Assembly (NCBI GenBank): GCA_027068915.1
Contig: JAMOLT010000055.1
Coordinates: 1-64,000, forward strand
Source: Sedimenticola sp.
Lineage (GTDB): Bacteria > Pseudomonadota > Gammaproteobacteria > Chromatiales > Chromatiaceae
Direction: 5' to 3'
DNA: 64,000 bases
A program made the position numbers and the translations under genes. Each line of letters starts with the position of its first letter. Position 1 is the first letter of the stretch. The notes beneath the pieces are model-generated. The model was not told where the DNA came from. It searched no databases and saw nothing but the letters and a program-made list of their open reading frames with translations. Of this stretch, positions 1 through 64,000 are shown one piece after another.

Positions 1-45
1 GGGAGTGTCATCCAGACTGATGAGGGCTTTTCGGGGCTTGGGCAT
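1..45 (-). CDS. N-terminus of a REP-associated Y1 (IS200-like) transposase, runs off the left edge
   Basis: Reverse complement of 45..1 reads MPKPRKALISLDDTP, the characteristic start of TnpA_REP proteins; only 15 codons visible. Confidence 0.6.
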   Translation of the reverse strand, partial: MPKPRKALISLDDTP

Positions 46-133
46 GAGAAATCCTTTTCCATGTGGTTCTATTAATGTTCTCTATATTGCCTGCTTTCGG
101 TAATAAGGTCAATGGGTGGGTGTCCTGGTTTCC

Positions 134-229
134 CTGGTTTCCTGTTTCTGATTTCACTAGGCAAAGATCGTGTTTATGATCCGCCCAATCGATGCCAATG
201 ATGGTGGCATATTCAGAGAAGGGGTTCAT
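134..229 (-). pseudogene. IS110-family transposase N-terminal fragment
   Basis: ORF 229..8 begins MNPFSEYATIIGIDWADHKHDLCLV, matching the DEDD RuvC-like start of IS110 transposases (IGIDWADxKHD); homology-like sequence stops after about 32 codons. Confidence 0.65.
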
Positions 230-466
230 GTTGTGTCTCCTGATCTGCTAGAGTTGAATAAGGGTCAGGAAAACGGTTTCTGCGAAGGCATTATAGGAAG
301 GCTTAGTGAGGCGATCCCTGAGTGTTCGTTGTCGAAACCGAAAACACCTGCCGGGGCGGCAGTATGTTAGAAAGTATCAGATGCCTGGCGCTCCATAGTC
401 GTCCCCGGCGGGCGCCTGTCCCACATGAGCAGCTTAGGATAAAAACCATGAACAGGCAGGACGGAC

Positions 467-540
467 TATCTATAAAATCGCTCGTTCGGACGCAAACTAC
501 GCTGTGCTTCGTTTGCGCCGCACAGCTTGGTCGTTATGTA
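467..540 (+). other. attC-like integron recombination site (degenerate)
   Basis: TATAAAATCGCTCGTTCGGACGCAAAC...GTTTGCGCCGCACAGCTTGGTCGTTATGT: imperfect palindrome GGACGCAAAC/GTTTGCGCC with one extrahelical base and an R'-like CGTTATG end; left simple site poorly conserved. Confidence 0.45.
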
Positions 541-560
541 TAAATAGGGAGTAGTAATCT

Positions 561-1340
561 ATGAGATATGGAATTTATTTGTTGCCAGGGGTACTTCTAT
601 TCTGTTTTATCACGTTAGGAATAGCGGGAACGGCATCTTCCCAAAAGCAGATAGAAGACAAGTATTGGGAGTGGGAAATAGGTTATGACAAATACAGTTC
701 CAAAATTCTTTCTATACAATCTATTGCTGATGCGATAAAAGTTAGGGATGCTGCATTGAAGCAGGCTGATCCATTTGTCAGAAAAATAGTCCTCGATTTT
801 AGTAAAAGTGAAAATAATAGAGAGACGTGGTTTTTGCTAAAGATAGGCTGGAAGAGGATACAGTACGACAATCCTCAATCAGCTATTGAGCGGTTAACTT
901 GGGCATGGTTCATTTCCCCTAAGAAACCTATGGTTTATTGGGGTTTTGCATCTGCATTAGGTACGCTTAACAGGCTAGAAGAGTCCGTAAGGCTTTTCAC
1001 TATTGCAGAGACACTCAATAATGAAAATCAGAGTCTTACAAAAGAAGGACAGTTATCTAGGTTTAGTATTGATTTTGCTCATTCATTAATAAATTACTGG
1101 GATGGACAGGAGAGTAAAGATGATCAATTGTTGACGAAAGCTGAGAAATTATTAGAAAAACCGAGAAGACAGAGTATATCAACAAATAATGATTGCTGTT
1201 GCATAAGAGCAATGTATTCCGTCTTGCTATTTAATCAGAGAAAATACAAAGACAGCCTTAAGGAATATGTAGATGTTAAAAATAACACGCCAAAATGCAC
1301 TAATCCAGATTTTGAGAAAGAGTTGCTAAATAAAAATTAA
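561..1340 (+). CDS. hypothetical secreted protein, TPR-like helical repeats
   Basis: 259-aa ORF with signal-peptide-like N-terminus and helical central region; AT-rich relative to surroundings. Confidence 0.6.
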   Translation: MRYGIYLLPGVLLFCFITLGIAGTASSQKQIEDKYWEWEIGYDKYSSKILSIQSIADAIKVRDAALKQADPFVRKIVLDFSKSENNRETWFLLKIGWKRIQYDNPQSAIERLTWAWFISPKKPMVYWGFASALGTLNRLEESVRLFTIAETLNNENQSLTKEGQLSRFSIDFAHSLINYWDGQESKDDQLLTKAEKLLEKPRRQSISTNNDCCCIRAMYSVLLFNQRKYKDSLKEYVDVKNNTPKCTNPDFEKELLNKN

Positions 1341-1513
1341 CAATAAAATAATGGAAGACACCCACATATTGACGTTTCCTTCTGCAAGCGTGAGGTTGTC
1401 TGAAGGGCCCCCCGGTGTGGGAAAATCGCACGTCGGGATCTGTGCAGGGGTTCTTGGGTAACTGATGATCCTACTGCAATACTGTACAAAACCAGACATA
1501 CCGGCTACCATTA

Positions 1514-1527
1514 TGTACATATGTACA
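1514..1527. promoter_or_regulatory. perfect 14-bp palindrome, candidate operator of the TA module
   Basis: TGTACATATGTACA, 17 bp upstream of the PIN toxin start. Confidence 0.5.
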
Positions 1528-1543
1528 AAATAGGCGGTATTAG

Positions 1544-1942
1544 ATGTATATCACTATAGACACCTCAGCACTGATAGCCGTTATCGGTAACGAAGCATCA
1601 AAATACAAAATAATTGAAATAACAAAAGGTTACTCGCTCTGTTCGCCGGTTTCTGTCCACTGGGAAATCGGCAATGCCTTTTCTGCCATGTTCAAGAGAA
1701 GAAAAATCAGTATTGAGCTGGCGAAACAGGCACTTGCCGTTTATCGTGAAATACCCATTAAATTTATTGATGTGCCGCTTGAGAAAACACTGGAAATCAC
1801 CCATACACACAATATGTATGCCTATGATGCCTATCTCATTCAGTGCGCACAGCAAACGAGTACATCATTGCTTACCTTGGATAAAGGGCTAAAGGTCATA
1901 GCAGAAAGAATGGGAATTTCAGTCCTGGAGATAAAATCATGA
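1544..1942 (+). CDS. PIN-domain (VapC-like) toxin
   Basis: 132 aa; acidic PIN residues present: IDTSAL, HWEIGN, YAYDAYLI, LLTLDKGL. Confidence 0.85.
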   Translation: MYITIDTSALIAVIGNEASKYKIIEITKGYSLCSPVSVHWEIGNAFSAMFKRRKISIELAKQALAVYREIPIKFIDVPLEKTLEITHTHNMYAYDAYLIQCAQQTSTSLLTLDKGLKVIAERMGISVLEIKS

Positions 1943-2166
1943 GAGAGTACAGCTTTACTGAGGCAAGACAACATTTTGCATCTATTCTGGAAGAAGCGAA
2001 GAAAGAAGGGGTAGTCTGTGTCAAAAAACGGAATGGTGAGGCGTTTTATATCAAGCCAGTCACACCGAAACAGTCCCCTCTCGATGTTGAGGGGGTTGAT
2101 CTTGGTGTAACCTCCGCAGAAATAGTAGATGTAATCAGGGAAGGTAGAGAAAGAAAATACAGCTAA
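1939..2166 (+). CDS. Phd/YefM-family antitoxin
   Basis: 75 aa, MREYSFTEARQHFASILEEAKKEGVVCVKKRNGEAFYIKPV; overlaps toxin stop by ATGA. Confidence 0.75.
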   Translation: MREYSFTEARQHFASILEEAKKEGVVCVKKRNGEAFYIKPVTPKQSPLDVEGVDLGVTSAEIVDVIREGRERKYS

Positions 2167-2269
2167 CACACGCCCTGAGGTAATCCGTTCATCATAATCG
2201 GTCTATTTCGCCAGCGCCTACCAAAAAGCCAGCAGAGCTACTTCCGAGCTGTCTGCTGAACGCCGTACA

Positions 2270-5200
2270 TTAAGTTACGGCAGGCTTTTCAACTGGCAGT
2301 GCCGTTGATCCCGCTATTATAACGCCCTTTTTCTGCTTCCTGCGAGCCGCAAGGGTGAGCATGCAGGGGGTGATGACCAGGGTCAGTACCGTGGCGAATG
2401 CCAGTCCTCCCGCTACTGCCGTGGCGAGTTGTGACCACCATTGGGTGGATGGCCCGCCGATGTCGATGTTGGGGCTGAACAAGTCGATGTTGATCTCCAG
2501 CACCATGGGCAGCAATCCGAGTATGGTGGTGACTGTGGTCAGCAGCACGGGCCGCAGGCGCTGGGCGCCGGTGCGCAGGATGGCTTCCGTGGTTTCCATG
2601 CCGCTGCGCCGCAGCACGTTGTAGGTATCGATGAGTACGATGTTGTTGTTAACGATGATGCCGGCGAGGGAAATGACGCCGATGCCGGACATGACCACGC
2701 CAAAGGGCTTCTGAAATACCAGCAGGCCCAGAAACACCCCAACGGTGGAGAAAAGCACGGCGCTGAGGATCAGGAAGGCCTGGTAGAAGCTGTTGAACTG
2801 GGTCACCAGAATGATGGCCATGACCACCAGGGCGACGAGAAAGGCTTTTTCCAGAAACACCTCGGATGATTCCTGCTCCTTGTTTTCTCCCTTGAGTTCG
2901 ATTTCTATCCTGGGGTCGAGGTTCAGGGTCTTGAGCTGTTCTTTCAGGTGTGGCAGCTCCAGGCTCAATAGCTCTCCCTCTTTCATGTTGGCGCTTACCG
3001 TGATTACCCGGCGGGCATCCACGCGCCGGATGGTGTCCACCTTGGGGACGGCCTTGCGCTCTACGAAATTGCTGATGGGAACTAGTCCCCGGTCGGTGAG
3101 CAGGCGGATGTGATCCATCTGGTTGATGGAGCGTTTGTCCGTGGGGAAACGCACCCGGATATCCAGTTCCCTGTCCACGTCATCGGGACGATATTCACCG
3201 ACCTTCAGGCCGTTGGTGACCATTTGTATCATGCTGCCGATACTGGCGGCATCGGTGCCGAAGCGGGCGGCGTCGGCGCGGTTGATTTGCAGCTGCCATT
3301 CGATGCCGGGTTTGGGGCGGCTGTCTTCAATGTCGGTGATTTTTGCATTGCCTTCCAGCGCCCGACGAATGCTGGCTGCGGCGGCATCGAGTTTTTCGGG
3401 AAAACGGGAGCTGAGCTGGATTTGCAGGTCCTTGCCGCCGCCCATGCCGGATTCATCCTTGCCGATTTCTATTTCCATGCCGGAAATGTGTGCGGTGCGC
3501 TGCTTCATTTCCTCGATGATCTCTACCGCCTTGCGGCGTTGCTTCCAGTCCACCAGGTCGTAGCGGATACGGCCGATGCGGTTCTGGCCGCCGGTGCGCA
3601 CATACAGGGTTTCGATTTCCGGCATGTCCAGCAACGCCAGCTCCACTTCACGCATCAGCTTGTCTTTTTCGTAGATCGACAAGTCACCGTAACCGCGCAC
3701 CACGATGTTTCCGCCTTCCGGCTCCACCTCAGGGAAGAACTGCATGCCCAGGTTGGAGGCGGAGTAGGCGCCGAAAACGCCGGCGGAGAAAACAATGGTC
3801 GCCAGCAAGACTTTCCAGGCGTGACGGGTGGCCTTGTGCAGTATCCGTACATAAATGCCGGAAAAGCCACTCAGAGAGAGGATATCTCCCTGCTCCATTT
3901 GCAGCAGGCGCTGCCTGGCGCTGTTGCTGATGGGTCTTGGCCGGCCGATGGTGGCGCCCAGGGTGGGTACGAAGAGCAGCGCCATGAACAAGGAGGCGGT
4001 GAGGGTGGCGATGAGGGTGATAGGCAGATATTTCATGAACTCCCCCATCATTCCCGGCCAGAAAATCAGGGGGGCGAAGGCTGCCAGGGTGGTGGCGGTG
4101 GAGGCGATAATCGGCCAGGACATGCGTTTTGCCGCAGCGCCATAGGCTTTTTCGGGGGTGGTTCCCTCGCTCATCAGGCGGTCTGCATATTCCGTGACAA
4201 CGATGGCTCCGTCCACCAGCATGCCCACCGCCATGATCAGGGCGAACAGCACCACGATGTTGACGGTATAGCCCATGATGGAAAGTATCAGGATGCCGCT
4301 GAGAAAAGAGCCGGGAATGGCCAGCCCCACCAGCAGGGCGGTGCGTGCGCCGAGGAATGCGATAATGACGATGACCACCAGCAACACGGCGGACAAGACA
4401 TTGTTTTCCAGGTCGCGGAGCATGGAGCTGATTTGTTCCGAATTGTCGTGCGTGTAGGTGACGCGAATATGCTCCGGCCATTTGCTGCGCTCTTTCTCCA
4501 CCAGCTCGCGTGTGTGCTGCACGGTTTCAATAATGTTTTTTCCCGCGCGTTTTTTTACTTCCAGCGTGACGCTGCTTTCTCCATTGAGTCGGGCGAAGCT
4601 GTGTGGGTCGGTATAGCTGCGGCGCACCGAGGCCACGTCCCGGAAGCGCACCACCCGGTCGCCTCTGGTCTTTACCGGCAGGTTCAGGATGTCTTCGAGG
4701 TTTTCGAATACGCTGGGAATCTTGATGGCGAAACTGCCCTTTCCCGTATCCAGTGAGCCTGCTGCGATAAGACGGTTGTTGCGCGAGACCAGGGAATAGA
4801 TGTCCTGTTGATCCAGTCCGTAACTTTCCATTGCCAAGGGGTCTAGCACCACTTCCAGTTGGTCGCGGCGGTCGCCACCCAGCTCCACTTCCAGCACTTC
4901 CTTGAGTCCTTCCAGCTTGTCTTGCAAGTGCCGCCCCAGTTCGATGAGTGCGCGCTGGGGCACGGGGCCGGACAAACTGATGGTGATGACCGGGTTCTCC
5001 TCCGCCATGGTGACGGGGTGCACCGTGGGTTCGCGGGTTTCATCGGGGAGCTTGGCTTTCGCCACATTCACCTTGTCGCGCACATCCGCCAGGGCCTTGT
5101 CGGGGGCGAATCCCGCCACGAATTCCAGGGTTACGGAGGCGTGTCCCTGCCCGGCGTTGGCGGTCATTTCCTTCACCCCCTGTATGGCCTTGAGCTCGTT

Positions 5201-5407
5201 TTCCATGGGGCGCACCAGCATGCGCTCGGCGTCTTCGGGAGAAATGCCGGGGTGAGAGATGGAGACATAAATATAAGGGATGGTAATGTCCGGCTCGGCT
5301 TCTTTGGGGATGCTCAGCCAGGCGGACAGGCCGGAGGCGAGCAGCAGCAGGAGCAGCAGGGTCATGGTGCGCTTGTGCACCAGCGCCCAATCGATAAGGC
5401 CATTCAT
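2270..5407 (-). CDS. RND efflux transporter permease subunit (AcrB/HAE1-like)
   Basis: Long ORF; likely start MNGLIDWALVHKRTMTLLLL at 5407, 2 nt after the adaptor stop; PEAEPDITIPYIYVSISHPGISPEDAERM and TM signatures. Confidence 0.92.
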   Translation of the reverse strand: MNGLIDWALVHKRTMTLLLLLLLASGLSAWLSIPKEAEPDITIPYIYVSISHPGISPEDAERMLVRPMENELKAIQGVKEMTANAGQGHASVTLEFVAGFAPDKALADVRDKVNVAKAKLPDETREPTVHPVTMAEENPVITISLSGPVPQRALIELGRHLQDKLEGLKEVLEVELGGDRRDQLEVVLDPLAMESYGLDQQDIYSLVSRNNRLIAAGSLDTGKGSFAIKIPSVFENLEDILNLPVKTRGDRVVRFRDVASVRRSYTDPHSFARLNGESSVTLEVKKRAGKNIIETVQHTRELVEKERSKWPEHIRVTYTHDNSEQISSMLRDLENNVLSAVLLVVIVIIAFLGARTALLVGLAIPGSFLSGILILSIMGYTVNIVVLFALIMAVGMLVDGAIVVTEYADRLMSEGTTPEKAYGAAAKRMSWPIIASTATTLAAFAPLIFWPGMMGEFMKYLPITLIATLTASLFMALLFVPTLGATIGRPRPISNSARQRLLQMEQGDILSLSGFSGIYVRILHKATRHAWKVLLATIVFSAGVFGAYSASNLGMQFFPEVEPEGGNIVVRGYGDLSIYEKDKLMREVELALLDMPEIETLYVRTGGQNRIGRIRYDLVDWKQRRKAVEIIEEMKQRTAHISGMEIEIGKDESGMGGGKDLQIQLSSRFPEKLDAAAASIRRALEGNAKITDIEDSRPKPGIEWQLQINRADAARFGTDAASIGSMIQMVTNGLKVGEYRPDDVDRELDIRVRFPTDKRSINQMDHIRLLTDRGLVPISNFVERKAVPKVDTIRRVDARRVITVSANMKEGELLSLELPHLKEQLKTLNLDPRIEIELKGENKEQESSEVFLEKAFLVALVVMAIILVTQFNSFYQAFLILSAVLFSTVGVFLGLLVFQKPFGVVMSGIGVISLAGIIVNNNIVLIDTYNVLRRSGMETTEAILRTGAQRLRPVLLTTVTTILGLLPMVLEINIDLFSPNIDIGGPSTQWWSQLATAVAGGLAFATVLTLVITPCMLTLAARRKQKKGVIIAGSTALPVEKPAVT

Positions 5408-5409
5408 GC

Positions 5410-6483
5410 TCAGGAATCCCCGGAAGCGTCGATGCTGATTTCCACTGTGTCGCCTTCGCGGACGAAAGCCTGCCCGACGCTGATGACCTGGGTCTCGTCT
5501 TTCAGGCCCTGGATCCAGGTGCCGTCGGCATCGCTGCGTACCACGTCGATGGGGGTGAACTGCACGATGCCGTCTTTTACCCATTTGATGCCGATAATGC
5601 CGGCCTCGTTGAGGGCCATCAATGCGGGAGTGATCTTGACTGCCCGAATCTGCTCCAGGGGAATCTGCAGTTCCACGCTCAGCCCGCCCAGAAGATGACC
5701 ATCGGCGTTGTCCAGGGCGACTTCCACGCGAAAGGTGTTGGTGTGCTCATCGGCCACGCTGGACAGGTAACGGATTCTTCCCTGGTGTTTTTCGCCGTTG
5801 GCCAGGGTCATGGTGGCCTGCTGACCTACATGCAGGTGCTGAATATCCTGTTGGGTGACGTCGCCTCGCACCACCAGGGGATCAAGATCCACGATGGTGG
5901 CAACTGGTGCGCCCACACTCAGGTAGTCGCCCACTTCCACATTCCGCTCCAGCATGGTGCCGGCAAAGGGTGTTTCGATGGTGGTGTTCTTTATCTCCCG
6001 CTGCAGCGCGGCGACCCGCGCCTGGCTTTCTTTCAACAGCGCCAGCTTGCGGGCCACTTCCGCCTTGCCCTGAAAGCCTTTGGTGTTGAGGGAGGAGGCG
6101 CCCTGGTATTCCAGCTGCCGCTGCGCCAGTTCGGCTCTTGCGTGCTGGAGGAGTTGTGGGCGGTCATTGAGTGCAATCTTCAGTAATGCCTCGCCAGCCT
6201 GCACGGCTTCACCGCGCTGCTTGAGGATTTCCTCCACGCGCCCATTTACTTCTGCCTTCAGGATGACCTGGCGGTTGGGTTCGGTACGGCCGTACAGCGT
6301 AATGTTTTGATCGATGGGGCGGGCGTGTATGGCTTTCACCCGCACCTTGATCGGTGGCGGTGTCTCCACCTGCTGCGTCTTTTCGCTGGTTTGCGTCTCG
6401 CCGTTGATGCTGCCGGAAGCGAGCCAGGCGGTGAGTGCGACAGCAAGAGCGATTGACAGGATCCATGGGTATTTACTGAGCAT
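5410..6483 (-). CDS. RND efflux periplasmic adaptor subunit (HlyD/MFP family)
   Basis: 357 aa; biotinyl-lipoyl-like and beta-barrel segments; immediately upstream of RND permease. Confidence 0.9.
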   Translation of the reverse strand: MLSKYPWILSIALAVALTAWLASGSINGETQTSEKTQQVETPPPIKVRVKAIHARPIDQNITLYGRTEPNRQVILKAEVNGRVEEILKQRGEAVQAGEALLKIALNDRPQLLQHARAELAQRQLEYQGASSLNTKGFQGKAEVARKLALLKESQARVAALQREIKNTTIETPFAGTMLERNVEVGDYLSVGAPVATIVDLDPLVVRGDVTQQDIQHLHVGQQATMTLANGEKHQGRIRYLSSVADEHTNTFRVEVALDNADGHLLGGLSVELQIPLEQIRAVKITPALMALNEAGIIGIKWVKDGIVQFTPIDVVRSDADGTWIQGLKDETQVISVGQAFVREGDTVEISIDASGDS

Positions 6484-6513
6484 AGCGCGTTCCGGTGCGT
6501 TTCAAATGATGAG

Positions 6514-6915
6514 TCAGCGAGGTGATTTTCGATCAAGCTCCTGCAACTCCCGATCCAGTTGATAGCGATCTGAGGTGATATAGGCTTCCAGTTTGCTCAG
6601 CTTGCGCTCCGCCCTGCGAAAACGATATTTAGCGGCAGAGAGTGTTTCTCTGGGGGATTTGCGGTATTGCCGCCAATATTTTTCTTCCTTGTCGTCACGG
6701 TAAAGGTCGCGTGGTTTCGCCGGCAGAAACATGGCGGCGAAGATGTACAGGCCCACGGTAACGAAGGTGAATGCGAAGGCGGAGATGATAACGAGTATGC
6801 GCACTACATTCGCGTCCCAGGAAAAATAGTCGGCGATACCCGCGCAGACGCCGGCGATCTTGCCGTTTTCCGTGTCGCGGTAGAATCGGTTGTGGCAACC
6901 CCAGTCGCAGCTCAT
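6514..6915 (-). CDS. pspC: phage shock protein C
   Basis: RFYRDTENGKIAGVCAGIADYFSWDANVVRI PspC domain; overlaps pspB by 4 nt. Confidence 0.92.
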   Translation of the reverse strand: MSCDWGCHNRFYRDTENGKIAGVCAGIADYFSWDANVVRILVIISAFAFTFVTVGLYIFAAMFLPAKPRDLYRDDKEEKYWRQYRKSPRETLSAAKYRFRRAERKLSKLEAYITSDRYQLDRELQELDRKSPR

Positions 6916-7148
6916 TGTCTGTTTCTCCAGCCGGGCGCTTCCCGGTCGAGTATGATTTCCAGTGATTCGATCCGTCTTTCCAGTTTCTCCGACAGTGTCC
7001 AGAGATCGGCCAGGGTTTCTTCATCGGCCTTGGAAAGGTTCTTTGCGGCACGCGCCTTGGACAGATAGTGCAATACCAGCCACAAGGGGGCGACAATAAC
7101 CATGAAGACGATGGGCAGGGCCAGCAGTAGGTTCGTATCAAATTCCAT
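6912..7148 (-). CDS. pspB: phage shock protein B
   Basis: 78 aa; single TM then LWTLSEKLERRIESLEIILDREAPGWR. Confidence 0.88.
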   Translation of the reverse strand: MEFDTNLLLALPIVFMVIVAPLWLVLHYLSKARAAKNLSKADEETLADLWTLSEKLERRIESLEIILDREAPGWRNRQ

Positions 7149-7180
7149 GGTTTACTCCTTGCTTTGTTGGCCTGTGTTCT

Positions 7181-7408
7181 TCAGTCATCTTCGAGGTCGC
7201 GGAACTGGCGTTTCAGTTCGTAGTCGTTGCTGGTGACGATGCGCTCCAGCACCTCAAGGCGTTTTTCCACTTGGGCGAGGCGGCCGGCAAGCTCTTCGTT
7301 TGTTTGGCGCATGGCTTGCTTATCCTTGCCGCTGCTGAAGTAACTGTTCAGCACCCCGCCCAGAATCCCCAGGGCAACGATGATGACGACCATTTCAAAT
7401 GGGTTCAT
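7181..7408 (-). CDS. PspB-like small membrane coiled-coil protein
   Basis: 75 aa; N-terminal TM, then EKRLEVLERIVTSNDYELKRQFRDLEDD; sits between pspA and pspB. Confidence 0.75.
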   Translation of the reverse strand: MNPFEMVVIIVALGILGGVLNSYFSSGKDKQAMRQTNEELAGRLAQVEKRLEVLERIVTSNDYELKRQFRDLEDD

Positions 7409-7428
7409 GGGGGTCTATCCTCTTCCGC

Positions 7429-8097
7429 TTATTGTTTCTTTTCCGACAGGCGGGATTTCAGCTTGCTCAATTCGTCTTCGATTATATCCTCTGCCTCCAG
7501 CTCGGCGAATTTATCTTCCAGACTGGGGTCGCGGCCTACGTCGAAGGATTCCACCCGTCCTTCCATGTTCTCCATTTTTTGCTCGACGCTTTCAAAGCGG
7601 GCCAGGGCATCGTCGATGCGGGGGTCGTGCAGCTTTTCCCGGGTGCGCAAACGTCCGGAAACGGTGTCGTGCTTCATCATCATGGTTTTGTGGCGCGCCT
7701 TGGCATCATCCAGTTTCTTCTGCAACTGTGCGGTGTCCTGGTTGAGTTGCAGGAGCTGGCTTTCCAGGGATTCCAGGTCGGTTTCCATGTGTGAGGCGGT
7801 GTTTTCCAGGTTGTGCTTTTCCTTCAATGCGGCCCTGGCCAGATCTTCCCGATCCTTCGACAGGGCAAGTTCGGCCTTGCGCTGCCATTCGTTTATTTCT
7901 CCATGCATGATATCGATATGGCGCAGCAATTTCTTTTTATCGGCAATGGTGCGCGCTGCATCTGAACGCACTTCCACCAGGGTATCTTCCATTTCCTGGA
8001 TCACCAGGCGGATGATCTTTTCCGGGTTTTCCGCTTTGTCCAGCATGGTGGTGATGTTGGAGTTGATAATGTCATGGAGGCGGCTGAATATTCCCAT
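7429..8097 (-). CDS. pspA: phage shock protein A
   Basis: 222 aa; MGIFSRLHDIINSNITTMLDKAENPEKIIRLVIQEMEDTLVEVRS PspA/IM30 signature. Confidence 0.95.
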   Translation of the reverse strand: MGIFSRLHDIINSNITTMLDKAENPEKIIRLVIQEMEDTLVEVRSDAARTIADKKKLLRHIDIMHGEINEWQRKAELALSKDREDLARAALKEKHNLENTASHMETDLESLESQLLQLNQDTAQLQKKLDDAKARHKTMMMKHDTVSGRLRTREKLHDPRIDDALARFESVEQKMENMEGRVESFDVGRDPSLEDKFAELEAEDIIEDELSKLKSRLSEKKQ

Positions 8098-8185
8098 GTC
8101 TGTAATCCTCGGTTGAATAGGGTTGTTGGGTCGATGCCAATGGCCAGAATGAAGGCCTTGGTGTTTTCTTTCAAAATTCAGGGCG

Positions 8186-8578
8186 TCATTCCGATTGCCC
8201 GGAAATTACTGCTGCGATGACAGGTGTTTTTTTTTCTCCCAGAAAGAGTCCTGTTTCATCATGGGCTGTGATTGCGGTATTTTTCAGGTTGTAGAGTTGA
8301 TCTTCTGCCTGCTCAGCCATGTGCTCGGAAAACTGCTTGTTTAACTGTCCGCTCAGCTGCTGGGCCAGTTGCATGGTCAGTTTTTCAGACAATTGTCTGG
8401 TTAGTTGCTTCGTGGCTGAATCCATCCAGGCTTGATGTTTCTGCATCTTGCCTGGCATGAGGCTTTCCTGTCCCGGGCTGGAACCCTGTAGTTCCTGCGC
8501 AGAAACATTCATGATCATCGGGGACAGCGAAAGCAAAGCAATAATAAGTCTCTTGAATGTTGTGCCTGTGTTTCCCAT
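8186..8578 (-). CDS. hypothetical exported coiled-coil protein in the psp locus
   Basis: 130 aa; signal-peptide-like start and Q/L-rich amphipathic repeat LTRQLSEKLTMQLAQQLSGQLNKQFSEHM. Confidence 0.6.
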   Translation of the reverse strand: MGNTGTTFKRLIIALLSLSPMIMNVSAQELQGSSPGQESLMPGKMQKHQAWMDSATKQLTRQLSEKLTMQLAQQLSGQLNKQFSEHMAEQAEDQLYNLKNTAITAHDETGLFLGEKKTPVIAAVISGQSE

Positions 8579-8631
8579 GATCTGTGGCCTCCTGATATTC
8601 GGGTAAAATTTTGTAATCCTTGCCAGTGAGC

Positions 8632-8648
8632 AATCAGGATTCGTGCCA
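8632..8648 (-). promoter_or_regulatory. candidate sigma-54 (-24/-12) promoter for the psp operon
   Basis: Minus strand reads TTGGCACGAATCCTGAT: good -24 (TGGCACG), weak -12 (CTGA rather than TTGC). Confidence 0.4.
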
Positions 8649-8804
8649 ATGTTGGTAATTTTTAGTTAACTTATTGTTATTAAATGAAATAATTAGTTTT
8701 TTTGATCCTTCTTCTGATCATTTGTTTTTGGTCTATAATTCCATATATCGGCTAAAATAACTAATAGTTGATATAAATGACCATAATGCTTTATTGTTGT
8801 TGGC

Positions 8805-9815
8805 ATGAATTATCAGCAGAAACTGGTTGGGCAATCCTCGGCTTTTCTCGAAACCCTTGAGCGGGTTTCGCAAGTTGCGCCTTTGTCCAGGCCGGTATTG
8901 ATTGTCGGTGAGCGTGGTACAGGTAAGGAGATGACCGTGGAGCGGCTGCATTTCCTTTCTCCCCGGTGGGAGAACATACTGGTCAAGCTCAATTGTGCGG
9001 CGTTGCCGGAAACGCTTCTGGAATCGGAGCTGTTTGGTTATGAGCCAGGCGCTTTTACCGGCGCTGGCAAGCGCCATGCGGGAAGGTTTGAGCGCGCCCA
9101 TGGAGGAACGCTGTTTCTGGATGAAATTGCCAGTATGTCATTGCGTTTGCAGGAAAAACTGCTGCGGGTGGTGGAATACGGCGAACTGGAGCGTGTAGGC
9201 GGGAATACCACCATTACCGTCGATGTGCGGGTTGTAGGCGCGGCCAATGTGGATCTGCCGGCGATGGCGAAAAGAGGAGAGTTTCGTGCCGATCTTCTGG
9301 ACAGGCTCAGTTTCGATGTCATTACCCTGCCGCCGTTGCGATTTCGCAAATCGGATATCCCCTTGCTTGCCGAGCAATTTGCCCTGGGAATGACCAGGGA
9401 ATTGCAGCGGGAGTATTTTGCAGGCTTTTCGGATACTGCGTTGTCGCGGATGAAAGCATATCCCTGGCCTGGCAATGTCCGGGAGCTGAAGAATGTGGTG
9501 GAGCGGGCGGTATACCGGGCGGCTGCCGATGAGTCGGTTACGGAGCTGGAGTTCGACCCTTTTGCATCACCGTGGCAACCGCATGAGAAGAATGAAGAGG
9601 AAACAGGGCAGCAGCTTGAAGCGGACTGTGAAGAGCGGCACTCAGCGGAAATTCCCGGAGATTTCAAGGTACATATCCGGGATTATGAGCAGATGTTGTT
9701 GCAGCGTGCGCTGGAGCAGAACAGATACAATCAGCGCCAGACAGCCCAGGCGCTGGGGCTGAGTTATGACCAGCTACGCGGGTACCTGAAAAAATACCGC
9801 TTATCCGGAAAGTAG
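8805..9815 (+). CDS. pspF: psp operon transcriptional activator (sigma-54 dependent AAA+)
   Basis: GERGTGKE Walker A, ESELFGYEPGAFTGA (GAFTGA loop), C-terminal Fis-like HTH; divergent from psp genes. Confidence 0.93.
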   Translation: MNYQQKLVGQSSAFLETLERVSQVAPLSRPVLIVGERGTGKEMTVERLHFLSPRWENILVKLNCAALPETLLESELFGYEPGAFTGAGKRHAGRFERAHGGTLFLDEIASMSLRLQEKLLRVVEYGELERVGGNTTITVDVRVVGAANVDLPAMAKRGEFRADLLDRLSFDVITLPPLRFRKSDIPLLAEQFALGMTRELQREYFAGFSDTALSRMKAYPWPGNVRELKNVVERAVYRAAADESVTELEFDPFASPWQPHEKNEEETGQQLEADCEERHSAEIPGDFKVHIRDYEQMLLQRALEQNRYNQRQTAQALGLSYDQLRGYLKKYRLSGK

Positions 9816-9878
9816 GAGCCAGCTTGGTTTTCCGATGGAGGTGATTGCTTGACCTGCCTGCGTGCGTTCAACATCCTG

Positions 9879-10895
9879 CTAAGCGGAAAAACAAGAGTGG
9901 ATTTTCTTCTGTAGATAGCGCGCACCCTGCATCCAAAAAATGCATCTAAGCAGGAGGCGGATCTGCCCGATAGTTCTGTATCCGATACCAAATAGTGGAA
10001 AACCATTTTTTATGGTCTTTAGAACATAGTGGAGAGGAGGATCAACAACAATGCAGTTTTTCCCCTTGAGAAAAATCGCTTCAGAAAACCCGGAAGGATT
10101 GCATATTATTATATCGCACTGAGATATCAACTCAATTTCGGCCAGCCAGCCTTTTCCAGGAAGATAGTGAAGATTTTCATGGGTAAAATTTAATCCATAT
10201 TCCGGAAATTTTGCATCCACATAGTATTTATTTTCCTCGGTGGTTTTTACTTTCATGCCAGCGACAATTACATGGCAATTCCAATCATCGATGGCTTGAT
10301 GTAGCACCTGAGAGTACTTCTTAATCAGTGTTTTTTCATCTGGTGTAAATAGAGGGTTAATTGCGCCTCCGGCATTTCGGTAGCGCCACATGAACCCAAT
10401 TGTTTTTCCGGAAAACACTCCTGTGGGTAATGTGGAGAGAATGGTTTCGAAGTTTTTGATACCTGTTTCCGACCACGGCAGTATCGAGCGCTGAATGTCT
10501 TCTGGCCGCATGTGCTTCAAATAAATATGTGGCAGTAAATTGTTCTTGCGGTCAATCTTGGCAAGTGTATCTGGGTTTAGTGTAGATAGGACTTCTTCAT
10601 TGAGCTCTTCATCAAATACCTGAAATTGATAAAAAGAATCAATTGAAATATCTTTAATTTTATCTACATATGCCACTGTTTTTGCGAAACTTAAATCCAG
10701 TTTTAAAAATTCTTCCATACGGTAGCGGTTTGCAAAAAATAAATGGAAACTCTTTTCGGGATGCTTTCTGGCCAGGTCGACGATACATAACAGCTGTTCG
10801 AAGTAATCTCCGTATGCCCCATGGAGTATGGTGGCAATGTCTTTTTGGTTGCCTTTTGCGGGCGCAAGTCTGTAACTGTTTTGGATCATGTCCAT
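9879..10895 (-). CDS. hypothetical protein, possible glycosyltransferase-like fold
   Basis: 338-aa ORF, AT-richer than neighbours; no family confidently recognised. Confidence 0.5.
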   Translation of the reverse strand: MDMIQNSYRLAPAKGNQKDIATILHGAYGDYFEQLLCIVDLARKHPEKSFHLFFANRYRMEEFLKLDLSFAKTVAYVDKIKDISIDSFYQFQVFDEELNEEVLSTLNPDTLAKIDRKNNLLPHIYLKHMRPEDIQRSILPWSETGIKNFETILSTLPTGVFSGKTIGFMWRYRNAGGAINPLFTPDEKTLIKKYSQVLHQAIDDWNCHVIVAGMKVKTTEENKYYVDAKFPEYGLNFTHENLHYLPGKGWLAEIELISQCDIIICNPSGFSEAIFLKGKNCIVVDPPLHYVLKTIKNGFPLFGIGYRTIGQIRLLLRCIFWMQGARYLQKKIHSCFSA

Positions 10896-11036
10896 ATGGG
10901 TTCTATTTGGTGAATATGGTTCGGATAAACAGGGTATGCATGGTCACTATTCCTTCCCCGGAAGAGGATACTGATAATATATTAACATTGTTATACCAGT
11001 ATGATGTGACGTATAAAGGGCACATATCAGCGTGGC

Positions 11037-11120
11037 GGGAAGCCGTCAGCTGCAAGGCGCGTCTCACAGGGAGTGGCACGCCCTTTGCAAGAGACGCAAC
11101 ACCGCAGATGACGGCTTCCC
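11037..11120. repeat. large nested hairpin / inverted repeat
   Basis: GGGAAGCCGTCA...TGACGGCTTCCC (12-bp perfect arms) enclosing CTGC/GCAG, GCGTCTC/GAGACGC and AGGG/CCCT stems. Confidence 0.7.
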
Positions 11121-11163
11121 CCGTGCCGCAGGGAGGCTCGTAAATGACCCAGTCCCGCATTGC

Positions 11164-11192
11164 CTAACAGGATATTTTTCAACGGCCTGCTA
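11164..11192. repeat. fragment of the five-hairpin element (left and right ends fused)
   Basis: TAACAGGATATTTTTCAACGGCCTGCTAA resembles the two ends of the 53357 and 62474 copies without the interior. Confidence 0.5.
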
Positions 11193-11193
11193 A

Positions 11194-11223
11194 AGAAAAA
11201 ACCCCGCACATGGCGGGGTTTAA
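11194..11223 (-). terminator. intrinsic terminator of rpmB-rpmG
   Basis: AACCCCGC/GCGGGGTT stem followed on the minus strand by TTTTTTCTTT. Confidence 0.85.
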
Positions 11224-11250
11224 GGGTGTGGGGTGCTATCTTAAAGAGGC

Positions 11251-11418
11251 TTACTTGATCTTGCCTTCCTTGTACATTACATGCTTGCGCGCCTTGGGAT
11301 CATATTTCTTGATTTCCATTTTCCCTGCCTGGGTGCGCTTGTTTTTTGTGGTGGTGTAGAAGTGCCCGGTATTGGCGCTGGAAACCAGACGAATTTTTTC
11401 ACGAACTGCTTTTGCCAT
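11251..11418 (-). CDS. rpmG: 50S ribosomal protein L33
   Basis: Translated by eye: [55 protein letters not shown] (55 aa); not in the ORF list. Confidence 0.97.
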
Positions 11419-11429
11419 GATCTACTCCT

Positions 11430-11666
11430 TTATACCTTTTCGCCACGTGCGCGGATTTCCGCGAGCACACTGTCAATGCCTTTCTTGTCGATGGTACGCA
11501 TACCAGCGGCAGTAACGCGCAGGCGAACCCAGCGCTGTTCGCTTTCTACCCAGAAGCGATGATAATGAAGGTTGGGCAGGAAACGACGGCGAGTCTTCTT
11601 GTGGGAATGGGAAACATTGTTTCCGGAAACCGGTCGCTTGCCTGTTACCTGGCATACTTTGGACAT
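11430..11666 (-). CDS. rpmB: 50S ribosomal protein L28
   Basis: [39 protein letters not shown]; start internal to the 110-aa ORF. Confidence 0.97.
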
Positions 11667-11857
11667 GGTCTTGGCCTCAAATTCTGGTTCAACAGACCCA
11701 AGAAATCGGCTTGGGCCGCAATAAAGACGCGCATTTATACCAGAGCCGCACCTTCTTGGCAAATTTTCTTGCTGTGCACATGCTTACAGAAGAGCTGGGG
11801 CACAGCTTCTGTTTCCAACTATACTTGCATATAGAATGATGGTTTGTAAGGAGAAAT

Positions 11858-12382
11858 GTGCTTGTGGACGATGATATTTCCGAACCAGTACTGGGTGAGA
11901 CTCATGGCGCGCTACATGCTGATGGATTGGGCGCATTGCGCAAACACAGTTGCCAGATGGTGGCCCAATGTCGTCGCCGCCTGGTGATATACAGTTTTCG
12001 GCTCAATCCGGAAGTTTATAACCAGCGCTGTTTTGTTGAAGCAACCCGGCAATTGATTATACGCCACGCCAACACCCGTGTTCAGATCCTGGTTGCAGAA
12101 ACCAGTGAGCTGGGAAAAGGGGGAAACAGGCTGGTGCAGCTTGCACAGGATCTGGCCAGCAGTGTGGAAATCCGGCGGCGTGCAGAAGAGTTCAGGGGCA
12201 ACCAGCGCAGTTTCATGCTGGCCGATGGCTGTGGCTACATTCTGAGAAACATGTGGAGCGATCTGGGCAATATCCGGCTGGACTACAATGCACCCCCTGT
12301 GGTGCGGAACCTGGTGGATGACTTCCTGCTGGAATGGGAGAAAAGCGAAGCTGATCCGTCATTGCGGAGACTATCAATATAG
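11858..12382 (+). CDS. conserved hypothetical protein, PLD-like fold suspected
   Basis: 174 aa; resembles the small uncharacterised proteins often found between rpmB and radC in gammaproteobacteria. Confidence 0.55.
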   Translation: MLVDDDISEPVLGETHGALHADGLGALRKHSCQMVAQCRRRLVIYSFRLNPEVYNQRCFVEATRQLIIRHANTRVQILVAETSELGKGGNRLVQLAQDLASSVEIRRRAEEFRGNQRSFMLADGCGYILRNMWSDLGNIRLDYNAPPVVRNLVDDFLLEWEKSEADPSLRRLSI

Positions 12383-12443
12383 GGCGTTTCGAATAATTCG
12401 GTTTTCGTCACACGCAGTACACCAGGGATGCTCGAATAGGATC

Positions 12444-13118
12444 CTATATTACCCCGCGTTCCGCCAGGGATATGCTGTTTTCATATCCCACCACAATGTG
12501 ATCCAGCACCCGCACATCGATGAGAGCCAATGCTTCTTTCAAGCGCAGGGTAATTTGTTCGTCAGCCTGACTGGGTTCCGCTACTCCGGAGGGATGATTG
12601 TGGCTGAAGATGACTGCTGCAGCATTGTGATGCAAAGACCGGCGTACAACTTCCCGAGGATAAACGCTGGCGCCATCGATCGTTCCCTGAAACAGCTCTT
12701 CGAAAGCGATGATGCGGTGCCGATTGTCCAGAAACAGGCAGGCAAACACCTCATACGGGTAGGATTGCAGTCTGAGGCGCAGGTAGCGTTGGGTTTGCTC
12801 GGGAGAGGTTAGGGCATCACCCCTTTCAAGAGATTCGCGCAAGTGGCGGTGAGCCATCTCGATAATCGCCTGTAGCTGGCAGAACTTTGCATCCCCCAGG
12901 CCGTGCATGGAGCAGAACTCTGTGCGGCTGGCGGCAAGAAGGGAGCGCAAGCTGCCGAATTGCTGCAGTAAGTTGCGTGCCAGGTCCAGCGCGCTGTTTC
13001 CCGGGGTGCCGGTTCTTAGAAAAATTGCGAGGAGCTCTGCGTCAGATAATGCCTGTGCTCCGGAGCGCAGCAGTTTTTCTCTGGGACGTTCCTGTTCCGG
13101 CCAGTCTGAAATTGCCAT
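12444..13118 (-). CDS. radC: RadC family JAB-domain protein
   Basis: [37 protein letters not shown] and HNHPSG motif. Confidence 0.93.
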
Positions 13119-13257
13119 ATCTTCATCCATGAAGCATTCGATCGGAATGGCAAGCTTAGCGCATTTTCCAGTAGAAATTCCAGTGGTTGAGTTCCTTTGC
13201 ATGGCTTCCCGCATGAGTTATTCTTGGGTATTCTTAGGTTATACGCTTTGGTGAAAA

Positions 13258-14475
13258 GTGACGAATACCGGTACTGAATGCCTCCTGCTGGGAGTAACGG
13301 GGGGGATTTCCGCCTACAAAAGTGTGGAACTGGCCAGGCTTCTGGTTGCGTCAGGTGCCCGAGTTCGGGTGGTGATGACAGAAGCGGCGACCCGGTTCGT
13401 TACCCCCCTGACTTTTCAGGCGGTAACCGGGAACCCTGTGCGTTGTCATTTGTTCGACGAAGAGCACGAAGCAGCAATGGGCCACATCGAGTTGGCACGC
13501 TGGGCGGATCAGATGCTGATAGCCCCTGCCACTGCTGATTTCCTGGCTCGTATGGCCCAGGGTCTGGCGGGTGATCTTCTCTCAACCCTGTATCTTGCCA
13601 GCGCGGTGCCGGTAAGCGTGGCGCCGGCAATGAACGTGCATATGTGGCGGCATGCAGCGGTTCAGCAGAATCTTTCTGTACTTGCATCCCGGGGGGTGAA
13701 TATTCTCGGGCCGGATTCCGGAGAACAGGCCTGCGGTGATGCCGGCCCTGGTCGCATGCTGGAACCCATGGATATCGTGGCGGCGCTTGGTTCTTTGAAT
13801 CGCAGGGGAATGTTTGCCGGAAACAAGGTATTAATTACAGCGGGTCCTACTCAAGAAGCCATTGATCCTGTAAGATTTGTTGGCAACAGAAGCTCGGGGA
13901 AGATGGGGTTTGCCCTGGCGGAGGCGTTCGTGCGAGAAGGTGCAGAGGTGGTGCTGGTGTCTGGCCCGGTTGCATTGCGTACGCCGCCGGGGGTACGGCG
14001 CATTAATGTGCAAACTGCGTTGCAGATGCACGGGGCCGTGTTTGAGAACATCAAAAAAACAGATATATTTGCAAGCTGTGCAGCGGTAGCGGATTACCGC
14101 CCCGAGCTGCCTGAAGAGCAAAAGATAAAAAAGACGTCAGAAAGGCTTGCTCTTAATCTGGTGAGGAACCCGGATATTCTGGCGGAGGTTGCTGCGCTGA
14201 AAGACGGACCTTATACGCTGGGGTTTGCTGCGGAAACAGAAAATCTGGCCGAAAATGCCAGGGCAAAGCTTCTGGCCAAGAAACTGAATATGCTGGCGGC
14301 AAACCCGGTTGGCGACAACCTGGGTTTTGAGCGCGATGACAACTCGTTGCTGGTCATCTGGCCTGGTGGTGAAAAGCAATTGCCTGTGCAAGACAAGGGG
14401 GCCTTGGCGCAATCACTGCTCGGGATACTGGGGCAGCAATACCAGGCCCATGTTGGTCATGTCAAAGGGAGTTGA
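13258..14475 (+). CDS. coaBC: bifunctional phosphopantothenoylcysteine decarboxylase/synthase (GTG start)
   Basis: LLGVTGGISAYKSVELARLL, APAMNVHMW, ITAGPTQEAIDPVRFVGNRSSGKMG. Confidence 0.96.
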   Translation: MTNTGTECLLLGVTGGISAYKSVELARLLVASGARVRVVMTEAATRFVTPLTFQAVTGNPVRCHLFDEEHEAAMGHIELARWADQMLIAPATADFLARMAQGLAGDLLSTLYLASAVPVSVAPAMNVHMWRHAAVQQNLSVLASRGVNILGPDSGEQACGDAGPGRMLEPMDIVAALGSLNRRGMFAGNKVLITAGPTQEAIDPVRFVGNRSSGKMGFALAEAFVREGAEVVLVSGPVALRTPPGVRRINVQTALQMHGAVFENIKKTDIFASCAAVADYRPELPEEQKIKKTSERLALNLVRNPDILAEVAALKDGPYTLGFAAETENLAENARAKLLAKKLNMLAANPVGDNLGFERDDNSLLVIWPGGEKQLPVQDKGALAQSLLGILGQQYQAHVGHVKGS

Positions 14476-14506
14476 TTTTCTCTGGTTTTTGGAACTGACA
14501 CATTAT

Positions 14507-14546
14507 CCGGTGGGAAATAGGGATTACCGGTGGGAAATAGGGATTA
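14507..14546 (+). repeat. 20-bp perfect tandem duplication upstream of algC
   Basis: CCGGTGGGAAATAGGGATTA twice in tandem, ending 1 nt before the ATG at 14548. Confidence 0.95.
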
Positions 14547-14547
14547 A

Positions 14548-17037
14548 ATGATTGGGAAAAAAAAGCAAGCTCCCGCAGTAGAGAGTGCTGGGCAACTGCC
14601 ACCAGGCAGCGCCAAGCCGCGCTCGATGTTTCATTATTATGTCCCCGTGCTTGTAGCTGCGGTGGTGTTGATCTCTGCATTGGTAGCGGGGCAAAGCTGG
14701 TTGGGTAAATACAAAGCTGATTCCAGATTGGAGCAGTCGGCGAAATCCCTTGTAAATGCTGTGCAGAAATATGTCGGCGCTGTAGTGCAGGGCAAGTCAG
14801 AGCTGGTTCGGCTGGCAACTGTTGAGCCGGTTGTGCTGAAGGCGGTGAGCGCCGGGGAACAGGCAATGCTGGATGCGGGCAAGGCGCTTGAGGCCAGATT
14901 GCCGGATGCGCTTTCTGTCAGACTGCTGCCGGCAAAAGACTGGGACGATGCCAAAGTGCAGGCGACTTTGTTTGGCAGCTATGCAGCCGCAGATATGTTT
15001 CAGCGGGTGCGTGCCAAGGCTGAATCGGTACCGGTAGAGGCGCTCAAGGGCGCTGACGGAAAAGTATATTTCCTGATTGCCATGCCTGTGAAAGAGGCGG
15101 AACAACTCTCAGGGGTTCTTTTCGTTACGTTTCCTCTTCAACTTCTCTCCGCCGATTTGAAGGGTTTGTACATTCAGGATGTCGGCATACGGCTGGAGCA
15201 AGATACTGGCATGCCTTTGGTTGCTTTGGGTGGTCCGGTCAATGAAAGTGCTGGTGAAAGAGTGCCCGTGCCAGGCACCTTGTGGCATATAACCTATGCC
15301 CATACCGGCTCTGTTGGCCTGCCTATTCCTATCCTGGCGGCTTTGGCTGCTGCCACCATTTCCCTGTTGGCGCTGATTGTATTCTGGAGCTATCGGCGTT
15401 TGCGAAAAGACTATCAGGTGGACATGGGCATGACAGTCACCCTGGTGGATGCCACATTGAAGCGTCTGGGTTCCACTGCCCGGCAGCCGCACCTTCTGGA
15501 GTCCGTACCCGCGATAGAGATGCTGACACGTTATGCGCAGGCTGCGCACACGGCCTCGTCAGAAGCAGGGCACAGAGAAAATAAGGCAGGTCAGGTTCGT
15601 GTCAGGGTCGATGATCTGGAGAGAGACAAAGAGCAGCAGCAGGAGATTCGCCAGATTCTTCCAGAACAGTTGCCTGAATCCATATTCCGGAAGAATGTGA
15701 TACGCGGGCACGGCGGAATGGATCTGAATGCGGACATTGCCCAGGCGGTCGGCCTGGTTGTGGGCAGCATGGTGCAGGAAGCGGGCGGGGAGAGTCTACT
15801 GGTTGGACGGGATAATCGTCCGGCGAGTAGTGAATACACTGCTTCCCTGATTGCGGGTGTTCTGGCATCCGGCTGTGATGTGGTTGACGTGGAAATTGCG
15901 CCCATGCCGTTGCTGTCCTTTGGCACCAGGGTGTCGTCCAGTAGCTCAGCAGTAATGGTGACTGGTGGTCATGGTTCGGTGGACAGCAACGGGTTCAAGA
16001 TCATCGTGGACGGGCAACCATTGGCGCAGCAGCAATTGCTGGAGATTCGGGAGCGTATTTTGGCCGGAAGCTGCCGCAAGGGAGTGGGGCAGCTAGCCTC
16101 GGGGGACATGAGTGGAGAGTATATTCGTACGATCTGCGAAGATGTGCAGCTGATTGATGGTTTGAAGGTGGTGCTGGATTGCGGCAATGGTATTGCCGGT
16201 TCCCTGGCGGTGCACTTGCTGGAAGAGCTGGGTTGTGAAGTCATCCAACTGTTTTGCGAGCCGGATGGTTCCTATCCCAATCGTCCGGCCGATCCGTCAA
16301 ATGTGGAAAACCTGGTGGCGCTGAGTACCGAGGTTCAGGCGCAGGAAGCGGATATTGGCATTGCGCTGGACGTGGATGGAGATGCATTGGCGATTGTGGA
16401 CGAGAAAGGCCGGGTGATCGCAGCAGACGAGATCATCATGAAGCTTGGCAGCGATATTATCCATCGTCACCCCGGAGCAGATGTGATTTATGATGTGGCA
16501 TGCAGCGCCAACCTGCCGGCGATGGTTCTCGCGAGCGGTGGCCGCCCCATTCTGTGGAAAACCGGCCATGTGGAAATGCAGCAAAAGCTGAGGGAAACCG
16601 GTGGCATGCTGGCAGGCGAGATGTCCGGGCATATCTACATCCAGGAGCGCTGGTACGGATTTGATGACGGCCTGTATACCGCAGCGCGCTTGCTGGAAAT
16701 ACTCTCCCTGGAGTCTGTGCCGGTCTCGGAGGCTTTTGCTGAATACAAGTCTGAATTCTCAACTCCGTTAATGCAGGTGGAAACCCCGGAGGGGCGGGCA
16801 GAACAGGTTGTTGCCGCGATGTGCCAACTCGGGGATTTTGCCGGTGCCGATACGGTTGATCTGGATGGCCTGCGGGTGGAATATACCGAAGCCTGGGGCT
16901 TGGTGCGAGCGTCCCATACCCAGCCGGCATTGATCTTCCGCTTCGAGGCCACCAGTGAAGAAGCGTTGGCCGAGATCCAGGATAACTTCCGCACCCTGCT
17001 TGCGCAGGTGGCGCCAGAATTGCCCTTGCCTTTCTGA
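14548..17037 (+). CDS. algC: phosphomannomutase/phosphoglucomutase with N-terminal membrane/periplasmic extension
   Basis: 829 aa; VMVTGGHGS, DVDGDALA and GEMSGHIY phosphohexomutase motifs in the C-terminal half; TM segments in first ~290 aa. Confidence 0.9.
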   Translation: MIGKKKQAPAVESAGQLPPGSAKPRSMFHYYVPVLVAAVVLISALVAGQSWLGKYKADSRLEQSAKSLVNAVQKYVGAVVQGKSELVRLATVEPVVLKAVSAGEQAMLDAGKALEARLPDALSVRLLPAKDWDDAKVQATLFGSYAAADMFQRVRAKAESVPVEALKGADGKVYFLIAMPVKEAEQLSGVLFVTFPLQLLSADLKGLYIQDVGIRLEQDTGMPLVALGGPVNESAGERVPVPGTLWHITYAHTGSVGLPIPILAALAAATISLLALIVFWSYRRLRKDYQVDMGMTVTLVDATLKRLGSTARQPHLLESVPAIEMLTRYAQAAHTASSEAGHRENKAGQVRVRVDDLERDKEQQQEIRQILPEQLPESIFRKNVIRGHGGMDLNADIAQAVGLVVGSMVQEAGGESLLVGRDNRPASSEYTASLIAGVLASGCDVVDVEIAPMPLLSFGTRVSSSSSAVMVTGGHGSVDSNGFKIIVDGQPLAQQQLLEIRERILAGSCRKGVGQLASGDMSGEYIRTICEDVQLIDGLKVVLDCGNGIAGSLAVHLLEELGCEVIQLFCEPDGSYPNRPADPSNVENLVALSTEVQAQEADIGIALDVDGDALAIVDEKGRVIAADEIIMKLGSDIIHRHPGADVIYDVACSANLPAMVLASGGRPILWKTGHVEMQQKLRETGGMLAGEMSGHIYIQERWYGFDDGLYTAARLLEILSLESVPVSEAFAEYKSEFSTPLMQVETPEGRAEQVVAAMCQLGDFAGADTVDLDGLRVEYTEAWGLVRASHTQPALIFRFEATSEEALAEIQDNFRTLLAQVAPELPLPF

Positions 17038-17079
17038 TGCCGTGTTTCCTTCTGTATGATTCCACCGTTTCCTGAGTAG

Positions 17080-18548
<1,469 letters not shown>

Positions 18549-18557
18549 ACGGAAACG

Positions 18558-19532
18558 CTATTTTTTTCCAAGAATTGCTGCGCGGAAGTTCTCCCGGATT
18601 TTTATCGCCTCCGGACGATTGCACCAGGTATCCGTGGCGACTTCTTTCCTGCACTGAATGTCCAGGAAGATGAGTTCAGACTGATCCTTACGTGGGCGCA
18701 GCCTGGATGCGGTGATGCTCAGATCTTCGTTCTTTCTCGGAGGCTGGGTAATGAAGATTTTGTCAGAGTCCACATATACCGGTGTGGTTGCGTGTTTTTT
18801 TGCATAGGCTTTGGCTTTTTTCCAGAGCTTGTTGCAGTGCGCCGTATCCTCGCAATGCACAACGGTTTTGACAATGGCGTCGTCATTCTTGTGCTCGGTT
18901 TCCGCCAGAACCTGGGCGCGGTTGTCCGCTTTCAGTTTTGACAGGGTGCGGAAACGCTCCAGATCTTGTGCATACTTGCTGCGAATGGTGTCCTTGTCTT
19001 TCTCCTGGCGCAGGATAGAGGCATAGCTGTCATTGATTTCCTTGCGCGTGTTATCTATGCCGGTTTGTAGTTGCGCGGGAATTTGCTTGCCCTGGCGCTC
19101 GAGATTGGCGGCTCTTTTTTTATAGCCGGAGAGGCGTTCTTTGAGCCGGGTGATGTTGGTGTAGGTAATGCGAATCTGTGAATCGATGGTTGCCAGTTTC
19201 CCGTCCCTGGCGAGGATGATGTCATCTTCGCTGCGGTAACTGTTCAGCAAAACCCGGTCTTTGGCCTGTTGTTTAGCGATCTGTCGCTGGGTTTCTTCCC
19301 TGAGCCTTTTTACCCTCTCTTCCTCGGCGATTTCCTCTGGAGTTTTGGCTCGCCCTGTTCTGTCGATTACCAGCCCGCGCCTGTCCAGCTTCTCATGAGA
19401 TTTCTTCACCGCAGTGGGGGGTAGTTTGTCGGAATACTGTACATTTCCCTGCTCATCCACCCATTTGTAGAGTTTGGCATTGGCAGAGTGACTGATAACA
19501 ATCAACAAAGCGAGGAAAAAACAGATACGCAT
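18558..19532 (-). CDS. DUF4124 domain-containing exported protein
   Basis: Signal peptide then KLYKWVDEQGNVQYSDKLPP. Confidence 0.85.
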   Translation of the reverse strand: MRICFFLALLIVISHSANAKLYKWVDEQGNVQYSDKLPPTAVKKSHEKLDRRGLVIDRTGRAKTPEEIAEEERVKRLREETQRQIAKQQAKDRVLLNSYRSEDDIILARDGKLATIDSQIRITYTNITRLKERLSGYKKRAANLERQGKQIPAQLQTGIDNTRKEINDSYASILRQEKDKDTIRSKYAQDLERFRTLSKLKADNRAQVLAETEHKNDDAIVKTVVHCEDTAHCNKLWKKAKAYAKKHATTPVYVDSDKIFITQPPRKNEDLSITASRLRPRKDQSELIFLDIQCRKEVATDTWCNRPEAIKIRENFRAAILGKK

Positions 19533-19599
19533 AATTTTACTGCCTTATGATGAGAAACACCGGTAGAGGATAATCAATTTAGTGGGAAAATACACCTAA

Positions 19600-20346
19600 A
19601 TGGATCAACTGCTGCTCTTTTTTGTGTCGCTGATAGCAAACTTGTTCTCTGCATTTTCCGGTGGTGGCGCCGGTTTGCTGCAGCTTCCCGTGCTTATCTT
19701 TCTCGGGCTGCCGTTTGGCGTGGCGCTGGCTACGCACAAGGTCGCTTCTGTAGCGTTGGGGGTAGGAGCTACTGCCCGGCATATGCGGGAAAGCACCCTG
19801 GAGCGCCGGTTTACTTTATTCATACTGGCGACAGGGCTTCCTGGCGTCGTGATCGGGGCCAGTATTATTCTCTATATCCCCGACCGTATGGCAGAAATTG
19901 CCCTGGGCTGCCTGACGTTGGGGCTGGGGCTGTACTCGGGGAGCAGGAAGCAGCTGGGACAGGAGTATCAGCCGGATCATCGGGACAGGGCCGGAATGCT
20001 TGCCGGTGGCGCGGGATTGTTCTTTTTGGGCATACTCAATGGCTCCCTGACTTCCGGCACCGGGTTGTTTGTGACCCTGTGGCTGGTGCGCTGGTTTGGT
20101 CTGGATTATAAAAGGGCAGTTGCCTATACCCTGGTTTTGGTGGGGTTGTTTTGGAACGGTACGGGCGCTCTTACCCTGGGAATGCTCGGCAGCATTCAGT
20201 GGGACTGGCTTCCCGCGCTCCTGGCAGGTTCCCTGATTGGTGGTTACGCCGGTGCGCACCTTGCAATTCGCCAGGGGAACCGCTGGATCAAGCGGTCATT
20301 TGAGATAATCTCTGTTTTGGTTGGCATAAAACTGATTATTGGCTGA
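19600..20346 (+). CDS. TauE/SafE family sulfite exporter-like permease
   Basis: Multi-TM; FSGGGAGLLQLPVLIFLGLPFGVALATHKVASVALG. Confidence 0.85.
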   Translation: MDQLLLFFVSLIANLFSAFSGGGAGLLQLPVLIFLGLPFGVALATHKVASVALGVGATARHMRESTLERRFTLFILATGLPGVVIGASIILYIPDRMAEIALGCLTLGLGLYSGSRKQLGQEYQPDHRDRAGMLAGGAGLFFLGILNGSLTSGTGLFVTLWLVRWFGLDYKRAVAYTLVLVGLFWNGTGALTLGMLGSIQWDWLPALLAGSLIGGYAGAHLAIRQGNRWIKRSFEIISVLVGIKLIIG

Positions 20347-20409
20347 CCCTCTGATTTAAATTGGCGCTAAAATGAACAAGAATCAAATAAATTTTCCCGG
20401 AGACTATGC

Positions 20410-21573
20410 ATGAATCTGCATGAATATCAGGCCAAAGCGCTTTTCGCTGAATATGGCATTGCCGTACCGGAAGGGCAGGTAGCGACAACCAGCGAAGAAG
20501 CTGTGGCGGCTGCGCAAACGCTTGGCGGTGATCTGTGGGTGGTCAAGGCGCAGGCGCATACCGGGGGCAGGGGGAAAGCCGGTGGGGTGAGGCTGGCGAA
20601 AAGCCCGGATGAAGTTGCAGCAGCAGCCGCTGACATGCTTGGTATGCAGCTGGTTACCCGGCAGACGGGGCCGGTAGGGCTGCCGGTAGGAAAAGTACTG
20701 GTGGAAAAAGGCAGTGAGATTGCACGGGAGCTGTATCTGGGGATGTTGCTGGATCGGTCCCGCTCCCGGGTCACCTTCATGGCCTCTGCCGCGGGGGGGA
20801 TGAATATCGAAGAGGTGGCTGCGACAACACCAGAAAAGATATTGACCACCATGGTGGATCCCGCCGCCGGCCTGCAGCCTTACCAGGGGCGCTATCTGGC
20901 GTTTGGCCTGGGGCTGGAGGGTGAACAGATAAAAGCATTTGGAAGCATTCTGGCTGCATTGTATCGCCTGTATACGGAACAGGATGCGAGCCTGGTGGAG
21001 ATCAACCCCCTTGTCGTTACCGCCGGGGGCGCGCTTGTGGCCCTGGATGCCAAGCTCAACATCGATGACAGCGCCTTGTACCGGCACGCAGACATTCGGG
21101 CTTTGCGGGATCTCTCCCAGGAAGATGAACGGGAGGCGAAAGCGGCGCAGCATGATCTCAACTATATCTCCCTGGATGGGAACATCGGTTGCATGGTGAA
21201 CGGTGCCGGACTCGCCATGGCCACCATGGATCTGGTCAAGCTGGAAGGTGGTGAGCCCGCCAATTTCCTGGATGTTGGTGGTGGAGCCACGGCGGAGCGT
21301 GTTACCGAGGCTTTTAAACTGATTCTTTCTGATAACAAGGTCAAGGTGGTGCTGGTGAATATCTTCGGCGGCATCGTGCGTTGCGACCTGATCGCCCAGG
21401 GCATCATTGCCGCGGTTGGCAAGCTTGGCATGCAGGTGCCTGTGGTCGTGCGTTTGCAGGGGACCAATGCCGTGCAAGGATTGGAAATGCTGAAACAGAG
21501 TGGACTGGATTTTATTACCGCTGAAGATTTTACCGAAGCCGCGCAGAAAGCCGTAGCCGCCGCTGGAGCTTGA
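20410..21573 (+). CDS. sucC: succinyl-CoA ligase, beta subunit
   Basis: [23 protein letters not shown]-grasp; [14 protein letters not shown]. Confidence 0.97.
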
Positions 21574-21585
21574 CAGGAGCCGCCG

Positions 21586-22464
21586 ATGAGTATTCTTGTA
21601 GACAGCAATACCAAAGTGCTTTGCCAGGGTTTCACCGGCAAACAGGGAACTTTTCATTCCGAACAGGCCATCGCCTACGGAACGCAGCTGGTGGGTGGGG
21701 TAACGCCTGGCAAGGGGGGGCAGGTGCATCTGGATCGCCCGGTGTTCAACACGGTGCATGAGGCGGTTCATGAGACCGGCGCAGACGCCACCATGATTTA
21801 TGTGCCCCCACCTTTTGCTGCTGACGCCATTCTGGAGGCAGCCGATGCGGGCATCAGGGTGATCGCCTGCATTACCGAAGGCATACCTGTGCTGGATATG
21901 GTCAAGGTGAAGGCTGCGCTGGTGTCTACGGGTGCCCGGCTCATCGGTCCCAATTGCCCCGGCATCATCACGCCGGGCGCCTGCAAGATCGGCATCATGC
22001 CCGGCAACATCCATCAGCCTGGACGTATCGGCATTATTTCCCGCTCAGGAACCCTGACTTACGAAGCCGTGCATCAGACCACGGTTGCCGGATTGGGGCA
22101 GAGCACCTGTGTTGGCCTGGGAGGCGATCCCGTAAATGGCACCAGTTTTGTTGATTGCCTGGCGTTGTTCGAGGAAGACAGTCAGACGGAAGGCGTGATC
22201 CTGGTGGGGGAGATAGGCGGCTCTGCCGAAGAAGAAGCTGCAGAATACATCCAGCATCATGTGAGTAAGCCCGTGGTGGCCTATATCGCCGGGGTGACTG
22301 CGCCTGCGGGCAAGCGCATGGGGCATGCCGGAGCCATCATCAGCGGTGGCAAGGGCACTGCCGAAGCTAAGTTCCAGGCGCTGGAGGCGGCGGGAGTGCA
22401 TGTGGTGCGCTCACCCGCCGCCATGGGTGTGCGCATGGCAGAGGTGCTGGGCGCTACAGGATAA
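21586..22464 (+). CDS. sucD: succinyl-CoA ligase, alpha subunit
   Basis: [47 protein letters not shown]. Confidence 0.97.
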
Positions 22465-23176
22465 ACCAGACTTCCTTGTCCAGCTTGCTGTTGTCTTGCA
22501 GCGGCAAGTGATTGCTGCTGGAAAAGTCGCCGGGTGACAGGCTGTTGATCAGCGTATCTTTGGGCAGCAGCCCCAGATGTACATAGGTTGCCGTTGCCAG
22601 CTCGCTGCAGTAGAAGGTTCGGGTGTTGGTGCTGATGTCCATCTTGCCTTCAATGAAATGTTCAGCCATTTGCTCCAGGGACGGGAATGCCCTGCCATCC
22701 ACGTCCCGCATGAAATTTTCCAGAGAACTCATGAAACGCTCGTCACGGTTGGCGTGAGCGCGGCGCCAGGCGAAGCGGTAATGTTGCCCGTTTTTGTATT
22801 TCCGCTTCATGCACAGCTGAAATACAGATTCCGCATCCAGCAGATGTACGCCGGAGCGCTCGCCGTGATCCAGTATGTCCGTCAGGGTGGTGATTTCATC
22901 GCTGGTCCACAGCAGGGGGCGGTCGTGGCCGGGTAAACGTATTCCCAATGCAACGTGAGAGAAAGGCGTACCGTCGATGTCCTCAATAATCTCGCTTTCC
23001 GATCCCGGGCCGTGAAAAAGAAACACATCACCGCAATGGATGGAGTTGCTGATCTTGGTAAAAGTGGTCATTACTTGATTTTTTCCGCTAGGTTTTTTGA
23101 TAGTATTCATGGTGAATAAATATATTGGTTTTGAAGTTGAATCCGTGGGCTCAGAAGGGATCAAGCGCTTGTGCAA
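22454..23176 (-). CDS. permuted NlpC/P60 (YiiX/YebB-like) cysteine peptidase family protein
   Basis: GDVFLFHG...FSHVALGIR with downstream [11 protein letters not shown]; start uncertain (MNTIKKPSG or MTTFTKIS also possible). Confidence 0.65.
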
Positions 23177-23249
23177 AATACCCCGATGGGCCTGCGGATT
23201 CAGGTTTGAAGGCCAGTCTACCAGTTTGAACCTGGAGCGAGGAGTGTAA

Positions 23250-25460
23250 TTGAACCGTCTGTCCGGCTGGCTGCTGCTCTTTCTTTTGCTTTGGGTTCAG
23301 GCTTCAATTGCCGGCAATCACCAGCAGCTGCCGCTTTCCTATGCGGTTGCCAATGAGGCCTTTCATCCGGATCAGGCGGCTGATCTGGTTTTCAGTGCTT
23401 ATGAACCGGAAACCCGGTTGCCATTTGCAGACCACCCCTACGGGATGGTTATGCGTGTGCAACTCCCGCCTTCGCCAGAGCAATTGGCGGAATACAATCT
23501 GGTTCTTCGCCCCAAGTACCTGCTGGAAGTCACCGGCTGGTTCAAATTGGCCAATGACCCGCAATGGCATAACGAGAAACGGGGGCGCCTGCTCGCCAAC
23601 AAGCCTTCTTACTACTCTACCCAGGATATCGTCTATGAACTGAGCGGACAGCTGGATCGTTCCCAGCCCATATACCTGGTTATCAGGGACAACGGATTGT
23701 CGAAACCGCTGAATGTGACTCTGGTGAAGCGCCAGGAGTATCTGCTGGATGATGTTGCCTATTCCCGCAATACCATTGCCTTGTATGCGGTCATTTTGGT
23801 GCTGGCGCTCATCAATTTGATCTTTTATGCATTCATCCGTGAGAAGCCGTTTTTGCTATACAGCATTTACATGGTGCTGGCGTTGCATGCGTTGCTCTGG
23901 CAGGAAGGATGGATTGGCAAAATCTTCTACTTGCCGGACTCGATTGTTGTAGATCGTTCCCTGCATTTTTTCAGCATGCTGCCCATTGTGTTTTTCTACT
24001 GGTTTTATCGGGCCTATCTGGGCTTGGACAGAAAGGTTCTGGGTGGAAAAATTCTTCTGGGCTTCCAGGTTGGCTTCGTTGCGATCATTTCCCTGGCGCT
24101 GCTGGACAGTTTCTGGTCGGGTATACATGTCCGGCATCTCTGGGTGGATTTGTTCAATGGTTTTCTTGCGCTGGGCGCTGTCAGTGTTTTTATATTGACA
24201 TTGCACTACTGGATCCAGGGGCACAGGCTGGCTGGCTACCTGTTTGTCGCAAATTTCCTGCTCATTGGCGCAACCCTGATCAGAATCGCCTATGCCTTCA
24301 ATTTTGTTGCGGAAAACGCCTACTGGCAAACCCATGCTTTTGAAATCGCGCTGGCGATCGATGCCATTCTTTTGTCTCTAGCGCTGGCTGACCGCACCTT
24401 AAGCATCAAAAAAGAGCGGGATCAGGCCAAGGTGGATCTGGTGCGGGTGGATACCGCTTATCAACGCGAGCAGTTGCTGGCGACCTTTGTGCGCAAGTTG
24501 CAAATCAGGGTGGCGGATGATGGTCATTCCAATGTATCCAGAGCCATGGACAGACTCCTGTTCGACAGCATCAACCGGATATTGCCTGTGGCGGAGGTGA
24601 TGGTGCTGACCGGGCATGATGGGAACGCCCGCTATCGCTGCCTGGGAGGGAACAGGATTCTGGGAAAATTGTTTACTCAGATTCTTGAAAAACAGCTGCC
24701 GCAACTGATGAAAGATTGCCGTGGTGGGTTGATTAGCCGCAGGAGTATCCCGGAGTTTCCTGATACGCGGGAGCGTTATCAATGCTTGTTGATACCCGTG
24801 AAAAACCGGGAAGAAGCAAATTATTGCCTGTTGTTGCTCGTTCCAAAGCAACAGTATCTGGACAGGGATTTGGTTTCAGGTTTGCGTGAATTCATAGAAA
24901 AAGCGGTGCATGCGTTGATGGATGCGGAAAATGTAGAGCAAATACGTCATTCTGCGCGCCATGACAATCTGACCGGGGTGCTCAATCGTGCTTCCATGGA
25001 AAGCCATATTTCCCGGTCGCTGGTGCAATGCCACAAAGAAGGGAAAGAGCTGGCGCTGGCCTTCGTGGATATAGACTATTTCAAAAAACTGAATGACACC
25101 ATGGGGCATGGCTTTGGTGATGATTGTCTGAAGTTGCTATGCAGCTCGATGCAACAGGTGTTACCAAAAAGCGGGTTGATTGGTCGTTTTGGCGGGGATG
25201 AATTCCTGATATTGCTTCCCGGCCTGAATTACCGGCATGCGCGGCAATTTCTGGAAAAGCTGAATCCGTTATTGATTTCGGCAACAGAAAAAAAAGCGCA
25301 GGTATTGTCGGTGAGTATCGGGATTGCCGAATGCCTGTCGGGACAGAGGATGTCCATGGCGGAGCTGTTCAAACAGGCGGACATGTCCTTGTATGCTGCC
25401 AAGGCGGCGGGCAGGGCATGTATTGGGCCGAGGGTGGCAAACGCAAAGACCGGCGAATAG
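23250..25460 (+). CDS. 7TMR-DISM diguanylate cyclase (TTG start)
   Basis: Exported DISMED2-like region, seven TM segments, coiled coil, IGRFGGDEFLILLP active site. Confidence 0.92.
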   Translation: MNRLSGWLLLFLLLWVQASIAGNHQQLPLSYAVANEAFHPDQAADLVFSAYEPETRLPFADHPYGMVMRVQLPPSPEQLAEYNLVLRPKYLLEVTGWFKLANDPQWHNEKRGRLLANKPSYYSTQDIVYELSGQLDRSQPIYLVIRDNGLSKPLNVTLVKRQEYLLDDVAYSRNTIALYAVILVLALINLIFYAFIREKPFLLYSIYMVLALHALLWQEGWIGKIFYLPDSIVVDRSLHFFSMLPIVFFYWFYRAYLGLDRKVLGGKILLGFQVGFVAIISLALLDSFWSGIHVRHLWVDLFNGFLALGAVSVFILTLHYWIQGHRLAGYLFVANFLLIGATLIRIAYAFNFVAENAYWQTHAFEIALAIDAILLSLALADRTLSIKKERDQAKVDLVRVDTAYQREQLLATFVRKLQIRVADDGHSNVSRAMDRLLFDSINRILPVAEVMVLTGHDGNARYRCLGGNRILGKLFTQILEKQLPQLMKDCRGGLISRRSIPEFPDTRERYQCLLIPVKNREEANYCLLLLVPKQQYLDRDLVSGLREFIEKAVHALMDAENVEQIRHSARHDNLTGVLNRASMESHISRSLVQCHKEGKELALAFVDIDYFKKLNDTMGHGFGDDCLKLLCSSMQQVLPKSGLIGRFGGDEFLILLPGLNYRHARQFLEKLNPLLISATEKKAQVLSVSIGIAECLSGQRMSMAELFKQADMSLYAAKAAGRACIGPRVANAKTGE

Positions 25461-25497
25461 CCGGTCCTTGTCTGGAAGATCTGTGTTCAGGTTGGCC

Positions 25498-25758
25498 TTA
25501 CATGGCCTTGATATGGGCGTTCAGCCGGCTCTTGTGGCGGGCAGCCTTGTTCTTGTGGATGAGGCCCTTGCTGACAGCATTGTCGAGAGCGGGCACCGCG
25601 GCCTTGTACGCCGCGCTGGCGGTTTCCTTGTCGCCAGCTTCAATGGCGTAAACCACTTTTTTGATGCGAGTGCGCAGCATGCTGCGACGAGCCGCATTGT
25701 GTGTACGGCGTTTTTCCGCCTGACGGGCGCGCTTGCGTGCTTGCAGTGAATTGGCCAC
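25498..25758 (-). CDS. rpsT: 30S ribosomal protein S20
   Basis: [35 protein letters not shown]. Confidence 0.97.
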
Positions 25759-26076
25759 CTTGTACTCCTGAAAATCTTGAGTTGTTCAGTAAAAAGACGC
25801 GAGATTATGTCTCCAGATGCTTCCTGTGTCAAGGAAAATAATGCGCAAAACAGATTGTTATGCACAAGCCGCATCTGCTTGGGAAATGTATTGGCACTTA
25901 GTGTTAATGCTGGAAGTCAGGCATGATAAATGCAATGTAACTTACGGAATATAAAAGTATTTGTCTGTATTTTTCAAAATGCGATCAATGCGGCGGCTTT
26001 CCGGCTTTGGCAGTGGCTGGTGTGGCTTTTCGCATCTTTTTCACAGGGTTATCCACAGCTTGTGCAGGAAAGCCCG

Positions 26077-26409
26077 TCAGGGTTGTGAAGATATATAGGA
26101 ATCGACCGCGGTCAGCAGCTTGATCAGTGTTGCGACTGTGTCCGCAGCTTCTTCACGCCAGGCTATTTCCGCCATGGGCGCAATGGCGCAGTTCCCGGGC
26201 AGAGGGGCATTCTTGCGGATGATTTCCTGGAGTTTCGGAAGGAATACCCACTGCAGCCATTGCTTGAAAGCCATGCTGTCATGACAGAAAGGAGCGGTGC
26301 TTTCCAGGGCATCTGCTGGAGGTGCAGTATCTGACCACCATCCCTGTAGGCGCAGCTCCTTTTCCAGGCGTTGTAAATACAGGGAAAGTTCCTGATAATC
26401 GCTATTCAT
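26077..26409 (-). CDS. YqcC family protein
   Basis: LYLQRLEKELRLQGWWSDTAP and DSMAFKQWLQWVFLPKLQEII. Confidence 0.85.
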   Translation of the reverse strand: MNSDYQELSLYLQRLEKELRLQGWWSDTAPPADALESTAPFCHDSMAFKQWLQWVFLPKLQEIIRKNAPLPGNCAIAPMAEIAWREEAADTVATLIKLLTAVDSYISSQP

Positions 26410-26444
26410 GTGCTACTCATTCCAATTGTTCTGCAGGCCCGATT

Positions 26445-26924
26445 ATGGCAGATATTGAAACACCCCCGGTATTCCAGGCGGCCTGCAAGGTGCCGTTTGG
26501 CTGGGTCGCCGTCGCCACGCGAGACGGGGCTGTCTGTGAAGTTGATATTTTTCAGCAGAAAAAACCCGGAACTACAGCAGCCGCTGATCCCTTGGCCGAA
26601 GAAGTCTGTGCGGCATTGCAGCGTTGGTTCGCCGGAGGCGTATGGCCAGCTGATATTCCTGTCGCGCCCGAAGGAACCGTGTTCCAGAAGAAGGTCTGGT
26701 GTGCCCTGCAGCAAATCCCTGTTGGAGAAACCCTTACTTACGGCGAGTTGGCAAGAAAGCTGGGTAGTGGCCCCAGAGCTGTTGGCGGTGCTTGCCGCCG
26801 CAATCCGGTGCCGTTGCTTATTCCCTGTCATCGTGTGGTTGCAGCCAATGGAGACGGGGGCTTCGCCGGTCACACGGGTGGCCGCAGGATGGAGATAAAA
26901 CGCTGGCTCCTTCGTCATGAATGA
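26445..26924 (+). CDS. ogt: methylated-DNA--protein-cysteine methyltransferase
   Basis: LIPCHRVVAANGDGG active site; start chosen internal to the 200-aa ORF. Confidence 0.9.
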   Translation: MADIETPPVFQAACKVPFGWVAVATRDGAVCEVDIFQQKKPGTTAAADPLAEEVCAALQRWFAGGVWPADIPVAPEGTVFQKKVWCALQQIPVGETLTYGELARKLGSGPRAVGGACRRNPVPLLIPCHRVVAANGDGGFAGHTGGRRMEIKRWLLRHE

Positions 26925-27810
26925 TGCGCAAGGCATGCAGTTGTTTGCGGATATGCTGTGGCTGGAAAGAGGATTGTCAAAAAATACCCTGGACTCTTAT
27001 CAATCTGATCTTCAGCATGTGGAAAAATGGCTGGCTGCAGAGCAGCGTTCAGGATTGATTGCCGCCAGGAGGGAACAGCTGCTGACCTATTTTTCTGATT
27101 TGTCCTTGCGTGGGCACAGTGCCCGCACCAGTGCCCGGCGCCTGTCTGCCTTGCGCCAGTTTTTTCAATATGCCTTGCGGGAGAACTGGATTGCAGAGGA
27201 CCCTACCCTGGATATCCAGGCGCCGCGTCTTGGCCGCTCACTGCCCAAAGCCCTGACGGAAGCAGAGGTGGAGGCGCTGCTGGAAGCCCCCGATCCGGAA
27301 ACAGCGGAAGGTTTTCGTGACCGGAGCATGCTGGAATTATTGTATGCCACAGGGCTGCGTGTGACGGAACTGGTCAGGATTAGGCCAGACCAGATCAGCT
27401 TCAGCCAGGGGCTGGTGAGGATAACCGGGAAGGGAGGAAAGGAACGACTGGTACCCATGGGGGATGAGGCGCAACAGTGGATTCAGCTTTTTTTGCGGGA
27501 TGCTAGAAAGGAACTGCTTGGAGACCGTCTCTGTGATGCCCTGTTTCCCACCCGGCGGGGCAGTGGCATGACGCGCCAGGCATTTTGGTACAGGATCAAA
27601 AAGCATGCTGCCACCGCAGGCATCGACAAGCATCTGTCACCACATACCCTGCGTCATGCGTTTGCCACACACCTGGTCAATCATGGGGCGGATTTGCGTG
27701 TGGTGCAGCTGCTGCTGGGGCATAGCGATCTGTCCACGACGCAAATCTATACCCATGTAGCCCGTGAGAGACTTAAGCGAATGCATGCCATGCATCACCC
27801 CAGAGGGTGA
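26917..27810 (+). CDS. xerD: site-specific tyrosine recombinase XerD
   Basis: ATGLRVTELVRI, HTLRHAFATHLVNHGADLRVVQLLLGHSDLSTTQIYTHV. Confidence 0.97.
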   Translation: MNDAQGMQLFADMLWLERGLSKNTLDSYQSDLQHVEKWLAAEQRSGLIAARREQLLTYFSDLSLRGHSARTSARRLSALRQFFQYALRENWIAEDPTLDIQAPRLGRSLPKALTEAEVEALLEAPDPETAEGFRDRSMLELLYATGLRVTELVRIRPDQISFSQGLVRITGKGGKERLVPMGDEAQQWIQLFLRDARKELLGDRLCDALFPTRRGSGMTRQAFWYRIKKHAATAGIDKHLSPHTLRHAFATHLVNHGADLRVVQLLLGHSDLSTTQIYTHVARERLKRMHAMHHPRG

Positions 27811-27892
27811 TCTGGTGCAGGTAATCTTGGGAACTTCCGGTTACAATGCAGCTCAAATAGTGCTCCATTACCAGCGGATATCTTTAAGCGTT

Positions 27893-28651
27893 ATGCATTT
27901 TTCCTCATTTTCTGTTCGTATACTGTTTTTGACCGTTTCCTTGTGCCTGGCCTTCCCGGTTGTGGCTACGGCTGCCCCTGCGGCTGATCCAGCCATAGAA
28001 AAAATCCGCACGGAGCTGTCCCGAAGGCTGGATGGCATTACCCCAGATCGTATTGAAACCTCTCCCGTTCCCGGCTTGTATGAAGTGCTGATTGGTGCGC
28101 GCTTGTACTATGTATCTGCGGATGGCCGTTATTTTATCCAGGGGCAGATGACAGATATTGAAACCGGTAAAAACCTTACCGAGGCCAAAGTGGCTACAGT
28201 GCGCAAGAAACTACTCGATGAGGTGGGCGAAGACAACATGATCGTTTACGGCAAGGGGGACGAGAAACATACCGTCGATATATTCACCGATATTGACTGT
28301 GGCTACTGCCGGAAACTGCACGCCCAAATGGATGAATACAATGCCGAGGGTATTCGTGTGCGCTATCTGTTCTATCCGCGGGCTGGAGTCAACAGTGATT
28401 CCGGGCGCAAGGCGGTTTCCGTCTGGTGTGCTGACGACCGAAAAAAGGCCATGGACGAAGCCAAGCAGGGTAAATCCATGGTGTCGAAAAACTGCGCCAA
28501 CCCGGTGGCGGATCAATTGGCACTGGGCGGGGTTGTCGGTGTGACCGGAACACCCGCGTTGGTGCTGGAGAGCGGAGAACTGGTCCCCGGCTACATACCG
28601 CCTGCCCGTCTCAGGCAACTGCTGGATTCCAAAAAGACAGGGAACAAGTAA
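27893..28651 (+). CDS. dsbC: thiol:disulfide interchange protein DsbC
   Basis: Signal peptide, FTDIDCGYCRKLH active site; start internal to ORF. Confidence 0.95.
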   Translation: MHFSSFSVRILFLTVSLCLAFPVVATAAPAADPAIEKIRTELSRRLDGITPDRIETSPVPGLYEVLIGARLYYVSADGRYFIQGQMTDIETGKNLTEAKVATVRKKLLDEVGEDNMIVYGKGDEKHTVDIFTDIDCGYCRKLHAQMDEYNAEGIRVRYLFYPRAGVNSDSGRKAVSVWCADDRKKAMDEAKQGKSMVSKNCANPVADQLALGGVVGVTGTPALVLESGELVPGYIPPARLRQLLDSKKTGNK

Positions 28652-28660
28652 CGGAGCTTC

Positions 28661-29428
28661 ATGAGCGCAATTCCACTGCACGTAGCATGCGCCTCTGATG
28701 TGGGGCTGGTGCGGACAACCAACGAAGATTATCTGTTTGTCATGGCAGAGCAGGGAATTGTCGCTTTGGCGGATGGCATGGGTGGCCATCTGGCTGGTGA
28801 AGTGGCTGCCGAAGTGGCGGTTGAAGTGGCGATTGAGGAGCTGCGCCATGCCCAGCGCTTTGGCAATATGGATACCATGCAGTGTTTGATGCATATTGGT
28901 GAGGCGGTAGAGCGGGCAAACCAGTCTGTTTATACCCTGGCGAAAAGCAAATCCGAACTTACGGGCATGGGCACTACCCTGGTGCTGGCACTGTTTCACC
29001 ACAACCACATCTTTTATGCCCATGTGGGTGATTCCCGTATTTATCTGCTCAGAAGCAATCGCCTGATGCAACTGACCAGGGATCATTCCCTGATACAGGA
29101 AGTGCTGGATCATGGAATTTTTCCCAACCGGGGAGAAGCCAGAGAGGCAGGTGTCGGGGAGAACGTGCTTACCCGCAGTCTGGGATTTACCCTGGAAATC
29201 AACGTGGATGTAAACGAGGCAACGGTCTGCAAGGATGACCTGTTTCTTTTTTGCAGCGATGGCTTGACCGGGCCGCTCAAGGAGACACACATCCAGCAGC
29301 TGATGAGCCGGGAAGAGCTGTCCCTGGAGAGCCGCGCCAAAGTGTTGGTTCAGGCCGCCATGGATGCTGGTGGCAGGGACAATATCTCGGTGGTGCTGGC
29401 TCGCCCCATGCTGGGAGCGGCGGATTAG
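28661..29428 (+). CDS. PP2C-family serine/threonine phosphatase
   Basis: ALADGMGGHLAGEVAAEVAVE, HVGDSRIYLL, GGRDNISVVL. Confidence 0.93.
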   Translation: MSAIPLHVACASDVGLVRTTNEDYLFVMAEQGIVALADGMGGHLAGEVAAEVAVEVAIEELRHAQRFGNMDTMQCLMHIGEAVERANQSVYTLAKSKSELTGMGTTLVLALFHHNHIFYAHVGDSRIYLLRSNRLMQLTRDHSLIQEVLDHGIFPNRGEAREAGVGENVLTRSLGFTLEINVDVNEATVCKDDLFLFCSDGLTGPLKETHIQQLMSREELSLESRAKVLVQAAMDAGGRDNISVVLARPMLGAAD

Positions 29429-29443
29429 CAGAATGTTGAAAAA
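29425..29443. repeat. solo left end of the five-hairpin element
   Basis: TTAGCAGAATGTTGAAAAA compared with TTAACAGGATGTTGAAAAA of the full copy at 62474; overlaps PP2C stop codon. Confidence 0.45.
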
Positions 29444-29447
29444 ACAC

Positions 29448-32036
29448 TCAGCCTAATAGCGATTTCAGCCGATAGAGTTCGTCCAGCGCCTGCTTTGGCG
29501 TAAGCTCATCCGGATCGATTTCTTCTACTGCATTCGTCAGGGGGTTATCCTCTGGCGTCTGTTCCTGTCCCAGCTGCAGGGAAAGCTGCGGCATGTGTGA
29601 TTCCGCGTGGTGCAGGGCGGCATTTTCCAGCTCCTGCAGACGTTTTCTGGCGCGTATGATGACAGTTTTTGGTACGCCCGCCAGCGCCGCAACCTGCAAG
29701 CCATAGCTTTGGTTTGCAGGGCCTTCCTTTACCGCATGCAGAAAAACAATGTTTTCACCATGCTCCACCGCATCCAGGTGCACATTGGCTACACCCGCAT
29801 ATTCTTCCGGCAAGGTGGTCAATTCAAAATAGTGGGTTGCAAACAAAGTGCATGCCTTGATGCGCACCGCCAGCTCCACAGCGCAGGCCCAGGCCAGGGA
29901 AAGCCCGTCAAAGGTGCTGGTGCCACGCCCCACTTCATCCATGAGAACCAGCGAATGTTCGGTTGCATTGTGCAGAATGTTGGCGGTTTCCTCCATCTCT
30001 ACCATGAAGGTGGAGCGCCCTCCGGCCAGGTCATCTGATGCACCGATGCGGGAAAAAATGCGATCCACGGGGCCGATGCTGGCGCTGCGGGCGGGAACAA
30101 AACTGCCCGCACAGGCCATGAGCACAATGACCGCGCACTGGCGCATGTAAGTGGATTTGCCGCCCATGTTGGGGCCGGTAATGACAAGCATGCGCCGCTT
30201 TTCATGGAAATGCAGGTCATTGGGAACAAAGGCTTCATCCAGCGCCTGTTCCACCACCGGATGCCGGCCTTCTTCGATGCGTATGCCGGGTTCCGGGGTC
30301 AGCAGGGGGCGGCTCAGGTTCAGGCTCAGGGCGCGTTCTGCCAGGTTGGTCAGCACGTCCAGGGTGGCCAGTGCTTCTGCACATTGCTGCAGGGACGGAA
30401 TTACCCCTTGCAGCTGATCGAGCAGGGCTTCGTACAGCATTTTTTCCCGCGCCAAGGCTCGTTCCCGGGCGGATAATACCTGGTCTTCAAACTTCTTCAG
30501 CTCCGGGGTGATAAAGCGTTCGGCGGATTTTAGCGTCTGACGGCGGACATAATCCTGGGGTACGGCATCAGAGTGTATGCGGCTGATCTCGATGTAGTAG
30601 CCATGCACCCGGTTGTAGCTGACCTTGAGCGAAGAAATTCCGGTGCGCTGTTTTTCGCGGTTTTCCAGATCCAGCAAAAACCGATCGGCATTGCGGGAAA
30701 GGCTGCGCAGCTCATCCAGCTCCGTATCCCAGCCCTTTGCCAGTACGCCGCCATCGCGGATCAGCACCGGCGGGTTTTCCTGTACCGCCCGCTGCAGCAG
30801 ATTCACCAGGTCAGGCTGTTCCCCTGCCTGGGTGATCAGCTCCCGCATTAAACAAGAGCGGTAGCCTGAAACCAGCGCCTGGATATCCGGTAGCAACATC
30901 AGGGAGTCGCGCAAGGTTGCCAGATCCCGGGGGCGGGCGGTTTTCAGGGCAATGCGTGCCAGAATTCTTTCGATATCGCCAATGCCGGAAAACAGTTTCT
31001 GCAGGTCAGGCAGTTGATGTCGCTCCAGCAATTCTTCAATCGCGTCATGCCTGGCGCAAATGATGTCTGGCTGGCGCAGGGGGCGATTCATCCAGCGCCG
31101 TAACAACCTTCCCCCCATGGCGGTGGAGGTCTGATCCAGAAGGCCGGCCAGGGAATGGTGTTTTTGCCCGGACTGGGATTGGTCGATTTCCAGGTTGCGT
31201 CGGGTAGCGGCATCGATGACCAGGGCATCCTCACGGTGCTCCACCCGCAAGGCAGTGATATGGGGCAGGGCGGCCTGCTGGGTATCCTGCACATACTGCA
31301 ACAGAGCGCCGGCTGCCATAACGGCCAAATTCATATTGTTCACCCCGAACCCGGACAAGTCCTGGGTGCCGAACTGTTTCCTCAGCAGTTGTCGGGCAGT
31401 ATCAACATCAAAATGCCAGGCCGGGCGGCGGGTCAGGCTGCGGCATTGCGGCGCCCCGGCAGGCAATGGCCAGTCTTCTTCCAGCAGCAGTTCCGCGGGT
31501 TTGAGCCTTTCCAGCTCGCCAGACAGTGCCTCATCACCGCGCAGCTCCTGCACCGTAAAACGGCCGCTACCCAGGTTCAGGGCAGCCACGCCATAGCGTT
31601 TCTTATGCTCCCATATTGCGGCCAGCAGATTGTCCTGACGCTCTTCCAGCAGCGCTTCATCGGTGATTGTGCCAGGGGTGACGATGCGCACCACCTTGCG
31701 CTCTACCGGCCCTTTGCTGGTGGCGGGGTCGCCAATTTGCTCACAGATGGCGGCGGACTCGCCCTGGCGAATCAGCCGCGCCAGATAGTTTTCAGCAGCA
31801 TGGTAGGGAATGCCCGCCATGGGAATCGGCTTGCCAGCTGACTTGCCCCGGGTGGTGAGGGTGATATCCAGCAAGCGGGCGGCTTTCTCGGCATCGCCAA
31901 AAAACAGCTCGTAGAAATCTCCCATACGATAAAACACCAGCATATCCGGATGGCTGGACTTGATGCGCAGGTACTGCCGCATCATTGGGGTATGTTGTTG
32001 TTTTTCAGTGCTGGTTTTAGTCGGTTTGGTATTCAT
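29448..32036 (-). CDS. mutS: DNA mismatch repair protein MutS
   Basis: [46 protein letters not shown]; start likely MNTKPTK. Confidence 0.97.
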
Positions 32037-32272
32037 GTAAGTTATTAACCCGGCAACAATATATGCCATATTCAGGGCGTCAGGCATGCACCGGCCCTGC
32101 GTTGCAGTGCTTGACAAGGGAATAACCCTTGCCTGCCTATGGCGCCTTGTTCCGCTTGTTTGCTGTCCGGCAAGCAGGGTAACAACCAGTACTCATAAGA
32201 GCAATAACAGTCATGGGTAAAGGTTGCCTGTCAGCGGGATGCAGCAGGCAATTCAACCTGGAAGAATGATCT

Positions 32273-32298
32273 CGGGGGCCGGCTCTGCCGGCTCCCGC
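32273..32298. repeat. GC-rich hairpin
   Basis: GGGGGCCGGCTCTGCCGGCTCCC upstream of the Rhs remnant. Confidence 0.6.
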
Positions 32299-32309
32299 TA
32301 TCAGTCAAA

Positions 32310-33156
32310 GCGGATGTGGAAACCCACAACTACGATCAATACGATAGCCCGACCCGCATCACCAACGGCCAGCCTGGCAGAAACAGAATCCTCCGCTATG
32401 ACAGCAGCGACCGCCTCAATGCCGCCGCAGATAGCCAAAACCGCACACCGGCCGCTACCGCTACGACCCCCTGGGCAGACGCATCAAAAAAACCACCTTT
32501 GATGCCAATGGCAACCCCCGACACCACCGTCTACTACCTTTGCAGCGATGAAGGACTCTTCGGCGAATATGACCCCACCGGCACCCATTGCCACCACCCG
32601 CAAAGTGAATACCAGACAACGCCCCTATGGAAAAAGACCCACTACGGGTATGCTTACTACCACCGGGATCACCTGGGCACCCCTATCGTGCTGACGGACA
32701 AGAGCAATGCCGTGGTCTGGGAAGCCAGATACAAGGTGTTTGGTGAGCGGAATGTCGTGACCAGTGCCATAGCGAATAACCTTGGGTTTCCAGGGCAGTG
32801 CTTCGATGGGGAGACGGGGCTTTGGCAGAACTGGTTCAAGGATTATGACCACATGACCGGAAGGTATATTGAGAATGATCCGATTGGGTTGGGGATGAAT
32901 GTGTATGTCTATGTATTGGTAAATCCATTAAGATTTGTGGATCTGCGTGGAAAGAACATCATGGATTGTTTGCATTTGTCTGGAGATGATTTGGCTGAAT
33001 GTATATTTGATAGAGCATTTTCCTGATTCCGGAGAACTAGAGCCAGATTTTGATTGCATAACATGTGATGGAGTCGGGTTATATGAATGCATTTTATCAG
33101 AAGGATCCGCCGCTTCTTTTGATTGTGGTATTTGTATTGCGCTAAGAGGGGGCTGA
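32310..33156 (+). pseudogene. Rhs-family C-terminal core fragment, frameshifted
   Basis: YDSSDRLNAA, RYRYDPLGRRIKKTTFDANGNP, YYHRDHLGTPIVLTD, GQCFDGETGLWQNWFKDYDHMTGRYIENDPIGLGMNVYVYVLVNPLRFVDLRG lie in three frames. Confidence 0.85.
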
Positions 33157-33258
33157 TAGAAAATCTTGCTATCAATGTTCATTGGGTACAGTTAGTTTGA
33201 TAATTTGTGTGCCACAAAATAGCAAGGCTAGTAATGCTTGTGGATGTAAATAATTGTT

Positions 33259-33621
33259 ATGCCATCTATAATCAGAATACTTGTGTCAGCAGCTCTATTT
33301 GAGGCAATAATATCATTAATGATAATTATGATTGCTCCAATTAGTGGAGTTTTGGCGGCTTCTACTAATATACTGTCGTTTATAAATGTTATGGTTATGG
33401 GTTATCGGTTGAAAAAAATAAACATAGAGTATTGGAAAATACTTACTTATGGTATTTTTTTGTTAGTTTGGGGTGGGGGTGTTTCAATTATTGCACATTT
33501 AGTTGTCGGCGAGTTTGACAAAATGTTGGTTGTAGGAGTAGTTGTTTCACTAGTTTTTTTTGCACCATTTTATGGGGTTCTATCAATAGTTGGGGCATAT
33601 GTTCAGGGGAAATTAGGCTAA
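33259..33621 (+). CDS. small hypothetical membrane protein
   Basis: 120 aa, several hydrophobic segments, AT-rich, follows Rhs remnant. Confidence 0.5.
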   Translation: MPSIIRILVSAALFEAIISLMIIMIAPISGVLAASTNILSFINVMVMGYRLKKINIEYWKILTYGIFLLVWGGGVSIIAHLVVGEFDKMLVVGVVVSLVFFAPFYGVLSIVGAYVQGKLG

Positions 33622-33694
33622 TGGGTGTCCCTTATTAATTTATGATTCTTGTTTGGTGAAACCTTATGATGATGACGAAGCATTATGATCCATA

Positions 33695-34072
33695 ATGTAT
33701 GATTGCAGAAAGTATATTTCATTGTTATGGATAGGGGTTGGGATATTAGGTGTATGCGGAAGTTCTGTGGATTTTATTTATTATATTCAGGGGTTTGGGA
33801 TAAACAGTAATAGGTTATTATTGTTTTTAATTGTTTTTGGATATAGTGCGGTAGTGCTCTTTTCATCAATATCATTTTTTTTGGGTAAAAAAGGAGCAAG
33901 TAATGCTCTTTTATTGGTTTCTATTTTTCTCTTTGTCTATATTTTTCTTTATATACTATTTGGAGATGAAGGCAGTATTCTTTATAGGATCATTATACCA
34001 TTGTTCGCGATTATTTTAAGCGGATTAACGATAGTAGTTATATTTACGGAAAAAACTAAATATGGGCAATAG
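33695..34072 (+). CDS. small hypothetical membrane protein
   Basis: 125 aa, about four hydrophobic segments, AT-rich. Confidence 0.5.
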   Translation: MYDCRKYISLLWIGVGILGVCGSSVDFIYYIQGFGINSNRLLLFLIVFGYSAVVLFSSISFFLGKKGASNALLLVSIFLFVYIFLYILFGDEGSILYRIIIPLFAIILSGLTIVVIFTEKTKYGQ

Positions 34073-34305
34073 GGAGTAAAGGGTAATAGGGTGCAGACCA
34101 CGTTTTCTACTTAAATCACAACTACCTATCCGTCTCGACTGACTTGACAGGACGGCCTGGGTTATCCCGCCAGGAAAAAACGACCCAGATAAGAACGAGA
34201 AACGGGATCCATCAGGTCTTGCAATCCCGCGCCGCACCCGATCCTTCCATGGCCAGACTCAAATTTGGTATTCAGGCCGTAACCAAGCAGGGTTGTAGAC
34301 CCTGA

Positions 34306-34446
34306 TCAATATTTCTTGGCCGTTTTTTCTATTGCTTTTCCACCTTTCTGGATGTCCTTGCCAACGCCTTCCATGGTGCTGCAGCCAGTGATTCCAAGCA
34401 GAGAGATGAGAGAGAAGAGAGTGGCAGCTACGATGATTTTTTTCAT
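34306..34446 (-). CDS. entericidin A/B family lipoprotein
   Basis: Translated by eye: MKKIIVAATLFSLISLLGITGCSTMEGVGKDIQKGGKAIEKTAKKY (46 aa), lipobox LGITGC; not in ORF list. Confidence 0.88.
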   Translation of the reverse strand: MKKIIVAATLFSLISLLGITGCSTMEGVGKDIQKGGKAIEKTAKKY

Positions 34447-34605
34447 GGTCTTGCTCTGACTGTGGTGATGTTGCCGGTGTTTCCGATCCTATCCCATCAT
34501 CGTGAAAAAAACCAGAAAAGGCTAACCTGTGGGTATTTCCATGCAGCTATGTGCCAAGGTTCGGGTTAGAATAAGCAGCTGTTTTTTTGAGCGCACCGTC
34601 AGAAT

Positions 34606-35727
34606 ATGACTGATTTTTCTGCTTTTACCGCACCTGGCATCAATCGCCTGAACCCTTATGTGCCGGGCAAACCGATCGAAGAGCTGGAACGTGAGCTGGG
34701 TTTGTCGGGAACCATCAAGCTGGCTTCCAACGAGAACCCTCTGGGGCCCAGCCCTTTGGGCAGGGAGGCGGCTGCCCGGATGATTGCCGGGGTCAATCTG
34801 TATCCGGATGACAGCGGCTACCGCTTGAAAGCCCGGCTCGGGGAGAAGTACGGGTTGAAACCGCAGCAGTTGTTGCTGGGCGCAGGCTCCAGCGATGTAA
34901 TCGACATGGTGGCGCGGACATTTCTTTCTCCGGGAAGCAATGCGGTGTTTTCCCGCTACAGTTTTGCCATGTATCCCATCTATACCACAGCGGCGGGGGC
35001 GGAATGCCGTGTGGCTGCCGCATATCCTCCCGATCATGAAAGCATGCCCTACGGCCATGATCTGCGAGCAATGGCGAAGCTGGTGGACGATGATACCCGG
35101 GTGGTGTTCATTGCCAATCCCAATAATCCAACGGGAACCTGGCTGCGGGTGGGCGAGCTGCAACGGTTTATACAAGACCTGCCGGAACATGTCGTGGTGG
35201 TGCTGGACGAGGCCTACACGGAATATGTCACAGAAGAGGATTTTCCCGACGGAGTGGATTGGCTGGCGATGTTTCCGAACCTTGTCGTCACCCGTACTTT
35301 TTCCAAGATCTACGGGCTGGCGGGGTTGCGCATTGGCTATGGCATGGCCAGCGCTGCGCTCATCGATTTGATTGGCCGCGTGCGGCACCCTTTCAACGTG
35401 AATGCGCCCGCCCTTGCGGCTGCGGAAGCGGCGCTGGATGACGAGGAGTTCTTGCAACAGAGCCGGGAGACCAATGCCGCCGGGCTGGTTCAGCTTGGTT
35501 CCGCTTTTACGGCAATGGGCCTGGCCTGGATTCCTTCCATCGGAAATTTTCTCACCGTACACCTGGGGCGTAGCGGCGCCCAGGTGTACCAGCATCTGCT
35601 GGAGCAAGGGATCATCGTGCGCCCGGTGGCAAATTATGATTTGCCGGAACACATACGGGTGACGGTGGGCACACAGGTGGAAAACCAGCGCTTTATCAAG
35701 GCGCTGCAAGAGGTGTTGGCGGCGTGA
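34606..35727 (+). CDS. hisC: histidinol-phosphate aminotransferase
   Basis: IKLASNENPLGPSPL; FSKIYGLAGLRIGYG. Confidence 0.95.
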   Translation: MTDFSAFTAPGINRLNPYVPGKPIEELERELGLSGTIKLASNENPLGPSPLGREAAARMIAGVNLYPDDSGYRLKARLGEKYGLKPQQLLLGAGSSDVIDMVARTFLSPGSNAVFSRYSFAMYPIYTTAAGAECRVAAAYPPDHESMPYGHDLRAMAKLVDDDTRVVFIANPNNPTGTWLRVGELQRFIQDLPEHVVVVLDEAYTEYVTEEDFPDGVDWLAMFPNLVVTRTFSKIYGLAGLRIGYGMASAALIDLIGRVRHPFNVNAPALAAAEAALDDEEFLQQSRETNAAGLVQLGSAFTAMGLAWIPSIGNFLTVHLGRSGAQVYQHLLEQGIIVRPVANYDLPEHIRVTVGTQVENQRFIKALQEVLAA

Positions 35728-36605
35728 TCAGGCGTTTGGCGGTTATCGGCGTGGGCCTGATCGGCGGCTCTTTGGCGCGGGCCTTGCGGGAAGCGGGGGA
35801 AGTCGGGGAAATCATCGGCTGTGGGCGCAGCCGGGAGAACCTGGAAAAGGCCGTGGAACTTGGGGTGATCGATTTTTGCACCCATGACATTGGCGAGGCC
35901 GTGGAAGGCGCCGATATGGTTTTTCTGGCGATTCCCCTGGGAACCATGAAAGATGCTTTCGCCGCCATGCAGGGGCATCTCGCCCCCGGAACAGTGATCA
36001 CCGACGGCGGAAGCTGCAAGGGCAGCGTGGTGGCGGACGCCAGGGCCGTGTTCGGGGAAATGCCCGCCATGCTGGTGCCCGGACACCCTATCGCCGGCAC
36101 AGAGAGAAACGGAGTGGAGGCTTCGTTTGCTGCACTGTACCGGAATCGCCGCATAATCTTGACCCCCATGGAAGAGACGGATCCCCAAGCTGTGGTCAGG
36201 GTGCGCCGCATGTGGGAGGCCTGTGGCGCCGAGGTGAGTGAAATGTCGGTGGAGCATCATGATGAAGTGCTGGCGGCAACCAGCCATCTGCCGCATATGC
36301 TGGCCTTTGGTCTGGTGGATATGCTGGCGAGAATGAAAGAAAATGACGAGATTTTCCGCTACGCAGCGGGTGGTTTTCGTGACTTTACCCGCATTGCCTC
36401 CAGCAATCCGGTGATGTGGCGGGATATCTGCGTGGCCAATGGCCCGGCATTGAGCAAGATGCTGGCGGCATTTGCCGAAGAAATGAATGAGCTGGCGCAA
36501 ACCATTGCCGAAGGGGATGGAGAGCATCTGCTGGAAGTGTTTTCCAGCGCCAAGGCGGCGCGGGATCGGTTTGTGGATGGTCTGGACGATAATTCCACTA
36601 CCTGA
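35724..36605 (+). CDS. tyrA: prephenate dehydrogenase
   Basis: AVIGVGLIGGSLARALR; HPIAGTERNGVEA; SHLPHMLAF. Confidence 0.93.
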   Translation: MIRRLAVIGVGLIGGSLARALREAGEVGEIIGCGRSRENLEKAVELGVIDFCTHDIGEAVEGADMVFLAIPLGTMKDAFAAMQGHLAPGTVITDGGSCKGSVVADARAVFGEMPAMLVPGHPIAGTERNGVEASFAALYRNRRIILTPMEETDPQAVVRVRRMWEACGAEVSEMSVEHHDEVLAATSHLPHMLAFGLVDMLARMKENDEIFRYAAGGFRDFTRIASSNPVMWRDICVANGPALSKMLAAFAEEMNELAQTIAEGDGEHLLEVFSSAKAARDRFVDGLDDNSTT

Positions 36606-36650
36606 ATGCGATGTATATTGTTGCCGGGTAAATTATTGTGAGGTTGTATT

Positions 36651-37970
36651 TTGTCTGATTCGCTAACGGAATTTCATGTTTCTCCCGGCGGTGCCCTTTG
36701 CGGGCGTATTCGCGTGCCGGGAGACAAATCCATTTCCCATCGTTCCATCATGCTCGGTTCCCTGGCGGATGGCGTAACCCGGGTCAGTGGTTTTCTGCAA
36801 GGAGAAGACAGCCTGGCAACCCTGGGCGCCTTTCGTGCCATGGGGGTGGAGATCGAAGGGCCGCATGACGGTCGGGTCGTGATCCACGGCGTGGGCAGGA
36901 AGGGGTTGAAAGCTCCCGCTCAGCCCCTGGATCTGGGGAACTCCGGCACCTCCATGCGTTTGCTGGCCGGCCTGCTGGCGGGGCAGGGGCTGGATCTGGT
37001 TCTGACCGGGGACGCCTCCCTGTCCGGTCGTCCCATGCGCAGGGTGACAGCGCCCCTGGCGCAGATGGGAGCCAGGGTAGAGGCCACGGATGCCGGTACC
37101 GCGCCGTTGCATATCAGACCGGTGGAGGCCCTCCATGGGATCGATTTTGCGCTGCCCGTCGCCAGCGCACAGGTAAAATCCTGCGTGTTGCTGGCGGGGT
37201 TGTATGCGGACGGGGAAACCTGCGTCACCGAGCCCGCCCCCACCCGCGACCATACGGAGCGCATGCTGCAGGGATTTGGCTATGAGGTGCGGCGTGAAGG
37301 CAATCGTATCTGCCTTCGGGGTGGCGGCAGGTTGCGCGCCTGTGATATCGATGTGCCGGCGGACATTTCCTCGGCAGCCTTCTTTCTGGTCGGCGCCAGC
37401 ATTGCGCCGGGCTCGGATCTGTTGCTGGAGCATGTGGGAATGAACCCTACAAGGGATGGCGTCATCAATATTCTGCGTCTCATGGGCGCAGATATTGAAG
37501 TAAGCAACGAGCGCAGCATGGGAGGGGAGCCGGTGGCCGATCTGCGGGTGCGCCACGCCGCCTTGCATGGCATCCACATCCCCGAAGACCAGGTGCCCCT
37601 GGCCATCGATGAATTTCCCGCCCTGTTCGTGGCGGCGGCCTGTGCCGAGGGCGAGACCGTGCTCACCGGCGCGGAGGAATTGCGCGTCAAGGAGTCGGAT
37701 CGCATTCAGGCCATGGCAGATGGCCTGCAGGCCTTGGGGGTCGATGCCCGACCCACGCCGGATGGCATGACCATCCAGGGCGGAGCACTGCGTGGTGGCG
37801 AAGTGGACAGCCACGGCGATCACCGTATCGCCATGTCCTTCGCCATGGCCGCCCTGCGCGCCGATGGTGATATCCGTATTCGCGATTGCGCCAATGTAAA
37901 TACATCCTTCCCGGATTTTGGCCGGCTTGCCGGTGAGGCGGGATTGCATATTGTGACCGAAAATGGCTGA
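36651..37970 (+). CDS. aroA: 3-phosphoshikimate 1-carboxyvinyltransferase (TTG start)
   Basis: RVPGDKSISHRSIMLGSLADG; LGNSGTSMRLLAG; RVKESDRIQAMADGL. Confidence 0.97.
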   Translation: MSDSLTEFHVSPGGALCGRIRVPGDKSISHRSIMLGSLADGVTRVSGFLQGEDSLATLGAFRAMGVEIEGPHDGRVVIHGVGRKGLKAPAQPLDLGNSGTSMRLLAGLLAGQGLDLVLTGDASLSGRPMRRVTAPLAQMGARVEATDAGTAPLHIRPVEALHGIDFALPVASAQVKSCVLLAGLYADGETCVTEPAPTRDHTERMLQGFGYEVRREGNRICLRGGGRLRACDIDVPADISSAAFFLVGASIAPGSDLLLEHVGMNPTRDGVINILRLMGADIEVSNERSMGGEPVADLRVRHAALHGIHIPEDQVPLAIDEFPALFVAAACAEGETVLTGAEELRVKESDRIQAMADGLQALGVDARPTPDGMTIQGGALRGGEVDSHGDHRIAMSFAMAALRADGDIRIRDCANVNTSFPDFGRLAGEAGLHIVTENG

Positions 37971-38649
37971 GGCTCCCGTACTGACCATCGACGGCCCCAG
38001 TGGCTCGGGCAAGGGCACAGTTGCCGCCAAGGTGGCCCAGGTGCTGGGCTGGCATATTCTGGATTCCGGGGCCCTGTACCGCCTGGTGGGGCTGGCGGCG
38101 CAGAAGGCAGGCATGGACCTGTCCGACAGTGCTGCCATAGCGGAAATGGCGCGTACCTTGCCAGTGAAATTTGTGGATCGAAAAGTCTTTCTCGATGGTG
38201 AGGATGTGAGCCTGGCCATTCGCACGGAAACCGCAGGGAACAATGCGTCAAAGGTGGCCGCAATTCCCGAGGTGCGGGCGGCGCTGCTGGGTTGGCAGCG
38301 GGATTACGCCCGCCCACCAGGGCTGGTGGCGGACGGTCGAGATATGGGGACAGTGGTTTTCCCCCATGCAGGGGTGAAAATCTTTCTGGATGCCAGTGCC
38401 GATGAGCGCGCCCGGAGGCGGTATAAGCAGTTGAAGGATAAGGGTATTGATGTTAAACTTTCCGGTCTCATTGCGGAAATCGAAGAGCGGGATCACCGTG
38501 ACCGGAACCGCAGTGTGGCGCCTTTGTTGCCGGCGGAAGATGCGCAGGTCATTGATTCCACACGGCTGGATGTGGATACTGTGGTTGATCGCGTATTGCA
38601 GGCGGTATACGAGGCCTACCCTGAAACGGGGTGCAAAAGCAGTATTTAA
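37963..38649 (+). CDS. cmk: cytidylate kinase
   Basis: LTIDGPSGSGKGTVAAKVA; DGRDMGTVVFP. Confidence 0.97.
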   Translation: MAEAPVLTIDGPSGSGKGTVAAKVAQVLGWHILDSGALYRLVGLAAQKAGMDLSDSAAIAEMARTLPVKFVDRKVFLDGEDVSLAIRTETAGNNASKVAAIPEVRAALLGWQRDYARPPGLVADGRDMGTVVFPHAGVKIFLDASADERARRRYKQLKDKGIDVKLSGLIAEIEERDHRDRNRSVAPLLPAEDAQVIDSTRLDVDTVVDRVLQAVYEAYPETGCKSSI

Positions 38650-38757
38650 CCGGTTCCATGCCTGGCATGGGGCTTTAATTTTAACTTGAACCAATGAGTC
38701 TTTACTCTCTGGACTCTACATGGGTGGCCTGCTCGACAGGTCGGAGTATTTTAACCA

Positions 38758-40446
38758 ATGACTGAAAGTTTCGCGGCGCTCTTGGAAGAGAGCTTTACCA
38801 ATACCAACCTTAAACCTGGTGCCATTGTAATCGGCACCGTTGTCGGCATCGACAATGAAAGCGTTATCGTAAACGCCGGACTCAAGTCCGAAGGCGTTAT
38901 CCCCAAGAACCAGTTCATGAATCACGATGGAGAACTCGAAGTTTCCGTCGGTGATCAAGTGGAAGTCGCCCTGGAAGCTGTGGAAGATGGTTCCGGCATG
39001 ACCCGCCTGTCGCGTGAGAAGGCCAAGCGGCATCACGCTTGGGCCAAGCTGGAGAAAGCTTTCGATAGCGAGGAAATCGTTACCGGCCGCATTACCGGCA
39101 AGGTAAAAGGTGGTTTCACCGTGGATCTTCAGGATCTGCGCGCATTCCTGCCAGGTTCTCTGGTCGATGTCCGCCCGGTGCGCGACACCGCCTACCTGGA
39201 AGGCAAGGACCTGGAATTCAAGGTCATCAAGCTGGATCAGAAGCGCAACAACGTGGTGGTTTCCCGCCGTGCGGTTGTGGAGCAGGAATACAGCGAAGAG
39301 CGTGAAAAGGTACTGGAAAACCTGGAAGAAGGCGTGGTGGTCAAAGGTATCGTCAAGAACCTTACCGACTATGGCGCATTCGTGGATCTGGGCGGCGTGG
39401 ACGGACTACTGCACATCACCGACATGGCATGGAAGCGGGTCAAGCATCCTTCAGAAGTAGTTGAAATTGGCGATGAAATTGATGTTCGCGTACTCAAGTT
39501 CGACAAGGAGAAGATGCGTGTCTCCCTGGGGCTAAAGCAGCTTGGCGAAGATCCCTGGGACAACATCATGCGCCGCTATCCCGTGGGCACCCGTTTATTT
39601 GGCAAGGTTACCAATCTGGCCGATTACGGCGCGTTCGTGGAAATCGAGGAAGGCGTCGAAGGTCTGGTGCACGTTTCCGAAATGGACTGGACCAACAAGA
39701 ACATTCACCCCAGCAAGGTGGTGCAGCTGGGTGACGAAATGGAAGTCATGGTGCTGGACATCGATGAAGAGCGCCGCCGCATTTCCCTGGGCATGAAGCA
39801 GTGCAAAGCCAACCCCTGGGATGAGTTTGCGGACAACCATAACAAGGGCGATCATGTCACCGGCAAGATCAAGTCCATTACCGATTTTGGCATCTTTATC
39901 GGTCTGGATGGCGGCATCGATGGTTTGGTGCACTTGTCTGATATTACCTGGGACGAGCCGGGTGAAGACCTGATCCGTGACTACAAGAAAGGCCAGGAAC
40001 TGGAAACCGTGGTGTTGTCTGTGGATCCTGAGCGTGAGCGTATCTCTCTTGGCATCAAACAGCTGGATCAGGATCCATTTTCCACCTATCTGGCGACCCA
40101 TGACAAGGGCAGCATCGTAACCGGCACTGTCAAGGAAGTGGACGTCAAAGGCGCCACCGTAGAGCTGGCCGAGGGCGTGGATGGCTACATTCGTGCTTCA
40201 GAGATCTCCCGTGATCGAGTGGAAGATGCCCGGTCTGTCCTTAAGGAAGGCGAAAAGGTGGAAGCCAAATTCACCGGCGTCGATCGCAAGAACCGTGCCT
40301 TGATGCTGTCTATCAAAGGCAAGGACTTTGACGAGGAAAAGGCAACTATCGAGAGCTACAAGACAGGTGGTGCTTCAGCCGGATCCGCTTCTTTGGGTGA
40401 TCTGTTAAAAGACCAGTTGTCCGCCAGCAAGGAAAGCAGCGAGTAA
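38758..40446 (+). CDS. rpsA: 30S ribosomal protein S1
   Basis: Six S1 repeats, [14 protein letters not shown] start. Confidence 0.98.
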
Positions 40447-40496
40447 ATCTACACAAACAGGGTGGCTTCGGCCGCCTGCTAGCAACGAGGTAACTG

Positions 40497-40802
40497 ATGA
40501 CAAAATCTGAACTGATCGAGGCTATTGCACGCCAGCAAGCCCATCTTGCTCATCGGGATGTGGAACTGGCTGTGAAATGCATACTGGAACAGATGAGTCA
40601 GTCTCTGGCTGGTGGAGAGCGCATTGAAGTACGGGGCTTTGGCAGCTTTTCACTGCACTATCGTCCGCCGCGCATGGGGCGTAATCCAAAGACCGGAGAG
40701 CCAGTGGCATTGGCAGGAAAGTATGTTCCACATTTCAAGCCGGGGCGTGAGCTGCGGGAAAGAGTGGACAAGCGCTATCAGGAATCGTTGAAAAACGTTT
40801 GA
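40497..40802 (+). CDS. ihfB: integration host factor subunit beta
   Basis: [39 protein letters not shown]. Confidence 0.97.
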
Positions 40803-40812
40803 GTAGTTCATG

Positions 40813-40842
40813 AAAAAGCCGGCGGAACGCCGGCTTTTTTTG
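40813..40842 (+). terminator. intrinsic terminator downstream of ihfB
   Basis: AAAAAGCCGGCGgaaCGCCGGCTTTTTTT. Confidence 0.9.
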
Positions 40843-41040
40843 TTATCGCTTGCAGCTGCTCATACCCAGCAGTGGATAGAAGGGGCACCAGCCAATCAGC
40901 CCTGTGAACAAGGGGATGGCACCCAGTGCGCCCCACCAGTTTTGTGCATATACACCCCAGCCAATAACCGCAAGGCCGACGACAATGCGCAGGATTTTAT
41001 CGATACCACCAACATTTGCTTTCATGCTCTTTCTCCTCAA
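40843..41040 (-). CDS. DUF2892 (YgaP-like) membrane protein
   Basis: KANVGGIDKILRIVVGLAVIGWGVYAQNWWGALGAIPLFTGLIGWCPFYPLLGMSSC. Confidence 0.88.
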   Translation of the reverse strand: MRRKSMKANVGGIDKILRIVVGLAVIGWGVYAQNWWGALGAIPLFTGLIGWCPFYPLLGMSSCKR

Positions 41041-41115
41041 TGCCCGGATGTTTCCGGAAAAATAACCACGTTAGGTTAAAGATAGAGGAATTTATCAAGG
41101 CTGTCTGTGACAAAG

Positions 41116-41763
41116 TCACATTGGGGATTGCAGGCGTCGAATCCAGCCGCGACCGAGATCGACGATTTTCTGCTGCTCGAGATCCTTGAGCAGGCGGCTG
41201 ATGACCTCGCGGGAGGTGCCGAGTTCGGCGGCGATCTGTTGGTGGGTGATTGCTGTTTTCTCGCCCAACGGGAATATTTTTTCCTGATTCAGGTAGAAGC
41301 TCAGGCGCTCATCCATACGCCGGAAGGTGACTTCCTCAACCAGGCTGATCACGTCACCGAGGCGGACGGCGATTAGATCCCAGGCGTAGCGCCGCCAACT
41401 GCGGTTGTTGTCCATCCAGTCCTGGATAACAGCGGCGGGAATCACGATGGCTTCCAGCTCGGATTCGCTCACGGCAAAAGCGGGAAAACGCTTCTCGCTG
41501 ATGATGCATGACAGGGTCAATATGCAGCATTCTCCCGCTCCCACCCGGTATAAGGTGATCTCCCGCCCGGATTCGGAGAGTTTGTATACCCTGCCGGTAC
41601 CTGCAAGGACGAAAGCCAGATGGCTGCAATTGCTGCCTTCGAGACAGATATGCTGCCCGGCGGGAAGAGATACCCGCTGCCCCTTGGCCAGTACAGACTG
41701 GAGGAACGGCTCATCCTTTCCCAAGTCAGGAAACAGGCGCTCAAATCTTTGTTGTAGCTCCAT
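41116..41763 (-). CDS. Crp/Fnr family transcriptional regulator
   Basis: cNMP-binding fold and ITHQQIAAELGTSREVISRLLKDLEQ HTH. Confidence 0.92.
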   Translation of the reverse strand: MELQQRFERLFPDLGKDEPFLQSVLAKGQRVSLPAGQHICLEGSNCSHLAFVLAGTGRVYKLSESGREITLYRVGAGECCILTLSCIISEKRFPAFAVSESELEAIVIPAAVIQDWMDNNRSWRRYAWDLIAVRLGDVISLVEEVTFRRMDERLSFYLNQEKIFPLGEKTAITHQQIAAELGTSREVISRLLKDLEQQKIVDLGRGWIRRLQSPM

Positions 41764-41775
41764 CGCGAAGCAGGC

Positions 41776-42543
41776 TCAGACGATAACCGGCGTAAAATTG
41801 AAGCTGGTATCTTTGGCGGCTGGGTGTATATAGGCTCCTTCAAGGAGGTCTGCACCAAAGGACCAGCACAGGTTGATTTCTTCGGCGTGATTGATTTGCG
41901 GAAGGAGGATCAGGATGCTGCGCCTGTGGCATACATTGATGATTCGTTTAATAACATCATCATCCGCGCCGAGAAGGCTGGTGGATGCACTCATATAGCG
42001 GCTGCCCATAGCTTTCAGGATTTTGATCGCAGCAGGGTGCTCGGAAAAACTGTCGATCATGGTGCTGGTGTCCATCTGATGCAATGCCGCAATGCAGTTG
42101 CGGGAACGCTTGAGGTTCTTGGCGATCTGGGAAAGGCGAAAGGAAATGATCAGCCCCTGGGTCGATACGTCCTCGCGGGCGCTCTGTCGATCCAGCCAGT
42201 GCGGATATTCCGGATTGTGCAGGGAAGCGATGGACTGGGGAATGATGATGTTGGCCTCCGGTTGCTCCAGGTGCATGCGCTTCAGCGTCTGCAGGCCGGT
42301 CTTGATCATCCAGCGATCCAGCGCGGACGCCATGTCGGTCATGCCTGCCAGCTTGCGCAGGCTTTTGTAGGGCATTTGCTGGCCAGCAGGCGTTTTCAGA
42401 TGGCAGTGCAGCAAAAAGGTTTTGCGATCCGGGAAGCGGGTTTGCAATACCGGATGGAAAACCGGCGCCAGCAGATCGTCGTCAATGGCCTGTTTCATCA
42501 GGCGCATCAGTTTGATGTTATGTTCGGGAGCGCTGTGAGTCAT
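41776..42543 (-). CDS. degenerate EAL-domain-like protein
   Basis: EAL-like layout (VFHPVLQTRF..., LDRWMIKTGLQTLKRM, NIIIPQSIASLHNP, GADLLEGAYI) but no E-x-L catalytic motif. Confidence 0.6.
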   Translation of the reverse strand: MTHSAPEHNIKLMRLMKQAIDDDLLAPVFHPVLQTRFPDRKTFLLHCHLKTPAGQQMPYKSLRKLAGMTDMASALDRWMIKTGLQTLKRMHLEQPEANIIIPQSIASLHNPEYPHWLDRQSAREDVSTQGLIISFRLSQIAKNLKRSRNCIAALHQMDTSTMIDSFSEHPAAIKILKAMGSRYMSASTSLLGADDDVIKRIINVCHRRSILILLPQINHAEEINLCWSFGADLLEGAYIHPAAKDTSFNFTPVIV

Positions 42544-42552
42544 GGTTGTCCG

Positions 42553-43959
42553 TCAAAGAATATCCGAGGCGAAATCAGCCAGTCGGGATCGCTCGCCACG
42601 CAGCAGGGTGATATGTCCGCTGTGCGGCCATTGCTTGAAGCGATCCACTACGTAGGTCAGGCCGGAAGTCGTCTCTGTAAGATAGGGGGTGTCGATCTGG
42701 CCGACATTCCCCAGGCAGACGACCTTGGTGCCCGGCCCGGCCCGGGTGATCAGGGTTTTCATTTGTTTTGCGGTAAGGTTTTGCGCCTCGTCGAGAATAA
42801 TGTACTTGTTCAAAAAGGTGCGTCCGCGCATGAAGTTCAGGGAGTGTATGCGAATACGCGAGCGTAGCAGGTCGTCTGCAGCGGCTCGCCCCCAGTCGCC
42901 GCCGCCGGTTTGGGTCAGCACTTCCAGATTGTCCATGAGCGCCCCCATCCAGGGCGTCATTTTTTCTTCCTCCGTGCCGGGCAGAAAGCCGATATCTTCT
43001 CCCACGGGAACCGTGACCCGGGTCATGATGATTTCCTTGTACAGATTCTTGTCCAGCACCTGCGCCAGACCCGCCGCCAGGGTCAGCAGGGTTTTTCCGG
43101 TGCCGGTGCTACCCAGCAGGGTGACGAAATCGATATTTGGATCCAGCAGCATGTTGAGGGCAAAATTCTGCTCCCGGTTGCGTGCCTGTATGCCCCATAC
43201 GGAATGCTTGGGGGCAGTGAAGTCTTCTGCCAGTTCGATCAGGGCGGCATCATCGTCTTCCTTTTCACGCACAATGGCTGTAAAGGGTTGGTCTCCCTCC
43301 ATGTACAGACACTGGTTGGGATACCATTCCCGGGTCTCCGGCCCGCTGATACGATAAAAGGTGTGGCCGGATTCCTGCCAGGATTCCATGTCCTTGCTGT
43401 GTCTGTTCCAGAAATCCTCCGGCAGCTCCCGGGTGCCGCTGTACAGCAGACTGACGTCGTCCAGCACCTGGTCATTGCTGTAATCTTCCGTGGGAACGCC
43501 GACGATGGCGGCCTTGATACGCAGGTTGATGTCTTTGGAGATGAGCATGACATGGCGATCCGGCACTTTTTCCTGAAGTGCCAGCGCTGCCGCCAGAATG
43601 GAGTTATCGGGAGTGTTGCCAGGCAGAGAGTCCGGCAGGTGATTGATCATGCTCCTGGTCTGAAAAAACAGCCTTCCCGATTGGTTTTGCTGTTCGTTGC
43701 TGCCGAAATTGGGAATCGGCAGGCCATGGTCGATTTCCGACTTGCTGCTATGGGCAACGATGTCATCGAGAAAGCGGCTGGCCTGGCGGACATTGCGGGC
43801 TACTTCCGACATGCCTTTCTTGCCCCTGTCCAGCTCTTCCAGTACGACCATGGGCAGAAAAATATCGTGTTCCTTGAATCGGAACAACGCCGTGGGGTCG
43901 TGCATGAGGACGTTGGTATCCAGCACGAACAGTCTTTTTTGTTCGGAAGATTCAACCAT
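42553..43959 (-). CDS. PhoH family protein with N-terminal PIN domain
   Basis: FVLDTNVLMHDPTALFRF; TLLGSTGTGKTLLTLAAG; ILDEAQNLTAKQMKTLITRAG. Confidence 0.95.
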   Translation of the reverse strand: MVESSEQKRLFVLDTNVLMHDPTALFRFKEHDIFLPMVVLEELDRGKKGMSEVARNVRQASRFLDDIVAHSSKSEIDHGLPIPNFGSNEQQNQSGRLFFQTRSMINHLPDSLPGNTPDNSILAAALALQEKVPDRHVMLISKDINLRIKAAIVGVPTEDYSNDQVLDDVSLLYSGTRELPEDFWNRHSKDMESWQESGHTFYRISGPETREWYPNQCLYMEGDQPFTAIVREKEDDDAALIELAEDFTAPKHSVWGIQARNREQNFALNMLLDPNIDFVTLLGSTGTGKTLLTLAAGLAQVLDKNLYKEIIMTRVTVPVGEDIGFLPGTEEEKMTPWMGALMDNLEVLTQTGGGDWGRAAADDLLRSRIRIHSLNFMRGRTFLNKYIILDEAQNLTAKQMKTLITRAGPGTKVVCLGNVGQIDTPYLTETTSGLTYVVDRFKQWPHSGHITLLRGERSRLADFASDIL

Positions 43960-43974
43960 GGTTGCTGTTTTTCC

Positions 43975-44445
43975 TCAGGGGTTTTTCAGGGACTTCAGGG
44001 TTTCCAGCACTTCTGCTACATGTCCTTTGACTTTTACGCCCCGCCATTCATGGCGCAGTACATTTTCGTCATCGATGATGAAAGTACTGCGTTCGATGCC
44101 GCGAACCTTTTTGCCGTACATGTTTTTCATCTTGATCACGTCAAATGCATGGCACAGGATTTCTTCCTTGTCTGCGACCAGGTCAAAAGGAAAACCCTGT
44201 TTGGACCGGAAGTTCTCCTGGGCCTTGAGGCTGTCCCGTGAAGCGCCAAGGATGGTAGTGGACTGGCGGCGGAATTTATAGATGGCCTCCTTGAAATCCA
44301 GGCCCTCCTGGGTGCACCCAGGTGTGCTGGCTTTGGGATAGAAATACAAAACCAGCCATTTGCCGCGATAGTCTGACAACCTGACGGTTTTGTCGCCGGT
44401 AAGGAGCAGCTCAATATCAGGGATCTTTTTTCCGACCTCGACCAT
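43975..44445 (-). CDS. bcp: thioredoxin-dependent peroxiredoxin Bcp
   Basis: KWLVLYFYPKASTPGCTQEGLDF. Confidence 0.93.
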   Translation of the reverse strand: MVEVGKKIPDIELLLTGDKTVRLSDYRGKWLVLYFYPKASTPGCTQEGLDFKEAIYKFRRQSTTILGASRDSLKAQENFRSKQGFPFDLVADKEEILCHAFDVIKMKNMYGKKVRGIERSTFIIDDENVLRHEWRGVKVKGHVAEVLETLKSLKNP

Positions 44446-44495
44446 GCTTATTCCCTCGTTATGCTTTTATTCGGCCAAAAGATGAATTTCTTTCA

Positions 44496-44517
44496 GTTTT
44501 TTTCAACAACCTGCTAA
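44496..44517. repeat. solo right end of the five-hairpin element
   Basis: GTTTTTTTCAACAACCTGCTAA compared with GTTTTTCAACAATCTGCTAA at 53525; overlaps gcvR stop codon. Confidence 0.5.
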
Positions 44518-45059
44518 AGCTGTTTTTTATAGGGCTCCAGCACTGCATCGAGGTTGATGCTGTCGCAGAACTCCAGAAATTCATCCCGCAGCTCACTGAT
44601 TGCGGTGCCAGCTGGTATGCCAATGTTCATCTGTACAGCGAACATGGCTGTACCGGTGTGTGGGGCGGCGTAACTGCTGGTAGTCAGATCCATGATGTTG
44701 ATGTTTCGCCGGGAAAAAAAGTTGGCAAGTTTGTGTACGATGCCGGGATTGTCCAGGGCAACCACTTCCACCAGATAGGGCATGGCGTCCGCACCGTTGC
44801 TGGCTCCTGTTGTCTGACGGGCGATGATGGTCAGGCCGAGATTTTTTTCCAGTTCCGGAATCTGGCTTTCGAGGCGGGCCAGCTGGTTCCAGGGGCCCTC
44901 CACCAGCAACAAAATGGCGAACTCGCCCCCAAGCACGGTCATGCGGCTGTCGCAGATGTTGCAATCCAGGAGAAAAACAGCTTTGGACAGCTCGTCAACA
45001 ATGCCGGGGTGATCCTTGCCCAGCGCCGAGAGCACAAGTTGGTTGTTTGGTTTGGCCAT
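44514..45059 (-). CDS. gcvR: glycine cleavage system transcriptional repressor-like ACT protein
   Basis: LVLSALGKDHPGIVDELSKAVFLLDCNICDSRMTVLGGEFAILLLVEG. Confidence 0.9.
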   Translation of the reverse strand: MAKPNNQLVLSALGKDHPGIVDELSKAVFLLDCNICDSRMTVLGGEFAILLLVEGPWNQLARLESQIPELEKNLGLTIIARQTTGASNGADAMPYLVEVVALDNPGIVHKLANFFSRRNINIMDLTTSSYAAPHTGTAMFAVQMNIGIPAGTAISELRDEFLEFCDSINLDAVLEPYKKQL

Positions 45060-45359
45060 GGGTCAGAGTTTATCCTATTACACAGTGCATTCCAGAACAA
45101 TATTCACCCGGATTTTTCACCAGAACATTCCAACCCCAGAACCGCTTGCAAACCGATGAGAGACATTGGCTTTTGCCGGTTCAAAAGACCCGAACGAAAA
45201 CCTGACCGGGGAAACTCCGGATTCTGGTGAAGCGTGCGGGGTAAATCAGTGGAGGGAAATCTTCCTTTTTTCTTGTCAGCGAAAATTGCCGCAGGATAGA
45301 ATACCGCTCTTATGAGGAATGTCGGCACCGGTGTTCCGGGGTGAAGCGTGGAGTGAGCG

Positions 45360-46235
45360 ATGATTCAGGGTAATGTGGTGGCGCTGGTTACGCCGATGAT
45401 GGTGGATGGAACTGTCGATCAGGCTGCGCTGTACAAACTGCTGGACTGGCATGTGGAGCAGGGCACGGATGCGATTGTCGCCATGGGCACCACGGGAGAA
45501 TCCGCCACTCTTGATGAAGAAGAGCATTGCGGGGTGATCCGGCTGGTGGTGGAGCACATTGCCGGCCGCATCCCGGTGGTAGCGGGTACGGGAGCCAATT
45601 CCACTACAGAAGCCATCAGCCTCACGCGCTGCGCATCCCTGGCTGGCGCAGATGCCTGCCTGTTGGTAACGCCCTATTACAACAAGCCGACCCAGGAAGG
45701 CCTGTATCTGCACCACAAAGCCATTGCCGAAGCCGTGGACATTCCCCAGATCCTGTACAATGTGCCGGGCCGGACCGCTTGCGATATGCTTCCCGAGACC
45801 GTGGGTCGCCTGTCAGAAATCAGCAATATCGTGGGCGTGAAGGAAGCCACTGGTGATCTGGATCGCATCGCCGCCATTCGTGCGCTGGCAGGAGAGGATT
45901 TTGCCATCTACAGCGGTGATGATGCCACGGGTTGTGAATCCATGCTTGCAGGCGGGAACGGCGTCATTTCAGTGACCACTAATGTTGCGCCGGCGCTTAT
46001 GGCGCAGTTGTGCAAGGCCGCTCTTGCGGGCAATCGCACAGCAGCAGAAGCTATTGATGCCAGACTGGCGGCCTTGCACCGGGATCTGTTCCTGGAGTCC
46101 AACCCGATTCCGGTGAAATGGGCGTTGTCGGAAATGGGCATGATCCAGAAGGGTATCCGCCTGCCGCTTACCTGGCTGTCCGCCCGATACCACCAACCTT
46201 TGCGCCAGGCCATGAGCCAGGCAGGGCTCATTTGA
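45360..46235 (+). CDS. dapA: 4-hydroxy-tetrahydrodipicolinate synthase
   Basis: MIQGNVVALVTPM; GTTGESATLDEEEH; YYNKPTQEGLY; YNVPGRTACDM. Confidence 0.97.
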   Translation: MIQGNVVALVTPMMVDGTVDQAALYKLLDWHVEQGTDAIVAMGTTGESATLDEEEHCGVIRLVVEHIAGRIPVVAGTGANSTTEAISLTRCASLAGADACLLVTPYYNKPTQEGLYLHHKAIAEAVDIPQILYNVPGRTACDMLPETVGRLSEISNIVGVKEATGDLDRIAAIRALAGEDFAIYSGDDATGCESMLAGGNGVISVTTNVAPALMAQLCKAALAGNRTAAEAIDARLAALHRDLFLESNPIPVKWALSEMGMIQKGIRLPLTWLSARYHQPLRQAMSQAGLI

Positions 46236-46254
46236 GTCACAACGTAGTCGTCTG

Positions 46255-47439
46255 TTGATGGCTGGGAAAAACAAGTCTATGAATGTCAGTATCAAACGCT
46301 TTTTCATTCTGGTGTTGTCTTTGTTTCTGTTTGCGCTCGGAGGCTGCAGTTCCACCGGGCTTGACAACATTCTGCCGGACAAGAAAGTGGAATACAAAAA
46401 GGAAGTTATTGCTGACAGGCATCTCGAAGTGCCTCCCGACCTCACTTCCAGTCGCATTGAAAACAGGATTCCCGGCCTGGAAGGTGGCACTACTATGTAT
46501 TCTGAATACGAAGGGGTGCGCAAGGGGACGACAGGTGCCGGTTCACGCATTACCAATCAGGCAGTATTGCCGGAGAATCCGGATATCAAGGTAATGCGGG
46601 AAGGCAAGGATCGCTGGCTGGTGATCAAGGCTCCGACAGATGCCGTGTGGGACAAGGTGCTGGATTTCTGGCAGGAAAACGGCATCCTGCTCGACCAGCA
46701 GGATCCTACCATCGGTGTTATGGAAACCAGTTGGCTGGAAAACAAGGCCAACGTAAGCACTGGTTTCATCACGGATTTTATCCAGGGCTTTTTCGAAGGC
46801 GCCTATGATGCAGGGATTCGGGATCGCTTTCGGATTCGCCTGGAGCATGGTGAGGAGCCGGGGATCACCGAACTGTATCTGGTGCATTTTGGCATGGAGC
46901 AGGATTTTATTACCGCCACCAACAACGAAGACGACCAGATCTATTGGAAGATCCGCCCCCGCGATCCAGGTCTGGAGGCGATCATGCTGAACAAGCTGAT
47001 GGTGTATCTGGGGCTGGCGGAAGCCGAAGCCAAGGCGGCCTTGACTGCGGAAAAAGAGCTGGATGGCATAAAGTCACGGATGATCAAGGGGCGTGATGGT
47101 GTGGAGCTGCTCATCTCCGAACCTTTCTCCCGCGCCTGGCGTCTGGCCGGCCTGGCGCTGGATCGTGTTGGTTTCATGGTGGAAGACCGCAACCGTTCCC
47201 GCGGCATCTACTATGTTCGCTACAACGATCCCATGGCCGGAGAAAGTGAAGGCGGATGGTTGTCCAAACTGGCATTCTGGCGCAGTGGCGACAAGGTGGA
47301 TGAAGCTGCCTTGTACCAGGTGCAACTGGAATCTGCAGATGACGGCACGCGGTTGCGCGTGGCGGATGAACAGGGCAAGTTGCTGGATGGCGATACAGCA
47401 AAGCGCATCCTGACGCTGATCCAGGAACAGCTGAAATAG
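46255..47439 (+). CDS. bamC: outer membrane protein assembly factor BamC
   Basis: Lipobox FALGGC; DLTSSRIENRIPG; follows dapA. Confidence 0.9.
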   Translation: MMAGKNKSMNVSIKRFFILVLSLFLFALGGCSSTGLDNILPDKKVEYKKEVIADRHLEVPPDLTSSRIENRIPGLEGGTTMYSEYEGVRKGTTGAGSRITNQAVLPENPDIKVMREGKDRWLVIKAPTDAVWDKVLDFWQENGILLDQQDPTIGVMETSWLENKANVSTGFITDFIQGFFEGAYDAGIRDRFRIRLEHGEEPGITELYLVHFGMEQDFITATNNEDDQIYWKIRPRDPGLEAIMLNKLMVYLGLAEAEAKAALTAEKELDGIKSRMIKGRDGVELLISEPFSRAWRLAGLALDRVGFMVEDRNRSRGIYYVRYNDPMAGESEGGWLSKLAFWRSGDKVDEAALYQVQLESADDGTRLRVADEQGKLLDGDTAKRILTLIQEQLK

Positions 47440-47455
47440 CCGCTGTTTTACTCCT

Positions 47456-48229
47456 GTGCTGAAGTTCGCTTCCCTGGGTAGCGGCAGCCGGGGCAATGCC
47501 ACCCTGATTCAGGCAGGAGGCACTTGCCTGCTGCTGGACAACGGCTTTTCCCTGTGCGAGCTGGAGCTGCGGCTGGCGCGCCTGGATTGTCATCCAGGCG
47601 ATATCGATGCGGTGTTGGTGACCCATGAACATGGTGATCACATCAAGGGGATCGGCCCCCTGGCGCGCAAGTACCGGATGCCCGTGTGGATGACCCACGG
47701 AACCTGGCGCAAGACCCCCTGTGGGGATGTGCCGGAACTGCGATTGTTTGGCACCCATACTCCGGCTTTTGCCATTGGTGATATTGAAGTGACCCCGTTT
47801 GCCGTGCCCCACGATGCCCGTGAGCCAGCCCAGTTCACCTTTTCCTATCAGCGTATGAAGCTCGGAATTCTTACGGATGCAGGCAGCTTTACGCCCCATG
47901 TTATTGCAGCAATTTGCGATGTGGATGCCTTGTTGCTGGAATGCAATCATGACCTGCAAATGTTGCGCGATGGCCCGTATCCACCACGTTTGCAGAAGCG
48001 GGTGGGTGGAAACTACGGCCACTTGAGCAACGATCAGGCGGCGCAGCTGCTCTCGCAAATCGACCACGGGAGGCTGCAGCATCTGGTGGCCGGACACTTG
48101 AGTGAAAAAAACAATTGTCCGGATCTGGTGAGGCAATCCCTGGAAGCGGTATGCCAGACGCTGTCCGGCCGCATCTCGATGCTCCGCCAGAGTGGGGGAG
48201 ACGGCTGGTTTGTGCTTCAGCCGCGCTGA
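47456..48229 (+). CDS. MBL fold metallohydrolase (YycJ/VicX-like)
   Basis: FASLGSGSRGNATLIQAGGTCLLLDNGFS; THEHGDHIKGIG. Confidence 0.9.
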   Translation: MLKFASLGSGSRGNATLIQAGGTCLLLDNGFSLCELELRLARLDCHPGDIDAVLVTHEHGDHIKGIGPLARKYRMPVWMTHGTWRKTPCGDVPELRLFGTHTPAFAIGDIEVTPFAVPHDAREPAQFTFSYQRMKLGILTDAGSFTPHVIAAICDVDALLLECNHDLQMLRDGPYPPRLQKRVGGNYGHLSNDQAAQLLSQIDHGRLQHLVAGHLSEKNNCPDLVRQSLEAVCQTLSGRISMLRQSGGDGWFVLQPR

Positions 48230-49323
48230 TCTTTGGTGTTTTTTCGCTTGCCCAGCTGATTCAAAGCCCAGTCGATATGCTCTTTTACCAAGGTACTGGC
48301 CCGGGGGCGGGCATGGTGTAATGCCGAAATAACCTCAGCTTGCGGGCGGCTGTTTCCCAGGGCCACGGCAATGTTTCGTTGCCAGCGTTCATGGCCGATG
48401 CGGCGTATAGGAGATCCTTCCGTGCGCTTCAGAAAAGTGCTTTCATCCCAAGAGAAAAGCTCCAGCAGGCTGGCCTGATCCAGCCCCTGGCGGGGCAGGA
48501 AGTCTGTTTCCGGGGTGGGGGCCGCAAAGCGATTCCAGGGGCAGACCATCATGCAATCGTCACAACCATAGATATGATTGCCCATCAGCGGGCGCAGCTG
48601 TTCGGGAATCGGGCCAGACAACTCGATGGTCAGATAGGAAATACAGCGCCTGGCATCGAGCTGGTAGGGAGCAACAATTGCGCGGGTTGGACAAATGTCG
48701 ATGCAGGCATTGCAACTGCCGCAGTGCGCCGATACGGGGTTGTCCAGCGGCAGGGGCAGATCGGTGTACAGTTCTCCCAGAAAAAACCAGGAGCCAGCGT
48801 GGCGGTTGATGATGTTGGTGTGCTTTCCCATCCATCCCAGGCCCGCCTTTACCGCCAGGGGTTTTTCCAGTACCGGTGCGGAATCGACAAACACCCGGTA
48901 GCCAAACTCGCCAATGTCTTCGCGAATGCGCACTGCTAACTTTTGCAGGCGCTTGCGCATGAGCTTGTGATAGTCCCGCCCCAGAGCATAACGTGAGATA
49001 AAGGCGCTGGCAGGATCCTGCTGTACGGCTTTGGCATCATCCTGCGGCGGCAGATAATCCATGCGCACGGAGATTATGCGCAAGGTGCCCGGCACCAGCT
49101 CTTCAGGCCGGAAACGCTTGCTGCCATGCTTCCACATGTAGTCCATATCGCCAAGCCGTCCTTCCGCTACAGATTTTTCCAGGCGCTCCCCGGCCAGCCG
49201 CAAGTCGGTATCGGTGATGCCCGTTTGCTGGAAGCCCAAGGCAGCAGACCAGTCCTTGATGCTGGTGGCAAGGGCAGCAAGTTCTTTGGCATCCAGACGA
49301 GACATGGCGGTAGAATAAAGCAA
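48217..49323 (-). CDS. queG: epoxyqueuosine reductase
   Basis: CGSCNACIDICPTRAI and GCDDCMMVCPWN 4Fe-4S motifs. Confidence 0.95.
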   Translation of the reverse strand: MLYSTAMSRLDAKELAALATSIKDWSAALGFQQTGITDTDLRLAGERLEKSVAEGRLGDMDYMWKHGSKRFRPEELVPGTLRIISVRMDYLPPQDDAKAVQQDPASAFISRYALGRDYHKLMRKRLQKLAVRIREDIGEFGYRVFVDSAPVLEKPLAVKAGLGWMGKHTNIINRHAGSWFFLGELYTDLPLPLDNPVSAHCGSCNACIDICPTRAIVAPYQLDARRCISYLTIELSGPIPEQLRPLMGNHIYGCDDCMMVCPWNRFAAPTPETDFLPRQGLDQASLLELFSWDESTFLKRTEGSPIRRIGHERWQRNIAVALGNSRPQAEVISALHHARPRASTLVKEHIDWALNQLGKRKNTKDQRG

Positions 49324-49345
49324 ATTCCTTTAGCCGTCTCCACCT

Positions 49346-50860
49346 ATGAGCCACAGTCGTTCCATGCTCGGGAAGCCCCATCTGCCTGCTGCCCTGTACC
49401 GTGCGCAACAAGTGCGCGAGATGGATCGCCTCGCCATCGAAGATCATGGCATCCCCGGGGATGAGCTGATGCAGCGGGCGGGGCAGGCAGCATTTGATTT
49501 ATTGCGCCGGAACTGGCCTGAAGCAAAAAAGATTCTGGTGCTCACTGGTACGGGGAACAATGGTGGTGATGGCTTTGTGGTGGCGCGGCTTGCATTGCAG
49601 GCAGGGTTGCAGGTGCAGGTGTTGCAGCTGGGCGAGCGGCAGCGGATTGAAGGAGATGCACTGACCAATGCATTGCGCTATGACGCTCTTTCTGGTGCAT
49701 GGCGCCCCTTTGCCGGTGAGCTGCCCCAAGATGTGGATCTGATCGTGGATGCGGTATTCGGCACCGGTCTGGAGCGCGAGGTGGAAGGAAAATGGGCACA
49801 GGCAATGGCGGCGGTGAATGCCTTGCCCGCGTCGGTGCTGGCGCTGGATATTCCTTCCGGGCTGCATGCAGATACCGGCAAGGTGCTGGGTGCAGCAGTG
49901 CAGGCGGATGCAAGTATCACTTTTATTGGCCTGAAGGCAGGCATGTTTACCGGAGATGGCCCGGCTTGCTGTGGCGTCATACAATTTGACGCACTGGGCG
50001 TGCCCCCGCAGGTGGTTGCCAGCCAATTGCCTTTCGCCAGGAGGTTGGACTGGCCCCGCCAGCGGCAGCTCCTCCGGCCGCGTTCACGCACCGCTCACAA
50101 AGGCATGTACGGGCATGTGCTGGTTGTAGGGGGCGATCTTGGTTTTGGAGGCGCAGCCCGCCTGTGTGCAGAAGCGGTGTTGCGTACCGGCGCCGGGCTG
50201 GTCAGCCTGGCTACCCGGGTCGAGCATGTGGGTGCAGTGCTGGCTGCGCGACCGGAAATCATGACCCATGGGGTGAGCAAGCCAGCAGAGCTACAGGCTT
50301 TGCTGGAAAAAGCAACAGTGGTGGCCCTGGGGCCTGGCTTGGGAACAGCTGGCTGGGGCAGATCCTTGTGGCGGCAGCTGATGAATACAGAACTGCCCCT
50401 GGTGGTGGATGCAGATGCCTTGAATCTACTTGCCCAATCTCCCGGGCACGGGAACAACCGGGTGCTCACGCCCCATCCGGGAGAAGCCGCCAGATTGCTG
50501 GGCTGCAGTACGGCAACAATTCATGCAGACCGCTTTGCCGCCGTCGAACATCTGCAGCAGCGCTATGGCGGCGTGGCGGTATTAAAAGGTGCCGGAACCC
50601 TAATCCATGGTGATGGCAGTTTCCCGGCTGTCTGTTCCGATGGCAATCCTGGAATGGCCAGCGGGGGCATGGGAGACGTACTGACCGGAGTGATCGCAGG
50701 CTTCATTGCGCAGGGGTGGGGTTTGCCCGATGCCGCCGAGCTTGGCGTATGCCTGCATGCAGCTGCCGGCGACAGAGCGGCGCGGGCGGGTGAACGAGGC
50801 ATGCTGGCCAGTGATCTTATGTCGCATATCAGACGGCTGGCGAATCCCGACAATGAATAA
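49346..50860 (+). CDS. nnr: bifunctional NAD(P)H-hydrate epimerase/dehydratase
   Basis: TGTGNNGGDGFVVARLA; GSFPAVCSDGNPGMASGGMGDVLTG. Confidence 0.96.
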   Translation: MSHSRSMLGKPHLPAALYRAQQVREMDRLAIEDHGIPGDELMQRAGQAAFDLLRRNWPEAKKILVLTGTGNNGGDGFVVARLALQAGLQVQVLQLGERQRIEGDALTNALRYDALSGAWRPFAGELPQDVDLIVDAVFGTGLEREVEGKWAQAMAAVNALPASVLALDIPSGLHADTGKVLGAAVQADASITFIGLKAGMFTGDGPACCGVIQFDALGVPPQVVASQLPFARRLDWPRQRQLLRPRSRTAHKGMYGHVLVVGGDLGFGGAARLCAEAVLRTGAGLVSLATRVEHVGAVLAARPEIMTHGVSKPAELQALLEKATVVALGPGLGTAGWGRSLWRQLMNTELPLVVDADALNLLAQSPGHGNNRVLTPHPGEAARLLGCSTATIHADRFAAVEHLQQRYGGVAVLKGAGTLIHGDGSFPAVCSDGNPGMASGGMGDVLTGVIAGFIAQGWGLPDAAELGVCLHAAAGDRAARAGERGMLASDLMSHIRRLANPDNE

Positions 50861-51338
50861 ACAGGATATTTTCTGTGCCTCCGAGCAGCAGCAAATGCTG
50901 CTGGGCTCCTGTCTGGCGGAGGTCTTTGCCGACAAGCCCCTGCTGATTTTTCTGGATGGAGATCTGGGGGCTGGCAAGACCACACTGGTGCGGGGATTTC
51001 TGCGGGGGTTGGGTTTCCGGGGAGCGGTGCGCAGCCCGACCTACACCTTGGTGGAGCCGTATTCCCTGGGGGATCTGATCGTGTATCACCTGGATCTGTA
51101 TCGCCTTTCCGATCCGGAAGAGCTGGAATTTCTTGGAGGCAGGGAGATTTTCAGCGGTACTCATCAGGTGCTGGTTGAGTGGCCGGAAAAAGGCAGTGGC
51201 TGGTTGCCGGAACCGGATCTTCATCTGATCCTGCATCACCATACGCATGGACGCAGCATAGAATTGCACTGCAATACGGCGGATTGTACGCAACGGGTGG
51301 CATGGTGCGCCGCCCTCTTATCTGAAGCTAAGCCTTAG
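50853..51338 (+). CDS. tsaE: tRNA (t6A) biosynthesis ATPase TsaE
   Basis: LDGDLGAGKTTLVRGFLRGLGF; SPTYTLVEPY; start MNKQDIF internal to ORF. Confidence 0.95.
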   Translation: MNKQDIFCASEQQQMLLGSCLAEVFADKPLLIFLDGDLGAGKTTLVRGFLRGLGFRGAVRSPTYTLVEPYSLGDLIVYHLDLYRLSDPEELEFLGGREIFSGTHQVLVEWPEKGSGWLPEPDLHLILHHHTHGRSIELHCNTADCTQRVAWCAALLSEAKP

Positions 51339-51435
51339 GTAAAGTGTTTATCTTCCCGAAATTGCTAGAAAAAATAATTATCCTGTGCTATTTTTATCAA
51401 TAAGGGATATTTTCTGTTTGGGATTTTGTGGAGCG

Positions 51436-52782
51436 ATGAACATCCATTGCGTGAAAAAAATTGTTTTTTTGCTGTGCCTGTTTTGGCTGGCGCTGCCCGC
51501 TATTGCGATGGCGGATGCCAGCATTCATGGGGTGCGTATGTGGAATGCTCCGGATCATACCCGGCTGGTGTTTGATGTCAGCAAACAAGTTCAGCATCGT
51601 CTCTTTTCCCTGCAAGATCCCCATCGGCTGGTGATCGATTTCGAGAAATCCAACCTCAAGACCAGGCTGAAAGCCGACCAGTTCAAGAGCAGGCATATTT
51701 CCACTTTGCGTTATGCGCCACAGCCGGATGGCAAGTTGCGTGTTGTCCTGGATTTGAAACAGGCAATACGTCCCCGCAGTTTCATGCTAAGACCCAGTGG
51801 GCAGTATGGCCACCGTCTGGTCATTGATCTCTATGATCAAAAAGGCAGTGCCGCAGTGGTGCGAAAAGTAAAGAAGAACGAGAATTCGCGAAGTGCCAGG
51901 GATGTAGTGATCGCCATTGATGCCGGGCATGGCGGTGAAGACCCCGGCGCACTGGGAAGCGCGTTGAAAACAAAGGAAAAGGTAATAACCCTGGCCATTG
52001 CCCGCAAGCTGAAGAAGCTGATTGATGCGGAACCCGGCATGCGTGCGGTGCTGACGCGCACCGGTGATTACTATGTTGGCTTGCGCAAGCGTATGAAAAT
52101 CGCCCGCCGTGGACATGCGGACTTCTTTGTCTCCATTCATGCAGATGCATTCCGCAACAAGAAGGCAAAGGGGGCGTCAGTATTCGTACTTTCCAATCGT
52201 GGTGCCTCCAGCGAAGCTGCCCGCTGGCTGGCAGCAAAGGAAAATGCAGCGGATCTGGTTGGGGGAGTCAGCCTAGAGGGAAAAGACAATGTGCTGGCAT
52301 CCGTGCTGCTTGATCTGGCGCAAACAGGCACCCTGGCAGCGAGTATGCGTGCGGCGCGTACCGTTCACAAGGAAATGGGAAGAATTGGCACACTCCATGG
52401 CAACAAGGTGCAAAATGCCGGCTTCATGGTACTCAAATCTCCGGATATTCCTTCCATGCTGGTAGAAACCGGGTTTATCTCCAACCCTTCAGAAGAGCGC
52501 AAACTGGCGAGCGCTTCCTACCAGCGGAAAGTGGCCAAGGCTGTTTTCAAGGGAATCAGAGAATACTTCCACAGCGAACCCCCCCTGGGTACTCGCCTGG
52601 CAATGAAAAAACAACAGAAAAACCAGCCGTCGTCTGCAGCGCGCTATGTCATTCGTCGTGGCGACACCTTATCCACCATTGCCAGCCGTCACAAGGTAAG
52701 CATTACCGCATTGCGTAGCGAAAACCGCATTACCAGTGACCGGATTCGCGTTGGCCAGGTACTGCGCATTCCCAGCACCTGA
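51436..52782 (+). CDS. N-acetylmuramoyl-L-alanine amidase with AMIN and LysM domains
   Basis: AMIN N-terminus, VIAIDAGHGGEDPGALG, VETGFISNPSEERKL, C-terminal LysM YVIRRGDTLSTIASRHKVSITALRSEN. Confidence 0.94.
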   Translation: MNIHCVKKIVFLLCLFWLALPAIAMADASIHGVRMWNAPDHTRLVFDVSKQVQHRLFSLQDPHRLVIDFEKSNLKTRLKADQFKSRHISTLRYAPQPDGKLRVVLDLKQAIRPRSFMLRPSGQYGHRLVIDLYDQKGSAAVVRKVKKNENSRSARDVVIAIDAGHGGEDPGALGSALKTKEKVITLAIARKLKKLIDAEPGMRAVLTRTGDYYVGLRKRMKIARRGHADFFVSIHADAFRNKKAKGASVFVLSNRGASSEAARWLAAKENAADLVGGVSLEGKDNVLASVLLDLAQTGTLAASMRAARTVHKEMGRIGTLHGNKVQNAGFMVLKSPDIPSMLVETGFISNPSEERKLASASYQRKVAKAVFKGIREYFHSEPPLGTRLAMKKQQKNQPSSAARYVIRRGDTLSTIASRHKVSITALRSENRITSDRIRVGQVLRIPST

Positions 52783-52988
52783 GGTTTGCTGCGGCAATTG
52801 ATAGCAAAGACTCGCTCATTGAAAAAAGGTGGCGTTCCATATTCAATGCGCCCCAAGACACTATATTAGATCAACGGATACAGGGTTAAGTTGTATTATG
52901 TGACCTTGAGAGCACTAATATGTTTTGTTAATTGTGGGAGAGCGTGGTATAAAATCACACAAAACAAATAATAGGCGCCTCTGATAAT

Positions 52989-53060
52989 CGTCATTCCGGC
53001 GCATGCCGGAATCCATAAGTTCTTGATATCTTTAGGCACCGGCCTGCGCCGGTGTGACGA
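52989..53060. repeat. palindromic intergenic repeat pair
   Basis: CGTCATTCCGGCGCATGCCGGAATCCATAA and GGCACCGGCCTGCGCCGGTGTGACG, the familiar TCATTCCGGC-type bacterial palindromic repeat. Confidence 0.7.
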
Positions 53061-53356
53061 AAATAGAATTATTCGAGGTGCCCTGATGAATACTAAACAA
53101 CATTATAGTTTTACATTGACCGGCTTTCAGGAACCCAGGGGGATTGGCTTCTTGTATTAGAAAATACTTGGGGGCACATTAAATTGGTTTATCAAGGTTT
53201 GTTATAGACCATGTCGATCGAATCCCAGAAATTTGTAGTCAAACAATGCTTGAGAAAACAGGTTTTAGTAAACAGTACATTACAGCATTGTCTCCTGCCG
53301 GGTTCCGCAGTAAAGTCTGGCTAAGGAAGTTCTGGATCAGTCTGCAGGACTTCACC

Positions 53357-53525
53357 TAACAGGATGTTGAAAAAGGCCTTCCATGGCTTTTTTCAACTCG
53401 GAAAGGCAAAAACGCGATTTTGTCTTTCCTCCATTTTCAATGATTTATTATTCATTGAAAATGGCCGCACGTCCTTGTGCGGCGTACAGATTGTTGAAAA
53501 ACGGCGTTTTTCAACAATCTGCTAA
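53357..53525. repeat. five-hairpin element, copy 1
   Basis: TAACAGGATGTTGAAAAA...TTTTTCAACAATCTGCTAA; five successive stem-loops; nearly identical copy at 62474-62641. Confidence 0.9.
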
Positions 53526-53553
53526 ACCAGCGAATATCCTGAAGGAGGATTTT

Positions 53554-54150
53554 ATGAAGAGAAAACTAGCTCTCAGTGCTGTGTTGATTGCCAGTGGGTT
53601 TGCATTCAGCACATCCGCCATGGCGGAGACACCCAGCGCAACCATGCTTGCGTATACCTGTGTGGGTTGCCATGGTACGAATGGCAACAGCAACGGCCCG
53701 GCCACGCCTTCTCTGGCGGGCGCATCCAAGGACTACTTCATCGAAATAATGGGTTATTACGCTTCTGGTGAGCGTGCTTCTACCATTATGGGGCGCATCG
53801 CAAAGGGATATACGAAGGAAGAAATCGAGGCGATGGCGGGATTCTTTTCCAAGCAGAAATTTGTGCCCGCAAAAGGGCAGAAATTCGATGCAAAGCTGGT
53901 GAAAAAGGGTGCGAAACTGCATAAAAAATACTGCGAAAAATGTCACGAAGATGGCGGAAGCTCATCGGAAGATGATGCGGGTATCCTGGCAGGTCAGTGG
54001 GCGCCTTATCTGAAATACACCCTTGCAGACATGATGGCTGGCAAGAGCCATATGTCGAAAAAGATGAAGAAGAAACTGAATAAACTGCACAAGAAGGCTG
54101 GTGATGCCGGTATTGAACAGTTGCTTCACTACTACGCCAGCAAAAAGTAA
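53554..54150 (+). CDS. fccA: flavocytochrome c sulfide dehydrogenase, diheme cytochrome subunit
   Basis: Signal peptide; two haem motifs CVGCH and CEKCH; upstream of fccB; start MKRKLAL internal to ORF. Confidence 0.9.
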
Positions 54151-54164
54151 GGGGAGAATCGGAC

Positions 54165-55460
54165 ATGAGTAATTTTACACGCAGAAAATTTCTGAAAGTT
54201 ACCGGGGTGGCAGCTGCCGCTTCATCGGCCCTTGCATTCAGCTCTTTCGCCATCGGTGGCGCGAAGAAAAAAGTGGTTATCGTTGGTGGTGGTATTGGCG
54301 GGGCGACAGCGGCCAAATACCTACGCATGATGGACAGCTCCATTGAAGTCACCTTGATCGAGGCCAACAAGGATTACTATACCTGCTTTATGAGCAATGA
54401 AGTGCTGGGCGGCGATCGTTCCATCGACTCCATTCGCTTTGGCTATACAGGTTTGGCCGGGCATGGCGTTACAGTCGTGCATGACTGGGTGAGCGGTATC
54501 GATGCGGACAAGCGCGTGGTCACAACCAAAGGCGGAAAAAGTTTCCCTTATGACCGCTGCATCGTTTCCCCCGGCGTGGATTTCAAGTGGGATGCCATCG
54601 AAGGCTACGATGAGAAAGTGGCCGAAAAAATCCCCCACGCCTGGAAGGCGGGCTCGCAAACGGTAACCTTGCGCAAGCAGCTGGAAGCCATGCGTGATGG
54701 CGGCACGGTGCTGATTGTTCCGCCTCCCAATCCCTTCCGTTGTCCTCCCGGGCCTTATGAGCGAGCCTCTCAGATTGCGCACTATCTGAAGAACAACAAG
54801 CCCAAGTCCAAAGTTATCATCCTGGATCCCAAGGACAAGTTCTCCAAGTTCGGGTTGTTCATGGATGGCTGGAAGCGCCACTATGGCTATGGCACCGGCA
54901 ATAGCCTGATTACCTGGGTGAGCGGTGCCGATGGCGGCGCCGTGGAAGCCGTGGATGCCAAAACCATGACCGTGCAGGCCGCCGTAGAGGAGTTCAAGGC
55001 GGATGTAATCAATATCATTCCTGCGCAAAAGGCCGGCAAGATCGCCTTCGCGGCGGGGCTGACCAATGACAAGGGCTGGTGCCCCATCAATGGCAAGACT
55101 TTCGAGTCCACGGTTCACAAGAACATCCATGTGATTGGTGATTCTGCCATTGCCTCGCCGTTGCCCAAGTCCGGTTATGCTGCCAATTCCGAGGCCAAGG
55201 TGTGTGCTGCGGCAATTGTTGCCCTGCTCAATGGTGGCAAGGCGCCTCAGCCTTCCTATGTCAACACCTGCTATAGCATCATTGCTCCGGGTGATGGAAT
55301 TTCTGTCGCCATGGTTTATGCTTACAAAGATGGCAAGATCATCAAGGTCAAGGGTTCCGGTGGACTCACGCCTTCGGAATTCGATCCCGACATGCGCGCC
55401 AGAGAAGTGCTGTATGCACATTCCTGGTTTAATAATATTACTGCCGATGTATTTGGCTGA
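54165..55460 (+). CDS. fccB: flavocytochrome c sulfide dehydrogenase, flavoprotein subunit
   Basis: Tat-like [44 protein letters not shown]. Confidence 0.94.
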
Positions 55461-55498
55461 TATCTGAACCGTCGTGCCGGTATTTCCGGCAAAAAAAG

Positions 55499-55523
55499 CG
55501 CTGCTCCGGCAGCGTTTTTTTTT
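55499..55523 (+). terminator. intrinsic terminator downstream of fccB
   Basis: CGCTGCtccgGCAGCG followed by a run of T. Confidence 0.9.
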
Positions 55524-55588
55524 GCCTGCGGTAGTGGATTCGCATTGCCTGGACAGCGAATGCTCGTCAGATGTGGCAGAATGCCGCC

Positions 55589-57382
55589 ATGAGCCATCGC
55601 ATCCATGCCTTACCCTCCCAACTGATCAATCAGATCGCCGCTGGCGAAGTGGTGGAGCGCCCGGCATCGGTGATCAAGGAGCTGGTGGAAAATAGCCTGG
55701 ATGCAGGTGCAACGCAGATAGATGTGGATGTGGCGCAGGGCGGCATCAAGCGCATGCGGGTGCGGGATGATGGCCTGGGCATATCCCGGAATGACCTGCC
55801 GCTGGCCCTGTCCCGCCATGCCACCAGTAAGCTTGCCTCCCTGGAAGATCTGGAAGGGATCAGGAGCATGGGCTTTCGCGGGGAGGCATTGCCCAGTATC
55901 GCCTCGGTTTCCCGACTGACCCTGCTGTCCCGGGAACGAGGTACTGATCAGGCCTGGAAGCTGGATGGGGAAGCCCTGGAGCCGGAACCCGCCGCTCATC
56001 CTGAGGGCACTACCGTGGATGTGCAGGATCTCTTCTACAATACTCCGGCCCGGCGCAAGTTCCTGAAAACAGACAAGACCGAATTCCGCCATCTGGAGCA
56101 GGTATTGCGGCGTCTGGCCCTGGCGCGTTTTGATGTGGCGTTCAAGCTGCAGCACAATGGCAAGCTGGTTTTCTCTGCGCGTCAGGCAAGCAATGTGCGG
56201 GAACGGGAAGCCCGGATTGCAGATTTGCTGGGGCGAAGTTTTATCGACAACAGCCTGCGGTTTGAGCATGAAGCTGCCGGTTTGCGCCTGTCCGGATGGA
56301 TCGGACTGCCGACCTTTTCCCGCAGTCAGGCGGATATGCAGCATTTCTTCGTCAATGGCCGCATGGTCAGGGACAAGCTGGTGGGCCATGCCATTCGACA
56401 GGCCTATCAGGATGTGCTCTATCATGGCCGCCATCCCGCCTATGTTCTGTATCTGGAGTTGGCGCCACAGCTGGTGGATGTGAATGTGCATCCGACCAAA
56501 CATGAAGTGCGGTTCCGTGAAGGCCGCCTGGTGCATGACTATCTGTTTCGCACCCTGCATCAAGTACTTGCAGATGCGCGGCCCGGGGATCTGGCTGTTC
56601 CACCGGAAGCCATTCCCCAGGCTTCAACCGGAGGTGCGCCAGTGTTCCCCCCTGCAGCGGCGGATATGACCGGCCAGGCATCGGTGAGGGAATCGGCCCA
56701 GTCCTACCAATCGGCTTTTCACTGGCAAATGCCTGGTACGGCAATGGCTTCACGGCCAGCGCAGCCCCCGTCTGCCCCGATCCCCGATCATGGTGAAATA
56801 CCGGCCCTGGGTTATGCCTTGGCACAGCTGCATGGCGTATATATACTGGCGCAGAACGCCGCGGGTTTGCTCATTGTGGACATGCACGCAGCCCATGAGC
56901 GCATTACCTATGAACGCCTCAAGCAATCCCTGGATGGGCAGGGGATACGCAGTCAGCCACTGCTGGTGCCCGTGTCTGTCAAAGTTAGCCCCCGGGAAGT
57001 GCAGCTTGCCCTGGATAGCAGGGAAGTGCTCAAAGACCTGGGGCTGGAAATTGACCAGCTGGATACGGATACCCTGGTGGTCAGAGCCTTGCCTGCCTTA
57101 CTCAAAGGTGCTGATGTGGAAGGCCTGGTGCGCGATTTGCTCGCGGATCTGGTGACTCATGGCAGTAGTGGGCGCATCAGAGCCGCCATCAATGAAGTAC
57201 TTTCCACCGTGGCCTGTCACGGCTCTGTGCGCGCCAACCGGCGCTTGGCAGTCGAGGAAATGAACGCCCTGTTGCGTGATATCGAAAGTACCGAGCGCAG
57301 TGGTCAGTGCAATCATGGCCGCCCTACCTGGACACAGCTTTCCATGGCCGAACTGGACAAGCTGTTCCTGCGTGGACGCTGA
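55589..57382 (+). CDS. mutL: DNA mismatch repair protein MutL
   Basis: [37 protein letters not shown]. Confidence 0.97.
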
Positions 57383-58323
57383 TGATTGAGCAGAAACTGC
57401 CGGTTGCCATCTTTGTCATGGGCCCCACGGCTGCCGGAAAAACAGAGCTGGCAGTCGAGCTGGCCCGCCAGTTGCCTGTGGACGTGATCAGTGTGGATTC
57501 TGCCCTGGTATATCGGGGGATGGATATCGGCACCGCCAAGCCTGACCGGGAACTGCTGCGGGAAATCCCTCATGCCCTGGTGGATGTCTGCGAGCCGCAG
57601 GAGGCATACTCCGCCGCCCGCTTTCGTGTCGATGCACTTAAGATAATGCGAAAAAGCACCAGTGTGGGCAGAATCCCCTTGCTGGTCGGTGGCACCATGC
57701 TGTATTTTCGCGCCCTGGAGCAGGGGCTGTCGGATTTGCCGGAATCTGATCCAGAGATTCGAGGCGCATTGCAGCGGCGGCTTCAGCAGGACGGTTCGGC
57801 CGTCTTGCACAGAGAGTTGCAACAGCAGGATCCGGAGTCGGCGAAACGCATTCATTCCAATGATCCCCAACGCATACTGCGTGCCCTGGAGGTGTTGGCA
57901 ATCACTGGTCAGCCCTTGTCCCGGCTGCAGGAACAACAGGGAGAAAAACTACCTTACAACATCCTGAAGCTGGTAAAGGCTCCCAGGGAGCGTACCCTGC
58001 TGCATGAGCGCATCGCCCTGCGTTTTGATGTGATGTTGCAAAACGGCTTCGAGGAAGAAGTACGATCTCTGATGGCCCACCCCGGATTTTCACCACAATT
58101 GCCATCCATGCGTGCTGTGGGTTACCGACAGATGATCGAGTACCTGCAGGGAAATTGCAGCAGGGAAGAGATGCGGGAGAAAGGCATTATCGCCACCCGC
58201 CAACTGGCGAAGCGGCAGCTTACCTGGTTGCGCCGGGAAAATGCTGCAAACTGGCTGCATGAAGAGCAGGGGGATGCATTGGAACAGGCGCAGAAATTCA
58301 TTGAATTACAGGCTTTTTTATAA
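57382..58323 (+). CDS. miaA: tRNA dimethylallyltransferase
   Basis: VMGPTAAGKTELAVELARQL; SVDSALVYRGMDIGTAKP. Confidence 0.97.
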   Translation: MIEQKLPVAIFVMGPTAAGKTELAVELARQLPVDVISVDSALVYRGMDIGTAKPDRELLREIPHALVDVCEPQEAYSAARFRVDALKIMRKSTSVGRIPLLVGGTMLYFRALEQGLSDLPESDPEIRGALQRRLQQDGSAVLHRELQQQDPESAKRIHSNDPQRILRALEVLAITGQPLSRLQEQQGEKLPYNILKLVKAPRERTLLHERIALRFDVMLQNGFEEEVRSLMAHPGFSPQLPSMRAVGYRQMIEYLQGNCSREEMREKGIIATRQLAKRQLTWLRRENAANWLHEEQGDALEQAQKFIELQAFL

Positions 58324-58436
58324 ACACATAAAGTAATTGCGAAGTAGTATCCTTGTGTTATATTAAAAAAGCATATTTGGTGTGGTGCTCGTTATTTCCA
58401 CACATTAATTATAATAAGTATAGAAGGAGCAAAACT

Positions 58437-58691
58437 ATGTCAAAAGGGCAATCTCTCCAAGACCCTTTCCTGAATGCATTGCGTAAGGAACGCATTCCCG
58501 TCTCTATTTTTCTGGTTAACGGCATTAAGCTGCAGGGAACCATTGATTCCTTTGATCAATTTGTGGTGCTACTGAAGAATACCGTCAGCCAGATGGTATA
58601 CAAACATGCCATATCCACAGTGGTGCCCACGCGCAACGTCCGTCTGGCCCCTGCCAAGGAAGCGGAGTCCTCCGATCCTGGCAATCTCTAA
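58437..58691 (+). CDS. hfq: RNA chaperone Hfq
   Basis: [48 protein letters not shown]. Confidence 0.98.
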
Positions 58692-58735
58692 CAAATCGTG
58701 GCCCCCAAAGAGGGGGCTGTCTGCTTCCCTGCAAA

Positions 58736-60022
58736 ATGTTTGAACGCCCCCAGGCCGGTGAAACGGCTATTCTCGTGCATGTTTCCCGGCAGGGTGCAGC
58801 CGACCCTGATGAATTGCAGGAATTTCGCGAGCTGGCGACATCAGCTGGTGCGCAGGTGGTTGAGCTGTTGACCGGAGTGCGCCGTACACCGGATCCCCGC
58901 TTTTTTGTAGGTAAAGGCAAGGCGGAGGAGATCCGGGTGCTGGTAAAGAGCGCACAGGCGGAGCTGGTAATTTTTGATCACGCCCTTTCTCCCAGCCAGG
59001 AACGTAATCTGGAAGCCCTGTTCCAGTGCCGGGTGCTGGATAGATCCGGGTTGATTCTGGATATTTTTTCCCAGCGCGCCCGCTCTTTCGAGGGAAAACT
59101 GCAGGTGGAACTGGCGCAGCTGCGCCATCTATCCACCCGACTGGTGCGGGGATGGACGCATCTGGAACGGCAGAAAGGTGGCATCGGTTTGCGCGGGCCG
59201 GGAGAAACCCAACTGGAAACCGACCGCCGCCTGCTGAATCAGCGTATCGACCAGATTCGCCGGCGCCTGAAAAAGGTGGATGGCCAGCGGGATCAGGGGC
59301 GCAAGGCCAGGCGGCGTGCAGATGTGCCCACAGTCTCCCTGGTTGGTTACACGAATGCCGGGAAATCCACATTGTTCAATCGCCTCACTCATGCCCATGT
59401 ATATGTTCAGGATCAGCTGTTCGCTACCCTGGATCCCACCCTGCGCCGGCTTGTCCTGCCGGAAGGTGAAAACGTCGTACTGGCTGATACCGTGGGATTC
59501 ATTTCCCGCCTTCCCCACGAGCTGGTGGCGGCGTTCAAATCCACCTTGCAGGAAACCGTGGAGGCTTCTTTGTTGCTGCACGTTATTGATGCCGCCAGTC
59601 ATCGCCGTGGTGAAAACATGGCAGAAGTGGAAAATGTGCTGCAGCAAATTGGCGCAGACAAGGTTCCACGGCTGGAGGTTTATAACAAAATTGATTTGCT
59701 GGAGAACATGCAACCCCGTATCGACCGGGATGAGCAGGGAAGCATTGTACGAGTATGGTGCTCGGCACAGACTGGTGCGGGCATGGATTTCCTTGTAGAT
59801 GCCCTGCAAGAGCGCTTCCATCAGGCGCATGTGCGCAAGTATGTGCGGCTGCAGCCGGCGGATGGGCGTCTACGCGCCCTGCTGCATGAAAAGACCCATG
59901 TACTGCAGATACAGGATCTGCAGAGCGGCGGTTGTGAGATGGAAGTGGAGTTGACCGTGACGGCTTTTCAGCGTTTGCTGAAAAAGGAACCTGATCTGGC
60001 AGGAAAACTCCTGAAATATTAA
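58736..60022 (+). CDS. hflX: GTPase HflX
   Basis: GYTNAGKSTLFNRLTHA; DTVGFISRLPHELVAAFKSTL. Confidence 0.97.
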   Translation: MFERPQAGETAILVHVSRQGAADPDELQEFRELATSAGAQVVELLTGVRRTPDPRFFVGKGKAEEIRVLVKSAQAELVIFDHALSPSQERNLEALFQCRVLDRSGLILDIFSQRARSFEGKLQVELAQLRHLSTRLVRGWTHLERQKGGIGLRGPGETQLETDRRLLNQRIDQIRRRLKKVDGQRDQGRKARRRADVPTVSLVGYTNAGKSTLFNRLTHAHVYVQDQLFATLDPTLRRLVLPEGENVVLADTVGFISRLPHELVAAFKSTLQETVEASLLLHVIDAASHRRGENMAEVENVLQQIGADKVPRLEVYNKIDLLENMQPRIDRDEQGSIVRVWCSAQTGAGMDFLVDALQERFHQAHVRKYVRLQPADGRLRALLHEKTHVLQIQDLQSGGCEMEVELTVTAFQRLLKKEPDLAGKLLKY

Positions 60023-60139
60023 GGAATATATTTGCTGGCGGCAGGGTTTCCGGCAATAGCACTTTTCCTCGAACTTGGTACAATCACCCACTCGGCCACG
60101 GCACTTGCTGGTTGGCCAACACTAATTTTGGAGCAATAC

Positions 60140-61333
60140 ATGGCCTGGAATGAACCGGGTGGTAATGATAAGGACCCCTGGAGTGGAAAGGGGAAAGATC
60201 AGGGACCACCAGACCTAGATGAAGTTGTAAAAAAGCTGCAGGAAAAGATGGGGGGACTGTTTGGCGGCAAAAAAGGCGATGGCTCCTCCTTTGGCGGCGG
60301 CTCCTCCTTCGGTGGTGGCAAGGGAGGCGGCAAACTGATTGTCGCTCTCGTTATTGTCGTCGCGGTGGTGCTGGCGGCGATTCAAAGCTTCTATATCGTG
60401 CAGCCCGCAGAGCGGGCCGTGGTGCAACGCCTGGGTGCATACCATTCAGTAACCACCCCCGGCCCGCATTTCCTGGTTCCCTTCATCGACAAGAAAACCA
60501 TTATCAATGTCGATCAGGTGAACAAGTTCGGGCACCGTGCCCAGATGTTGACCAGGGACGAAAACATCGTCGACGTCACCCTGACCGTTCAGTACCGGGT
60601 GCAGGATGCGGCTGATTTCCTGTTCCAGGATGCGGATCCGGTAAAAACCATCTACAGCGCAGTAGAGTCGGCGCTGCGTCAGGTCACGGGCAAAAGCACC
60701 CTGGATGAGATCATTACGGAGAACCGTAGTGCTGTCGCGGCCATGGTCAAGCAGAATACCCAGACATTGCTCAATACCTACAAAACCGGCCTGGTAGTGA
60801 CCAACGTCAACATTCAGGATGCCAACCCGCCGGAAGAGGTGAAAGAGGCCTTTGATGACGCAACCCGCGCCATGGCGGACAAGGAACGGGTGCAGAACCA
60901 GGCGGACGCCTATGCGAATGACATCGTTCCCCGTGCCCGGGGTGCTGCGGCTAGGCAGGTTGAGGATGCCAAGGCGGATGCCTTCAAGGTCGTTTCCGAA
61001 GCAAAAGGTGAAACCAACCGTTTCCTGGCGTTGTTGGGGGAATACCAGAAGGCTCCGGAAGTAACCCGTCAACGGCTGTACCTGGATACCATGCAGGAAG
61101 TGCTGGGTGAAACAGGAAAAGTACTGCTGGATGTAAAAGAAGGCAGCAATACGCTGACTTACCTGCCCCTGGATCGAATCATGAACCAACCACGACTGGC
61201 ACCTGCTGGTGTCGTGCAGCTGCCCGGATACGAAAGCCTGGAAGCTGAATCCAAAACCCGTAAGCTGGAAGATGCCCAACGCCGCCGCGATGAAGTGCAG
61301 CGTGACCGGGATCGCGCCGAGAGGAACCGCTGA
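60140..61333 (+). CDS. hflK: FtsH protease activity modulator HflK
   Basis: MAWNEPGGNDKDPWSGK, Gly-rich linker, SPFH domain. Confidence 0.96.
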   Translation: MAWNEPGGNDKDPWSGKGKDQGPPDLDEVVKKLQEKMGGLFGGKKGDGSSFGGGSSFGGGKGGGKLIVALVIVVAVVLAAIQSFYIVQPAERAVVQRLGAYHSVTTPGPHFLVPFIDKKTIINVDQVNKFGHRAQMLTRDENIVDVTLTVQYRVQDAADFLFQDADPVKTIYSAVESALRQVTGKSTLDEIITENRSAVAAMVKQNTQTLLNTYKTGLVVTNVNIQDANPPEEVKEAFDDATRAMADKERVQNQADAYANDIVPRARGAAARQVEDAKADAFKVVSEAKGETNRFLALLGEYQKAPEVTRQRLYLDTMQEVLGETGKVLLDVKEGSNTLTYLPLDRIMNQPRLAPAGVVQLPGYESLEAESKTRKLEDAQRRRDEVQRDRDRAERNR

Positions 61334-62205
61334 TGAACTCGCCAAAGATGATGATCGCCGCAATTGTCGGGGCGGCTCTGTTGCTGCTGGGCTCTACCTC
61401 GCTGTTTCTAGTACAGGAAAACCAAACGGCCTTGCTGCTGCGTCTGGGTAAAATCGTCGACTCGGATTTCAAGCCTGGCCTCCATGTCAAGATGCCGGTG
61501 ATCCAGACCGTGGAGCGTTTCGACAAACGCCTGCAGACCCTGGACGCAAAGCCTGAGCATTTCATGACCAGAGAAAAGAAATTCGTGGTGGTGGATTCCT
61601 ATATCAAATGGCGTATTGACGATACAGCGCAGTATTATCGCTCTACCAAGGGTAGCCTGATGACCACTTCGCGCCTGCTGGGAGAACGTATCAATGCCGC
61701 ATTGCGGGATGAATTTGGTAAACGAACCATTGCTGAAGTGATTTCCGGAGAACGCACCCAGATTATGGATGAACTCACGCGCCGGGCGGATGAAAACTCC
61801 AGCGATCTCGGGGTGGAAATCGTGGATGTGCGCATCAAGCGGATTGATTTCCCGCCGGAGATCAGCAACCGGGTGTACGAGCGCATGCGCACCGAACGGG
61901 AGCGGGTGGCGCGGGAGCTGCGCGCCCAGGGTGCGGAAGCTGCGGAGCGGGTTCGCGCCGGTGCAGATCGCCAGAAGACCGAAATCATTGCCAGCGCCTA
62001 TCGTGAGTCTGAAGAGATCCGGGGTAAGGGCGATGCGGAAGCTGCCGGGATCTATGCCACCGCTTTTTCCGGAGATACGGAGTTTTACGCCTTCTGGCGC
62101 AGCCTCAAGGCCTATCGCAATGTATTTTCCAGGGGCTCCAGCATGATGGTGCTGGATCCGGATTCGCCTTTCTTCCGTTATTTCCGTAACGGGGCTGGCG
62201 AATAG
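61333..62205 (+). CDS. hflC: protease modulator HflC
   Basis: SPFH domain; VDVRIKRIDFPPEISNRVYERMRTERERVA. Confidence 0.96.
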   Translation: MNSPKMMIAAIVGAALLLLGSTSLFLVQENQTALLLRLGKIVDSDFKPGLHVKMPVIQTVERFDKRLQTLDAKPEHFMTREKKFVVVDSYIKWRIDDTAQYYRSTKGSLMTTSRLLGERINAALRDEFGKRTIAEVISGERTQIMDELTRRADENSSDLGVEIVDVRIKRIDFPPEISNRVYERMRTERERVARELRAQGAEAAERVRAGADRQKTEIIASAYRESEEIRGKGDAEAAGIYATAFSGDTEFYAFWRSLKAYRNVFSRGSSMMVLDPDSPFFRYFRNGAGE

Positions 62206-62232
62206 AGCCTGACTTTGGGAAAATGATCAACT

Positions 62233-62256
62233 CAGCCGGGCCAGTCCCGGCTTTTT
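62233..62256 (+). terminator. hairpin with short T-tract after hflC
   Basis: AGCCGGG/CCCGGCT then TTTTT. Confidence 0.65.
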
Positions 62257-62275
62257 CAGGTATCTGGAGTCGGTG

Positions 62276-62464
62276 ATGGAATGGCAGGATTTGTGGGCAG
62301 CCTTTGCATTGATGCTGATTCTGGAGGGCATATTGCCGTTTCTCAACCCGGGGCGCTTCCGCAATATGCTGCGTATGCTGGATGAGATGGATGATGCCTT
62401 GGTGCGCCGTATCGGCCTGGTGAGCATGCTGGTCGGCCTGGGGCTGTTGTATCTGGTGAGGTGA
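62276..62464 (+). CDS. DUF2065 (YjeT-like) membrane protein
   Basis: ALMLILEGILPFLNPGRFRNMLRMLDEMDDALVRRIGLVSMLVGLGLLYL. Confidence 0.9.
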   Translation: MEWQDLWAAFALMLILEGILPFLNPGRFRNMLRMLDEMDDALVRRIGLVSMLVGLGLLYLVR

Positions 62465-62473
62465 TCCTGCCCC

Positions 62474-62641
62474 TTAACAGGATGTTGAAAAAAGCCTTCG
62501 TGGCTTTTTTCAACTTGGAAAGACAAAAACGTGATTTTGTCTTTCCTCCATTTTCAATGACTTATTTTCATTGAAAATGGCCGCACGTCCTTGTGCGGCG
62601 TACAGGTTGTTGAAAAACGATGTTTTTCAACAACCTGTTAA
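62474..62641. repeat. five-hairpin element, copy 2
   Basis: TTAACAGGATGTTGAAAAA...TTTTTCAACAACCTGTTAA terminal inverted repeats and five stem-loops. Confidence 0.92.
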
Positions 62642-62669
62642 GTTGAGCCACCATGAATAAGGCAGGAAA

Positions 62670-63863
62670 ATGAATTCACATAAACACTGGCTGTTGCCGG
62701 AAGGCATAGACGAACTGTTGCCGGCCCAGGCAATGCAGCTGGAGGCCTTGCGGCGGCATTTGCTGGATCAGTTCTCCACCTGGGGTTACGAACTGGTGAT
62801 CACGCCTTTTATCGAGTATCTGGATTCCCTGTTGACCGGCGCTGGCAAGGATCTGGAGCGTCAGACGTTCAAGATGACCGATCAGATCAGTGGCCGACTG
62901 CTGGGCATTCGCGCCGACATCACTCCCCAGGCAGCCCGCATCGACGCACATCAGCTGTGCTGCGAAGAACCCAATCGCCTGTGTTATATCGGCAGCGTGT
63001 TTCGCACCCGTGGGGACGGATTTTCCGCCAGCCGCAGCCCGCTGCAGATCGGTGCGGAGCTGTACGGCCATGCCGGGGTGGAAAGCGATGTCGAAATCCT
63101 CTGCCTGATGATGGAAACCCTGAAAAGTGCCGGGGTGGAAAATGTCTTTTTGGATCTGGGGCATGTGGGGGTGTTCCGCGGCCTTTCCCGTCAAGCGGAG
63201 CTGGAGCCGGCCCAGGAGAAAGCCCTGTTTGCCGCACTGCAGCGCAAGGCGGTACCGGAAATCCGTGCGCTGGGGGCAGATTTTGATCTCGAGCCGCAAC
63301 TGGCGCAGATGTTCGTCCAACTGGCGGGATTGAACGGCAAGGCGGAAGTGCTGCAACAGGCCAGAGAGCAGCTGGCGGCTGCCAGCGATGAAGTACAGGC
63401 CGCCATTGACGCGGTGGAGCAGACAGGACAACTGTTGCAAAACCACCTGCCTGACTTGCCGGTGCATTATGATTTGGCGGAACTACGTGCCTACCAGTAT
63501 CAAACCGGCCTGGTGTTTGCGGCCTTCGTTCCAGGCTCGGGCAAGGAAATCGCCCGGGGTGGCCGTTATGACCGTATCGGTGAAAAATTCGGTCGCGCCA
63601 GACCCGCTACCGGCTTCAGCGCAGACCTCAAAACCCTGATGCGGTTCGGCCAAATGCCCCGACCTGCAGCTCCTGAAAAGATCTACGCGCCCTGGCAGCC
63701 AGATGCCGGGCTAGACCAAATCATCCGGGAATTGCGTAATCGGGGAAAGACTGTATTGCAGGAACTGCCGGGGCAGGCGGGTGATGCACACAGCATGGGT
63801 TGCAGCCATGTACTGGTGCGCGAGGGCGGGAGCTGGAAGGTACAGCTGCTGGCGGAACAGTAA
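62670..63863 (+). CDS. hisZ: ATP phosphoribosyltransferase regulatory subunit
   Basis: HisRS-like; [41 protein letters not shown]. Confidence 0.95.
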
Positions 63864-63925
63864 ATCTGGATTATCAATGCCGGGCTGCATGCGCCGGTGC
63901 GAACAAACATAGCGAGAAGAGTCAG

Positions 63926-64000
63926 ATGGGCAAGAACGTAGTAGTCATTGGCACCCAATGGGGCGATGAAGGCAAGGGCAAGATCGTGGATCTGCTGACG
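63926..64000 (+). CDS. purA: adenylosuccinate synthetase, N-terminus (truncated by window)
   Basis: [25 protein letters not shown]. Confidence 0.96.

Follow-up and report, generated by a model that had tools for sequence, protein, structure and literature searches.

A five-hairpin MITE of Sedimenticola sp. with IS5-type target duplications, from an apparently undescribed family

Introduction

As a rule, a bacterial MITE is regarded as a local and short-lived remnant of a single IS. Like the element described here, which has a predicted IHF site, the Correia/NEMIS elements of Neisseria are small MITEs (~150 bp) whose ends are palindromic, and they carry an IHF site; they differ from it in their TA target, in their ends, in forming one long hairpin and in belonging to one genus. 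REP/BIME elements, which go with REP-associated tyrosine transposases, are likewise dispersed palindromes between genes. QMITE1 and QMITE2 of Coxiella burnetii are gammaproteobacterial MITEs that also have very stable folds (PMC5896051). QMITE1 is 300-400 bp long, with 2-3-nt duplications and an IHF site, thus IHF sites in MITEs are already known; QMITE2 is 150-190 bp long, has a GTAG REP and makes duplications of 7-11 nt that vary in sequence (PMC5896051).

The element of this study occurs twice in a 64,000-nt stretch of a Sedimenticola sp. contig (the window). It is set apart from QMITE1 and QMITE2 by their descriptions. Unlike REP/BIME, it has target duplications and a DDE partner, and no GTAG motif was seen. 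In common with IS5-family MITEs (NF033581-type, YTAR), it is a dispersed, gene-free repeat with IS-like ends and YTAR duplications of 4 bp, and a sister species has a matching autonomous IS. Unlike in those MITEs, its core is no deletion derivative of the IS and consists of five serial hairpins with conserved apices, and one five-hairpin subtype has duplications of about 5 bp that are not YTAR. We consider it likely that this MITE is a local branch of a widespread five-hairpin family, mobilised by an IS5-family transposase with the help of IHF, and that its hairpins are kept at the DNA level. What appears new is the five-hairpin architecture kept across classes, the IHF-like site predicted at the midpoint, and the exchange of ends.

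Results and Discussion

Two intact copies in the window

Both copies are intact five-hairpin elements and share 92% identity. The initial annotation had placed copy 1 at 53357-53525 and listed five stems, all of which were found in the sequence and in the fold. The element proper is shorter (53360-53521); the earlier limits take in part of the target duplication, because the outer CTAA (53356-53359 and 53522-53525) is that duplication. The near-identical second copy was also found, with the element proper at 62478-62637. Features are listed below. Bit scores are from covariance model R1, in which part of hairpin 2 is misaligned and four pairs are spurious, so that they are guides only.

53356-53359, no strand: left target-site duplication CTAA of copy 1, identical to the right flank (sequence)
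53360-53521, plus strand: copy 1 of the five-hairpin MITE (CAGG...CTG), 162 bp, 179 bits with R1
53366-53397, plus strand: copy 1 hairpin 1 (H1), left terminal, holding the left inverted repeat (sequence, fold)
53400-53429, plus strand: copy 1 hairpin 2 (H2), terminator-like on the plus strand (fold, terminator scoring)
53431-53464, plus strand: copy 1 hairpin 3 (H3), central (fold)
53435-53447, plus strand: putative IHF-like site of copy 1, TTTCAATGATTTA, one mismatch to WATCARNNNNTTR, centred on the element midpoint
53464-53483, plus strand: copy 1 hairpin 4 (H4), with a constant CRTCCYTG apex, terminator-like on the minus strand (fold, scoring)
53487-53521, plus strand: copy 1 hairpin 5 (H5), right terminal palindrome, holding the right inverted repeat (fold)
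53522-53525, no strand: right target-site duplication CTAA of copy 1 (sequence)
53554-54150, plus strand: cytochrome c subunit gene, downstream of copy 1 (Pfam)
54165-55460: flavocytochrome c sulfide dehydrogenase flavoprotein gene, after the cytochrome c subunit gene (Pfam)
62474-62477, no strand: left target-site duplication TTAA of copy 2 (sequence)
62478-62637, plus strand: copy 2 of the five-hairpin MITE, 160 bp, 182 bits with R1
62484-62514, plus strand: copy 2 hairpin 1
62517-62546, plus strand: copy 2 hairpin 2
62548-62580, plus strand: copy 2 hairpin 3, with a putative IHF-like site TTTCAATGACTTA at 62552-62564
62580-62599, plus strand: copy 2 hairpin 4
62603-62637, plus strand: copy 2 hairpin 5
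62638-62641, no strand: right target-site duplication TTAA of copy 2 (sequence)

At 160-162 bp the element has no gene of its own and no transposase coding capacity. Its terminal inverted repeats are CAGGATGTTGAAAAA / CAGRYTGTTGAAAAA, which bears out the likeness to a MITE noticed earlier from the inverted-repeat ends. Folded as RNA, the 174-nt stretch of copy 1 reached -84.3 kcal/mol, compared with -35.9 +/- 4.0 for dinucleotide shuffles (z = -12.1); folded as DNA it gave z = -10.7, and none of 200 shuffles was as good in either case. The statement that no ORF explains the element was right in substance. An open frame at 53383-54150 does cross it. This frame is the cytochrome c gene extended upstream; the gene itself starts at 53554, with a ribosome-binding site. 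The flavocytochrome c sulfide dehydrogenase genes lie just downstream of copy 1, and copy 2 lies between a DUF2065 gene (stop at 62464) and a hisZ-like gene (62670).

A second palindromic repeat-like stretch occurs just upstream of copy 1, at 52975-53092 (CATTCCGGCGCATGCCGGAATCCATAA...GGCACCGGCCTGCGCCGGTGTGACGAAAAT, ends GGCGCCTCTGATAAT / ATTATTCGAGGTGCC). Sequence similar to it also occurs beside copies of the element in L004 and L008.

Target duplications and an IS5-family partner

The element is flanked by identical 4-bp repeats, nearly always TTAA, CTAA, TTAG or CTAG (YTAR). Among 161 oriented copies from 18 genomes, 67 had an exact YTAR duplication with matching ends, while a control with the right half reversed gave 0 of 161. 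A 4-bp YTAR duplication is the IS5-group consensus; it is seen in copies with CAGG- and GGAA-type ends and not in GAGGGTGTCGC-type copies. The sister species G007 has a complete IS5-family IS (DUF772 and DDE_Tnp_1; NF033581, 272 bits) that starts CAGGGTGTTGAAAAACCCC and finishes ...ATTTTCAACGGCCTG, the end pair being CAGGGTGTTGAAAAACCCC and CAGGCCGTTGAAAAT. One copy of this IS is flanked by TTAA/TTAA and another by TTAG/TTAG. It shares only about 16-20 bp with the element, at the ends, and nothing else of note.

Given the target duplications and the matching IS ends, the five-hairpin element is therefore a MITE, though one that did not arise by internal deletion of the G007 IS. It is short and non-coding, with inverted repeats, a target duplication, many copies and, in G007, an autonomous partner with the same ends. 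An IS5-family (DDE) transposase supplied by another element would recognise the CAGGNTGTTGAAAAA ends and insert the element at YTAR sites, duplicating 4 bp. The ends, the duplications and the partner IS are apparent from sequence, and from them we infer transposition itself. Among genomes with CAGG-type ends a matching IS came from G007 only; no match was seen in the IS of G202. No NF033581 or DUF772 transposase was found in G000, the genome of the window, so the source there has been lost, is unassembled or is of another type.

The same evidence bears on the alternative of a REP/BIME-type element, which a Y1 (REP-associated tyrosine) transposase would move as single-stranded DNA. Single-hairpin forms of the element do resemble REPs, a REP-associated Y1 gene (NF047646) sits among three G007 copies (L110:3197-3937), and truncated IS200-like transposase starts adjoin element remnants in G000 (L108:3704-3991) and G006 (L115). 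However, Y1 transposition would not be expected to leave 4-bp target duplications, no Y1 match was found in G009 and G013 despite their many copies, and it is the DDE IS that has the right ends and duplications. We rejected Y1 as the mover because of the duplications, which largely refute it, and the Y1-free hosts, and regard such movement as highly improbable.

Copies in the genome and the genus

The BLASTn search that had been named as a check found further copies. In G000 (2.83 Mb) there were 51 BLAST places, or about 40 separate copies, full or partial; these counts derive from searches. The end motif AACAGGNTGTTGAAAAA occurred 107 times in G000 (<=2 mismatches), compared with once for the reversed control, and some of these occurrences are solitary palindromes of ~40 bp. 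G007, assembled in three contigs, has at least 40 closely similar copies, mostly of 161 bp. By BLAST, matches were found in 13 of 14 relatives of the same genus and in none of 19 genomes of other family members outside the genus. Copies of different types had no match in plasmid and phage collections.

In G007 a subgroup of copies (the second copy of L075, L080, L082, L085, L087 and L095) has CCTT instead of CCTG at the right end, and the target duplication is usually absent from it. In L030 (G000:C23) a truncated element copy is enclosed by a further dispersed palindromic repeat (GCATCGGAAGTAAAGGCCCTTTCAGTGAGTCACAATGCGACCAGATGCA).

Remnants and decay

At the copy 2 site, upstream of hisZ, the sister genome G006 (96% HisZ identity) has a ~42-bp single-hairpin remnant, GATGTTGAAAAATGCCTTCTGTGGCGTTTTTCAACAACCTG, after the same CCCCTTAA and the same TTAA. 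This remnant consists of the outer halves of H1 and H5, fused. No element was present at the hisZ site in G010 and the other readable genomes. Together with the target duplications and the matching IS ends, the remnant and the element-free sister sites confirm the earlier description as a mobile or family repeat and a non-autonomous element. Many partial copies in G000 lack H5 only, with a junction at CAG(G/C)CTGT, a short repeat flanking H5; slipped-strand loss of the palindrome would yield exactly such junctions. Inserted copies would decay, often losing H5, and fusion of the terminal hairpins would leave single-hairpin scars.

In the same-genus species G004, another palindromic element (L290:1120-1300) lies upstream of DUF2065-hisZ, a few hundred bases from the copy 2 site. 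It is flanked by YTAR, has GGAACCTCTGAT ends and forms one long hairpin. In G048 (L160, G048:C37) a CAGG-type single palindrome directly follows a GGAA-type five-hairpin copy, and in G052 (L159, G052:C1) two elements overlap in tandem.

End types and the IHF-like centre

The ends of five-hairpin elements are of the types CAGGNTGTTGAAAAA, CAGTTTGTTGAAAAA, GGAAGCTCTGAATAA-like, GGATACTCTGAAAAA and GAGGGTGTCGCAAAAG. They differ between lineages and are often like those of local IS5-type elements. In G158, G114 and G124, resident IS5-type elements and local five-hairpin MITEs both have GGAnnnTCTGA-like ends, e.g. YTAR followed by GGATGCTCTGAACAAG. In G042, by contrast, the two differ, with GGAACCTCTGAT ends on the local IS5-type IS and GAGGGTGTCGC ends on the five-hairpin elements. 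Copies of the GAGGGTGTCGC type have duplications of about 5 bp and of variable, non-YTAR sequence (CACGA, TTCGA, TGATT, CTCAA), and a search by end pattern found no partner transposase for this subtype. The varied ends and the mismatch in G042 imply that the core is not tied to a single end type, and probably not to a single transposase.

H3 has an IHF-like WATCARNNNNTTR (<=1 mismatch) in 31 of 52 genome representatives, with strand and register nearly always the same; at the other hairpins it was found in 0-3 of 44. Its TTR part is not explicable by pairing, because it is located in the H3 loop. The centre of the site is 0.5-1.5 bp from the midpoint in most forms of 160-163 bp and about 6 bp off in forms of 150-153 bp. 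The second position (usually T for A) is off consensus in most lineages, including that of the window. A bend by IHF that joins the two ends would be the natural reading of such a site at the midpoint, and the MITE family is probably IHF-assisted. While the conservation of the site is directly observed, binding and bending of the central hairpin, by which the two ends would meet, are what we infer from it.

Neighbouring genes and the fit to a structured RNA

The initial annotation had offered a structured RNA leader and a multi-terminator as possible roles. A related alternative is a host-kept structured RNA (leader, terminator array or 3'-UTR stabiliser) that was spread by transposition and is functional at each site. 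Its very stable fold, and the conserved apical motifs and covariation described below, would suit such an RNA. So would the terminator-like scores of H2 on the plus strand and H4 on the minus strand in both window copies, but several other lineages lack the T-tract that follows H2/H4, and termination is left as a possible side effect only. Also in favour of such an RNA, many copies abut stop codons: 22 of 79 adjoined the stop of an ORF of >= 80 aa, and 14.6% of element ends were at stop codons compared with 6.2% of background YTAR sites. YTAR, however, contains TAA/TAG, so insertion at a stop codon regenerates the stop and may be simply harmless.

The leader itself is not supported, given the lack of a strand-specific wobble preference, the presence of both orientations among genes, and the different genomic sites across species. 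An orientation bias relative to genes in a small set (21 same, 8 opposite) was not sustained with stop-codon contacts over more taxa. As the hisZ insertion is absent or reduced in sisters and neither strand has a G-U-compatible excess, a host-kept RNA seems to us unlikely.

Conserved apices and covariation

In 44 genome representatives the apical motifs were CCATCCWGG (H1), AAAANTGYGATTTT (H2), ACTTRNNGT (H3) and CRTCCYTG (H4), and H5 varied with the ends. Stem positions over these representatives used several Watson-Crick pair types, although their pairing rate is biased upwards because the pairs come from each sequence's own fold. With one structure kept fixed over the genus alignment, pairing reached 93.2% of cells, compared with 88.3% when shuffled and at most 49.3% when the structure was slid. 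Covariation, another check named beforehand, was found on this fixed structure, where 18 pairs had changes on both sides compared with 10.0 +/- 1.5 shuffled; correction of palindromes can yield covariation too.

Private stem changes in the 161 copies comprised 85 G·T and 91 A·C, i.e. no strand preference, which argues against one functional RNA strand. A strand bias on fixed mismatches (H3 and H2 toward A·C, H1 toward G·T) was largely gone when counted as distinct sites. The lack of preference fits a cause at the DNA level, either selection among source copies or arm-to-arm quasi-palindrome correction. Private mutations per site in stems were about half of those at unpaired positions, a set that includes some flank, and this deficit could mean selection at individual loci. 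Double transversions were found inside single copies in L004 and L065 (CATTTTC/GAAAATG to CATGTTC/GAACATG), and 12 of 29 private stem changes in G000 preserved Watson-Crick pairing. Such compensated changes within single copies fit quasi-palindrome correction.

These changes, and the equality of the strands, would also be expected if the paired stems were functionless and template-switch correction merely rewrote the arms, covariation being a by-product carried by the MITE. We find this unlikely, as it leaves unexplained why the hairpins are fixed in number and order, why the length is nearly constant and why apical motifs are shared across classes. Since correction alone fails to keep five ordered hairpins with conserved apices, we think that both selection and correction act. 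We therefore favour upkeep at the DNA level, in which selection among source copies, palindrome-templated repair during replication, or both would keep the hairpins perfect. The earlier remark that five stems are more structure than a MITE needs was fair. The case is also a warning that strong covariation, usually taken as proof of a functional RNA, can stem from a mobile DNA palindrome.

The family beyond the genus

Model R1 was built on 28 genus copies. At E <= 1e-5, values that are rough because the calibration was short, it matched 51 of the 274 genomes in a sample of the class and 40 of the 299 in a sample of the phylum, most of the latter outside the class. In most examples read directly, the order H1-H2-H3-H4-H5 was held within about 150-165 bp while stem sequences differed widely. 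When named genomes were searched by pattern, H3-H4 junctions turned up in 88 stretches, most of which the covariance model matches over the whole element. The hosts include Sedimenticola, Chromatiales, Halothiobacillus, Ca. Tenderia, Acidiferrobacterales, Salinisphaerales, Microbulbifer, the Olavius Gamma 3 symbiont and two MAGs titled Nitrospirae. The five-hairpin plan, with quite different letters, thus recurs in dozens of bacterial families of at least two classes.

Rfam gave nothing credible up to E=1 for the copy 1 region, and 18 loci of diverse taxa were also without a match. A literature search, with most subscription papers outside its reach, found no published description of a five-hairpin element. 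The element is apparently an undescribed MITE family, and genome annotators and RNA-motif searches would gain from a family model.

Across dozens of families the number, order and apices of the hairpins and the near-constant length are kept, while stem letters and terminal repeats are replaced. With this family one can ask by experiment whether bacterial transposition depends on DNA secondary structure itself, and whether a non-autonomous element is able to change its transposase. Tentatively, and with more doubt than confidence, we suggest that the core is an ancient selfish nucleic acid that has a structural role in its own right, such as that of a folded single strand or an IHF-seeded protein-DNA assembly. 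Such a core would swap end modules, outlive transposase lineages and parasitise several transposase types in several classes, perhaps in another phylum.

The copies in the Nitrospirae-titled MAGs would reflect either cross-phylum transfer or a binning error. They are five-hairpin copies in contigs L199, L206, L252 and L238, one of them with CTAT/CTAT flanks.
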